36,073 nucleotides of DNA from contig JAJEHG010000031.1 in assembly GCA_022823825.1 (NCBI GenBank), forward strand, positions 1-36,073, in the 5' to 3' direction. The stretch's first letter is position 1; each line of letters starts with the position of its first letter. The stretch comes from Nitrosopumilaceae archaeon. GTDB taxonomy: Archaea > Thermoproteota > Nitrososphaeria > Nitrososphaerales > Nitrosopumilaceae. The notes beneath the pieces were generated by a model. It was not told the DNA's origin. It saw only the letters and a program-made list of their open reading frames with translations, and did no database searches. Shown here piece by piece: positions 1 to 36,073 of this stretch. Position numbers and translations under genes: made by a program.

Positions 1-218
1 TAGTGTTCGATGAGATGATCATACTGCTGTTACTTAAGCGCTGTGATCGCCGAATCCCGTCCCCCAGCTGCACCCGCATGCATGCCGCAATCCGCGGTGG
101 CCCGACAGGCGTGCATGGGTGAATTAGGAAACAAAATTCCGGTTGTTGCTGTTGCCGCAGGCCCGGCCGCGGCGGGGCGCTGCCGTCCCGGGCCCCTCTT
201 GCCCCCCAAGGTAAAAAG

Positions 219-228
219 GAATTTAATC
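219..228 (+). promoter_or_regulatory. TATA-like box of the Nramp-like gene
   Basis: The AT-rich stretch aatttaatca is centred about 26 nt before the ATG at 250, in an otherwise GC-rich leader. The spacing fits an archaeal TATA box driving a leaderless transcript. No Shine-Dalgarno sequence precedes the ATG. Confidence 0.6.
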
Positions 229-249
229 AAACTCTCTCGCGCCTGATCA

Positions 250-1644
250 ATGGCCAGTATGTCGAACATGCTCAAGACCTTCGGGCCGGGCATAATGTTC
301 GCGTGCACGGCCATCGGCGTGTCCCATCTGATACAGGCCACCCGCGCGGGGGCGGAGTTCGGGTTCGCCCTGCTCGGGTTCGTCATAGCCGCAAACCTGC
401 TAAAGTACCCCTTTTACGAGTTCAGCTCCAGGTATACGAGCGCGACGGGGACCAGCCTGATAGACGGGTACATGAGGCTGGGCAGGTCCTACCTGCTGCT
501 CTACTTTGCCATCACGGTGGCCTCCATGTTCTTTGTGACTGGCGCAGTCGGGTTTGTAACCGCCGGGTTCATGGAGAACCTGTTCTCCGCAGAGTTTCTA
601 GACCAGTGGACGCTTGTCATACTGTTTGTGGTGTGCGCCGCCATACTCGTCACGGGGAGGTATACCGTGCTTGACAGCCTGATAAAGGTGATAGCGGCCG
701 TGCTGCTGGTGTCGACAGTGCTGGCGTTTGCCATTGCCGCGTACAACGGGCCTTCCGAGCCGGTGCCCGGCTTTGAGGTGCCGGAGGTGCTGAGCGGCGC
801 CGGGATATTCTTTCTGATAGCCCTGATGGGGTGGATGCCGATGCCGATCGACACGTCGACGTGGCACAGCCTGTGGACGCTTGAGCGCATAAAGCAGACT
901 GGGTTCAGGCCGCGCCTGCGGGAGACCCTGCTTGACTTTAACGTGGGGTACGCGATAACGGCGGTGCTTGCCGTGCTCTTTCTGGTGCTCGGGACGTACA
1001 TATTCTTTGGAAGCGGCGAGGAGCTTCCAAACAACAACGCGCTGTTTGCAGGAAAGATAGTCACGCTGTACACGGAGACCGTGGGCGAGTGGAGCGAGCT
1101 CGTGATATCCGCCTCCGCGTTCAGCGTCATGTTTGGGACGATAATCGCCGTGCTTGACGGGTATTCAAGGGCGCTCTCCAGGATGACGCGCATGATAGGC
1201 TCGCTCAGGGGTAGCCCACAGCAGGCGCCCGGCAAGCCGGGCTGCGGTGGTGATGGCAGCGGTGGTGATGGCAGCGGTGGCGGTGCGGGCCACGACCATG
1301 GCGCCGCCGAACCCCTCCCGGCCACAGGCATAGACGCGCACCACGACGACTCGAAGGGCCTGCGATACCCCGTGTACATCGTACTGCTGGTCGCCGGCTC
1401 GCTTGCCATCGTGACGTTCTTCGGTGACAAGCTCAAGGAGCTTGTGGACTTTGCGACGATAGTCTCGTTTATGATCGCGCCCGTGATAGCTCTGTTCAAC
1501 TTTAGGCTCGTCACGGGACGGTACATCGAGCGCAGCATGCGGCCGCCCGCATGGCTCAAGGTTCTGGCCTGCGCCGGGGTCGCGTTCCTAGTCGGCTTTG
1601 CCGCATTCTTTGCGCTGGTGAGGCTCGGGATAATCTCGCTGTAA
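250..1644 (+). CDS. Nramp-like divalent metal transporter, atypical metal site
   Basis: Predicted integral membrane protein of 464 aa with about eleven hydrophobic segments, resembling the Nramp (natural resistance-associated macrophage protein, LeuT-fold) metal ion transporters. The first helix has the family framework GPG...RAGAEFG, but the canonical metal-binding DPGN is replaced by G-V-S-H (residues 23-26). In the sixth helix the canonical MPH motif reads M-P-I-D (residues 198-201), so the Met is kept and the His lost. A large loop (about residues 320-370) carries GGDGS repeats and a His/Asp-rich patch (GHDHG, AHHDD) that could bind metal. Family membership is fairly safe; the ion transported is not. 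The start is set by the TATA box 26 nt upstream. The next gene begins 50 nt after the stop but has its own promoter. Confidence 0.75.
   Translation: MASMSNMLKTFGPGIMFACTAIGVSHLIQATRAGAEFGFALLGFVIAANLLKYPFYEFSSRYTSATGTSLIDGYMRLGRSYLLLYFAITVASMFFVTGAVGFVTAGFMENLFSAEFLDQWTLVILFVVCAAILVTGRYTVLDSLIKVIAAVLLVSTVLAFAIAAYNGPSEPVPGFEVPEVLSGAGIFFLIALMGWMPMPIDTSTWHSLWTLERIKQTGFRPRLRETLLDFNVGYAITAVLAVLFLVLGTYIFFGSGEELPNNNALFAGKIVTLYTETVGEWSELVISASAFSVMFGTIIAVLDGYSRALSRMTRMIGSLRGSPQQAPGKPGCGGDGSGGDGSGGGAGHDHGAAEPLPATGIDAHHDDSKGLRYPVYIVLLVAGSLAIVTFFGDKLKELVDFATIVSFMIAPVIALFNFRLVTGRYIERSMRPPAWLKVLACAGVAFLVGFAAFFALVRLGIISL
1246..1284 (+). repeat. In-frame Gly-Asp-Ser coding repeat
   Basis: The 15-mer ggtggtgatggcagc occurs twice in tandem (1246-1260 and 1261-1275), followed by more GGT/GGC codons. 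It encodes GGDGS-GGDGS-GGG in a cytoplasmic or external loop of the Nramp-like protein. Confidence 0.8.
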
Positions 1645-1665
1645 CCGCATGCCGGCGGTTCAACA

Positions 1666-1673
1666 TTTTTAAT
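1666..1673 (+). promoter_or_regulatory. TATA-like box of the double solute-binding protein gene
   Basis: The sequence tttttaat lies about 25 nt before the GTG at 1695, just after the Nramp-like stop codon. It supports a leaderless GTG start there rather than the in-frame upstream ATG at 1551, which lies inside the preceding gene. Confidence 0.6.
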
Positions 1674-1694
1674 GCCTGCGGGCGCATTCTGGCC

Positions 1695-4600
1695 GTGAAG
1701 CATGCGGCATCCAACCGGCCCGCGGCAGTACTGGCCGCGCTTGCCGTGCTGGCGCTTGCGGCAGCCATAACAGTGGCGCCAGAGCATGCCGAGGCAGCGG
1801 CCGGATCCTTCGTGGAGAGCGTCACGATTGCAAAATATCCCAGCTCCTCTGCCGCCATCGACGCCCTGCTTGCAGGCGAGATAGACATGTACTATGACGA
1901 TATAACGGCCGCGGAAGTCCAAAGGGTAAGCGAAGCCGGACACGACGTATACGAGTCGCCCGGCGGCACCTATTCCATATACGTAAACCCCGTCGACGAT
2001 TTCACGAACGGCTTCAACCCGTTCTCGCAGCAGGGCGCCAGGTACGCGCTGAACTACGTGGTGGACCGGAGCCATGTCGTGGACGGCCTGCTGATGGGAT
2101 CGGGCGCCGAGATGTTCTCCGCCCTGCCCCCCGGCCACCGAGACTATCCACTCATATACAACGAGGTGGAGTCCCTCGGGTTCTCACATGATCTGGACGA
2201 GGCCGACCGGCTGTTTACCGAGGCGCTCACCCCCACCGGCGCCCAAAAGGTCAACGGCGTGTGGCACCACGGGGGCCAGCCCGTCGTGATAAAGATGTTC
2301 ATAAGAAGTGACGACCCGGTGCGCCTCCAGTTCGGGGAGAGGCTGGCATCAGACCTCCAGAGAGTGGGGTTCGGGGTGCAAAAGTCGTACGGGAACCTGC
2401 TTGATGCCGGATCCCGCGTGTATGCCTCTGATCCGGCAGACCAGCAATGGCACATCTACACGGAGGGCTGGGGCAACTCCCGGACAGCCAAGTACGACGA
2501 CCTGCAGATGTCCATATTCTACGCCCCGATATTTGGCAACCTTCCGGGCCAAGGCGAGGAGCACGCGTGGAACTATCAGAATGACACGCTTGACCTGCTC
2601 GCCGCCTACCTGTTCCTCGAACTGTACGATTCGTCTGAGGAGAGGGCCGAGCTGCTGTCTGCCATGAGCCGCGCGGGCGTGACAGAGTCCGTGCGCGTCT
2701 TTCTTGCAGCCGAGCACGAGTCCTATCCGGTAAGGGCCGGTACCGCGGGCGTGGTCAATGCGCCCGGATACGGAATCACGTCAAAGTACACCCCGCTCAA
2801 CGTGCAGCTGCCCGGCGGCGACCCGAGCCTCTCCATAGGGACGAACCACGTGGTGCAGAGCTCCTGGAACCCGGTCGGCGGGTTCACCGACGTGTACAGC
2901 AGCACCGTGTGGTCGCTCTTGCGCGACACGGACCAGGTACGAAACCCGCACAGCGCGGATCTGCTCGACGGCAGAAACGTCCTCGTATCGGTGGAGACGG
3001 AGGGGCCTGACGGCAAGCTCGACGTTCCGCCCGGCGCCATGACATGGGATCCGGAGGAGCATAAATGGGCTGCCGTAGGCCCCGGCGAGCGGGCCACCAG
3101 CAAGGTCGTGTTCGACCTGCGCCTCGGAAACTGGCACCACGGCGTGCCGATGGACCTCAACGACGTGCTGTTCCCGATAACGTTCAACATAGAGCACCAC
3201 GTGATGCACAGTCACGAGGAGATACTCGACTCGGACCCGCACGCCACGCTGCACTCCAGCGGAAGGTTTGTGGCAGTGGAGGTGATCGACGATGACACCA
3301 TCGGGCTGTACGTCGACTACTGGCACTTTGACGAGGATGAGATTGTGGACACGGCAGGCATATGGCCCTTCCTTCCGTGGGAGATGTATTATGCAATGGA
3401 CCGGATGGTCCATGCCGGCGAGGCCGACTGGTACTCGTCCTCTGCGCGGGCGCACAGCGGCAACTGGCTTGACATGCTTGATGCCGGCGACGCGGCGCTT
3501 GCGCGCGGGCACCTGTCCGACCTCAGGAATTCCGAGAACGGCATACCCGACTTTCTGTACAACATGCGGGACGCCGCATACGTAAACGCCAGATATGGCG
3601 CGGCCATGTCGTGGATAGACGACAAGGGGCACATGGTGACAAGCAACGGCCCGTTCTACCTTTCTAATCTGATCGAGCGGGACGCGGACGGCGTCATCGC
3701 CAGCATGGTGCTGAGGCAGTTTGACGATCCCTCGTACCCGCTTGGCGCGGGCCACTGGAGCGCGTTTGCAGACTTTGAGCCGCTGTCCGGAGACGTGGTG
3801 ATAGGCTCCCTCGCCCCCATAACGGGCAACGCGTACAGGTACGGCGAGGAGACGAGGGCCGCGTCCGATCTTGCGGTATCGCACTTTAACGAGTACCTGG
3901 AGCAGCGCGGTGAAAAGTGGTCGATCAAACAGATACACATAGACACGGAGACCGACCCCGCCGCCGCGCTGGCCGGACTCGTGGCGCTTGACGGCCAGAA
4001 CGTCAAGCTTGTGAACGGGCCCGTGATTGACATAATAACGCAGAACGTCCTTGGCTATGCCAACTCCAACGACATGGTGCTGGTCAGCTGCTGCTCGTCG
4101 TCACCCGCAAACGCCATACCCGGCGACGCCCTCTTCAGGATGCTCCCCGACCAGCGCGTGCACGCGGCGGAGATCGTAAGGCTGATGACGGCGCATCCGG
4201 CCCTAAACCTCAAGCACGTGGTGCCGGTCGGAATAGACAACCCGTGGGCCACCGAACTGCTGGGGGCGGCCAAAATCGGCTTTGAGGACAGGGGCGTGAC
4301 ATTCTCGGATATAATCACGTATGACGCAAGCTATGTCCAAGGGGACGGCTTTGTCGCCGGGGCGGAGATGGCCGCGGCGGCCGAGGCCCTTGCCGACGAG
4401 GTGCGGCTTGTCACAGGGCAGAGCAGGGCGCACAACGTGGCAGTGCTGTACGTCGGATTCGGGGAGGGGCCTCTCTTCCTAAAGGCCGCCGCCGCCGCGC
4501 ACGACGTGCTGGATGACGTCAGGTGGTTTGGCGCCGACCAGAACACCGCCTCCCCCAACATATCCGACGATCCCGAGTCGGCCGCGTTTGCAAGCGCCGT

Positions 4601-4943
4601 GTCATTTACAACAGTGCAGCCCTCGGTCCCGGACAACCTGCTCACGAGTGAGATACGCGCGCACCTGGCAGAAATGTCCATTGCGCCCAGCCCGTACTCC
4701 AGCTATGCGTATGACGCGGTCTGGGTTCTCGGGCTCGCAATCCTGGACGCCCAGAGCTCTGATCCGGCCGACGTCATACAACACATCAAGCCGGCTGCAA
4801 TGAGGCACGTGGGGGCCATTGGCTCGACTGAGCTTAACTATAACGGGGATCTGGCATCCGGCATCTACCAGGCGTGGCTGTTCTCAGAGGACGGTCAGTG
4901 GTCAAGGTATTCAGTCGCCGAGCCGTCTTCAACGTGCCGCTGA
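1695..4943 (+). CDS. Secreted SBP_bac_5 plus Peripla_BP_6 fusion, lobe order permuted
   Basis: Secreted or membrane-tethered solute-binding protein of 1082 aa. Residues 1-35 form a signal peptide (KH..., then an Ala/Leu core ending AEAAA). Residues about 38-690 resemble the oligopeptide/nickel-binding family SBP_bac_5 (DppA-like), but the segments are out of order. The part beginning ALLAGEIDM (normally after the middle of the domain), with ARYALNYVVDRSHVV, comes first. The segment normally N-terminal (VVFDLRLGNWHHGVPMDLND, then NGPFYLSN near residue 650) comes last. Residues about 700-1075 are a type 1 periplasmic binding fold like the branched-chain amino-acid receptor LivJ (VVIGSLAPITGNAYRYGEE at its start). 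No ABC permease or ATPase gene is adjacent, and no C-terminal anchor is obvious. GTG was chosen because of the TATA box and the signal peptide. Ligands unknown. Confidence 0.8.
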   Translation: MKHAASNRPAAVLAALAVLALAAAITVAPEHAEAAAGSFVESVTIAKYPSSSAAIDALLAGEIDMYYDDITAAEVQRVSEAGHDVYESPGGTYSIYVNPVDDFTNGFNPFSQQGARYALNYVVDRSHVVDGLLMGSGAEMFSALPPGHRDYPLIYNEVESLGFSHDLDEADRLFTEALTPTGAQKVNGVWHHGGQPVVIKMFIRSDDPVRLQFGERLASDLQRVGFGVQKSYGNLLDAGSRVYASDPADQQWHIYTEGWGNSRTAKYDDLQMSIFYAPIFGNLPGQGEEHAWNYQNDTLDLLAAYLFLELYDSSEERAELLSAMSRAGVTESVRVFLAAEHESYPVRAGTAGVVNAPGYGITSKYTPLNVQLPGGDPSLSIGTNHVVQSSWNPVGGFTDVYSSTVWSLLRDTDQVRNPHSADLLDGRNVLVSVETEGPDGKLDVPPGAMTWDPEEHKWAAVGPGERATSKVVFDLRLGNWHHGVPMDLNDVLFPITFNIEHHVMHSHEEILDSDPHATLHSSGRFVAVEVIDDDTIGLYVDYWHFDEDEIVDTAGIWPFLPWEMYYAMDRMVHAGEADWYSSSARAHSGNWLDMLDAGDAALARGHLSDLRNSENGIPDFLYNMRDAAYVNARYGAAMSWIDDKGHMVTSNGPFYLSNLIERDADGVIASMVLRQFDDPSYPLGAGHWSAFADFEPLSGDVVIGSLAPITGNAYRYGEETRAASDLAVSHFNEYLEQRGEKWSIKQIHIDTETDPAAALAGLVALDGQNVKLVNGPVIDIITQNVLGYANSNDMVLVSCCSSSPANAIPGDALFRMLPDQRVHAAEIVRLMTAHPALNLKHVVPVGIDNPWATELLGAAKIGFEDRGVTFSDIITYDASYVQGDGFVAGAEMAAAAEALADEVRLVTGQSRAHNVAVLYVGFGEGPLFLKAAAAAHDVLDDVRWFGADQNTASPNISDDPESAAFASAVSFTTVQPSVPDNLLTSEIRAHLAEMSIAPSPYSSYAYDAVWVLGLAILDAQSSDPADVIQHIKPAAMRHVGAIGSTELNYNGDLASGIYQAWLFSEDGQWSRYSVAEPSSTCR

Positions 4944-4952
4944 CGCCCTCAG

Positions 4953-4977
4953 AAAAAGAAGAAGAAGAAGAAGAAGA
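4953..4977 (+). repeat. AAG/GAA triplet microsatellite
   Basis: A run of about eight GAA/AAG triplets lies 10 nt after the stop of the double solute-binding protein gene. It is purine-only on the plus strand. No gene function is evident for it, and the rest of the 115-nt gap up to the convergent zinc-finger gene shows nothing else recognisable. Confidence 0.85.
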
Positions 4978-5058
4978 CATACGGTACCAAACCGGCGCGG
5001 GCCCCAGGACGCCGAGTGCCTGCCGCCACGTGACGGTACCCGATGCGGCCGGATCCTG

Positions 5059-5184
5059 CTACCTGTTGCTGCCGGAGGCCCCCTCTAGGAGCCCCGAGTC
5101 GCCGTGTATCCTGTCGATATGTCTGGAGAGATCCTCCTTGTCATCAAAGTCCGAGTTGCAGTAGGGACATGCGTGTTCTGCCAT
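5059..5184 (-). CDS. 41-aa single C2H2 zinc-finger protein
   Basis: A very small protein of 41 aa containing one classical C2H2 finger, C-x2-C-x12-H-x4-H, formed by C6, C9, H22 and H27 (HACPYCNSDF...RHIDRIHGD). Single-finger microproteins of this kind occur in archaea and may bind DNA, RNA or a protein partner; the target here is unknown. The ATG at 5184 was preferred over longer in-frame starts because a TATA-like ttaaaaag (5207-5214, read on the minus strand as ctttttaa) lies 26 nt upstream, which would sit inside the longer versions. The gene diverges from the acyl-CoA synthetase gene at 5295, and the two promoters lie within 60 nt of each other, so they may be co-regulated. Confidence 0.65.
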   Translation of the reverse strand: MAEHACPYCNSDFDDKEDLSRHIDRIHGDSGLLEGASGSNR

Positions 5185-5206
5185 ACATGGTATGGCCCCC
5201 GCGGCG

Positions 5207-5214
5207 TTAAAAAG
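5207..5214 (-). promoter_or_regulatory. TATA-like box of the zinc-finger gene
   Basis: On the minus strand this reads ctttttaa, about 26 nt before the ATG at 5184, implying a leaderless mRNA. It lies back to back with the plus-strand box at 5264-5272. Confidence 0.55.
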
Positions 5215-5263
5215 CTGTTCCACGTGCCACGACGGCACGCGGCGACCCGCCATGCCTGAATAG

Positions 5264-5272
5264 TTAATATAC
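5264..5272 (+). promoter_or_regulatory. TATA-like box of the acyl-CoA synthetase gene
   Basis: The sequence ttaatatac is centred 27 nt before the ATG at 5295, consistent with leaderless transcription. An out-of-frame ATG at 5288 is not used by any long reading frame. Confidence 0.6.
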
Positions 5273-5294
5273 AGAGTAGAAAGCCCCATGTCTG

Positions 5295-7466
5295 ATGGCC
5301 ACGGCTGGCAAGAGGGTAAGACAGCCAAGACGGCAGCGTAAAAACAACGGCGCAGTTCGCCGAATCTTTGAGGACGCAATGCAGTCCCAGGACGGCGTCA
5401 TTACGGAGGAGCTCTCAAAGTCAGTACTCAAGAGGTACGGCGTCAGCGTCCCGCCCTACGCGCTGGTGACATCGGCCGGCGAGGCGGCAAGAGAGGCGAG
5501 GCGCATAGGATTCCCGCTCGTAATGAAGGTGGTCTCGCCGCAGATACTCCACAAGACCGACGTCGGCGGGGTCAAGGTGGGCATCGAGAGCGTGTCTGAC
5601 GTCAGGAAGACGTTTGATGACATGTACGGCAGGCTCTCAAGAAAGAGGGGAGTCCAGGTAAAGGGCATACTGCTTGAGAAGATGGTCCCCAAGGGCGTCG
5701 AGCTCATCGTGGGCATTCAGAACGATCCGCAGTTCGGGCCCGTGATAATGGCGGGGCTCGGCGGCATAATGACAGAGGTGATGAAGGACGTCGCGTTCCG
5801 CATGCTGCCAATCACCGAATCCGATGCCAAGTCGATGATAAACGAGCTGCGCGGCGCGGCTCTCCTAAAGGGCTTCCGCGGCGCGGAGCCCATAGACATC
5901 GGCGCCGTTGCAAGGATGCTGGTCCAGATAGGCAGGATAGGCGTGGACCACGCGGACTACATCAACAGCATCGACTTTAACCCCGTTGTAGTATACCCAA
6001 GGGCGCGCCACTATGTGGTAGACGCCAAGATAATACTCAACGACGAGGTCAGAAAGGGCTCCGTATCAAGGGCCCGCCCAAACAGCGCCAGCATGGAGAA
6101 GTTCTTTACGCCAAAGTCAGTCGCCCTCGTGGGAGCATCTGCAACAAAGGGCAAGATCGGAAACTCCATACTGGACAGCCTGGCAAACTACGACTACAAG
6201 GGCAAGGTATACCCGATAAACCCAAAGGCCGACAAGATATTCGGGCGCAAGTGCTATCCGTCCGTCGCCGCCATACCGGGCAGGGTTGACCTGGTGGTGG
6301 TGTCAGTCGACCTGTCCGTCACGCCCCCCGTGCTGGAGGACTGCGCCAAGAAGGGCGTCCGCAACGTCGTCATCGTATCCGGCGGCGGCAAGGAGCTCGG
6401 GGGCCAGAGGGCCGAGTACGAGGCGGAGGTAAAGCGGCTCTCCGCAAAGCACAAGATCAGGATAATCGGCCCCAACTGCATCGGGATGTTCAACGCGGCA
6501 AACAGGCTCGACTGCGCGTTCCAAGGCCAGGAGCGCATGGTGCGCGCAAGGCGCGGCGACGTGGCGCTCCTGTCGCAGAGCGGCACCATGGGAATAAGCT
6601 TTCTGGAGTCTGCCGACTCGTTCGGGCTCTCAAAGATGATAAGCTACGGCAACCGCTCCGACGTCGACGAGGCCGACATGATCTGGTACCTGGCCGACGA
6701 CCCGCAGACCAAGGTGATAGCGCTGTATGTCGAGGGGTTCGGAGACGGCCGCAAGTTCATCAACACCGCGCGACGCGTCATGAAACAAAAGAAAAAGCCG
6801 GTCGTAATATGGAAGTCCGGGAGGACCGCCATGGGGGCAAAGCAGGCCGCCTCGCACACGGGATCGCTTGGCGGCTCAAACGCAATCATCATGGGGGCCT
6901 TCAGGCAGGCCGGGATAATATCAGTCGACAGCTACCAGGAACTGGTGGCCGTAACAAAGGCCCTCTCCTGGCAGCCGGCCGCGTCCGGAAACAGGTCGGC
7001 CATGACCAGCAACGGGGCGGGCCCCATGATCGGGGCCATAGACCACTTTGAGCGGCTGGGCCTGGAGCTTGCAAATGTTACGTCCGCGTCGGCCGCCAAG
7101 ATGAAAAAGCACTTTCCGCCCACGTATGTCATAGGCAAGGGGAATCCGGCCGACGTTACGGGGGGCGCCAGCGCGGAGGACTACCAGTTTGTCATAAAGA
7201 CGTTCATGGAGGACAAGAACGTGGACATTGTGATGCCGTGGTTCGTCTTCCAGGACGACCCGCTTGACGAGATTATAATCGAGTACCTAGCAAGGTTCTC
7301 CAAGAAGAGGACAAAGCCGCTGCTGGTCGGGGCAAACGGCGGGCCCTTTACCAACAAGGTGGGCCGCCTGATAGAGCAGAGGGGCGTGCCCGTATACGAC
7401 GACCTTAGGGACTGGGTCGCGGCGGCATCCGCCCTTGCGCAGTGGGGACGCATATCGGCACGCTAG
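5295..7466 (+). CDS. ADP-forming 3-hydroxypropionyl-CoA (acyl-CoA) synthetase
   Basis: ADP-forming acyl-CoA synthetase of 723 aa in the fused beta-alpha order. Residues about 30-240 are the ATP-grasp half ([18 protein letters not shown]). Residues about 268-400 are the CoA-binding Rossmann half ([23 protein letters not shown]), followed by succinyl-CoA-ligase-like domains. The catalytic phospho-histidine motif ASHTGSLGG is intact, with His521. In Nitrosopumilus maritimus the homologous enzyme adjacent to the enoyl-CoA hydratase is the 3-hydroxypropionyl-CoA synthetase of the 3-hydroxypropionate/4-hydroxybutyrate CO2-fixation cycle. The same neighbour follows here, which favours that role over 4-hydroxybutyryl-CoA or acetyl-CoA synthetase. 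The substrate is inferred from synteny. The N-terminus has a basic 20-residue tail; an alternative start is Met29 (5379). Confidence 0.88.
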
Positions 7467-7502
7467 TCGCGGGGCATGCAGCAGGCCGTTTTGTATCTCA
7501 TC

Positions 7503-7580
7503 TGATTATCTCCCTTTTCTTCCCTCTTCCTTTCTTTCCTTTTTCTTCTCCATTCCCCCCCCCACCTCCCTCCCCCACCG
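7503..7580 (+). terminator. Pyrimidine-rich termination region
   Basis: A nearly uninterrupted C/T tract with several T runs (tcccttttcttccctcttcc and onward) begins about 35 nt after the synthetase stop and ends about 60 nt before the next TATA box. U-rich tracts without hairpins are typical archaeal terminators; this is an inference from composition. Confidence 0.5.
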
Positions 7581-7637
7581 CTGTGCACACCTGCAACAAG
7601 ATTAGCGACATCGACCGCGCCTCAAAAAAAACGATGA

Positions 7638-7645
7638 CATTTAAG
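7638..7645 (+). promoter_or_regulatory. TATA-like box of the enoyl-CoA hydratase gene
   Basis: The sequence catttaag is centred about 26 nt before the ATG at 7668, giving a leaderless transcript separate from the upstream synthetase gene. Confidence 0.6.
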
Positions 7646-7667
7646 ACGGCCCCCTAGACGTCTGGCA

Positions 7668-8438
7668 ATGACACTGGTCACAAAATCAACTTCAGAGCAG
7701 GGGGTCTGCACCGTAAAGATAAACAGGCCCGAAAAGCTCAACGCCATGAACACCGACGTTGCAAGGGAGCTGGTATCCGTGTTCGAGGAGATCGGCCTTG
7801 ACTCTTCTGTCAAGGTAGTGATACTGACCGGCGAGGGCGAAAAGGCGTTCTCGGCGGGCGCCGACATCGAGTACATGTCGGAGATATCGGCCGACGAGTC
7901 AGTCGAGTATGCAAAACTCGGACAGCTTGTAACAGCGACTGTCGAGCTCGTGCGCCAGCCCACCATCGCGGCCGTCAACGGGTTTGCCCTCGGCGGCGGA
8001 TGCGAGCTTGCAATGTCCTGCGACATCCGAATTGCGGCCGACACCGCAAGGATGGGCCAGCCGGAGGTTACCATAGGGATACCGCCCGGCTGGGGCGGGA
8101 CGCAGAGGCTGATGAGGATAGTCGGCATCGCAAAGGCCAAGGAGCTTGTATACACGGGCAGGATGGTAAGGGCCGACGAGGCTAGGGAGATGGGACTTGT
8201 CAACGCAGTGGTCCCCCTGGCCGACTTGCAGGCCGAGGCCGAAAAGATGGCCCTGCAGATTGCGGCAAACTCCGAGATGGGCGTGCGCATGTCCAAGGTC
8301 GCGATAAACCGCGGAAGGAACGCGGACCTGGACACTGGACTCTCAATAGAGCTCCTGGCGTGGCGCAACTGCTTTACGCACCCGGATAGGAAAGAGCGAA
8401 TGACTGCGTTTGTCAACAAGTCAAAGAAGAAGGACTAG
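7668..8438 (+). CDS. Enoyl-CoA hydratase (3-hydroxypropionyl-CoA dehydratase / crotonyl-CoA hydratase)
   Basis: Crotonase-superfamily enzyme of 256 aa, the usual length. The oxyanion-hole segments [11 protein letters not shown] and [15 protein letters not shown] are present. Both catalytic glutamates of hydratases are in place: Glu113 (GGGCELA) and Glu133 ([19 protein letters not shown]). The thaumarchaeal orthologue next to the ADP-forming synthetase acts twice in the 3-hydroxypropionate/4-hydroxybutyrate cycle, dehydrating 3-hydroxypropionyl-CoA and hydrating crotonyl-CoA; that assignment is transferred by family and gene order. A short Lys-rich tail (KSKKKD) ends the protein. The gene has its own TATA box and a T-rich terminator, so co-regulation with the synthetase would be by parallel promoters rather than by an operon. 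Confidence 0.88.
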
Positions 8439-8450
8439 CCCGACGTGGAT

Positions 8451-8466
8451 GTTTTTTCTTGTTTTT
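8451..8466 (+). terminator. T-rich terminator after the hydratase gene
   Basis: The sequence gttttttcttgttttt lies 13 nt after the stop codon, a typical archaeal U-tract terminator. The following 150 nt up to the next promoter hold no recognisable gene. Confidence 0.6.
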
Positions 8467-8614
8467 GAGGTGCGTGCGCGCGTCCGGCGCGCCGGCAGCC
8501 CGCCGCCGCGCCGCATAGCATGAACCCGCCTGCCGCGCAAAAGACAGCCGCAGTGTATAATTTGTGCCCGGCTGCAGGAGTGCGCGAACCCGCACACACC
8601 GCAGACCTGCAAAG

Positions 8615-8623
8615 CTTATTATA
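8615..8623 (+). promoter_or_regulatory. TATA-like box of the A-type Fe-S carrier gene
   Basis: The sequence cttattata is centred about 27 nt before the ATG at 8646 in an otherwise GC-rich region, implying a leaderless mRNA. Confidence 0.65.
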
Positions 8624-8645
8624 ATTTGCAGGGGGTGTATACGGT

Positions 8646-8996
8646 ATGGCAACTGAACAGACACAGAAGATCGTTACGGTCACCCCAAAGGCCGCCGAGA
8701 AGATCAAAGAGTTCATGAAGGAGGAAGCCGAGGCACCCGAGTACCTGAGGATATACGTGCAGGGCGGTGGCTGCGCCGGGCTCTCCTACGGCATGGGCTT
8801 TGAAAAGGAGCCGGAGGAAGGCGACATTGTCATGGAGGAGAGCGGCGTAAAGCTGCTCGTCGACGGTGTCAGCGTGGATCACCTAAAGGGCGCCAATGTC
8901 GACTACATCGAGAGCCTCATGGGCTCGGGCTTCAAGGTCAACAACCCCAACGTCACAAAGTCTTGTTCCTGCGGGCACTCGTTTGAGACGGCCTGA
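8646..8996 (+). CDS. A-type iron-sulfur carrier (IscA/ErpA/HesB family)
   Basis: Protein of 116 aa with the three conserved cysteines of A-type carriers: Cys43 in GGGCAGLSYG, and Cys107 and Cys109 in the C-terminal SCSCGHSF. These ligate a transferable [2Fe-2S] or [4Fe-4S] cluster before delivery to apo-enzymes. Length and motif spacing match the family. In this organism likely clients are the many Fe-S enzymes of carbon fixation and respiration, but no client is shown by the sequence. The gene is monocistronic, with its own TATA box and a T run at 9019-9030 after the stop, and is convergent with the solute-binding protein gene that ends at 9180. Confidence 0.92.
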   Translation: MATEQTQKIVTVTPKAAEKIKEFMKEEAEAPEYLRIYVQGGGCAGLSYGMGFEKEPEEGDIVMEESGVKLLVDGVSVDHLKGANVDYIESLMGSGFKVNNPNVTKSCSCGHSFETA

Positions 8997-9018
8997 TTTT
9001 GAGCTGTGCTTTGTGCAC

Positions 9019-9030
9019 CTTTTTTGCTTT
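9019..9030 (+). terminator. T-rich terminator after the Fe-S carrier gene
   Basis: The sequence ctttttttgcttt-like run about 22 nt after the stop codon fits an archaeal U-tract terminator. Confidence 0.5.
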
Positions 9031-9062
9031 CTATACCGAGGGTTGCGCGCGCAGCCCGGCGT

Positions 9063-9111
9063 GCGCCATCTTTGGGCGCCCGTGACCCGCGGGCCTAGCA
9101 GGGGGGCTAGG
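9063..9111. other. Cluster of small inverted repeats between convergent genes
   Basis: Three stem-loop candidates follow one another: gcgcc...ggcgc (9063-9079), the palindrome cccgcggg (9086-9093), and cctagc-aggggg-gctagg (9094-9111). They lie between the Fe-S carrier gene (plus strand) and the SBP gene (minus strand). They may form a bidirectional termination structure or a small structured RNA. A possible TATA-like ctatacc at about 9031 precedes them on the plus strand. Confidence 0.35.
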
Positions 9112-9179
9112 AATAGTTCTATGCGGTGGAATTCACACACGACAGGCAGGCGTTCAGTACGGACTGCCGCAAGACTAGC

Positions 9180-10694
9180 CTATCTGCATACCAGAACAGG
9201 AGGGTTGGCCAATGTCAGAATGTCGATGTCTATCCGCATCCACGGGTCCGTAAAGTCCATGTACGTGTCCCGCTCCGTCGTATCTTCAACCATCAGCATC
9301 ACGTCGGCCGTTCCCGCCCTCATGCGGTCAAGGGAGTCCTGCCACGACGCTATGTTTTCGGCCGCCGCAAAGTCGGAGCCTGTCAATGCCGTAAATATGC
9401 TGACGTAGGCGCCGGAGAGCCCTGCAAGGTGTCCCAACTCGTCCACATACTCAAATGGGGCCCATAGCGGAGCATACGCGACCGTAATGGTCGGATTTGT
9501 GTCAAGCCATGCCTGCTCCGCTGCGGTAAAGGACAGCGGGCTTGCTGTCCTGTCTATTATGATTCGCCCCTCGCTTTCCGGCAGGGAGTCAATCAGTTTC
9601 TGCATGATGGAGCCGAGTATCTGGTCGCCTTCCGTATATGCCATCGAGAGCGCATAGTCGTCGCCGAGCGGGCCTGCAAACTCCAAGTCGGCTATGCCGT
9701 TCTGCCTGGCAAGATAGTTCGCCGTTGCAAGCGGATCCAGGTAGGCGTCTGCCGTGCCGTTGTCCACCATGCGGAGCGCATCGAGCGCAGTAGGAACCGA
9801 TATGTAGTTGACAGCAGGCAGGTTGTCGTCCAGCCAGGTCTCTACTGCATATCCTGCCACCGTAACGACCCTGTAGTCTGCCAGATTGGATGCAGTCACG
9901 CCCAAGCTGGTATCCCTTACCAAGATGTCGATGTCTATCCGCAGCCACACATCCGTAAAGTCCATGTACGTGTCCCGCTCTGCCGTATTCTCAATTACGT
10001 ACATCACGTCGGCCGTTCCCGCCCTCATGCTGGCAAGGGCGTCTGCCCACGACCCGATGTTTTCGGCCTCTAAAAACTCGGAGCCGGACAGCGCCGAGAA
10101 CATGGCCGTAAAGGCGCCGGAGACTCCGACCAGATTGCCTGACGGGCCGATATACTCGTAGGGGGGCCAGGACGGATCATACGCGACCGTAATGGTCGGA
10201 TTTGCGTCAAGCCATGCCTGCTCCTCTGCGGTAAAGGACGGCGGGTTTGCCAGCCGCTCGAGTAATGCCTGCCTCTCGTCTGCAGACATGCTGTCAATCA
10301 GTTTCTGCATGATGGAGCCGAGTGTTTGGTCGCCTTCCGTATACGATATTGAGAGCGCATAGTCGTCGCCGAGCGGGCCTGCAGACTGCAGTTCGGCGAG
10401 GCCGTTCTGCTTGGCAAGATAGTTTGCCGTTGCAAGCGGATCCAAGTAGACGTCGGCCATGCCGTTGTTCAGCATGCGGAGCGCCTCGAGCTCATTAGTG
10501 ACCGATATGTAATCGACATCAGGCAGGTTTTCGTCCAGCCAGGTCTCTACCGCATACCCCGCCACCGTAACGACCCTGTAGTCTGACAGGTCAGACGGGC
10601 TTATCGTGGTACCGGCATATGCAACGCCTGACGTGCCGATTGTAACAACAACTGCCAAAATGACAAAGAGTGGTATCGCAACCTTTACCATCAT
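9180..10694 (-). CDS. Secreted tandem SBP_bac_3 protein, two 235-aa units in lobe order II-I-II-I
   Basis: Secreted solute-binding protein of 504 aa. The signal peptide is residues 1-27 (MMVKVAIPLFVILAVVV...GVAYA). It is followed by two nearly identical 235-residue units, seen at the DNA level as a 705-nt offset between matching stretches (for example 9221 and 9926, 9831 and 10536). Each unit starts with lobe II of an SBP_bac_3 (Venus-flytrap) domain (DYRVVTVAGYAVETWLD...) and ends with lobe I (FTAEEQAWLDANPTITVAY...ERDTYMDFTD.W.RIDIDIL). The style resembles sensor domains of BvgS/EvgS kinases, but no transmembrane helix or kinase follows; the protein stops shortly after the last lobe I. The ATG at 10694 (or the adjacent one at 10691) was chosen over 10742 because of the TATA box at 10716-10724. 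Ligand unknown. Confidence 0.8.
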   Translation of the reverse strand: MMVKVAIPLFVILAVVVTIGTSGVAYAGTTISPSDLSDYRVVTVAGYAVETWLDENLPDVDYISVTNELEALRMLNNGMADVYLDPLATANYLAKQNGLAELQSAGPLGDDYALSISYTEGDQTLGSIMQKLIDSMSADERQALLERLANPPSFTAEEQAWLDANPTITVAYDPSWPPYEYIGPSGNLVGVSGAFTAMFSALSGSEFLEAENIGSWADALASMRAGTADVMYVIENTAERDTYMDFTDVWLRIDIDILVRDTSLGVTASNLADYRVVTVAGYAVETWLDDNLPAVNYISVPTALDALRMVDNGTADAYLDPLATANYLARQNGIADLEFAGPLGDDYALSMAYTEGDQILGSIMQKLIDSLPESEGRIIIDRTASPLSFTAAEQAWLDTNPTITVAYAPLWAPFEYVDELGHLAGLSGAYVSIFTALTGSDFAAAENIASWQDSLDRMRAGTADVMLMVEDTTERDTYMDFTDPWMRIDIDILTLANPPVLVCR

Positions 10695-10715
10695 GTGTAG
10701 TTTACGCACAAGTGT

Positions 10716-10724
10716 TAAAAAGTA
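10716..10724 (-). promoter_or_regulatory. TATA-like box of the tandem SBP gene
   Basis: Read on the minus strand the region is tatactttttaac, centred about 26 nt before the ATG at 10694. It overlaps the longer in-frame version of the gene and so argues for the shorter start. Confidence 0.6.
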
Positions 10725-10742
10725 TATCGGCGCAGGTGCCAA

Positions 10743-11904
10743 CGCAAACGGGTTCTGCAGTGTAAAGTACGGACAGGGCGTATGACAAGATCCACATGCT
10801 ACGTCTTAAGACGGCTTGTATGACAATGAGAAAGAGCGCCCAGGACGATCGGCGCGGGGGTACACGAGGCATCGCTATCCTGCACGGCCTGCAGTAGGGG
10901 GGCGCGGGATCTGCCGTGCGGAGGGCGCATGATGCAGTGGAGGGGATCATTGACACTAGGAGTGGACTGCAGGCTGCTCGTCAACGACGCAAGGATGTAC
11001 GTAGTCAGGGCTAGGACGATGGGCCTCTGACGGTTCAGTCGGCATTGCAATCGATCTGCACCATATGAAGAGATATGACGAGAAGGACAGCCCCCGAGAT
11101 GGTGCGTGGAAGACACAAAAGCGGCACGAGTAGGTTTGAGTGCGTCGCTGCGCAGCGCGTCGTCACGAGGAAAAGCGCGTGCCAGGCATGTTCCGGTGCG
11201 CAAGCTAGAGTCGACCCCGGACTTATGTCCAGATTAATCCGTATTTGCGGCGAGGTGGGAGTCAAGACGGAGCTCGTCCTGCCGCACCGCGAGTTCTTCA
11301 CGCGCGGGCAATAGGATGCCCGAGTGAAAACAAGATGCGGTTCCCGATTCCGTGCAGGAACACCGACGCCTCGGCAGGGAAAAACACCGTGGCAGCATGC
11401 CAGAAGGGGCCGGCCGCGCGTACCGCGCCTGAAGATTACCAAGGGCTCAAGCAATCTTGCCGCCGGATACTAGTACGTGATAATAATGACAAGAAAGCGC
11501 AAGAGAAAACGCGCGTCGTACAGGAGCCACCGGATGAAAAGTATATCGCGATTGCCACAATCGTGCCGGGTGGGGTGGGGTTCGAACTGGCACAGGTGAC
11601 GGCGGAGCAGGGGCCCGATACAGGATACTTGAGCACGGCAACGCAAAGATGCGGCGCAGGGGCCCCGCGGCCCAGATGTCCTGCATGTACACGTGCCTCT
11701 TTTGCGACGCCGGGTAATCGCCATGTCCCTCACGTCCAAGGCGTATGCTGATGGGGCTGGAGTACCGGCCTAGGGGGGGAGGTTCGCAGAAGCGCTGCAC
11801 GACTCTCACGGAGCCCATTCCTCTTTCCCCCTCCCGAGCCGGAGCCCGCGCCAATCTGCCGGGGTGCCTGGTTGAGTCGCATCTGCGTCGACTGCCGCTT
11901 TCAA
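10743..11904. other. Long stretch without a convincing gene
   Basis: About 1.2 kb between the promoter of the tandem SBP gene and that of dnaG. Open frames exist on both strands (longest 11245-11751 plus, about 168 codons), but none shows a recognisable motif, the GC-rich third positions of the neighbours, or a well placed promoter. A 12-bp palindrome cgctgcgcagcg lies near 11144. I could not recognise a tRNA, RNase P or SRP RNA. It may hold regulatory DNA, an unrecognised RNA or the remains of a lost gene. Confidence 0.6.
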
Positions 11905-11907
11905 TAA

Positions 11908-11917
11908 GCTTTTATAC
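11908..11917 (+). promoter_or_regulatory. TATA-like box of dnaG
   Basis: The sequence gcttttatac lies about 50 nt before the ATG at 11964. With a start site about 25 nt downstream it leaves a leader of roughly 25 nt, enough to include the Shine-Dalgarno sequence at 11946-11953. This makes dnaG one of the few led transcripts here. Confidence 0.6.
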
Positions 11918-11945
11918 AGACCCAACAAAGGGCCAGCATGATATT

Positions 11946-11953
11946 AAAGGAGA
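11946..11953 (+). promoter_or_regulatory. Shine-Dalgarno sequence of dnaG
   Basis: The sequence aaaggaga sits about 10 nt before the ATG at 11964 and decides this start over the in-frame extension reaching back to 11745. Confidence 0.7.
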
Positions 11954-11963
11954 TGAGTGTTGT

Positions 11964-13106
11964 ATGCCTCAATCAGGAATTGTCAAGTATCATGTTAAGC
12001 TTTCCTTCGATGTTGACGGGCTCGTTGAACGGCCGGATATAATCGGCGCAATCTTCGGTCAGACCGAAGGTTTGATGGGTCCTGAAATGAACCTTAACGA
12101 GCTGCAGCGCGCCTCAAAGGTCGGTCGCATAGAGGTCAACATCAAGACCACGTCCAACGCTACCTCCGGCGAGGTCATACTGCCAATGAGCACAGACATA
12201 GACGTCTGTGCCCTCATAGCCGCCGCAATCGAGAACATCGACAAGGTGGGCCCGTTTGATACCCAGTTCAAGCTGAACTCAATAGACGACATCAGGGCCG
12301 CCAAAAAGGACGAGATCGTAAAGCGTGCCAAGGAGATCAAGCAGCGCTGGGCCACGAAGACCATCAGCGAGGGAGAGAGCATGATAAACGACGTGCACCA
12401 CGGAGACCAGGCGCGCCTGTCTACGTACGGCCCCTCAAATCTGACGTGCAGTTCGGGACTCGAGTCCTCTGACTGGGTGATTCTGGTGGAGGGCAGGGCC
12501 GACGTCATCAACCTGCTGCGCGCCGGATACGACAACGCGATTGCAATCGAGGGGGCCAAGATAGACGAGTCCATCAAGGAGCTGTGCGCCTCAAAGGACA
12601 CCGTAGTGGCGTTCCTTGACGGCGACCGCTCGGGCGGATTCATACTAAAGGAGCTAAAGTCGCTTGTACGCGTCGACTATGAACTGCGCGCGGACCGCGG
12701 CGTGGAGGTCGAGGAGATGACCCCGCAGCGCATAGACGACATTCTGAGGCCCATCGCCGACGAGATAAAGGCCGAGGGCCAGACGCCAACCCTCAAAAAC
12801 GAGTCCGACAAGCCGCTTGCCGACCTGTCAGGGCGCATACACAAGGAGATAAACGAGACCCTAGAGGCAGTTGCGCTAGACTCCAAGGAGGAGGTGGTGT
12901 TCAGGGTGCCGATTAGCGAGATCGTAAACAAGCTCTCAAACCAGTCGAATATTGCATATCTGATGCTTGATGGAATAATAACGCAGCGCCTTCTCAACGG
13001 CGCGCGCCAGGCCGGCGTAAAGTACGTGATTGGGCACCGCATTGCCAAGCTTACTGACTCCGAGGGGCTAGTACTGCGCACCTTTGGCGAGCTTGGGGTA
13101 TCTTGA
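11964..13106 (+). CDS. dnaG: Archaeal DnaG-like primase (exosome-associated)
   Basis: Protein of 380 aa matching archaeal DnaG. The N-terminal archaeal block is present (residues 8-60, KYHVKLSFDVDGLVERPDIIGAIFGQTEGL in outline). A TOPRIM domain at about 171-235 carries the catalytic acidic residues Glu176 (VEGRAD) and Asp219/Asp221 (LDGDRSGG). Archaeal DnaG has some primase activity, but in Sulfolobus and other archaea it is a subunit of the RNA exosome aiding poly(A)-rich RNA degradation; either role is possible here. The bacterial zinc-binding and helicase-binding domains are absent, as usual in archaea. The start was placed by SD and homology. The stop TGA overlaps the TTG start of rbkR, so both are probably made from one mRNA. 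Confidence 0.93.
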   Translation: MPQSGIVKYHVKLSFDVDGLVERPDIIGAIFGQTEGLMGPEMNLNELQRASKVGRIEVNIKTTSNATSGEVILPMSTDIDVCALIAAAIENIDKVGPFDTQFKLNSIDDIRAAKKDEIVKRAKEIKQRWATKTISEGESMINDVHHGDQARLSTYGPSNLTCSSGLESSDWVILVEGRADVINLLRAGYDNAIAIEGAKIDESIKELCASKDTVVAFLDGDRSGGFILKELKSLVRVDYELRADRGVEVEEMTPQRIDDILRPIADEIKAEGQTPTLKNESDKPLADLSGRIHKEINETLEAVALDSKEEVVFRVPISEIVNKLSNQSNIAYLMLDGIITQRLLNGARQAGVKYVIGHRIAKLTDSEGLVLRTFGELGVS

Positions 13107-14032
13107 GCGCCGATAACAGAGACAAAAGAAGGGGCGGCGACGCCAGCATAGACAAAAGGCGGCGGCAGTCCCCCGGCGGCAGGCATTCTAGAAGACACGG
13201 TTCCAAAGACGGTGCGCGCGGTCACCCCACGCTTGACACCGGCAGATTGCACGTCCACCACATCACCACGCTTGCATACCTTCTCTCAAGGGGCGCAAGG
13301 TACAGCTACGTGGAGATGACCACCAAGGAGCTGGGTCGCAAAATCTCAAAGTCACAGCAGTCCGCCTCAAGGCACCTTGCGGATCTGGAACGCGACGGCC
13401 TGATAGAGCGCGGGCCGCCTACCTCCACCGGTGGTGGTGGTGGTGGCGGCGGCGGCAGTGCCACGTCCAGTCGCGGCGGCCACACGTCCGTCCGTGTCAC
13501 GCAGCGCGGGTTTGAGGAACTTGAAAGGCTCTCATCCATACTGAGTGACAGCATCGCGCCCACCGATTCTGCGAATCTCGCGCGGATAACCCTGTCCGGT
13601 GTGCTGGTCTCTGGGATGGGCGAGGGCGCATACTATATGACGCTCGACGGATACACGCGGCAGTTCCGCTCAAAGGTGGGATACGTGCCCTTTCCGGGAA
13701 CGCTCAATGTACGCCTGAGCGGCCGCAGGTACATGGAAGCAGTCAGGAGGCTAAAGTCCGAGCGCGTGGGCAGGATGATTGACAGCTTTTCTGACGGGCG
13801 GCGCACATACGGGTGGGCAATATGCTATCCGGCCCTGCTCCGGGCAGGCCCCGCCGGCGGCAACGACGGCGCGACAGGCTCCAAGACAGCCGAGGTGAAG
13901 TGTGACTTGATCACCTTGGAGAGGACGCACCATGACGACTCGATAATCGAGCTGATATCTGCTGTCTGCATACGGGAGGCCACAATGATCTCCGACGGGT
14001 CGGACGTTACGATTGAGATACTGCCCGAATGA
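13103..14032 (+). CDS. rbkR: Winged-helix regulator fused to CTP-dependent riboflavin kinase
   Basis: Protein of 309 aa. The N-terminus (1-45) is basic and low in complexity. A winged helix-turn-helix occupies about 50-110 (MTTKELGRKISKSQQSASRHLADLERDGLIER). A poly-Gly linker follows (GGT/GGC repeat at 13430-13456), and then the archaeal riboflavin kinase fold: GMGEGAYYMTLDGYTRQF, GYVPFPGTLNVRL, and LERTHHDDSIIELISAVCIRE. Archaeal RibK uses CTP to make FMN from riboflavin. Fusions of this type (RbkR) are bifunctional and regulate riboflavin genes in other archaea. The start is TTG, overlapping the dnaG stop as TTGA; no in-frame ATG precedes the helix-turn-helix. FMN-sensitive regulation is inferred from the family, and no target operator was identified. 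Confidence 0.88.
   Translation: MSADNRDKRRGGDASIDKRRRQSPGGRHSRRHGSKDGARGHPTLDTGRLHVHHITTLAYLLSRGARYSYVEMTTKELGRKISKSQQSASRHLADLERDGLIERGPPTSTGGGGGGGGGSATSSRGGHTSVRVTQRGFEELERLSSILSDSIAPTDSANLARITLSGVLVSGMGEGAYYMTLDGYTRQFRSKVGYVPFPGTLNVRLSGRRYMEAVRRLKSERVGRMIDSFSDGRRTYGWAICYPALLRAGPAGGNDGATGSKTAEVKCDLITLERTHHDDSIIELISAVCIREATMISDGSDVTIEILPE
13430..13456 (+). repeat. GGT/GGC repeat coding a poly-Gly linker
   Basis: About nine consecutive Gly codons (ggtggtggtggtggtggcggcggcggc) join the winged helix to the kinase domain of RbkR. Confidence 0.85.
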
Positions 14033-14099
14033 GTAGAGATCACATGCCGGTGATGAAAACGGTGTCGCTGCTATTGCCGCTGCCGTTGTTATTGTAGTC

Positions 14100-14150
<51 letters not shown>

Positions 14151-14184
14151 AACACTGCCCCTGCAATACGACCCGACTCCACAT

Positions 14185-15411
14185 TCACAGTTCCGCCTTT
14201 GCCCCGTCGGCCCTGTCTCCGGTCTCAAGCCCCTTTAGCAGCCGGAGCGCGTCGGCCAGGCCGTCGGCGTACCCTATGCTCAATACGGCCACGTCTCCGT
14301 GCCCCTCCTTTCTTATGAAGTCCTCCGCGTCGTCCACGTACAGTCTGGCATTCTCCAAGATATCGTTCATTGCGCCGTCGCCTGCGCAGCGCGCCGAGAC
14401 CTCCTCTATCGACTTCCTTATCATCGGGGCGTACTTTGCAATCATCTGTTCTGCTATGCGGGCAGGGGCGTTGGGCCCGCCGCGCCACGGCGCATCTCCC
14501 CCCTCCTGAGGCTGTGTTGGATCGCCGTCTGCGCGGGGGGGCGGATCTATGCATTCGGCCAGCGTGGCCAGGGCATCGGTCTCCGTAAAGTGCAACCTTC
14601 CAGGGATGATCACGCTGTGGGGCGGGCTCCCGAACCCTTCCCTCGCGACCAGACTCGATACCTTTCCGGCCACTATGCGCTGCTGCCGGTCCCCGAACCC
14701 CACCCTTGACGCCACTATGGCATACGTGTCGCCGCATACCACGCCCCTTTGCTGGCCCTCCTCCGTATTTAGGAGCATCCTAAGCGCGTCGGCAGGCTCT
14801 AGAAAAAAGTCCCCTGGGCCGTCCATCTCCGTGCCCTCGCGGTCGTATTCGAGCAGGAGCATCGTATGGCACCGCTCTACCAGGTTCTTGTATATGGTAT
14901 AGTAGGGGGTGGTCATCGACTTTTGGTCCCTCATTATGGTGGCCGTCCTGCCCATCTTGTAGTGGTGCAGGCCGCACTGGCCCACAGCCGAGTAGGGCGC
15001 CGAGGAGGCGTGTATGACGCGGGTGTCGATGCCCTGCCTTGCGGCCCTGCAGAGCAGTTCGGTATGGGTGGTTGCGACCAGCGGATCTCCGTACGACAGC
15101 AGGACCACGTTCCTTGACTCTGCCTCCTTTAGTATCTGGGCCCCGTCCTCAACCATCCACCTCTTCGCGTCCCTTATCTCGGCGCAGGTGTTACTGCCGC
15201 CGTTGTCGCCACCGTCACCACGGCCGCCGCCCCCCACAATGTCACGTACGAGTGCGGTGAGGCCGCCCGCATTGTCTGACGACGATGCCGGCCGTGGCGT
15301 CGGGCTTGTAAACTGCTCTGCATATATCACGTCCGCCCCGCGCAGTGCTGCGGCTCCCCCCATCGGAATGGACTCCGCCCCCGATATGCCCATCCCGACA
15401 AACCAGAGCAT
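14185..15411 (-). CDS. dphB: Diphthine synthase Dph5 with C-terminal DUF357-like domain
   Basis: Protein of 408 aa. Residues 1 to about 285 are an S-adenosylmethionine-dependent diphthine synthase, which methylates the modified histidine of elongation factor 2 on the way to diphthamide. Motifs include MLWFVGMGISG at the N-terminus, LLSYGDPLVATTHTELL, and the GLHHYKMGRTATI segment. A Gly/Asp-rich insertion (about 60-78) comes from a triplet repeat. After a Pro/Gly linker, residues about 310-395 resemble the archaeal DUF357 helical domain (ARLYVDDAEDFIRK...VLSIGYADGLADALRLLKG). Stand-alone Dph5 is normally about 260-300 aa. The start overlaps the lysK stop as TAATG, so translation is probably coupled to the lysine operon, an odd partner. 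Confidence 0.88.
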   Translation of the reverse strand: MLWFVGMGISGAESIPMGGAAALRGADVIYAEQFTSPTPRPASSSDNAGGLTALVRDIVGGGGRGDGGDNGGSNTCAEIRDAKRWMVEDGAQILKEAESRNVVLLSYGDPLVATTHTELLCRAARQGIDTRVIHASSAPYSAVGQCGLHHYKMGRTATIMRDQKSMTTPYYTIYKNLVERCHTMLLLEYDREGTEMDGPGDFFLEPADALRMLLNTEEGQQRGVVCGDTYAIVASRVGFGDRQQRIVAGKVSSLVAREGFGSPPHSVIIPGRLHFTETDALATLAECIDPPPRADGDPTQPQEGGDAPWRGGPNAPARIAEQMIAKYAPMIRKSIEEVSARCAGDGAMNDILENARLYVDDAEDFIRKEGHGDVAVLSIGYADGLADALRLLKGLETGDRADGAKAEL

Positions 15412-16610
15412 TACCCAGACCTCGCCTCTCTTGCCACCTTTTTGTCGTGAAGGACCTTTAGCTTTTTGAGGGTCACCTTTAGTATCTCGATCCCCCGGAG
15501 GTATTCGGTTATCGACACCTTTTCGTCCTTCGTGTGCGACTCGTGCGGATCACCGGGGCCGTACGTCACGACGGGTATCTTCCACTGGTATCCGATCACG
15601 TTCATGTCGCCCGTCCCGGTCTTTCGGACAAGCAGCGGGCGCTCCTCTTCCATCTCCAGTATGCCCAGCGTAAAGGCCCTGACCAGGGGCGAGTTGTGCG
15701 GGGCCTCAAAGGGCTCGGTCTCGTCCAGTATGGAATAGAACGGGTCGACGCCGAGCTGCCGGCCGGCCTCGCGGACCAGGGTCGCGACCTGCCGCTCGGT
15801 CTCCTTGCAGCTGCCACCCACCGGTATCCGGATGTCAAATATCGTCTCGCACTCGGAGGGCGTGACGTTGTGGCTCGTGCCGCCCTTGATCATCGTTATG
15901 GTGGCAGTCAGCATGGCCCCCTTGCTCTTTCCCTCCTGGCCGCCCTCCAGCTCCTCCTTGAGCTTTGCCGCAAAGGCCATGGACTCGGTGATGGCGTTCT
16001 TTGAGAGCCACGGCGCGCTTGCGTGCGAGCTGTCCTTTGAGCGCACCCGGAGGTTTATGGCAAGCCTCCCCTTGTACGCTATTGTGACCTGCTTGATGCC
16101 GCTCGGCTCGCCGAATATGGCATAGTCGGCGTCCATCTTCTCCTTTACCAGGTTCTTGATTCCAGTCGCGTTGCCCTCCTCGTCGATGGCGCCGACAAAC
16201 GTTATGGTGCCGCTGTCCTCCGGCATTCCGGCTGCTGCAAAGAGCATTGCCATCAGGGGGGCCTTTGCGTCCGACGCCCCGCGCCCGTACATATGGTCGC
16301 CCTCTACGCGGACCTGCACCTTTCCGGGCACTACGTCCATGTGCCCGCACAGTATGATGTGGGGCGAGCCGCTCCCCTTCCTTGCAATGACGTTTCCCAC
16401 CTCGTCGATTCTGACGTCCTCGAATCCCAGCTCGCCGCACTTTGCGACCAAAAACTCTGCCATGGGCCCCTCGTGCTTGGAGAGCGTGTACAGGTTGAGG
16501 GCCTCCTTGAGCATCCTGGCCTCGTATCTTTCTGCTGCCGCCGGCGCCGCCGCCGACTCGTCCCGCACCGTCTTCACGTCCTCTGCTGCCGGCGAATCCA
16601 CACGCGTCAC
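15411..16610 (-). CDS. lysK: [LysW]-lysine / [LysW]-ornithine hydrolase (M20 family)
   Basis: Zinc carboxypeptidase-like enzyme of 399 aa that releases lysine (and, in archaea with shared pathways, ornithine) from LysW. M20-family metal ligands are all visible: CGHMDVVPG, GRGASDAKAP, the catalytic DEEGN, FGEPSG, and the C-terminal HESHTKDE. The GTG start at 16610 overlaps the lysX stop as GTGA, the same 4-nt arrangement as between lysW1 and lysX; the longer ATG version from 16667 would overlap lysX by 61 nt. It follows lysX and precedes dph5. Only one lysK is seen, so it probably serves both branches. Confidence 0.92.
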   Translation of the reverse strand: MTRVDSPAAEDVKTVRDESAAAPAAAERYEARMLKEALNLYTLSKHEGPMAEFLVAKCGELGFEDVRIDEVGNVIARKGSGSPHIILCGHMDVVPGKVQVRVEGDHMYGRGASDAKAPLMAMLFAAAGMPEDSGTITFVGAIDEEGNATGIKNLVKEKMDADYAIFGEPSGIKQVTIAYKGRLAINLRVRSKDSSHASAPWLSKNAITESMAFAAKLKEELEGGQEGKSKGAMLTATITMIKGGTSHNVTPSECETIFDIRIPVGGSCKETERQVATLVREAGRQLGVDPFYSILDETEPFEAPHNSPLVRAFTLGILEMEEERPLLVRKTGTGDMNVIGYQWKIPVVTYGPGDPHESHTKDEKVSITEYLRGIEILKVTLKKLKVLHDKKVAREARSG

Positions 16611-17521
16611 TTCCTCTGCTCTCTTACCGCAAACTCTAGCATCATTCTGGGTATGTCCACGCCGCATACCCTGACGGTGTTCTTGTATTCAGTCGTGTTG
16701 TTTATCTCGTGCACCACGAGCCCGCGCGACTCGTCCTCCATGAGGTCCACCCCGATTATGTCGCCGTGCACGGCCTCCCTCGCCTTTGCGCATATCCGCT
16801 CCATCTCCTGCGTCACCTTGCACGGGTCGGCCCTGCCGCCGAGCGCCGTGTTGGTCTTCCAGTTGGCCCCCTCCGACGTCCTGTATATGGCCGCCACGAC
16901 CTCGTCGCCGACCACGATGGCCCTGATGTCCCTCGGGGGCCTCTTGACGAACTCCTCCAGGTAGTGGGTGTGGTGTATCGGATACATGGACTCCCTTCCC
17001 TCTATGATCCCCTCTGCCGCGTCCATGTCGGTCAGCTTTGAGACCAGCCTGCCCCAGCTGCCGACTGTCGGTTTGATCACGGCCGGAAGGCCCGTCTCCC
17101 TCAGGTGCGACAGGGCCGCATCCTTTGAGAACGCCGCCGTCGCGCGCGGCGTCCGCACGCCGGCCCTTGCAAGGAGCATGTGTGTGAAGAGCTTGTTTCC
17201 CGCCAGGATGCCGGTCTGCAGGCAGTTGATCACCCTGGCGCCCAGCCCCTCTAGGGCGGCAGTCGAGTGGAGGTTTCTGTAGTAGCTGACGCACCTCTGC
17301 AGTATGGTCCCGTACTCGGAGGCGGGATCCGCGCGGGTGGCGCCGTTGCCGCTGTTGCTACTGTTGTTGTTGCCGCTGCCGTCGCCTCCAGACCCGAGGT
17401 CCAGCGCTAGGCTTCTGCAGTCAAGCATGCGTACGTTGATGTCCGCCCTTCTGCCTGCCTCCAATAGGGCTTTCTCCTCCCATCGGATGGTATCATAAAG
17501 AACGGTAATGTCAGGATTCAC
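16607..17521 (-). CDS. lysX: LysW-2-aminoadipate ligase (ATP-grasp)
   Basis: ATP-grasp ligase of 304 aa that couples the amino group of 2-aminoadipate to the C-terminus of LysW. ATP-grasp signatures are AVIKPTVGSWGR (Lys150) and the Mg-binding DLM...VVHEINNTTEY. The substrate-loop segment NWKTNTALGG (about 220-229) resembles that of Thermus LysX (HWITNTARGG, from memory), unlike the GGGFRANL of the second ligase, so I assign this one to the lysine branch. An Asn/Ser/Gly-rich insertion (about 44-61) arises from a triplet-repeat tract. The GTG start at 17521 overlaps the lysW1 stop as GTGA. The specificity call is an inference, also supported by neighbouring homocitrate synthase and lysK. Confidence 0.85.
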   Translation of the reverse strand: MNPDITVLYDTIRWEEKALLEAGRRADINVRMLDCRSLALDLGSGGDGSGNNNSSNSGNGATRADPASEYGTILQRCVSYYRNLHSTAALEGLGARVINCLQTGILAGNKLFTHMLLARAGVRTPRATAAFSKDAALSHLRETGLPAVIKPTVGSWGRLVSKLTDMDAAEGIIEGRESMYPIHHTHYLEEFVKRPPRDIRAIVVGDEVVAAIYRTSEGANWKTNTALGGRADPCKVTQEMERICAKAREAVHGDIIGVDLMEDESRGLVVHEINNTTEYKNTVRVCGVDIPRMMLEFAVREQRK

Positions 17522-17685
17522 TGCCCCCAATCCTCGCCGACCGTCTGGGCTGGCCTGAGATCAAAACCGTTCTCACCAGTCTTAAGCTCAAAGCTTGCGC
17601 CGCATTCAGGGCACGTAACAATCTCTCCCTCTAACGCATCGGCCGGAACTGGGATCTCTGCATCGCATTCCTCGCAGTTTGACAT
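17518..17685 (-). CDS. lysW: LysW carrier protein 1, ends in EDWGQ
   Basis: Small acidic zinc-ribbon carrier of 55 aa with two CxxC pairs (Cys4/Cys7 and Cys25/Cys28). The body MSNCEECDAE...VTCPECGASFEL is typical of LysW, which carries pathway intermediates on its C-terminal residue. The C-terminal motif is EDWGQ, whereas the family, and the second LysW at 24912-25079, end in EDWGE. In Thermus the gamma-carboxyl of that final Glu is the attachment point, so Gln is unexpected. The codon is CAG followed directly by TGA. The stop overlaps the lysX GTG start. The ATG at 17685 has a weak TATA-like ataaac about 25 nt upstream. Confidence 0.9.
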   Translation of the reverse strand: MSNCEECDAEIPVPADALEGEIVTCPECGASFELKTGENGFDLRPAQTVGEDWGQ

Positions 17686-17705
17686 GCATCCAGTCTCCCA
17701 TTACG

Positions 17706-17712
17706 TGTTTAT
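17706..17712 (-). promoter_or_regulatory. Weak TATA-like box of lysW1
   Basis: The minus-strand sequence gataaac lies about 25 nt before the lysW1 ATG. It is a weaker match than the other boxes; the genes may also be read from the homocitrate synthase promoter upstream. Confidence 0.35.
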
Positions 17713-17812
17713 CACAGTTGCGATCCGCCGGATAGGCGGCGCCGCGGTGCGCCGGGTTTGCTGCACCCCATACATGCTTTCTCTTCTCCTCCTCCCCTTC
17801 CTCTGCCCCGAA

Positions 17813-19102
17813 CTACTTGTTCGTGCCTGTCATCTTCTTCTCAAGCCTGTCGTCGACGGGCAGGTCGATCAAATCCCCCAGTCCGAGCCCCTTGAGCCCC
17901 GCCGCCACGGCCCTTGCCTGCTTGTCGTCTCCTGACGTCTCGAGTCCCAGCAGGGACATCAGGTACGCGGCGCCGGTCTTTCCGGCCAGTCCGCCGAACA
18001 CTATCCTCCTCCTGTTGCCCACCGCCCTCGGGGGTATGGGCTCGTACGCGGCCGGGTTCCTCAGTATGGCGGCCAGGTGCGTGCCGGCCTTGTGCTTGTA
18101 CGCCGACGATCCCACCACCGGCTTTGAGTCGTACGGGGGCATCCCGGTATAGTCCTCGATCAGCCTTGAGAGGTCCTGCAGCATGTCGAGCCTAAAGTCG
18201 TTGCCCGAGCCGTACAGGTACGTGAGGGCCACTGCCACTTCTGCCAGCGGCGGTATGCCCGTCCTCTCGCCAATCCCGTCTATGGTGGTGTGTATCTGGT
18301 CGACCCCCGCGTCGCACGCGGACAGGGCGTTTGCCACTGCAAGCCCCATGTCGTTGTGGACGTGGACGTCAAGCGGCACGCTGATCTCGCTCCTCACGCA
18401 CTTTACAAACTCGTACATCCCGGCCGGGTGCATAATCCCCACCGTGTCCGGCAGGCTGATCCTGTCCACCTTTGCCTCCTCTATCTGTCTGCACAGCGAT
18501 ATGAGGAACTCGGGGTCGGCCCTGCTGCCGTCCTCCACGGTAAACCTGATGCTCAGCCCGTGCTTTTTTGCATACTCCACGGTGTCGACTGCGCGCCGCG
18601 CGGCCTCCTGGCGCGTTATGCGGAGCTTGTCGCGGAGGTGGACGTCGGATATCCCGAGGTACGCGGCGCACCACTTTGCGTCGCATCCGATAGACACGTC
18701 GATGTCCTCCCTGATGGCCCTGCCGTGCGACACTATGTCGGCCTGCAGCCCCTGCTTTATGATGGTCTTGGTGGCCTCCCTGTGGTCGTCGGATATCACG
18801 GGCGATATCTCTATCTGGTCGACCCCAAAGTAGTCCAGCATCCACGCAATCTGGATCCGCTGCTTGTTTGTAAACGAGACCCCGGGATGCTGCTCGCCCT
18901 CCCTCAGGGTGCTGTCAAGGACGCGTATCTTTCTGCTGCTGCTGCCGCCGTCCCCGGCGGGCCGGCCCGTCCTCTCCTCCAGCCCCCGCGCGTTGTAAGA
19001 GTACGCGTGGGCGTTGGGGTCGTCCTCACGCGGCGCGGACTGTCCGGCCTTCGGCTGGGCCCTCTTGCCTGCCGCGGGCTGCGCCCTCTTCCTCCCTGCC
19101 AT
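17813..19102 (-). CDS. Homocitrate synthase
   Basis: Protein of 429 aa in the homocitrate/isopropylmalate synthase (DRE-TIM) family. The start of the barrel has LDSTLREGEQHPGVSFT, and the metal-binding HxH is DVHVHNDMG, followed by TIDGIGERTG. The DSTLREGEQ.PGVSF form and the lysine-gene context favour homocitrate synthase, which joins 2-oxoglutarate and acetyl-CoA to begin the aminoadipate pathway; isopropylmalate or citramalate synthase is a less likely alternative. The first 55 residues are a Lys/Ala/Pro-rich low-complexity extension (repeated KRAQP) not found in typical homologues. The ATG at 19102 is supported by a TATA box at 19125-19132. The gene precedes lysW1-lysX-lysK by 127 nt. Confidence 0.85.
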   Translation of the reverse strand: MAGRKRAQPAAGKRAQPKAGQSAPREDDPNAHAYSYNARGLEERTGRPAGDGGSSSRKIRVLDSTLREGEQHPGVSFTNKQRIQIAWMLDYFGVDQIEISPVISDDHREATKTIIKQGLQADIVSHGRAIREDIDVSIGCDAKWCAAYLGISDVHLRDKLRITRQEAARRAVDTVEYAKKHGLSIRFTVEDGSRADPEFLISLCRQIEEAKVDRISLPDTVGIMHPAGMYEFVKCVRSEISVPLDVHVHNDMGLAVANALSACDAGVDQIHTTIDGIGERTGIPPLAEVAVALTYLYGSGNDFRLDMLQDLSRLIEDYTGMPPYDSKPVVGSSAYKHKAGTHLAAILRNPAAYEPIPPRAVGNRRRIVFGGLAGKTGAAYLMSLLGLETSGDDKQARAVAAGLKGLGLGDLIDLPVDDRLEKKMTGTNK

Positions 19103-19124
19103 GTGTGACGCTGCCCGTCAAGGG

Positions 19125-19132
19125 AATATAAG
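19125..19132 (-). promoter_or_regulatory. TATA-like box of homocitrate synthase
   Basis: Plus-strand aatataag, read on the minus strand as cttatatt, is centred 26 nt before the ATG at 19102, implying a leaderless mRNA. Confidence 0.65.
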
Positions 19133-19214
19133 CATAATCGTACATGATTCGCTGATATCATACGACGCTGCAACGATATTCGGCACATATACAGGTACAC
19201 AAGACGGATATCGT

Positions 19215-19643
19215 CTATGTTACCTTGTTGAGTATTATCACGGTGTTCGTGTCGGTCACGCCGCGTATCTTTCTGAGCGTGTCAATCGCCCTGTTGATGT
19301 CGGCCATGTTGGGCGCGCTGATTACTGCCGCAATGTCGTACTGGCCCGTGATCTCGTATACGATCTGCACCTCATCCAGCTTTGCCAGCCGGGCGGCCAC
19401 CTTTGAGTTGTCCGTGGCAGAGTCAAGCGACGCGAGCACTATGGCGCTGGTCTGGTCCGACTCCCCCATCTCGATGGTGAACCTCGAGATTACCTTTGCG
19501 TCAAGCAGGTTCCTGACTCTGCGGCGTATGGCCGACTCGGAGAGGCCCATCTTCTTTCCCAGATCGACGAACGACTCGCGCGAGTTTGCCCTGAGCGCGC
19601 GTATTATGTCCCGGTCTATCTTGTCGCCGGGCGGCTGCGCCAT
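19215..19643 (-). CDS. lysM: Lrp/AsnC-family regulator (LysM-like)
   Basis: Protein of 142 aa: an N-terminal helix-turn-helix (about 8-55, IDRDIIRALRANSRESFVDLGKKMGLSESAIRRRVRNLL) and a C-terminal RAM ligand-binding domain (about 65-140, GQYDIAAVISA and the final NTVIILNKVT). In Sulfolobus the LysM regulator of this family senses lysine and controls lysine genes; placement directly after lysJ suggests the same role, which is inferred. The ATG at 19643 has a good Shine-Dalgarno (gggagg, 19654-19659) at about 10-nt spacing and is preferred over the GTG at 19652, which would sit next to it. The gap to lysJ is 46 nt, so it is likely the last gene of lysZ-lysJ-lysM. Confidence 0.85.
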   Translation of the reverse strand: MAQPPGDKIDRDIIRALRANSRESFVDLGKKMGLSESAIRRRVRNLLDAKVISRFTIEMGESDQTSAIVLASLDSATDNSKVAARLAKLDEVQIVYEITGQYDIAAVISAPNMADINRAIDTLRKIRGVTDTNTVIILNKVT

Positions 19644-19653
19644 CAGCAGCACG

Positions 19654-19659
19654 CCTCCC
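19654..19659 (-). promoter_or_regulatory. Shine-Dalgarno sequence of lysM
   Basis: Minus-strand gggagg lies about 10 nt before the ATG at 19643 and selects it over the GTG at 19652. Internal operon genes here use an SD, while first genes appear leaderless. Confidence 0.6.
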
Positions 19660-19689
19660 GCGCGGTTCGCGTCGTTGCCGTCATGGTAG

Positions 19690-20910
19690 TCACGCCCTGT
19701 CCCTCTGCTCCTCGGCCAGTACGGCGTCGAGCCCGTCTAAAACCTTTGCCGCCTGGTCCTCCGATATGACAAGCGGCGGGAGTATCCTCAGTATGTTACG
19801 GCCCGAGTACAGCATCAGTATGCCGCGATTCATAAGCCTCTCCAGTATCCTCCTCACCTCGAACTTTAGCTCCACGCCTATCATGAGGCCCCTGCCGCGC
19901 ACGTCCCTGATCATGCGGGGGTGCCTCTCCTTGAGGTTTAGGAGCCCGTCTGCAAATACCTTGCCCACCGCCGCAGAGTTCTCCACCAGGCCGTCCTGCG
20001 TCAGGGCGTCCAGCGTGGCTATCCCGGCCGCGCACGAGAGGGGGTTGCCGCCAAACGTCGAGGAGTGCTCCCCCTTTGACATCGCGCCTATTATCTCGGG
20101 CCTGGCAAGCGTGGCGCCCATCGGGACGCCGCCGGCGATGCCCTTTGCAAGGCACAGTATGTCCGGCGCCACGCCCCAGTGCTGACAGGCCCACAGCTTT
20201 CCGGTCCTGCCGAGCCCGGCCTGTATCTCGTCAAACACCAGCAGGGCCCCGCGCTCGTCGCATATGCTCCGTGCCTCCTGCAGGAACCCGGGCGGAGCGA
20301 CGTGTATGCCGCTCTCGCCCTGGATGGGCTCCATGATGACAAACGCGGTGTCGTCGTCCACCGCCTGGCGCAGGGCGTCGGCGTCCCCGAACGGCGTGAA
20401 CTCTGCCCCCTCGATGAGGGGCTCGAACGGCCTGCGGTACTTTGGGCCGAACGTGATCGAGAGCGCGCCCAGAGACTTTCCGTGGTACGATCCCTTCATG
20501 GCTATCATCTTTTTGCGTCCCGTGTACTTTTTTGCAAACTTTATTGCGGCCTCTACTGCCTCGGCCCCGCTGTTGTTGAGGTGCACCTGCTTTAGCCCCT
20601 CCGGCGCCAGCCCCGTGATCTTTTCGAGGAACTTTTCCCGGGTCGGGTTGTACAGGGAGCTGTGCACCGTGATTATCTTGCCCGCCTGCTCGGCTATGGC
20701 GTCCGTGACGCGCCTGTTGCGGTGTCCCAGCAGAGCCACCCCGTACCCTGCCATGCAGTCGATGTACTGGCGGCCGTCAGTGTCCCACACGTCTGCCCCC
20801 TGGCCCCTCTCGACTGTGACTGGAAACCTCTGGTAGAGCCCGCCCATGTATGTGTCCTCGGCGCGGATGCTGGCGTTGCTGCTGCTGTTGCTGTTGCTGC
20901 TGTCAGTCAT
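19690..20910 (-). CDS. lysJ: [LysW]-aminoadipate semialdehyde / glutamate semialdehyde aminotransferase
   Basis: Class III PLP-dependent aminotransferase of 406 aa, close to ArgD/LysJ. PLP-site features are NNSGAEAVEAAIKFA, GSYHGKSLGALS, VFDEIQAGLGRTG (Asp227) and the Schiff-base Lys256 in CLAKGIAGG. It transfers an amino group to the LysW-bound semialdehyde to give LysW-lysine, or LysW-ornithine in a shared pathway. The ATG at 20910 overlaps the lysZ stop as ATGA; a longer open frame upstream lies within lysZ and is rejected. The N-terminus (residues 4-12) is a Ser/Asn run coded by GCTGTTG-type triplet repeats, absent from ordinary homologues. Only one copy is seen, so it likely serves lysine and arginine. 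Confidence 0.92.
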   Translation of the reverse strand: MTDSSNSNSSSNASIRAEDTYMGGLYQRFPVTVERGQGADVWDTDGRQYIDCMAGYGVALLGHRNRRVTDAIAEQAGKIITVHSSLYNPTREKFLEKITGLAPEGLKQVHLNNSGAEAVEAAIKFAKKYTGRKKMIAMKGSYHGKSLGALSITFGPKYRRPFEPLIEGAEFTPFGDADALRQAVDDDTAFVIMEPIQGESGIHVAPPGFLQEARSICDERGALLVFDEIQAGLGRTGKLWACQHWGVAPDILCLAKGIAGGVPMGATLARPEIIGAMSKGEHSSTFGGNPLSCAAGIATLDALTQDGLVENSAAVGKVFADGLLNLKERHPRMIRDVRGRGLMIGVELKFEVRRILERLMNRGILMLYSGRNILRILPPLVISEDQAAKVLDGLDAVLAEEQRDRA

Positions 20911-21707
20911 TTCCTGATCACCGTGCAGTTCTCTTCTGCTATGGCCCTTGATATGGGGTTTTCGCGCCGTCCGCTTGCAATAAGCGCCGTACGGACCCCC
21001 ATGTCGATTGCCTCGGTGGACGCCAGCACCTTCTTCTCCATGCCCGGCCCAATCTTTGGCATCGCGTCCCGCGCCTCCTGCCTTGACATGCCTGTCACAA
21101 GCCTGTCGTCTAGCATCAGCCCGTCCACGTTGGTTATGAAGAGCACCTTGTCGGATCCGGTGGCGCCCGCCACGTTTGCCGCGGCCCTGTCGCCGTCGAC
21201 GTTGAGCATCTCGTACTCCTCGCTTATGGCGACCGGCGATATCACCGGGACGATCCCCTGCCCGAGCAGTCCCTTGATGAACCCCGAGTTTACCTCCGAT
21301 ATCTTGCCCGTATATCCGCCGTCGATCGCCTGCTTGCGCCCCTTCTCGTTTACTATTATGAGCCTCTTTTTGCGCGCCGCCCTTATGGCGAGGGCGTCGG
21401 CCCCGGAGAGTCCGACCGCGTTTATCCCGTTCTGCTGGAGCAGCCTGACTATCTCCTTGTTTACCATTCCGGACATTACCATCGTGAATATGCGCGCGGT
21501 CTCCCTGTCCGTATACCTGCTTCTGATCCCGCTCGGGGAGGTCACAAACTTGGGCTCGACTCCCATCTGCTCGCATACGCTTGTCACGGCCTTGCCGCCG
21601 CCGTGTACTATAATGACGCTCTCGCAGTCGGCCACCCTCTTGATGTCGGATATGGCCGACGGATGCATCTCGTCGACCACGCTTCCGCCAATCTTTATGG
21701 TGATCAT
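20907..21707 (-). CDS. lysZ: [LysW]-aminoadipate / glutamate kinase
   Basis: Amino-acid kinase of 266 aa, ArgB-like. The nucleotide and substrate motifs KIGGS (5-9), HGGGK (about 35-39), NVDGDRAAANVAGA and the late PKIGPGMEKKV are all present. It phosphorylates the carboxylate of the aminoadipate or glutamate held on LysW, making the substrate for LysY. Family length is normal. The gene leads a lysZ-lysJ-lysM unit with a TATA-like box about 30 nt before its ATG. It is separated from its usual partner lysY by an oppositely oriented HEPN-MNT pair. Confidence 0.92.
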   Translation of the reverse strand: MITIKIGGSVVDEMHPSAISDIKRVADCESVIIVHGGGKAVTSVCEQMGVEPKFVTSPSGIRSRYTDRETARIFTMVMSGMVNKEIVRLLQQNGINAVGLSGADALAIRAARKKRLIIVNEKGRKQAIDGGYTGKISEVNSGFIKGLLGQGIVPVISPVAISEEYEMLNVDGDRAAANVAGATGSDKVLFITNVDGLMLDDRLVTGMSRQEARDAMPKIGPGMEKKVLASTEAIDMGVRTALIASGRRENPISRAIAEENCTVIRK

Positions 21708-21733
21708 CTTCTATTGTGCCCCCGCCGCGCCGT

Positions 21734-21743
21734 CAATAATAAC
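21734..21743 (-). promoter_or_regulatory. TATA-like box of lysZ
   Basis: Plus-strand caataataac (minus: gttattattg) is centred about 31 nt before the ATG at 21707, allowing a leader of only a few nucleotides. Confidence 0.5.
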
Positions 21744-21967
21744 GGTGCGTACGCCTTGGCAGCGGATACGGGGCACGTGATTGCAGTGCGAGTATGATGG
21801 CTGCCGCCTGTTCTGCATACCGTGCTGCCAGCAGCAGCAAAGATGTGGCAGGCACATATACACCAGGGATATCCTCCAACCAGTCAGGCGGGGGCAGGAT
21901 CCGTAATAATTTTGTTGAAGTTGGTTTAGTGGCCTGTATGACGGCCCTACCCAGACAGATGCCCCGT

Positions 21968-21989
21968 TCAACCCGGACGTCCGGGTTGA
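21968..21989. promoter_or_regulatory. Perfect 22-bp palindrome upstream of the HEPN-MNT pair
   Basis: The left half is tcaacccggac and the right half its exact reverse complement gtccgggttga, with no spacer. It lies about 100 nt before the HEPN gene start and about 55 nt after a TATA-like taataatttt. It could be an operator for autoregulation or, in RNA, a leader hairpin. No second copy was noticed in the window. Confidence 0.5.
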
Positions 21990-22075
21990 CGGCCCGGCGG
22001 AACAAGCAACGTGTGCGCACACCCAGACCAGACAGGGGCGCCGCCAGAGACATGCAGAGTCTGGGATTTGGCTCC

Positions 22076-22080
22076 GGAGG
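22076..22080 (+). promoter_or_regulatory. Shine-Dalgarno sequence selecting a TTG start
   Basis: The sequence ggagg lies 9 nt before the TTG at 22090. An out-of-frame ATG at 22083 is too close to it and opens no long frame. Confidence 0.55.
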
Positions 22081-22089
22081 CAATGTTTC

Positions 22090-22509
22090 TTGAAGCTGGA
22101 TCTTACATCCCTGGAAAACGCGGTCGGCCAACTAGGTGAGGCCCTGACATTTTATGGCCAAGAATCGGACAAAAGTGACATGATGCAAAGGCAGCTGCGT
22201 GCCGCCACCATCCAGGCCTTTGAATTCACATACGAAATTACAGTCAAAATGCTCAGAAGGCACCTAGAGGCCGTGTCAGACAGTCCGGAAGTCATAGACA
22301 GCATGAGCTTCAGCGACATCATGCGCGAGGCGTACAGGCGGGGCCTTGTGTCCTCGGACGTCACCGTCTGGCGCGAATACCGCAAAAACCGCACAATCAC
22401 CAGACACACGTACGATGCGACAAAAGCGCGGCAGGTGTTCGGGTCGATACCGGGCTTTCTGGAGGAAGCCCGGTATGTCGCAGGGCAGTTGAGGGAGAGG
22501 AACCAGTAG
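22090..22509 (+). CDS. HEPN-like nucleotidyltransferase substrate-binding protein (HI0074 family)
   Basis: Helical protein of 139 aa matching the nucleotidyltransferase substrate-binding family typified by Haemophilus HI0074, a HEPN-fold group. Visible hallmarks are the ALTFYGQE start region, AATIQAFEFTYEITVKMLRRHLE and the C-terminal half ITRHTYDATKARQVF. Such proteins pair with a small MNT nucleotidyltransferase, and many pairs act as toxin-antitoxin systems in which the MNT partner modifies and silences the HEPN protein. Toxicity is not shown by the sequence. The start is TTG with a good SD; the stop overlaps the next start as TAGTG. The pair sits between lysY and lysZ on the opposite strand, suggesting insertion into the amino-acid locus. 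Confidence 0.8.
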   Translation: MKLDLTSLENAVGQLGEALTFYGQESDKSDMMQRQLRAATIQAFEFTYEITVKMLRRHLEAVSDSPEVIDSMSFSDIMREAYRRGLVSSDVTVWREYRKNRTITRHTYDATKARQVFGSIPGFLEEARYVAGQLRERNQ

Positions 22510-22862
22510 TGACCGGCCCAATAGACATATCGCCAAGCCACCTCAAAATAGTACGTGATATTGTTCGAGAACACCTGCCGTCAGACGTGGACGTATGGGT
22601 GTTCGGAAGCAGGGCAGGCCGCACGACAAAGAACTCGTCGGATCTGGATCTCGCCATAAGGGGGCCCGAACGCATCAGTCACAAAGTAATGACGGAACTG
22701 GCGTATGCGTTTGAGGAGTCTGATCTCCCCTATACAGTTGACGTCGTGGACCTGATAACGGCCCACAGCAGATTCAGGCAGATCGTAGACGGGAACAAAA
22801 TACCGTTGTTTTCGACCAAAAGCGGACGCCGCAACCGGAACGGCGCACAACCGGCACCGTAA
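22509..22862 (+). CDS. MNT-type minimal nucleotidyltransferase (HI0073 family)
   Basis: Protein of 117 aa with the polymerase-beta-like nucleotidyltransferase signature GSRAGRTTKNSSDLDLAI (residues about 34-51): the GS motif followed by the D-x-D pair of metal ligands. A third carboxylate is likely in VDVVDL (about 78-83). It probably transfers AMP from ATP to its HEPN partner, as in known MntA-HepT pairs, which would make it the antitoxin; this is family inference. The GTG start overlaps the upstream stop by 1 nt. The last 20 residues are basic and low in complexity. It converges on lysY with only 9 nt between stop codons. Confidence 0.82.
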   Translation: MTGPIDISPSHLKIVRDIVREHLPSDVDVWVFGSRAGRTTKNSSDLDLAIRGPERISHKVMTELAYAFEESDLPYTVDVVDLITAHSRFRQIVDGNKIPLFSTKSGRRNRNGAQPAP

Positions 22863-22871
22863 TGGCCGCGG

Positions 22872-23921
22872 TCAGACCGGGGTCAGCGGCGTGTGGAGCA
22901 GCCCTTCGGACTCGTCAAAGCCGCACATGACGTTCATGTTCTGTATGGCGGAGCCGGCGGCCCCCTTCATGAGGTTGTCGGACGCCGAGAGGGAGACCAG
23001 CCTGCCGTTGTCCTCGTCTACGTCAAACCCGATGTCGCAAAAGTTCGAGCCCACCAGGAACTTTGGGTCGGGGAACTTGTAGAGCCCCTTCTTGTCGCGT
23101 ATGAGCCTCACGAACCTTTCGTCGCCGTATGCCGAGCGGTACATCTTCCACAGGTCCCTCTCGCCCACGTCCTTTGTCATGAACGTGTGGTTGGTGCACA
23201 GTATCCCCCTGACGACGTCGACGGCATGCGGGGACATCGACACCTTGATCTTGCGCCCCGCGACCTCGCTGAGCTCCTGCTCGATCTCGCCGGTATGCCT
23301 GTGCTTTGCGGGCTTGTAGGGCCTGATGACGCCGGCCCTCATCGCATGTGCGGTTCCCGAGCCCGAGCCGGCCCCCGACGAGCCTATCTTGGAGTCCACC
23401 ACGATGTGGTCGGTGTCTATAATGTCGTTTCTGACCAGCGGCGCGAGCGCCAGCATCGAGGTGACCGCCATGCATCCGGGGCAGGACACCAGCTGCGCGT
23501 CCCTTATGGCGTCCCTGTGGAGCTCCGGCACGCCGTACACGGACTTTGGGAGGTAGTCCGGGTGCGGGTGCTCCCACCCGTACCACTTGTCGTACCCCTC
23601 CTGGTCGTGTAGCCTGTAGTCCGCGCTCAGGTCTATTATCTTGACGCCGCGGTCGTACAGCGCCTTTACAATCTCAGTGGCCGTCCCGTGCGGGACCGCC
23701 GTGAACACCAGGTCGCACTTGTCGGCCACCCTGTCATAGTCCATCTCGGAGAACACCAGGTCTGTGAACCCCTTGAGGCTCGGCTGCACCCTGTGCAGGT
23801 ACTCGCCCACGTGCTGCCGGGACGTCACCATGGTTATCTCCGCCTTCGGGTGCGTGACGAGCAGCCTGAGGGTCTCGCCTCCGACGTATCCTGACGCGCC
23901 CACGACGCCGACCTTTACCAT
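22872..23921 (-). CDS. lysY: [LysW]-aminoadipyl / glutamyl phosphate reductase
   Basis: NADPH-dependent reductase of 349 aa, ArgC-like, reducing the LysW-bound acyl phosphate made by LysZ to the semialdehyde. The dinucleotide-binding start is GVVGASGYVGGETLRLL (5-21), and the catalytic cysteine is Cys150 in SCPGCMAVTSM. The substrate-site region GSSGAGSGSGTAHAMRAGVIRPYKPAKHRHTGEIEQEL is recognisable in outline, as is the active-site SPHAVDVVRGIL. Length is normal for the family. It has its own TATA box at 23941-23950 and so forms a separate unit downstream of argX. Confidence 0.92.
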   Translation of the reverse strand: MVKVGVVGASGYVGGETLRLLVTHPKAEITMVTSRQHVGEYLHRVQPSLKGFTDLVFSEMDYDRVADKCDLVFTAVPHGTATEIVKALYDRGVKIIDLSADYRLHDQEGYDKWYGWEHPHPDYLPKSVYGVPELHRDAIRDAQLVSCPGCMAVTSMLALAPLVRNDIIDTDHIVVDSKIGSSGAGSGSGTAHAMRAGVIRPYKPAKHRHTGEIEQELSEVAGRKIKVSMSPHAVDVVRGILCTNHTFMTKDVGERDLWKMYRSAYGDERFVRLIRDKKGLYKFPDPKFLVGSNFCDIGFDVDEDNGRLVSLSASDNLMKGAAGSAIQNMNVMCGFDESEGLLHTPLTPV

Positions 23922-23940
23922 GCAGGCGCGCTCCGCGCGG

Positions 23941-23950
23941 GATAATTTAT
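23941..23950 (-). promoter_or_regulatory. TATA-like box of lysY
   Basis: Plus-strand gataatttat (minus: ataaattatc) is centred 25 nt before the ATG at 23921, giving a leaderless start. Confidence 0.65.
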
Positions 23951-24017
23951 GTCCTGCACCGCGGGTGCCATCCGCGCGGCTCCCGTGCGCCGGCGCACGC
24001 GCCCGTGATATATATAA

Positions 24018-24905
24018 TCACTTTCTTGCCGCGTCCACGGCAAACTGCACCATGGCCTCGGGGATGTTCCTCTCGGAGACCTTTGAGATTCCCTTGAACT
24101 CCACGGTATTGTTCACCTCGTGGACCACCAGGCGGCCGTCCTCCCTCTCCATCATGTCGACCCCCAGTATGCCGCCGCCCACCGCGTCTGACGCGGCCGA
24201 TGCCAGCTCGGCCATCTCGGGCGTCATCTTACAGGCGACGGGGTCGCCGCCCAGTGCCAGGTTGGCCCTAAAGCCCCCGCCTGCCGACATCCTGTACATG
24301 GCCGATACCGGCTCACCGCCCACCGTAATGACCCGTATGTCGCGCGTCCGGCCCTCCGCGTCCTCGGACCGCCGTATCACCTCCTGCAGGTAGAATATCC
24401 GGTCAAACGGGCCGTCGGTCACCGACCTTGCCTCCAGTATGGCGGCAAGCGTGTCGGGGCCCCTTATCGGGACGACGCCCCTCCCCCAGCTGCCCACCAC
24501 CGGCTTTATCACGAGGGGGTATCCCGCGCCTTTCATGACGCTTTCTGCCGCCTCGGCCGAGAGCGCAAAGTGCGTCTTGGGGGTGGGTACGCCGGCCCTC
24601 CTGAGCCTGAGGGTCATCATCATCTTGTTTCCGCACGCGGCGGCCACCGCGTACGCGTTTATCACGCGCACGTCCAGCGACTCGAGCAGGGACGTCATGT
24701 GCAGCCCCCTGAAATAGCTGACGCACCGCTCCAGTACGACGTCGCATCTGCCGCCCGGTATGACGTCACCCGGCGCAGAGTCGGTGGAGGATACGGCGGT
24801 CTTTGCATCCAGCATCAGGGCCTGGCAGCCGAGCGACTCGGCCTCCGACTTTAGCATCTTTTCCTCGGCCCTCAGGCGGTCAAAGGCAATGCAGAGCCTC
24901 GTCAT
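24018..24905 (-). CDS. argX: Second LysX-family ligase, probably LysW-glutamate ligase ArgX
   Basis: ATP-grasp ligase of 295 aa, paralogous to lysX at 16607-17521. ATP-binding VIKPVVGSWGRG and metal-binding VDMM...VVHEVNNTVEFKG are intact. The substrate loop GGGFRANLALGG (about 209-220) resembles the FRSNLHRGG-type loop of RimK, a glutamate ligase (from memory), and differs from the NWKTNT of the other copy. With argG and a dedicated LysW directly upstream, the best call is ArgX, which puts glutamate on LysW for arginine synthesis. The specificity is inferred and could be reversed. It starts 6 nt after lysW2. No Asn/Ser insertion is present, unlike lysX. Confidence 0.8.
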   Translation of the reverse strand: MTRLCIAFDRLRAEEKMLKSEAESLGCQALMLDAKTAVSSTDSAPGDVIPGGRCDVVLERCVSYFRGLHMTSLLESLDVRVINAYAVAAACGNKMMMTLRLRRAGVPTPKTHFALSAEAAESVMKGAGYPLVIKPVVGSWGRGVVPIRGPDTLAAILEARSVTDGPFDRIFYLQEVIRRSEDAEGRTRDIRVITVGGEPVSAMYRMSAGGGFRANLALGGDPVACKMTPEMAELASAASDAVGGGILGVDMMEREDGRLVVHEVNNTVEFKGISKVSERNIPEAMVQFAVDAARK

Positions 24906-24911
24906 CGCCCG

Positions 24912-25079
24912 CTACTCTCCCCAGTCTTCACCCACGGTCTCTGCCTGCTTTAGCTTTACGTCCGAGCCGTCCCTGCCTGCAATCTCGTAGTCGGCTCCGC
25001 AGTCGGGGCACGATACTATCTCGGCCACTTCGGCGTCGTCTGGTATGGCGAGCCCCGCGTCGCATTCCGGACAGTTCAT
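24912..25079 (-). CDS. lysW: LysW carrier protein 2, canonical EDWGE end
   Basis: Acidic zinc-ribbon carrier of 55 aa, too short for many gene finders. Zinc ligands are Cys3/Cys6 and Cys24/Cys27 (NCPECDAG and SCPDCGADYEI). It ends in the canonical EDWGE whose last Glu accepts the substrate amino group. The ATG overlaps the argG stop as ATGA, and argX follows after 6 nt. This argG-lysW-argX unit suggests the carrier is used mainly for the arginine branch. The sequence differs at many positions from LysW1, so the two are old paralogues rather than a recent copy. Confidence 0.92.
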   Translation of the reverse strand: MNCPECDAGLAIPDDAEVAEIVSCPDCGADYEIAGRDGSDVKLKQAETVGEDWGE

Positions 25080-26275
25080 GATTTTTCTGCCCTTGCCTCT
25101 TGTAATTTATTAGCTTCTGTAAGCTGCATTCCCCATATCTCGACGAACCCGGACGCCATCCTCTGATCAAAGGTCGAGCCGGTCCCGTATGTGGACCGCC
25201 TCTGGTCGTACAGCGAGTTTCCGGACTTGCGCCCCACCACCCGGAGGCTGCCCTTGTGTAGCCTGAGCCTGACTGTCCCCGTCACGGGCTCCTGCGACGC
25301 CTCGATGAACGCGTCCAGGCATTTCCGGAGGGGGTCCTGCCACAGCCCCGCATACGCCAGGTACGCCCACTCCTCGTCGACGGCCCTCTTGAACCTGCCC
25401 GTGCGGCCAGTATGCACCATCTTCTCGAGGTCCGCGTGCGCCTCTATGAGGCAGGCGGCAGCGGGGGTCTCGTATACCTCGCGGGACTTTATGCCCACCG
25501 TGCGGTCCTCTATGTGGTCCACTATCCCGACCCCCGCCCTGCCGGCCCTCTCGTTGAGGTGCTCTATGATCCTCCGCGGCCCCATCCTTCTCCCGTCTAT
25601 CCTGGTGGGGACGCCGCGCTCAAACGATATCTCGACGTACGCCGGGCTGTCCGGCATGTCCCTCGTGCTGACCCATGCAAACGCGCTGTCCGGCGGCTCC
25701 GTGTACGGATCCTCGATGTCCCCGCCCTCTATTGCGCGCCCCCACAGGTTCTGGTCTATGCTGTACCTTTTTGCGACTGTCTCTATCTTTATTCCGCGCT
25801 CTCGGGCAAACTCCAGCTCGGCCGCCCTGTCAAGGTTCTTTTCCCTGATCGGGGCGATGATGGGCAGGTCGGATCCCGATCGGAGCGCCAAGTCAAACCT
25901 GACCTGGTCGTTTCCCTTGCCGGTGCACCCGTGGGCGAGCGCCGAGACGTTCTCCTTTCTTGCGACTTCCAGCACCTTTTGCGCAATCAGCGGCCTGGCA
26001 AGCGCGGTCGCGAGGCAATACTTGCCCTGGTACAGGGCGTTTGCCTTTATTGCGGGAAACACATAGTCCGTGACAAACTCCGACCGGGCGTCTATGCTGT
26101 AGTGCCTCTTGACCCCCAGGCTCTTTGCCTTGGCAGCTATGGCCCGCTTGTCGTCGTTCTGGCCCACGTCGACGGTCACCGTAACGACGTCGAGGCCGTG
26201 CTCCTCCTGCAGGTACTTTACCACCACCGACGTGTCGAGTCCCCCAGAGAACGCCAGTATTCCTTTTTCTGCCAT
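25076..26275 (-). CDS. argG: Argininosuccinate synthase
   Basis: Protein of 399 aa, full length for the family. The N-terminal PP-loop ATP-binding motif is AFSGGLDTSVVVKYL (8-22), followed by the family hallmarks ALYQGKYCLATALARPLIA and HGCTGKGNDQVRF. It condenses citrulline and aspartate with ATP, the penultimate step of arginine synthesis. It leads a translationally coupled unit with lysW2 and argX. A TATA-like box at 26301-26309 lies about 30 nt before the ATG. The promoter is divergent from that of the ABC importer, separated by a triplet-repeat tract. Confidence 0.95.
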   Translation of the reverse strand: MAEKGILAFSGGLDTSVVVKYLQEEHGLDVVTVTVDVGQNDDKRAIAAKAKSLGVKRHYSIDARSEFVTDYVFPAIKANALYQGKYCLATALARPLIAQKVLEVARKENVSALAHGCTGKGNDQVRFDLALRSGSDLPIIAPIREKNLDRAAELEFARERGIKIETVAKRYSIDQNLWGRAIEGGDIEDPYTEPPDSAFAWVSTRDMPDSPAYVEISFERGVPTRIDGRRMGPRRIIEHLNERAGRAGVGIVDHIEDRTVGIKSREVYETPAAACLIEAHADLEKMVHTGRTGRFKRAVDEEWAYLAYAGLWQDPLRKCLDAFIEASQEPVTGTVRLRLHKGSLRVVGRKSGNSLYDQRRSTYGTGSTFDQRMASGFVEIWGMQLTEANKLQEARAEKS

Positions 26276-26300
26276 GATGTCGATTCTGCCATCGGTGGTT

Positions 26301-26309
26301 GAAATTTAT
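26301..26309 (-). promoter_or_regulatory. TATA-like box of argG
   Basis: Plus-strand gaaatttat (minus: ataaatttc) is centred about 30 nt before the ATG at 26275. Confidence 0.6.
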
Positions 26310-26330
26310 CTTTTGTGAACCGTCCCTTCG

Positions 26331-26376
26331 CGGCGGCGGTAGTGGTGGTAGTGGTGGTGGCGGTAGTGGTGGTGGC
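26331..26376. repeat. GGT/AGT/GGC triplet tract between divergent promoters
   Basis: A run of ggtagtggtggtagtggtggt-like triplets separates the argG and ABC importer promoters. It is noncoding in the genes as called. Confidence 0.85.
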
Positions 26377-26443
26377 GTCCGCGCTCCATGCGCGCCGCAT
26401 GTGGCAGCCCGACACGACGCTGAGCTTGAGCTAAAATACGTTC

Positions 26444-26453
26444 ATTATTTAAC
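26444..26453 (+). promoter_or_regulatory. TATA-like box of the ABC importer operon
   Basis: The sequence attatttaac is centred about 27 nt before the ATG at 26475, consistent with a leaderless first gene. Confidence 0.65.
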
Positions 26454-26474
26454 CATCTATTATAACGCCGTTTT

Positions 26475-27566
26475 ATGAAAATGAGCAGGGTTTCCGTGGC
26501 CGCAGCAGCGTCTGCCGCCGCGGTCGCAATAATTGCCATTGCCGTCGTGGCCGCTGCGCCGGCGCCGGCCGCAGTTGGCGGCGGGGCGGTGCAGCCGGAC
26601 CAGCGGGTCCTGCGGCTCGGATACTTTCCGGTCGTGGGGCACGCAATCCCGATCGTTGGGATCGAGCAGGGCATATTCTCAAAATACCTGCCGGACGTGC
26701 GCATAGAGCCCAGGGTGTTTGACAGCGGCCCGCAGGTGGTCGAGGCCATGTTTGCCGGCTCGATTGACGTCGCGTACGTGGGGCCGGGGCCCGCGATAAA
26801 CGCATTCCTGAACTCGGACGAGTCCGATGCCATACGCATACTGTCGGGCGCCGCAAGCGGCGGGACGAGCTTTGTAATGCATCCGGATGCCGCGTCGCCC
26901 GAGTTTGACTTTGCCCACAAGAGGATTGCCGCCCCCCAGATTGGCAACACGCAGGACGTGTCGCTGCGCCACTACATGGAGCAGCGCGGGCTGCAGGCCT
27001 CCGACCGCGGTGGGAGCGTCGTCGTCTACAACATACCGAACCCGGACATAGTGACCCTGTTTGTAAAGGGCGAGATAGACGGCGCGTGGGTCTCCGAGCC
27101 GTGGGCCACCATCCTTGCCGAGGAGCACGGCGGCGTCAGGCTGTTCTACGAGGAGGAGATGTGGCCCGGAGGCAAGTTTGCAACCGTCCTGCTGATTGCC
27201 GGAGAGTCGTACGTGCAGGAGAACCGCGACATCGTGGACGGGTGGCTCGGGGCCCACGAGGAGGCGGCAAAAGTCATAAACGCTGACAGGGACGCGGCGG
27301 GTGTGATGTTCAATGACTTCCTGCTGGATCACTTTGGGCAGCAGCTTGACCCCGGCGTGGTCCGGGAGGCCGTGTACAACACGGAGGTGACCGCAGACCC
27401 CCTGAGCGGCACCGTGTACGAGTTTGCGGAGCGCGCCGACCGGCTGGGGTACATGGGGCGCGGCAGCTACGACCTGTCGGGCCTGTTCTTTTCGCTTGAC
27501 GGGGGGGACTATGGCGAAGGTACCGGCCATGGTGACGGCGACGGCGACGAAAGAGGAACGGGGTGA
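26475..27566 (+). CDS. ABC importer substrate-binding protein (SsuA/TauA/NMT1-like)
   Basis: Secreted or membrane-anchored protein of 363 aa with an N-terminal hydrophobic segment (residues 7-33). It belongs to the nitrate/sulfonate/taurine/thiamine-precursor binding group: LRLGYFPVVGHAIPIVGIEQGIF at the start of the mature part, AMFAGSIDVAYVGPGPAINAF, and PDIVTLFVKGEIDGAWVSEPWA. The substrate cannot be read from the sequence; aliphatic sulfonates fit the binding-protein style and the methionine genes downstream. The C-terminal 20 residues are a Gly/Asp-rich tail (HGDGDGDERGTG). The stop overlaps the GTG start of the ATPase gene as GTGA. Confidence 0.85.
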   Translation: MKMSRVSVAAAASAAAVAIIAIAVVAAAPAPAAVGGGAVQPDQRVLRLGYFPVVGHAIPIVGIEQGIFSKYLPDVRIEPRVFDSGPQVVEAMFAGSIDVAYVGPGPAINAFLNSDESDAIRILSGAASGGTSFVMHPDAASPEFDFAHKRIAAPQIGNTQDVSLRHYMEQRGLQASDRGGSVVVYNIPNPDIVTLFVKGEIDGAWVSEPWATILAEEHGGVRLFYEEEMWPGGKFATVLLIAGESYVQENRDIVDGWLGAHEEAAKVINADRDAAGVMFNDFLLDHFGQQLDPGVVREAVYNTEVTADPLSGTVYEFAERADRLGYMGRGSYDLSGLFFSLDGGDYGEGTGHGDGDGDERGTG

Positions 27567-28456
27567 CCACAGTGGCGAAATTGGAGGCAAGGGGCATCAC
27601 AAAATACTTTGAGCACGAGTCGCACCGCCTGCAGGCGCTCGGGGGCGTGAACCTCAAGGTAGAGTCCGGCGACTTTGTGTGCTTGGTGGGGCCGTCCGGA
27701 TGCGGCAAGTCCACGTTTCTGCGGATAGTGGCCGGGCTTGAAAAGCCCGACGGCGGGCAGATACTGTTTGACGGGCGCCCCGTGACGGAGACGGGCCCCA
27801 CCCGAATCATGGTGTTCCAGGAGGGCGCGCTGTTCCCGTGGCTTACGGTCCGCGACAACGTAGAGTTCGGGCTCAAGGTATCCGGGGTGCCGCGCGAAAA
27901 GAGGGCCGAGATATCGGAGCGGTACCTGGACATGATGCAGCTTACAAAGTTTGCCGGCTCCTACACGCACCAGCTCTCCACGGGCATGAAGCAGAGGGTG
28001 GCAATTGCAAGGGCCCTCGTGATGGATCCCGACGTGCTGCTGATGGACGAGCCGTTTGCGGCGCTTGACGCCCAGACCAGGGACCTGCTGCTGGTGGAGA
28101 CCCAGCTGATATGGGCCAGGACCAAAAAGACGATCATGTTCGTGACGCACAACGTGGCCGAGGCGGCGGTGCTCGGCACAAAGGTGGCGGTCTTCAGCAA
28201 CCGCCCCTCAGTGGTCAAGCGGGAGATTCCAAACGACTTTCCAAGGCCCAGGGTTCCGGACGACAAGGAGCTGATCGACTTTCAGCACGAGATACTGCGG
28301 GAGCTGAGGCCCGAGGTAAGGAAGGAAGATGATGTGGGCGCGGCGGCGGGCGCGGCGGCCGAAGAGACCACGGACGCGGGCGCGGCGAGTGCGGGTAAGG
28401 AAGACGACGCGGACGCAGGGGAGAAAGACAAGAAGAAAGAGGGGAGGACGCAGTAA
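27563..28456 (+). CDS. ABC importer ATPase (SsuB/TauB-like)
   Basis: Cytoplasmic ATPase of 297 aa. All ABC motifs are intact: Walker A GPSGCGKST (43-51), Q-loop Gln86 (VFQEGALFPW), signature LSTGMKQR (138-145), Walker B VLLMDEP (158-164) and switch His196 (FVTHNVAEA). The form is typical of nitrate/sulfonate/taurine importers. After the family-length core (about 255 aa) comes a low-complexity Ala/Glu/Asp/Lys tail of about 42 residues. The GTG start overlaps the preceding stop, and the permease gene starts 2 nt after its stop, so the three subunits are made from one operon. Confidence 0.93.
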   Translation: MTTVAKLEARGITKYFEHESHRLQALGGVNLKVESGDFVCLVGPSGCGKSTFLRIVAGLEKPDGGQILFDGRPVTETGPTRIMVFQEGALFPWLTVRDNVEFGLKVSGVPREKRAEISERYLDMMQLTKFAGSYTHQLSTGMKQRVAIARALVMDPDVLLMDEPFAALDAQTRDLLLVETQLIWARTKKTIMFVTHNVAEAAVLGTKVAVFSNRPSVVKREIPNDFPRPRVPDDKELIDFQHEILRELRPEVRKEDDVGAAAGAAAEETTDAGAASAGKEDDADAGEKDKKKEGRTQ

Positions 28457-28457
28457 G

Positions 28458-29255
28458 ATGTCGCTATCAGCAGCAACAGCATCATCATCATCATCAAGAA
28501 AGCGCAGCTATGCGCCGCACAAGATAGCATTCTACATAGGACTGGTGGCAGTCTGGCAGCTTGTGGCGATGTCCGGCGTGTGGCCCAGCAACATATTCCC
28601 GTCCCCCTACGAGGTGGGCGAGGATCTGGTGTACGGGGCCTTGGACGGCAGCCTGCTGCACGGGTTTGCCACGAGCATGTGGAGGCTTGCGGTGGGCCTC
28701 TCCATATCGATAGCAGGCGGCATCGCTCTGGGAATAATCATGGCCCGCAGGGAGGCGTTCAACCAGACGGTGGGCTCCCTGGTACTCGGGCTGCAGTCCA
28801 TTCCGTCCATCGCGTGGGTCCCGCTCGGCATACTGTGGTTCGGGCTGACGGACGCCGGGATAATATTCGTGATTGCGATAGGAGCCGTGTTTGCAGTCAC
28901 GATAAACACGTATACCGGCGTCAAGAACATACAGCCCCACTATATCGAGGCCGCGCGCAACATGGGGGCCACCGGGGGCAGGCTGATAACCGACGTGCTC
29001 ATACCCGCCGCGTTCCCGTACATGATATCTGGGTTCAAGCAGGGCTGGGCGTTTGCATGGAGGGGCGTCATAGGCGCCGAATTGCTGTTCTCGTACCTGG
29101 GGCTGGGGTACATGCTGTACGTGGGCAGGTCGCTCAACGACATCTCGCAGATAATAGCGGTCATGCTGGTGATAATGGCAACGGGGCTGGCCGTCGACGC
29201 CGTGCTGTTCAAAAAGCTGGAGCTCAAGGTGATGTCCAGGTGGGGACTCAGGTGA
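28458..29255 (+). CDS. ABC importer permease (SsuC/TauC-like)
   Basis: Integral membrane protein of 265 aa with about six hydrophobic segments. The cytoplasmic EAA loop that contacts the ATPase is visible (EAARNMGATGGRLITDVLIPAAFP, about 165-188 in outline), followed by GFKQGWAFAWRGVIGAELL, typical of the sulfonate/taurine/nitrate permeases. The ATG at 28458 was chosen because it follows the ATPase stop by 1 nt; a longer frame lies within that gene. Residues 2-14 are a Ser/Ala run encoded partly by a (ATC)n repeat at 28480-28497, absent from normal homologues. Confidence 0.9.
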   Translation: MSLSAATASSSSSRKRSYAPHKIAFYIGLVAVWQLVAMSGVWPSNIFPSPYEVGEDLVYGALDGSLLHGFATSMWRLAVGLSISIAGGIALGIIMARREAFNQTVGSLVLGLQSIPSIAWVPLGILWFGLTDAGIIFVIAIGAVFAVTINTYTGVKNIQPHYIEAARNMGATGGRLITDVLIPAAFPYMISGFKQGWAFAWRGVIGAELLFSYLGLGYMLYVGRSLNDISQIIAVMLVIMATGLAVDAVLFKKLELKVMSRWGLR

Positions 29256-29424
29256 CCGCAGGGTCGGCGCGCAACCGTTGCCGTTGCCGCTGTCGCTGTT
29301 GTTGACAACGATGGCGGCGGTATGATGCGGTGGTACGCGCCGGCCGCATGATCACATGCAGGCCGAAAGCTCGGCCCGTTGGCGCCCCGCCCGCTCGGCC
29401 CGTTGGCGCCGCACGCGATCCCAA
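29256..29424. other. Upstream region of metH-N with direct repeat
   Basis: No gene is seen. It holds a degenerate GTT/GCC/GCT triplet stretch (29275-29305) after the permease gene and the exact 18-bp direct repeat at 29369-29410 just before the metH-N promoter. Confidence 0.5.
29369..29410. repeat. Exact 18-bp direct repeat upstream of the metH-N promoter
   Basis: The sequence gctcggcccgttggcgcc occurs at 29369-29386 and again at 29393-29410, start to start 24 bp. The second copy ends 15 bp before the TATA-like box at 29425. Position and spacing suggest a tandem binding site for a regulator or activator; no protein is identified. Confidence 0.55.
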
Positions 29425-29433
29425 GAATTAAAC
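29425..29433 (+). promoter_or_regulatory. TATA-like box of metH-N
   Basis: The sequence gaattaaac is centred about 27-28 nt before the ATG at 29457, supporting that start over the in-frame upstream ATG at 29379. Confidence 0.6.
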
Positions 29434-29456
29434 CCGCGTGGGGCGCGCAGTCATGC

Positions 29457-30440
29457 ATGCCAAGCGATCCGCAGGAAGCGTCATTCCTTGACGCGCTCAG
29501 AGAGCGCGTGCTACTGTTTGATGGCGCAATGGGGACCGAGATCCAGAGGTACGACCCGCAGCCGGAGGACTTTCCGGACTGCAAGGACGGGTTCAACGAC
29601 GGGCTCATAATGACGCACCCGGAGTGGATCGAGTCCATACACAAAAGGTACCTGGAGGCGGGGGCCGACTGCATCGAGACCAACTCGTTTGGCTCCAACA
29701 GGATAAAGCTTGACGAGTACGGGTTCGGGGACCAGACCGTGCGCATCAACAAGGAGATCGCCGAGCTTGCGCGCGGCGCGTGCGCAAAGTACGGCGGCGG
29801 CAGGACGCGGTACGTGGTAGGCTCGATGGGGCCCACGGGGTTCCTTCCAAGCTCAAACGATCCCGACCTGGGGCAGATACCGCTTGACGACATACGCGAC
29901 GCGTTCGCGCTGCAGGCCGAGGGGCTGATCGATGGGGGCGTCGACGCCCTGCTGATCGAGACCAGCCAGGACATCCTGGAGGTAAAGCTTGCAGTCGAGG
30001 CGTGCCATGCGGCGGTGCGCGCGGCCGGCGCCGCGGTCCCGATAATTGCAAACGCAACGCTCGACCAGCACGGAAAGATGCTGCTTGGGACCAGCATACA
30101 GTCGGCATACACGACGATATCGGGCATGGGCGTGGACGTGTTCGGGATGAACTGCTCGACGGGCCCGCACGAGATGGCCCCCAGCGTGCGGTGGCTTGAC
30201 GAGGAGTCCTCCCACCACATGCTGGTGGTGCCAAACGCCGGAATGCCGGAGAACGTGGACGGGGTGGCCGCGTACAAAATGACGCCAGAACAGATGGGCG
30301 ACGCGATGTCCGTGCTCCTCTCAAAGCACCGCCGCATCCGCATAATCGGGGGATGCTGCGGCACCACCCCGGAGCACATCGCGGTGCTGCGCGGGGTAAT
30401 AGACGGGGACAGGGCGGCCCCGGGGGATGCAGGCAGCTGA
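29457..30440 (+). CDS. Methionine synthase, homocysteine-binding subunit
   Basis: Protein of 327 aa equal to the N-terminal homocysteine S-methyltransferase module of cobalamin-dependent MetH. It begins near LLFDGAMGTEIQRYD, has GADCIETNSFGSN, and carries the zinc-binding cysteines in GMNCSTGP and GGCCGTTPEH. Zn-bound homocysteine thiolate receives the methyl group from methylcobalamin. The rest of MetH is encoded separately by the next gene, so the enzyme is split at the boundary between the homocysteine and folate modules. A stand-alone BhmT-like methyltransferase is an alternative, but the context favours split MetH. Start set by the TATA box. The gap to the second gene is about 90 nt, which includes another promoter. 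Confidence 0.88.
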   Translation: MPSDPQEASFLDALRERVLLFDGAMGTEIQRYDPQPEDFPDCKDGFNDGLIMTHPEWIESIHKRYLEAGADCIETNSFGSNRIKLDEYGFGDQTVRINKEIAELARGACAKYGGGRTRYVVGSMGPTGFLPSSNDPDLGQIPLDDIRDAFALQAEGLIDGGVDALLIETSQDILEVKLAVEACHAAVRAAGAAVPIIANATLDQHGKMLLGTSIQSAYTTISGMGVDVFGMNCSTGPHEMAPSVRWLDEESSHHMLVVPNAGMPENVDGVAAYKMTPEQMGDAMSVLLSKHRRIRIIGGCCGTTPEHIAVLRGVIDGDRAAPGDAGS

Positions 30441-30493
30441 CTGCGGCGCGGGCCCGCCGCTACGGGCGGCAGGGGTGTCCCGTCCGACGTCCG

Positions 30494-30510
30494 TAAATGT
30501 TTACAAACAT
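30494..30510 (+). promoter_or_regulatory. TATA-like element and inverted repeat before metH-C
   Basis: The AT-rich taaatgtttacaaacat contains an inverted repeat with arms ATGTTT and AAACAT and a 2-nt spacer (30497-30510). Its centre is about 27 nt before the ATG at 30530, so it may be the TATA box itself, with the repeat acting as an overlapping operator. Confidence 0.5.
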
Positions 30511-30529
30511 CGTGGATTTCCACTTCCAC

Positions 30530-33157
30530 ATGGCAGTACCAAGGGTAAGCTCGGCGCTGGCCGCAGTAGGGCTCAAGCAGCTGCCCCCGCCCATGATAAT
30601 AGGCGAGCGGCTCAACACCCAGGGCTCCAGAAAGGCAAAGCAGATGGTGCTCGACGGGGACTATGACGGGCTCGTAAGCCTGGGCCGCTCGCAGGCCGAG
30701 GAGGGGGCCCACTGCATCGACGTCTGCGTGGCCACGACGGAAAAGTCCGACGAGCTGGAGTTCATGGTAAACCTGGTAAAGAGGCTCAGCCTCGAGGTCG
30801 AGGCCCCGCTCGTAATAGACTCGACTGATCCCGACGTGATACGGGCTGCAATACGGCAGGTTCCGGGCAGACCCATAATCAACTCGATAAACCTGGAGGG
30901 TGACGGCTCGCGCTTTGCAAGTCTGGCGCCAGTAATGGCCGAGTACGGCACCCCGGCAATAGCGCTGTGCATAGGCCCCGGCGGCATGGCAAAGACGGCC
31001 AAGGAGAAGCTGGAGACGGCAAGGCTCCTGTTCGAGGAGGGGCAAAAGTACGGGCTGGCGCCGGACCAGTACATATTCGACGTCCTGACGTTCACGCTTG
31101 CGACGGGCCAAGACGAGTTCCGCAGCGCGGGGGTCGAGACGCTGGACGGCATCAAACTGGTCAAAAAGGAGTTTCCCGACTCGTTTACCGCGCTGGGGCT
31201 GAGCAACATCAGCTTTGGCCTCACGCCCCCGGCGCGGCGCGTCCTCAATTCCGTGTTTCTGTATCACGCGATACGGGCCGGGCTTGACGCTGCAATCGTA
31301 AACGCCAGGGAGATAATACCGTACGGGGAGATTGACAAGGAGGAGAGCGGCCTTGCCGAGGACCTCATATTTGACCGCGGCCCGGACGCGCTCTCGAAAT
31401 TCGTGTCATACTTTGAGGACGGCGGCGGCTCTGGAAGTGGTGGTGGCAGCGGCGCCAGAAAGAGAAGCGGTCCCGAGATCGACGCGTCGTGGCCGCCTGC
31501 AAAGCGGGCAAACTTTAGGATTGTAAACCGGCTTGCCGACGGCATCGCGCAAGACGTGGTGCGCGCCATAGCCATGCAGGCGGGGCTCGAATCGAGCATA
31601 ATACCTGACAGGGAGGGGGAGGGGGAGGACGCCGTTACAATCGACGCGCCGCAGTCGAAGACCCACGACGCCGCCATACGCGTGCTCAACGAGAGCCTGC
31701 TGCCTGCCATGAAGGAGGTCGGCGACAGGTTCGGCGCCGGCGAGCTGATACTGCCGTTTGTCCTAAAGTCGGCAGAGTGCATGAAGGCGGCCGTCGGCGA
31801 GCTTGAGAGATACCTGGTAAAGGAGGAGGGCGGCGCAAGCAAGGGCAAGCTGGTGCTCGGCACCGTATACGGGGACGTGCACGACATCGGCAAGAACCTG
31901 GTAAAGACCATATTCCAGAACAACGGGTATGCCGTATACGACCTGGGCAAGCAGGTACCGCTCCAAAAGTTCCTTGACAAGATTGCAGAGGTGAGGCCGG
32001 ACGCCGTCGGCCTGTCGGCCCTGCTCGTGTCCACCTCGAGGCAGATGCAGCTGTTCGTGGAGCACGCGCGCGAAAACAAGATGGACACGCCCGTACTGTG
32101 CGGGGGCGCCGCCATCAACAGCAGCTACATCAACAGGATTGCGATGCCAAACGGGGACAAAAAGGACGCGCTGTACGAGCCGGGCGTCTTTTACTGCAAC
32201 ACGATGTTCGACGGGCTGAGGGTAATGGACGCGCTCGTCGACGACGCGCGGAGAGAGGAGATGCTCGCGGACTGGAGGCAGGGCCTCTCAAAGTGGCAGG
32301 CAAGGCAGGAGGCGCTCTCCAAGGCCAAGGCGGCCGGGGCGGGGCCTGACGGCGGGCCAGGAGGCGCGTCTGCGGATAAGAAAAAGCTTGAGAGGAGCGC
32401 AGTCGAGCCGGTGCGGCCGCCCGCCATACCTGGCTTCATGAGGCCGGGGGTCCCGGCAAGGCTGCAGCCCGGCGACATTCCGATGGATGAGGTATGGCCC
32501 CTCGTCGACACAAAGTCGCTTTACAGGCTGTCCTGGGGCGTGCGCGGCAGGGGGGCGGGCAGGGAGTCGCAGGAGGACCACGAGAAACTGTTCCTGTCAT
32601 GGCAGCGCAGGATTGAGTCTGAGCGCATGTTCGAGCCCCGGGTGGTGTACGGGTACTTCAGGTGCCACAACAGGAGGGGGGGCGGCGCCGTACTCGACAT
32701 CGAGGACGCGCAGGGCGGCGCCGTGTCGTTTGCCTTTCCGCGCTCACAAAAGGCGGAGCGGCTGTGCCTTGCCGACTACTTTGGCGGAGACGACGTGGTG
32801 GCGTTCCAGTCGGTTACGGTCGGCTCGAGGGTCACCGACACGATAGAGGAGTGGAACAGGCAGGGCATGTATACGGACGCGTACTATCTGCACGGGCTTG
32901 CAGTAGAGGCGGCCGAGGCGCTGGCAGAGTGGACCAACCGGCGCATCAGGTCGGAGCTAAACCTTGATGGCGGGTGCCTCCGGTACAGCTGGGGCTATCC
33001 AAGCTGCCCGGACCTAGCGCAGCATGCGCTGGTCTGGCGCCTGCTGGAGCCGCAGCACTCGGACATGTCCCTGACGGAGTCGGGGCAGATCGTGCCCGAG
33101 CACTCCACTGCGGCCATAGTAGTGCACCACCCCGAATCCAAGTATTTCGTGCTGTAG
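30530..33157 (+). CDS. metH: Methionine synthase, folate/cobalamin/AdoMet-activation subunit
   Basis: Protein of 875 aa. Residues about 20-290 form the pterin-binding (methyl-folate) barrel (PMIIGERLNTQGSRKAKQM, LVIDSTDPDVI). A Gly/Ser linker (about 305-320) follows. The helical cap and cobalamin-binding domains span about 340-560, with the B12 motif GDVHDIGKN whose axial His is residue 451. Residues about 640-875 are the activation domain, with the AdoMet motif RYSWGYPSCPD. This subunit carries the methyl group from 5-methyltetrahydrofolate to cobalamin and is reactivated by AdoMet; homocysteine binding is supplied by the upstream gene. A start at 30497 adds 11 residues but would place the coding region on the likely TATA box; 30530 is preferred. 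Convergent with the MetF-like gene. Confidence 0.9.
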   Translation: MAVPRVSSALAAVGLKQLPPPMIIGERLNTQGSRKAKQMVLDGDYDGLVSLGRSQAEEGAHCIDVCVATTEKSDELEFMVNLVKRLSLEVEAPLVIDSTDPDVIRAAIRQVPGRPIINSINLEGDGSRFASLAPVMAEYGTPAIALCIGPGGMAKTAKEKLETARLLFEEGQKYGLAPDQYIFDVLTFTLATGQDEFRSAGVETLDGIKLVKKEFPDSFTALGLSNISFGLTPPARRVLNSVFLYHAIRAGLDAAIVNAREIIPYGEIDKEESGLAEDLIFDRGPDALSKFVSYFEDGGGSGSGGGSGARKRSGPEIDASWPPAKRANFRIVNRLADGIAQDVVRAIAMQAGLESSIIPDREGEGEDAVTIDAPQSKTHDAAIRVLNESLLPAMKEVGDRFGAGELILPFVLKSAECMKAAVGELERYLVKEEGGASKGKLVLGTVYGDVHDIGKNLVKTIFQNNGYAVYDLGKQVPLQKFLDKIAEVRPDAVGLSALLVSTSRQMQLFVEHARENKMDTPVLCGGAAINSSYINRIAMPNGDKKDALYEPGVFYCNTMFDGLRVMDALVDDARREEMLADWRQGLSKWQARQEALSKAKAAGAGPDGGPGGASADKKKLERSAVEPVRPPAIPGFMRPGVPARLQPGDIPMDEVWPLVDTKSLYRLSWGVRGRGAGRESQEDHEKLFLSWQRRIESERMFEPRVVYGYFRCHNRRGGGAVLDIEDAQGGAVSFAFPRSQKAERLCLADYFGGDDVVAFQSVTVGSRVTDTIEEWNRQGMYTDAYYLHGLAVEAAEALAEWTNRRIRSELNLDGGCLRYSWGYPSCPDLAQHALVWRLLEPQHSDMSLTESGQIVPEHSTAAIVVHHPESKYFVL

Positions 33158-33172
33158 CGCGAGCGCGGGGCC

Positions 33173-33913
33173 TCAGATGTCCAACCCGTCAAGGAACTCG
33201 TATGCGGCCGCAAAGTCGTTTGGCGACGTGATCAGCAGATCTCCCGTTATGCGGTGCACGCCCCTTACGAACTCCTCGAAATTTTCAGAGTAGGAGCCCA
33301 GATCCAGGTTCAGGAACTCGGCCGACTTTTGGTTCTTCGGTGACGGGTGCAGCAGCACCGGCACGACCTTGAACCCGTCAAGCCGCGACGCCATGCTCTT
33401 TACCTGCTGCACGCTGTGCACCACCTGCGTGAAAAAGCCGACGGGACGCGCCAGCGTCTTTTGCTGCACCTGCGACGCGCTCAGCCCGTCTGAGACTGAC
33501 ATGTACAAGTCGATCTTGGAGCCTGCAGCGGACTCCCTGAGCCTCTTTGCGACGGCGCTGGACTTTTGGCCCGTGTCGGGACGGCCGTTGCGGGACGGAT
33601 CGCCCATCAAGACCAGAACTCCCTCGAATCCGGCGTCGACGCACCGGGATACGAACGCGTCAATCTCCGATCCGGTCTTGTCCCTGACCCTGAGGCTGAC
33701 TGTTACGGGCATGTCGGGCATGACCTGCTTGATGTTCCTGCCGATTACGATGGGAGAGACGCGCTCGTTTCCAAGCACGTTCTCTGTGATGTGTATCGAG
33801 TCGCACTTTGGCGCTATTGCAAGCAGGCGCTCCATGCTCCTTGCGACTGCGGCGGCCTCGTCCATGCCGGGCGACACCTTTGGCGGGTTGGACTCGTACC
33901 TGATGGTTCCCAT
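33173..33913 (-). CDS. Methylenetetrahydrofolate reductase-like protein (MetF family)
   Basis: Protein of 246 aa with features of the MTHFR barrel: SIHITENVLGNERVSPI near the N-terminus, VSLRVRDKTGSEIDAFVSRCVDAGFEGVLVLMGDPSRNG in the middle (the RD...GDP pattern) and PVGFFTQVVHS. It probably reduces methylene-tetrahydrofolate to the methyl-tetrahydrofolate used by the adjacent methionine synthase, to which it is convergent with 15 nt between stops. The family is divergent here and shorter than bacterial MetF, and the electron donor is unknown. The ATG at 33913 was chosen over longer starts because a promoter box lies at 33941-33949. Confidence 0.72.
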   Translation of the reverse strand: MGTIRYESNPPKVSPGMDEAAAVARSMERLLAIAPKCDSIHITENVLGNERVSPIVIGRNIKQVMPDMPVTVSLRVRDKTGSEIDAFVSRCVDAGFEGVLVLMGDPSRNGRPDTGQKSSAVAKRLRESAAGSKIDLYMSVSDGLSASQVQQKTLARPVGFFTQVVHSVQQVKSMASRLDGFKVVPVLLHPSPKNQKSAEFLNLDLGSYSENFEEFVRGVHRITGDLLITSPNDFAAAYEFLDGLDI

Positions 33914-33925
33914 TTTCAGTAGGAC

Positions 33926-33933
33926 TCTTTTAT
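33926..33933 (+). promoter_or_regulatory. TATA-like box of the NUDIX gene
   Basis: The sequence cttttatt is centred about 26 nt before the GTG at 33955 and supports that start. It sits within 15 bp of the oppositely oriented box of the MetF-like gene. Confidence 0.55.
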
Positions 33934-33940
33934 TCCCCGT

Positions 33941-33949
33941 TAATATCCT
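33941..33949 (-). promoter_or_regulatory. TATA-like box of the MetF-like gene
   Basis: The plus-strand taatatcct (minus: aggatatta) is about 31 nt before the ATG at 33913, allowing a leader of a few nucleotides. Confidence 0.45.
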
Positions 33950-33954
33950 TGAAT

Positions 33955-34599
33955 GTGGCATTGCTGGACGACACGCTGACACTCGACGCGGTGCGCTCGG
34001 CCCTGTCCGGACGCCCCGCCCGGGTGGGCGGCGGCGATGGCACGGGCGACTCCCGAGATTATGACGCCTCCGCCACCAGTGGCGGCGCGGGGCGGCGCGC
34101 GGCCGTCATGGTCATAGTGCACGGTCCGCGAAAAAGGCCGATGGTAGTGATGACAGTCAAGTCCGCGTCCCTCCCCCTGCACGCCGGCGAGATTGCGTTT
34201 CCGGGGGGCAAGGCGGAGGAGGGGGACGAGAGCCTGCTGCATACGGCACTGCGCGAGACCCTTGAGGAGGTGGGGCTGCGCGTCGAATCCGAGCACGTGG
34301 CGGGGGGGCTCAGTCCGGTCTCCACGCTCAGCTCGGGGTTTGTAATCGCGCCATACCTGGCCGTGCTGGACGGCACGCCCGCACTGAAGCCAAACTCCGA
34401 GGTCGCCGAGATACTAAGGATCCCGCTCGGGGCCCTGCTTGACTCTGTCGCGCCCGACGACGATCCCGGGCACGGCTCGATGAGCGGCATGTACACGTTT
34501 GAGCATGCAGTGACGGGGGGGCGAAAGGTGTGGGGGGCGTCCGCGCGAATCCTAAAGCAGGTGCGCGACGCGCTAGCAGCACCGGGGCCGCGCGCGTGA
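33955..34599 (+). CDS. NUDIX hydrolase, coenzyme A pyrophosphatase-like
   Basis: Protein of 214 aa. After a variable N-terminal region with a Gly/Asp/Ser loop, it has the sequence LPLHAGEIAFPGGKAEEGDES (in outline) leading into the NUDIX helix TALRETLEEVGL, with catalytic Glu residues in REtlEEvG. The HAGEIAFPGGK block just before the NUDIX box is typical of the CoA diphosphatase (NudL/NUDT7/8) subgroup, which cleaves CoA or acyl-CoA to phosphopantetheine and adenosine bisphosphate. Substrate is inferred from that block only. The GTG start at 33955 is set by the TATA box; a TTG 6 nt earlier is possible. It is divergent from the MetF-like gene. Confidence 0.82.
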   Translation: MALLDDTLTLDAVRSALSGRPARVGGGDGTGDSRDYDASATSGGAGRRAAVMVIVHGPRKRPMVVMTVKSASLPLHAGEIAFPGGKAEEGDESLLHTALRETLEEVGLRVESEHVAGGLSPVSTLSSGFVIAPYLAVLDGTPALKPNSEVAEILRIPLGALLDSVAPDDDPGHGSMSGMYTFEHAVTGGRKVWGASARILKQVRDALAAPGPRA

Positions 34600-34694
34600 C
34601 GCGCATGCGGGCCATCGCACAAGGGCGGCATGCGGGCCGGAAAACCGGCGGCAGTGCGCGCGTGCGCCGCACGCCAGCGCAACAACGGCGCGCG

Positions 34695-35621
34695 TCATGT
34701 CCTTGCGCCGATCACCAGGTCGACTTTGTAGTTTAGGACCGTGCGCGGGTTGATCTCAAGCCTCCACGGTATGTACGAGGGTTTCGCGGTGTCTGCAGAT
34801 ATCTCGAATCCGTGCTCTGCCAGGGCCGCGCGCAGGGAGTGCTCGTCGGTAATCCGCCTTGGCGTCGGGCCGGAACCGCGCTCAAAGTCATACGGGTCGG
34901 CCATTACAACGGACGCCCCCTGCGGCGTCTGGCCTGACATATGCCTTATGAGTTCGATCGGATCGATCAGCTCAAGCACGTTCAGGGCCACCACCAGATC
35001 AAACCGAAGCCCGCCCGTTATGCAGGACATGGAGTCGCCCACCGCATAGCAGGCGTCCGTCCCGGCGCCCTTTGCCTGCGCGATTGCGTCATACGAGGAG
35101 TCGATTCCTACAACCGCCCCGTATGTATGGCCCGAGTCCGGCGACGCGAGATGGTTGGACACGGTTCCAACCGAGCAACCGTGTTCCAGCGCGCGCCTTC
35201 CGGAGGGCAGCCGCGCCAGCCGCTCCTTTATGACGTGATAAAACTCAGAGCCCCCGCTTCTGTGGTAGATCTGCGACCACCTGTTCTCAAGGTTGGTCCT
35301 GTCGTATGCGGCGGACGCCCCCTTTGCCGCCGGTGCCCTCGCCGATGCCGCGGCAGACGACAGCGTCTTCTTTACAAACATTCTCATTTTTGGGGACTGC
35401 ACGGTACGATACAGGCGGCCGCCGAGCGCGCCGCGGCACGCAAAATATTCCGCGGCGTCATCCCAGACTATCGGTATTTCATCGATGATTGGAAACTCAA
35501 GCGGGCATGCCGCGCAGGACAGGATTCCCTCCCTGATCTCACCGCCCTCCACGAACGTGTCAAGTTCCAGGCTTCCTCCGCAACGCGGGCACTTGATGAA
35601 CTCCGTGTCCCGTTCCCGCAT
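34695..35621 (-). CDS. SAM-dependent methyltransferase with N-terminal zinc ribbon
   Basis: Protein of 308 aa. Residues about 8-55 form a Trm112-like zinc ribbon (FIKCPRCGGSLELD ... ILSCAACPLEFPIIDEIPIV), with two CxxC pairs. After an Ala-rich linker, residues about 140-300 are a class I methyltransferase: motif I ALEHGCSVGTVSNHLA, acidic motif II GIDSSYDAI, and motif IV-like FDLVVALNVLELID. The substrate is unknown; a ribbon fused to a methyltransferase suggests small-molecule or macromolecule modification but gives no direct clue. The ATG at 35621 was chosen over the 35696 start because of the TATA-like box 27 nt upstream. Its neighbours offer no functional link. Confidence 0.78.
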   Translation of the reverse strand: MRERDTEFIKCPRCGGSLELDTFVEGGEIREGILSCAACPLEFPIIDEIPIVWDDAAEYFACRGALGGRLYRTVQSPKMRMFVKKTLSSAAASARAPAAKGASAAYDRTNLENRWSQIYHRSGGSEFYHVIKERLARLPSGRRALEHGCSVGTVSNHLASPDSGHTYGAVVGIDSSYDAIAQAKGAGTDACYAVGDSMSCITGGLRFDLVVALNVLELIDPIELIRHMSGQTPQGASVVMADPYDFERGSGPTPRRITDEHSLRAALAEHGFEISADTAKPSYIPWRLEINPRTVLNYKVDLVIGART

Positions 35622-35642
35622 CCCAAATTCCGCACACGCCGT

Positions 35643-35653
35643 CCAATATTTGG
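35643..35653 (-). promoter_or_regulatory. TATA-like box of the methyltransferase gene
   Basis: Plus-strand ccaatatttgg (minus: ccaaatattgg, a near-palindrome) is centred 27 nt before the ATG at 35621, implying a leaderless mRNA. Confidence 0.6.
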
Positions 35654-36005
35654 ATTGGGTAGGGGGAAGGGCGGGGCGGGGGCGGAAAAATGGCACGATC
35701 TCCTAGATCCCACCTCAATGAGGAACTGTACATGTGGGGCATGGCACAGTCCATCGACACTCTGACCGGTCGGCGGCGCCCGCCCGGCTGACTGTATGCG
35801 GGTCCCATATGTGACGAGATCCGGACAGGCAGGGTGCCACCCGCTAGTCTGAAACCCGGTCGGCAAAAGCAGGAGCACACCGCAGCATTGCGGCGCGACG
35901 GCGATCTCCACACGTCCGAGGCCATCGGTTTTAAACTCTGTTTCCTAATTCCTCCCCCACATGCCGGCCAAGTCCAGGCCGGGCGGCATCATGGGCTTCA
36001 TGCCG
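35654..36005. other. Intergenic region near the window end
   Basis: About 350 nt without a gene I can support. Open frames on the minus strand (35468-35911 and 35560-35925) run over the methyltransferase promoter and show no motif. On the plus strand a TATA-like ttttaaac (35929-35936) precedes an ATG at 35961 by 28 nt, opening a frame to the window edge, but the opposite strand looks more like coding sequence there. Confidence 0.45.
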
Positions 36006-36073
36006 TCACGACGTCACACCCCCCCCCGCCTCCCGCGCAATCGACTCGTCCCTCCACCTGTTGTACAGGGCCA
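36006..36073 (-). CDS. 3' end of an unrecognised gene, cut by the window edge
   Basis: The minus strand reads ALYNRWRDESIAREAGGGVTS then TGA, with strongly GC-rich third codon positions like the real genes of this window. Only about 22 codons are inside the window and the family cannot be recognised. A run of nine G residues (minus strand) lies within it. Just after the stop, another frame reads MKPMMPPGLDLAGMWGRN to a TAG, also coding-like, so the true C-terminus may continue through a frameshift near 36011. This is a low-certainty call. Confidence 0.4.
   Translation of the reverse strand, partial: ALYNRWRDESIAREAGGGVTS

Follow-up and report, generated by a model that had tools for sequence, protein, structure and literature searches.

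A circularly permuted OppA/DppA-type substrate-binding domain fused to a type 1 receptor domain in a Nitrosopumilaceae archaeon

Results

Layout of the fusion gene

The window, by which we mean the whole stretch of 36,073 nucleotides that was analysed, comes from a Nitrosopumilaceae archaeon that is probably an ammonia oxidizer, judging from homologues with Nitrosarchaeum and Nitrosopumilus as sources and from the neighbouring genes. It carries a gene for a two-domain substrate-binding protein (SBP), the parts of which are arranged as follows.

1695..4943, + strand: gene for the permuted SBP_bac_5/type 1 SBP fusion, GTG start, 1082 aa (open frame and translation)
1695..1796, + strand: putative signal peptide, residues 1-34 (hydrophobic stretch and AEA end; limits set by eye)
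1806..2804, + strand: canonical C-terminal half of SBP_bac_5, residues 38-370, first in the chain
2790..2858, + strand: joint at which the former C- and N-termini meet, residues 366-388 (from TkOppA alignments; limits approximate)
2805..3770, + strand: canonical N-terminal half of SBP_bac_5, residues 371-692, second in the chain
3795..4871, + strand: type 1 (LivJ-like) receptor domain, residues 701-1059 (PF01094, PF13458)
4926..4943, + strand: STCR tail and stop

In Pfam, PF00496 (SBP_bac_5) matched residues 41-265 of the window protein with its profile positions 149-352, at 76 bits and thus above the curated cut-off of 32.4; residues 371-692, submitted alone, matched no Pfam family up to E 10. 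Within residues 701-1059, both PF01094 (ANF_receptor; 58.9 bits, cut-off 25.4) and PF13458 (Peripla_BP_6; 54.1 bits, cut-off 31.7) were found, which confirms the LivJ-like type 1 receptor that the first-pass annotation had placed in the same chain. The type 1 match begins approximately 9 residues past the end of the preceding domain, a spacing that must hold the two clams near each other. Homologues P0003-P0018 resemble the window protein in length and build, with identities of 90-44%. The Cys-Arg end of the window protein is common to other probably exported proteins of the same genome.

Evidence for circular permutation

From the order of motifs, the first-pass annotation had proposed that the two halves of a DppA-like domain are reversed by a circular permutation, and this was borne out by a reversed two-stretch match, a rotation test and a predicted structure. 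When searched against the PDB with phmmer, the window protein matched 7fi3_A, the OppA of T. kodakarensis (TkOppA), in two stretches of reversed order: window residues 388-658 correspond to 20-290 of the 7fi3_A chain, and window residues 94-285 to 390-591. A rotated query, consisting of residues 371-692 followed by residues 38-370, aligned with 7fi3_A in a single collinear stretch (18-570 to 20-591). The total was 107 bits after rotation versus 100 for the two separate stretches, such that the gain lies in collinearity and the rise in score is small. After rotation, the Pfam match also started at profile position 110 instead of 149, with 81.7 versus 77.9 bits.

Local alignments against TkOppA gave the same assignment of the halves. 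Residues 371-692 scored 196 against its N-terminal part and 35 against the rest, and residues 38-370 scored 221 against its C-terminal part and 33 against the other part, the maxima of 100 shuffles for each half being 64 and 60. The score of the whole domain against TkOppA rose from 221 in the native order to 401 after rotation to a start within residues 293-383; 100 shuffles reached at most 62. Rotation likewise raised the scores of five relatives (824 to 1348, 336 to 592, 336 to 635, 334 to 612 and 912 to 1300), and in one relative, P0147, TkOppA residue 721 falls at residue 429 and TkOppA residue 4 at residue 433, on the two sides of the joint.

The structure prediction that the first-pass annotation had proposed as a check yielded a confident AlphaFold model of the 655-residue domain (pLDDT 93.2, pTM 0.89). 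The two halves were matched separately to solved SBPs and appeared in swapped order: the first half of the model corresponds to the C-terminal half of OppA, AppA and DppA, and the second half, modelled alone, to the N-terminal half of solved SBPs. The predicted fold is two-lobed and of type II, as in OppA and DppA, and the order of the halves is the reverse of the canonical one, in which the N-terminal half precedes the C-terminal half; the window domain is therefore filed as a permuted variant and not as a typical SBP_bac_5 member. Together, the sequence, the rotated query and the predicted structure support the conclusion that residues 38-692 form one circularly permuted SBP_bac_5 domain of the OppA/DppA type (cluster C). 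The alignments show that its old termini are joined and its halves are swapped. In the OppA topology, the new cut presumably falls close to where the chain passes from lobe I into lobe II.

We also considered that one of the halves is an unrelated domain; this was rejected in view of the phmmer match, the confident model and the rotation scan with its shuffles.

Distribution of the permuted family

A protein search scored 7996 candidates and gave 232 matches, 120 of which were listed. Among the matches listed, all 119 besides the window's own (119/119) align in one stretch and in the same order as the window protein, three of them partially, so that the alignment of homologues, a further check named in the first-pass annotation, came out in favour of the permutation. 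The few source names among the matches listed are Nitrosarchaeum, Nitrosopumilus, Nitrososphaera, Caldarchaeum and Ignicoccus, and these source-named relatives are annotated merely as 'ABC transporter substrate-binding protein' or similar. In the 81 genomes of the host's own family, a match at E 1e-30 or better was present in 77 and the permuted domain in 76; the fusion of a permuted and a type 1 domain was found in three of the 81 (twice in G000, and in G199 and G211). The type 1 fusion is rare, and permutation is the normal state of the protein family. All five SBP_bac_5 matches of the host genome start at profile positions 144-149, by which all five proteins look permuted.

GTDB genomes were scanned with a narrower, Thermococcales-centred alignment (A3), the broad alignment being too weakly conserved, and the scan is for this reason biased to Thermococcales-like members. 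It gave 69 loci with 68 ORFs of at least 250 aa (L099 and L101 were without an ORF, and L073 had two), of which 56 were labelled permuted, 7 canonical, 4 C half only and 1 N half only. These labels are coarse: L042 and L045, labelled permuted, represent the 250 cut described below, and L089, labelled canonical, represents the 655 cut. Archaeal permuted records in the scan came from Thermococcus, Geoglobus, Altiarchaeales, Methanodesulfokora, Desulfurococcales, Thermoplasmata, Scotarchaeum and Geothermarchaeota, and other permuted records from Spirochaetes, Atribacterota, Bipolaricaulota, Thermotogae, Bacillota, Fusobacteriaceae, Planctomycetota and others. The seven canonical-labelled ORFs, including L089, were confined to Thermococcus, Thermococci or Thermococcaceae records. 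TkOppA had no match in the plasmid collection. The permutation is a family-wide trait and probably an old one.

Permease neighbours and possible function

Of the 56 permuted ORFs, 43 have a homologue of DppB or DppC (E 1e-10) no more than 3 kb away, as do 4 of the 7 canonical ones; the usual gene order is SBP, DppB, DppC, DppD. Many permuted members therefore look like ordinary peptide-transporter receptors. Among the 13 permuted loci without DppB/DppC, nine are within 0.8 kb of a sequence end or run into it, and four (L043, L055, L078 and L083) are not at a sequence end.

The first-pass annotation had noted the lack of adjacent ABC subunits, which is true near the window gene; the sole Dpp-like match in the window, at 27572-28276, belongs to an NMT1-type transporter. 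Elsewhere, the host genome encodes a PF00528 pair on contig C12, which we take for DppB/DppC. Genes for oligo_HPY ATPases are present on C45 and C39, and C12 and C57 carry two PF02653 (LivHM-like) pairs; none of these genes adjoins the window gene.

The permuted domain would fold as the usual two-lobed clam, as the model and the relatives suggest. By analogy with TkOppA and from the operon context, it might bind peptides in the cleft and then hand them to a DppBC permease; the type 1 domain might capture another ligand, possibly an amino acid, and serve LivHM-type permeases encoded elsewhere. A two-ligand capture or sensing role, as the first-pass annotation had proposed, may be envisaged, and it is no more likely than delivery to permeases whose genes lie in other parts of the genome.

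Alternatively, the protein may act as a permuted, two-headed surface receptor or scavenger that does not feed ABC permeases. This would fit the gene's isolation from any permease, the absence of a C-terminal transmembrane anchor visible by eye in the window protein, the existence of P0019, which combines a permuted, a type 1 and a Cache domain, and the two-domain type 1 proteins of the host genome (L028 and L029), which suggest a habit of joining receptors. However, the PF00528, oligo_HPY and PF02653 permease parts encoded in the host genome and the DppB/DppC neighbours of most permuted relatives argue against it, and we regard it as unlikely.

Several cut sites in Thermococcales

In orthologous dpp operons of Thermococcales, the SBP domain is cut at approximately 0, 250, 315, 618 and 655 (TkOppA numbering). 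The cut lies near 250 in P0163 (T. celericrescens), L042 and L045, near 618 in L138 and near 655 in L089. Tandem layouts were present only in Thermococcus-family genomes: L137 is a tandem of permuted copies interrupted by the contig end, and L175, on a 1.87 Mb contig of G036, contains two permuted copies in a single frame of 2077 aa. In the family to which G001 belongs (the Thermococcus genome with L080), 61 genomes were searched and 59 gave a match. Their genes comprised 25 canonical forms (in 18 genomes), 24 forms cut at 315 (23 genomes), 16 cut at 250 (16 genomes) and 5 cut at 618 (5 genomes; L174 and L176 were counted as this cut despite irregular ends), together with 1 cut at 651, 1 tandem, 18 partial, 2 split and 2 unclassed genes; the 655 cut is represented by a single gene, L089. 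Downstream of the 618-cut forms of G047, G057, G060 and G064 and of the 250-cut form of G044, whose contigs span 1.8-2.2 Mb, come DppB, DppC and DppD.

Some pairs of differently cut forms have kept their gene ends. L166 (cut 618) and L173 (cut 250) have 24 of 26 signal-peptide residues in common; for L161 (canonical) and L089 (cut 655) the number is 21 of 26. Less favourably for a rotation in place, it is no more than 11-21 of 26 in other Thermococcus pairs, and 4-8 of 26 between P0147 or P0153 (cut 315) and any other signal peptide. L166 and L168 have in common a Thr-rich stalk and a nearly identical membrane tail, and L161, L165 and L089 a CGP-type tail. Irrespective of the SBP form, the DppD sequences of the 12 Thermococcales operons compared show 82-96% identity, and DppB of L181 (cut 618) is 81-83% identical to that of L183, L042 and L045 (cut 250). 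The likeness of signal peptides, tails, DppD and DppB suggests that the domain was rotated repeatedly at a single orthologous locus, in which the gene ends can apparently stay while the middle rotates.

As a likely route, the mature domain would be duplicated in tandem between the signal peptide and the anchor, and the two outer parts would then be lost, leaving a permuted single domain; the double copy in the L175 frame is in line with this. Such duplication and trimming seems to have been repeated in Thermococcales, once possibly returning to the canonical order.

Direction of change

Rooted trees were computed from an alignment of 694 columns that contained the rotated sequences and canonical SBP outgroups (E. 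coli OppA, DppA, GsiB and NikA, and proteins of other genomes searched): a FastTree of 133 rows (108 family and 25 outgroup), a quick IQ-TREE LG+C20 tree of 95 rows (82 and 13), a careful LG+G4 tree of 43 rows (36 and 7), and careful LG+G4 and LG+C20 trees of 33 rows (27 and 6) without the long P0172/P0175 branch. In all of these (133, 95, 43 and 33 rows), the TkOppA-like canonical proteins fell inside the permuted family, nested in a Thermococcales/Geoglobus clade that has 100/100 support in the 43- and 33-row trees. A single clade of all permuted rows was rejected (p-AU 0.0043, 0.0138 and 0.00143 for the 43- and 33-row sets). Because TkOppA is nested in the permuted family, its canonical order looks regained. 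We consider it likely that this order arose anew from a permuted ancestor, and we go no further than this because the outgroup branch is long and the tested clade was chosen after the first tree.

The opposite direction, in which the TkOppA-type canonical order is ancestral in Thermococcales and the permuted forms stem from one later event, would require fewer reversals, and most other SBP_bac_5 matches in the genomes searched start at the first profile positions, that is, in canonical order. Against it, the outgroup-rooted trees place the canonical clade among permuted proteins of Thermococcales and Geoglobus and the one-clade tree is rejected, and we therefore think it rather improbable.

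The number of form changes, which is independent of the root, was 4 in the 95-row tree, counted inside the family, and 6 in the best tree of 56 rows, the minimum for five forms being 4. The 56-row tree was rooted on permuted rows, which puts polarity outside its reach, and some of its splits are weak (88-92). The 250 and 618 cuts may each have arisen once or twice. The history that we favour is one in which the binding domain acts as though it were circular: an old cut at ~315, common to archaea and bacteria, would have been followed by at least four re-cuts in a single orthologous dpp operon of Thermococcales (~250, 618, 655 and canonical) through tandem duplication and trimming between the signal peptide and the Thr-rich anchor, with the order of TkOppA regained; as a whole, we consider this sequence of events probable.

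Discussion

Taken as a whole, the window protein is best explained as a permuted cluster C SBP whose new C-terminus is joined to a type 1 domain, and we put the probability of this reading at roughly 0.88. That its first and middle parts are instead left over from two SBP copies, whether separate or in tandem (an A-B-A layout or a truncated tandem, the latter named by the first-pass annotation as a ground for refutation), is very improbable: tandem fusions of permuted copies do occur in Thermococcus-family genomes (L137 and L175), but the window protein is no truncated tandem because each half is present in it once, its 655 residues give one confident model, and relatives with frames of ~690-840 aa have the same single rotated domain.

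To our knowledge, natural circular permutations have mostly been described as single events in single families. The permuted receptor family reported here is near-universal in the 81 genomes of the host's own family, and Thermococcales, with several cut forms, one-frame tandem copies and a conserved operon, offer material for studying both the origin of a permutation and its reversal. Two warnings arise for annotation: Pfam reports only half of such a permuted protein, and the best solved homologue, TkOppA, differs in chain order from the relatives of the window protein. For protein engineering, the natural forms indicate which termini of an OppA-type scaffold are tolerated by evolution.

Relation to known systems

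Among known receptors, the LivJ/LivK type (PF13458, PRK15404) resembles residues ~701-1059 of the window protein, at 29 bits for PRK15404 against a cut-off of 477; unlike these receptors, the type 1 domain of the window is fused behind a permuted type 2 domain. E. coli DppA and B. subtilis AppA (1dpp and 1xoc) have the fold of both halves of the window domain, but differ from it in the order of the halves, with 14-18% identity over the aligned parts.

No report of a natural permutation in a cluster C SBP was found in the literature searched, which lay mostly outside subscription journals. A permuted SBP as such is already known: in TpMglB-2 of Treponema pallidum, a cluster B SBP for which the class 'Type Ic/Cluster Bc' has been proposed, the chain is naturally permuted and ligand binding is retained (PMC4990184). 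Against this background, the cluster C case appears to be new, and its evolutionary story is unusual. TpMglB-2 has a type I/cluster B sugar-binding fold, whereas the window domain has a predicted cluster C (type II) peptide-type fold; its PF00496 match and its likeness to cluster C structures place the permuted domain outside Type Ic/Cluster Bc. The window family also has several cut sites, and its likeness to TpMglB-2 is limited to being permuted.

TkOppA (7fi3) is the closest solved relative of both halves of the window domain, and its relatives are found in dpp operons orthologous to those of the permuted Thermococcus forms. The two proteins differ in that TkOppA has the canonical order, whereas in the window protein the domain is rotated and followed by a type 1 domain.

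A Cys-Arg C-terminal end

In the window and the other stretches of the same genome that were analysed, 9 of the 104 ORFs of at least 150 aa end in Cys-Arg, followed by at most one further residue. These ORFs belong to unlike families (SBP_bac_5, SBP_bac_3, type 1 and Cache), and the proteins that they encode are probably exported.

Cys-Arg-ended ORFs of the window genome
window 4926-4943, (+), end of the 1082-aa fusion
window 9180-10742, (-), ORF
L023 3-665, ORF
L023 11477-14854, ORF
L025 6304-8421, ORF
L025 8481-10595, ORF
L026 6143-9421, ORF
L028 4326-6863, ORF
L029 3994-6369, ORF

Among the homologues of the window fusion, the Cys-Arg end is found in 19 of the 22 proteins P0003-P0024, with CRR as the variant in P0016, and is absent from P0025-P0121, whose ends were inspected by eye. 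Possibly, the Cys-Arg end is a tag specific to this lineage that serves in sorting or anchoring and replaces the membrane anchor.

Neighboring genes and multi-receptor chains

The window product at 9180-10742 (-), a 520-aa protein ending in VCR, contains two SBP_bac_3 stretches and is perhaps another doubled binding protein. At 26475-29255 (+), an NMT1_2 binding protein, an ABC ATPase and a permease are encoded consecutively and constitute a separate small-molecule importer. Elsewhere in this genome, a DppB/DppC-like peptide-transporter permease pair adjoins an opposite-strand Cache-domain protein ending in YCRG (L023 8006-14854); no solute-binding protein (SBP) was recognized beside this pair.

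Two type 1 receptor stretches occur within a single chain at both L028 4326-6863 and L029 3994-6369, and a single 1690-aa frame at G204:C1:2018232-2023070 carries four type 1 matches. Very long fusions were also observed: the homologue P0019 (1763 aa) combines a permuted SBP with type 1, Cache and other domains, and the 2102-aa frame of locus L185 (G199:C104) combines a permuted SBP with two type 1 matches.

Further permuted and possibly permuted binding proteins

Among the matches listed, the phylum also has PF00496 matches of a second class, which begin at profile positions 139-149, score 124-154 bits and lie in frames of 675-756 aa; these proteins are perhaps more permuted SBPs of a different subfamily.

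Second-class PF00496 matches (genome:contig:position)
G128:C1:771577
G088:C1:1146845
G181:C2:1179762
G171:C1:579735
G072:C3:209818
G142:C1:119454
G185:C117:4336
G077:C36:1413
G075:C23:10443
G155:C1:137155

In three permuted SBPs from the GTDB genome scan (L044 4402-8667, L076 4531-8493 and L082 5371-8511), approximately 210-560 extra residues precede the domain, representing either additional domains or merely over-long frames.
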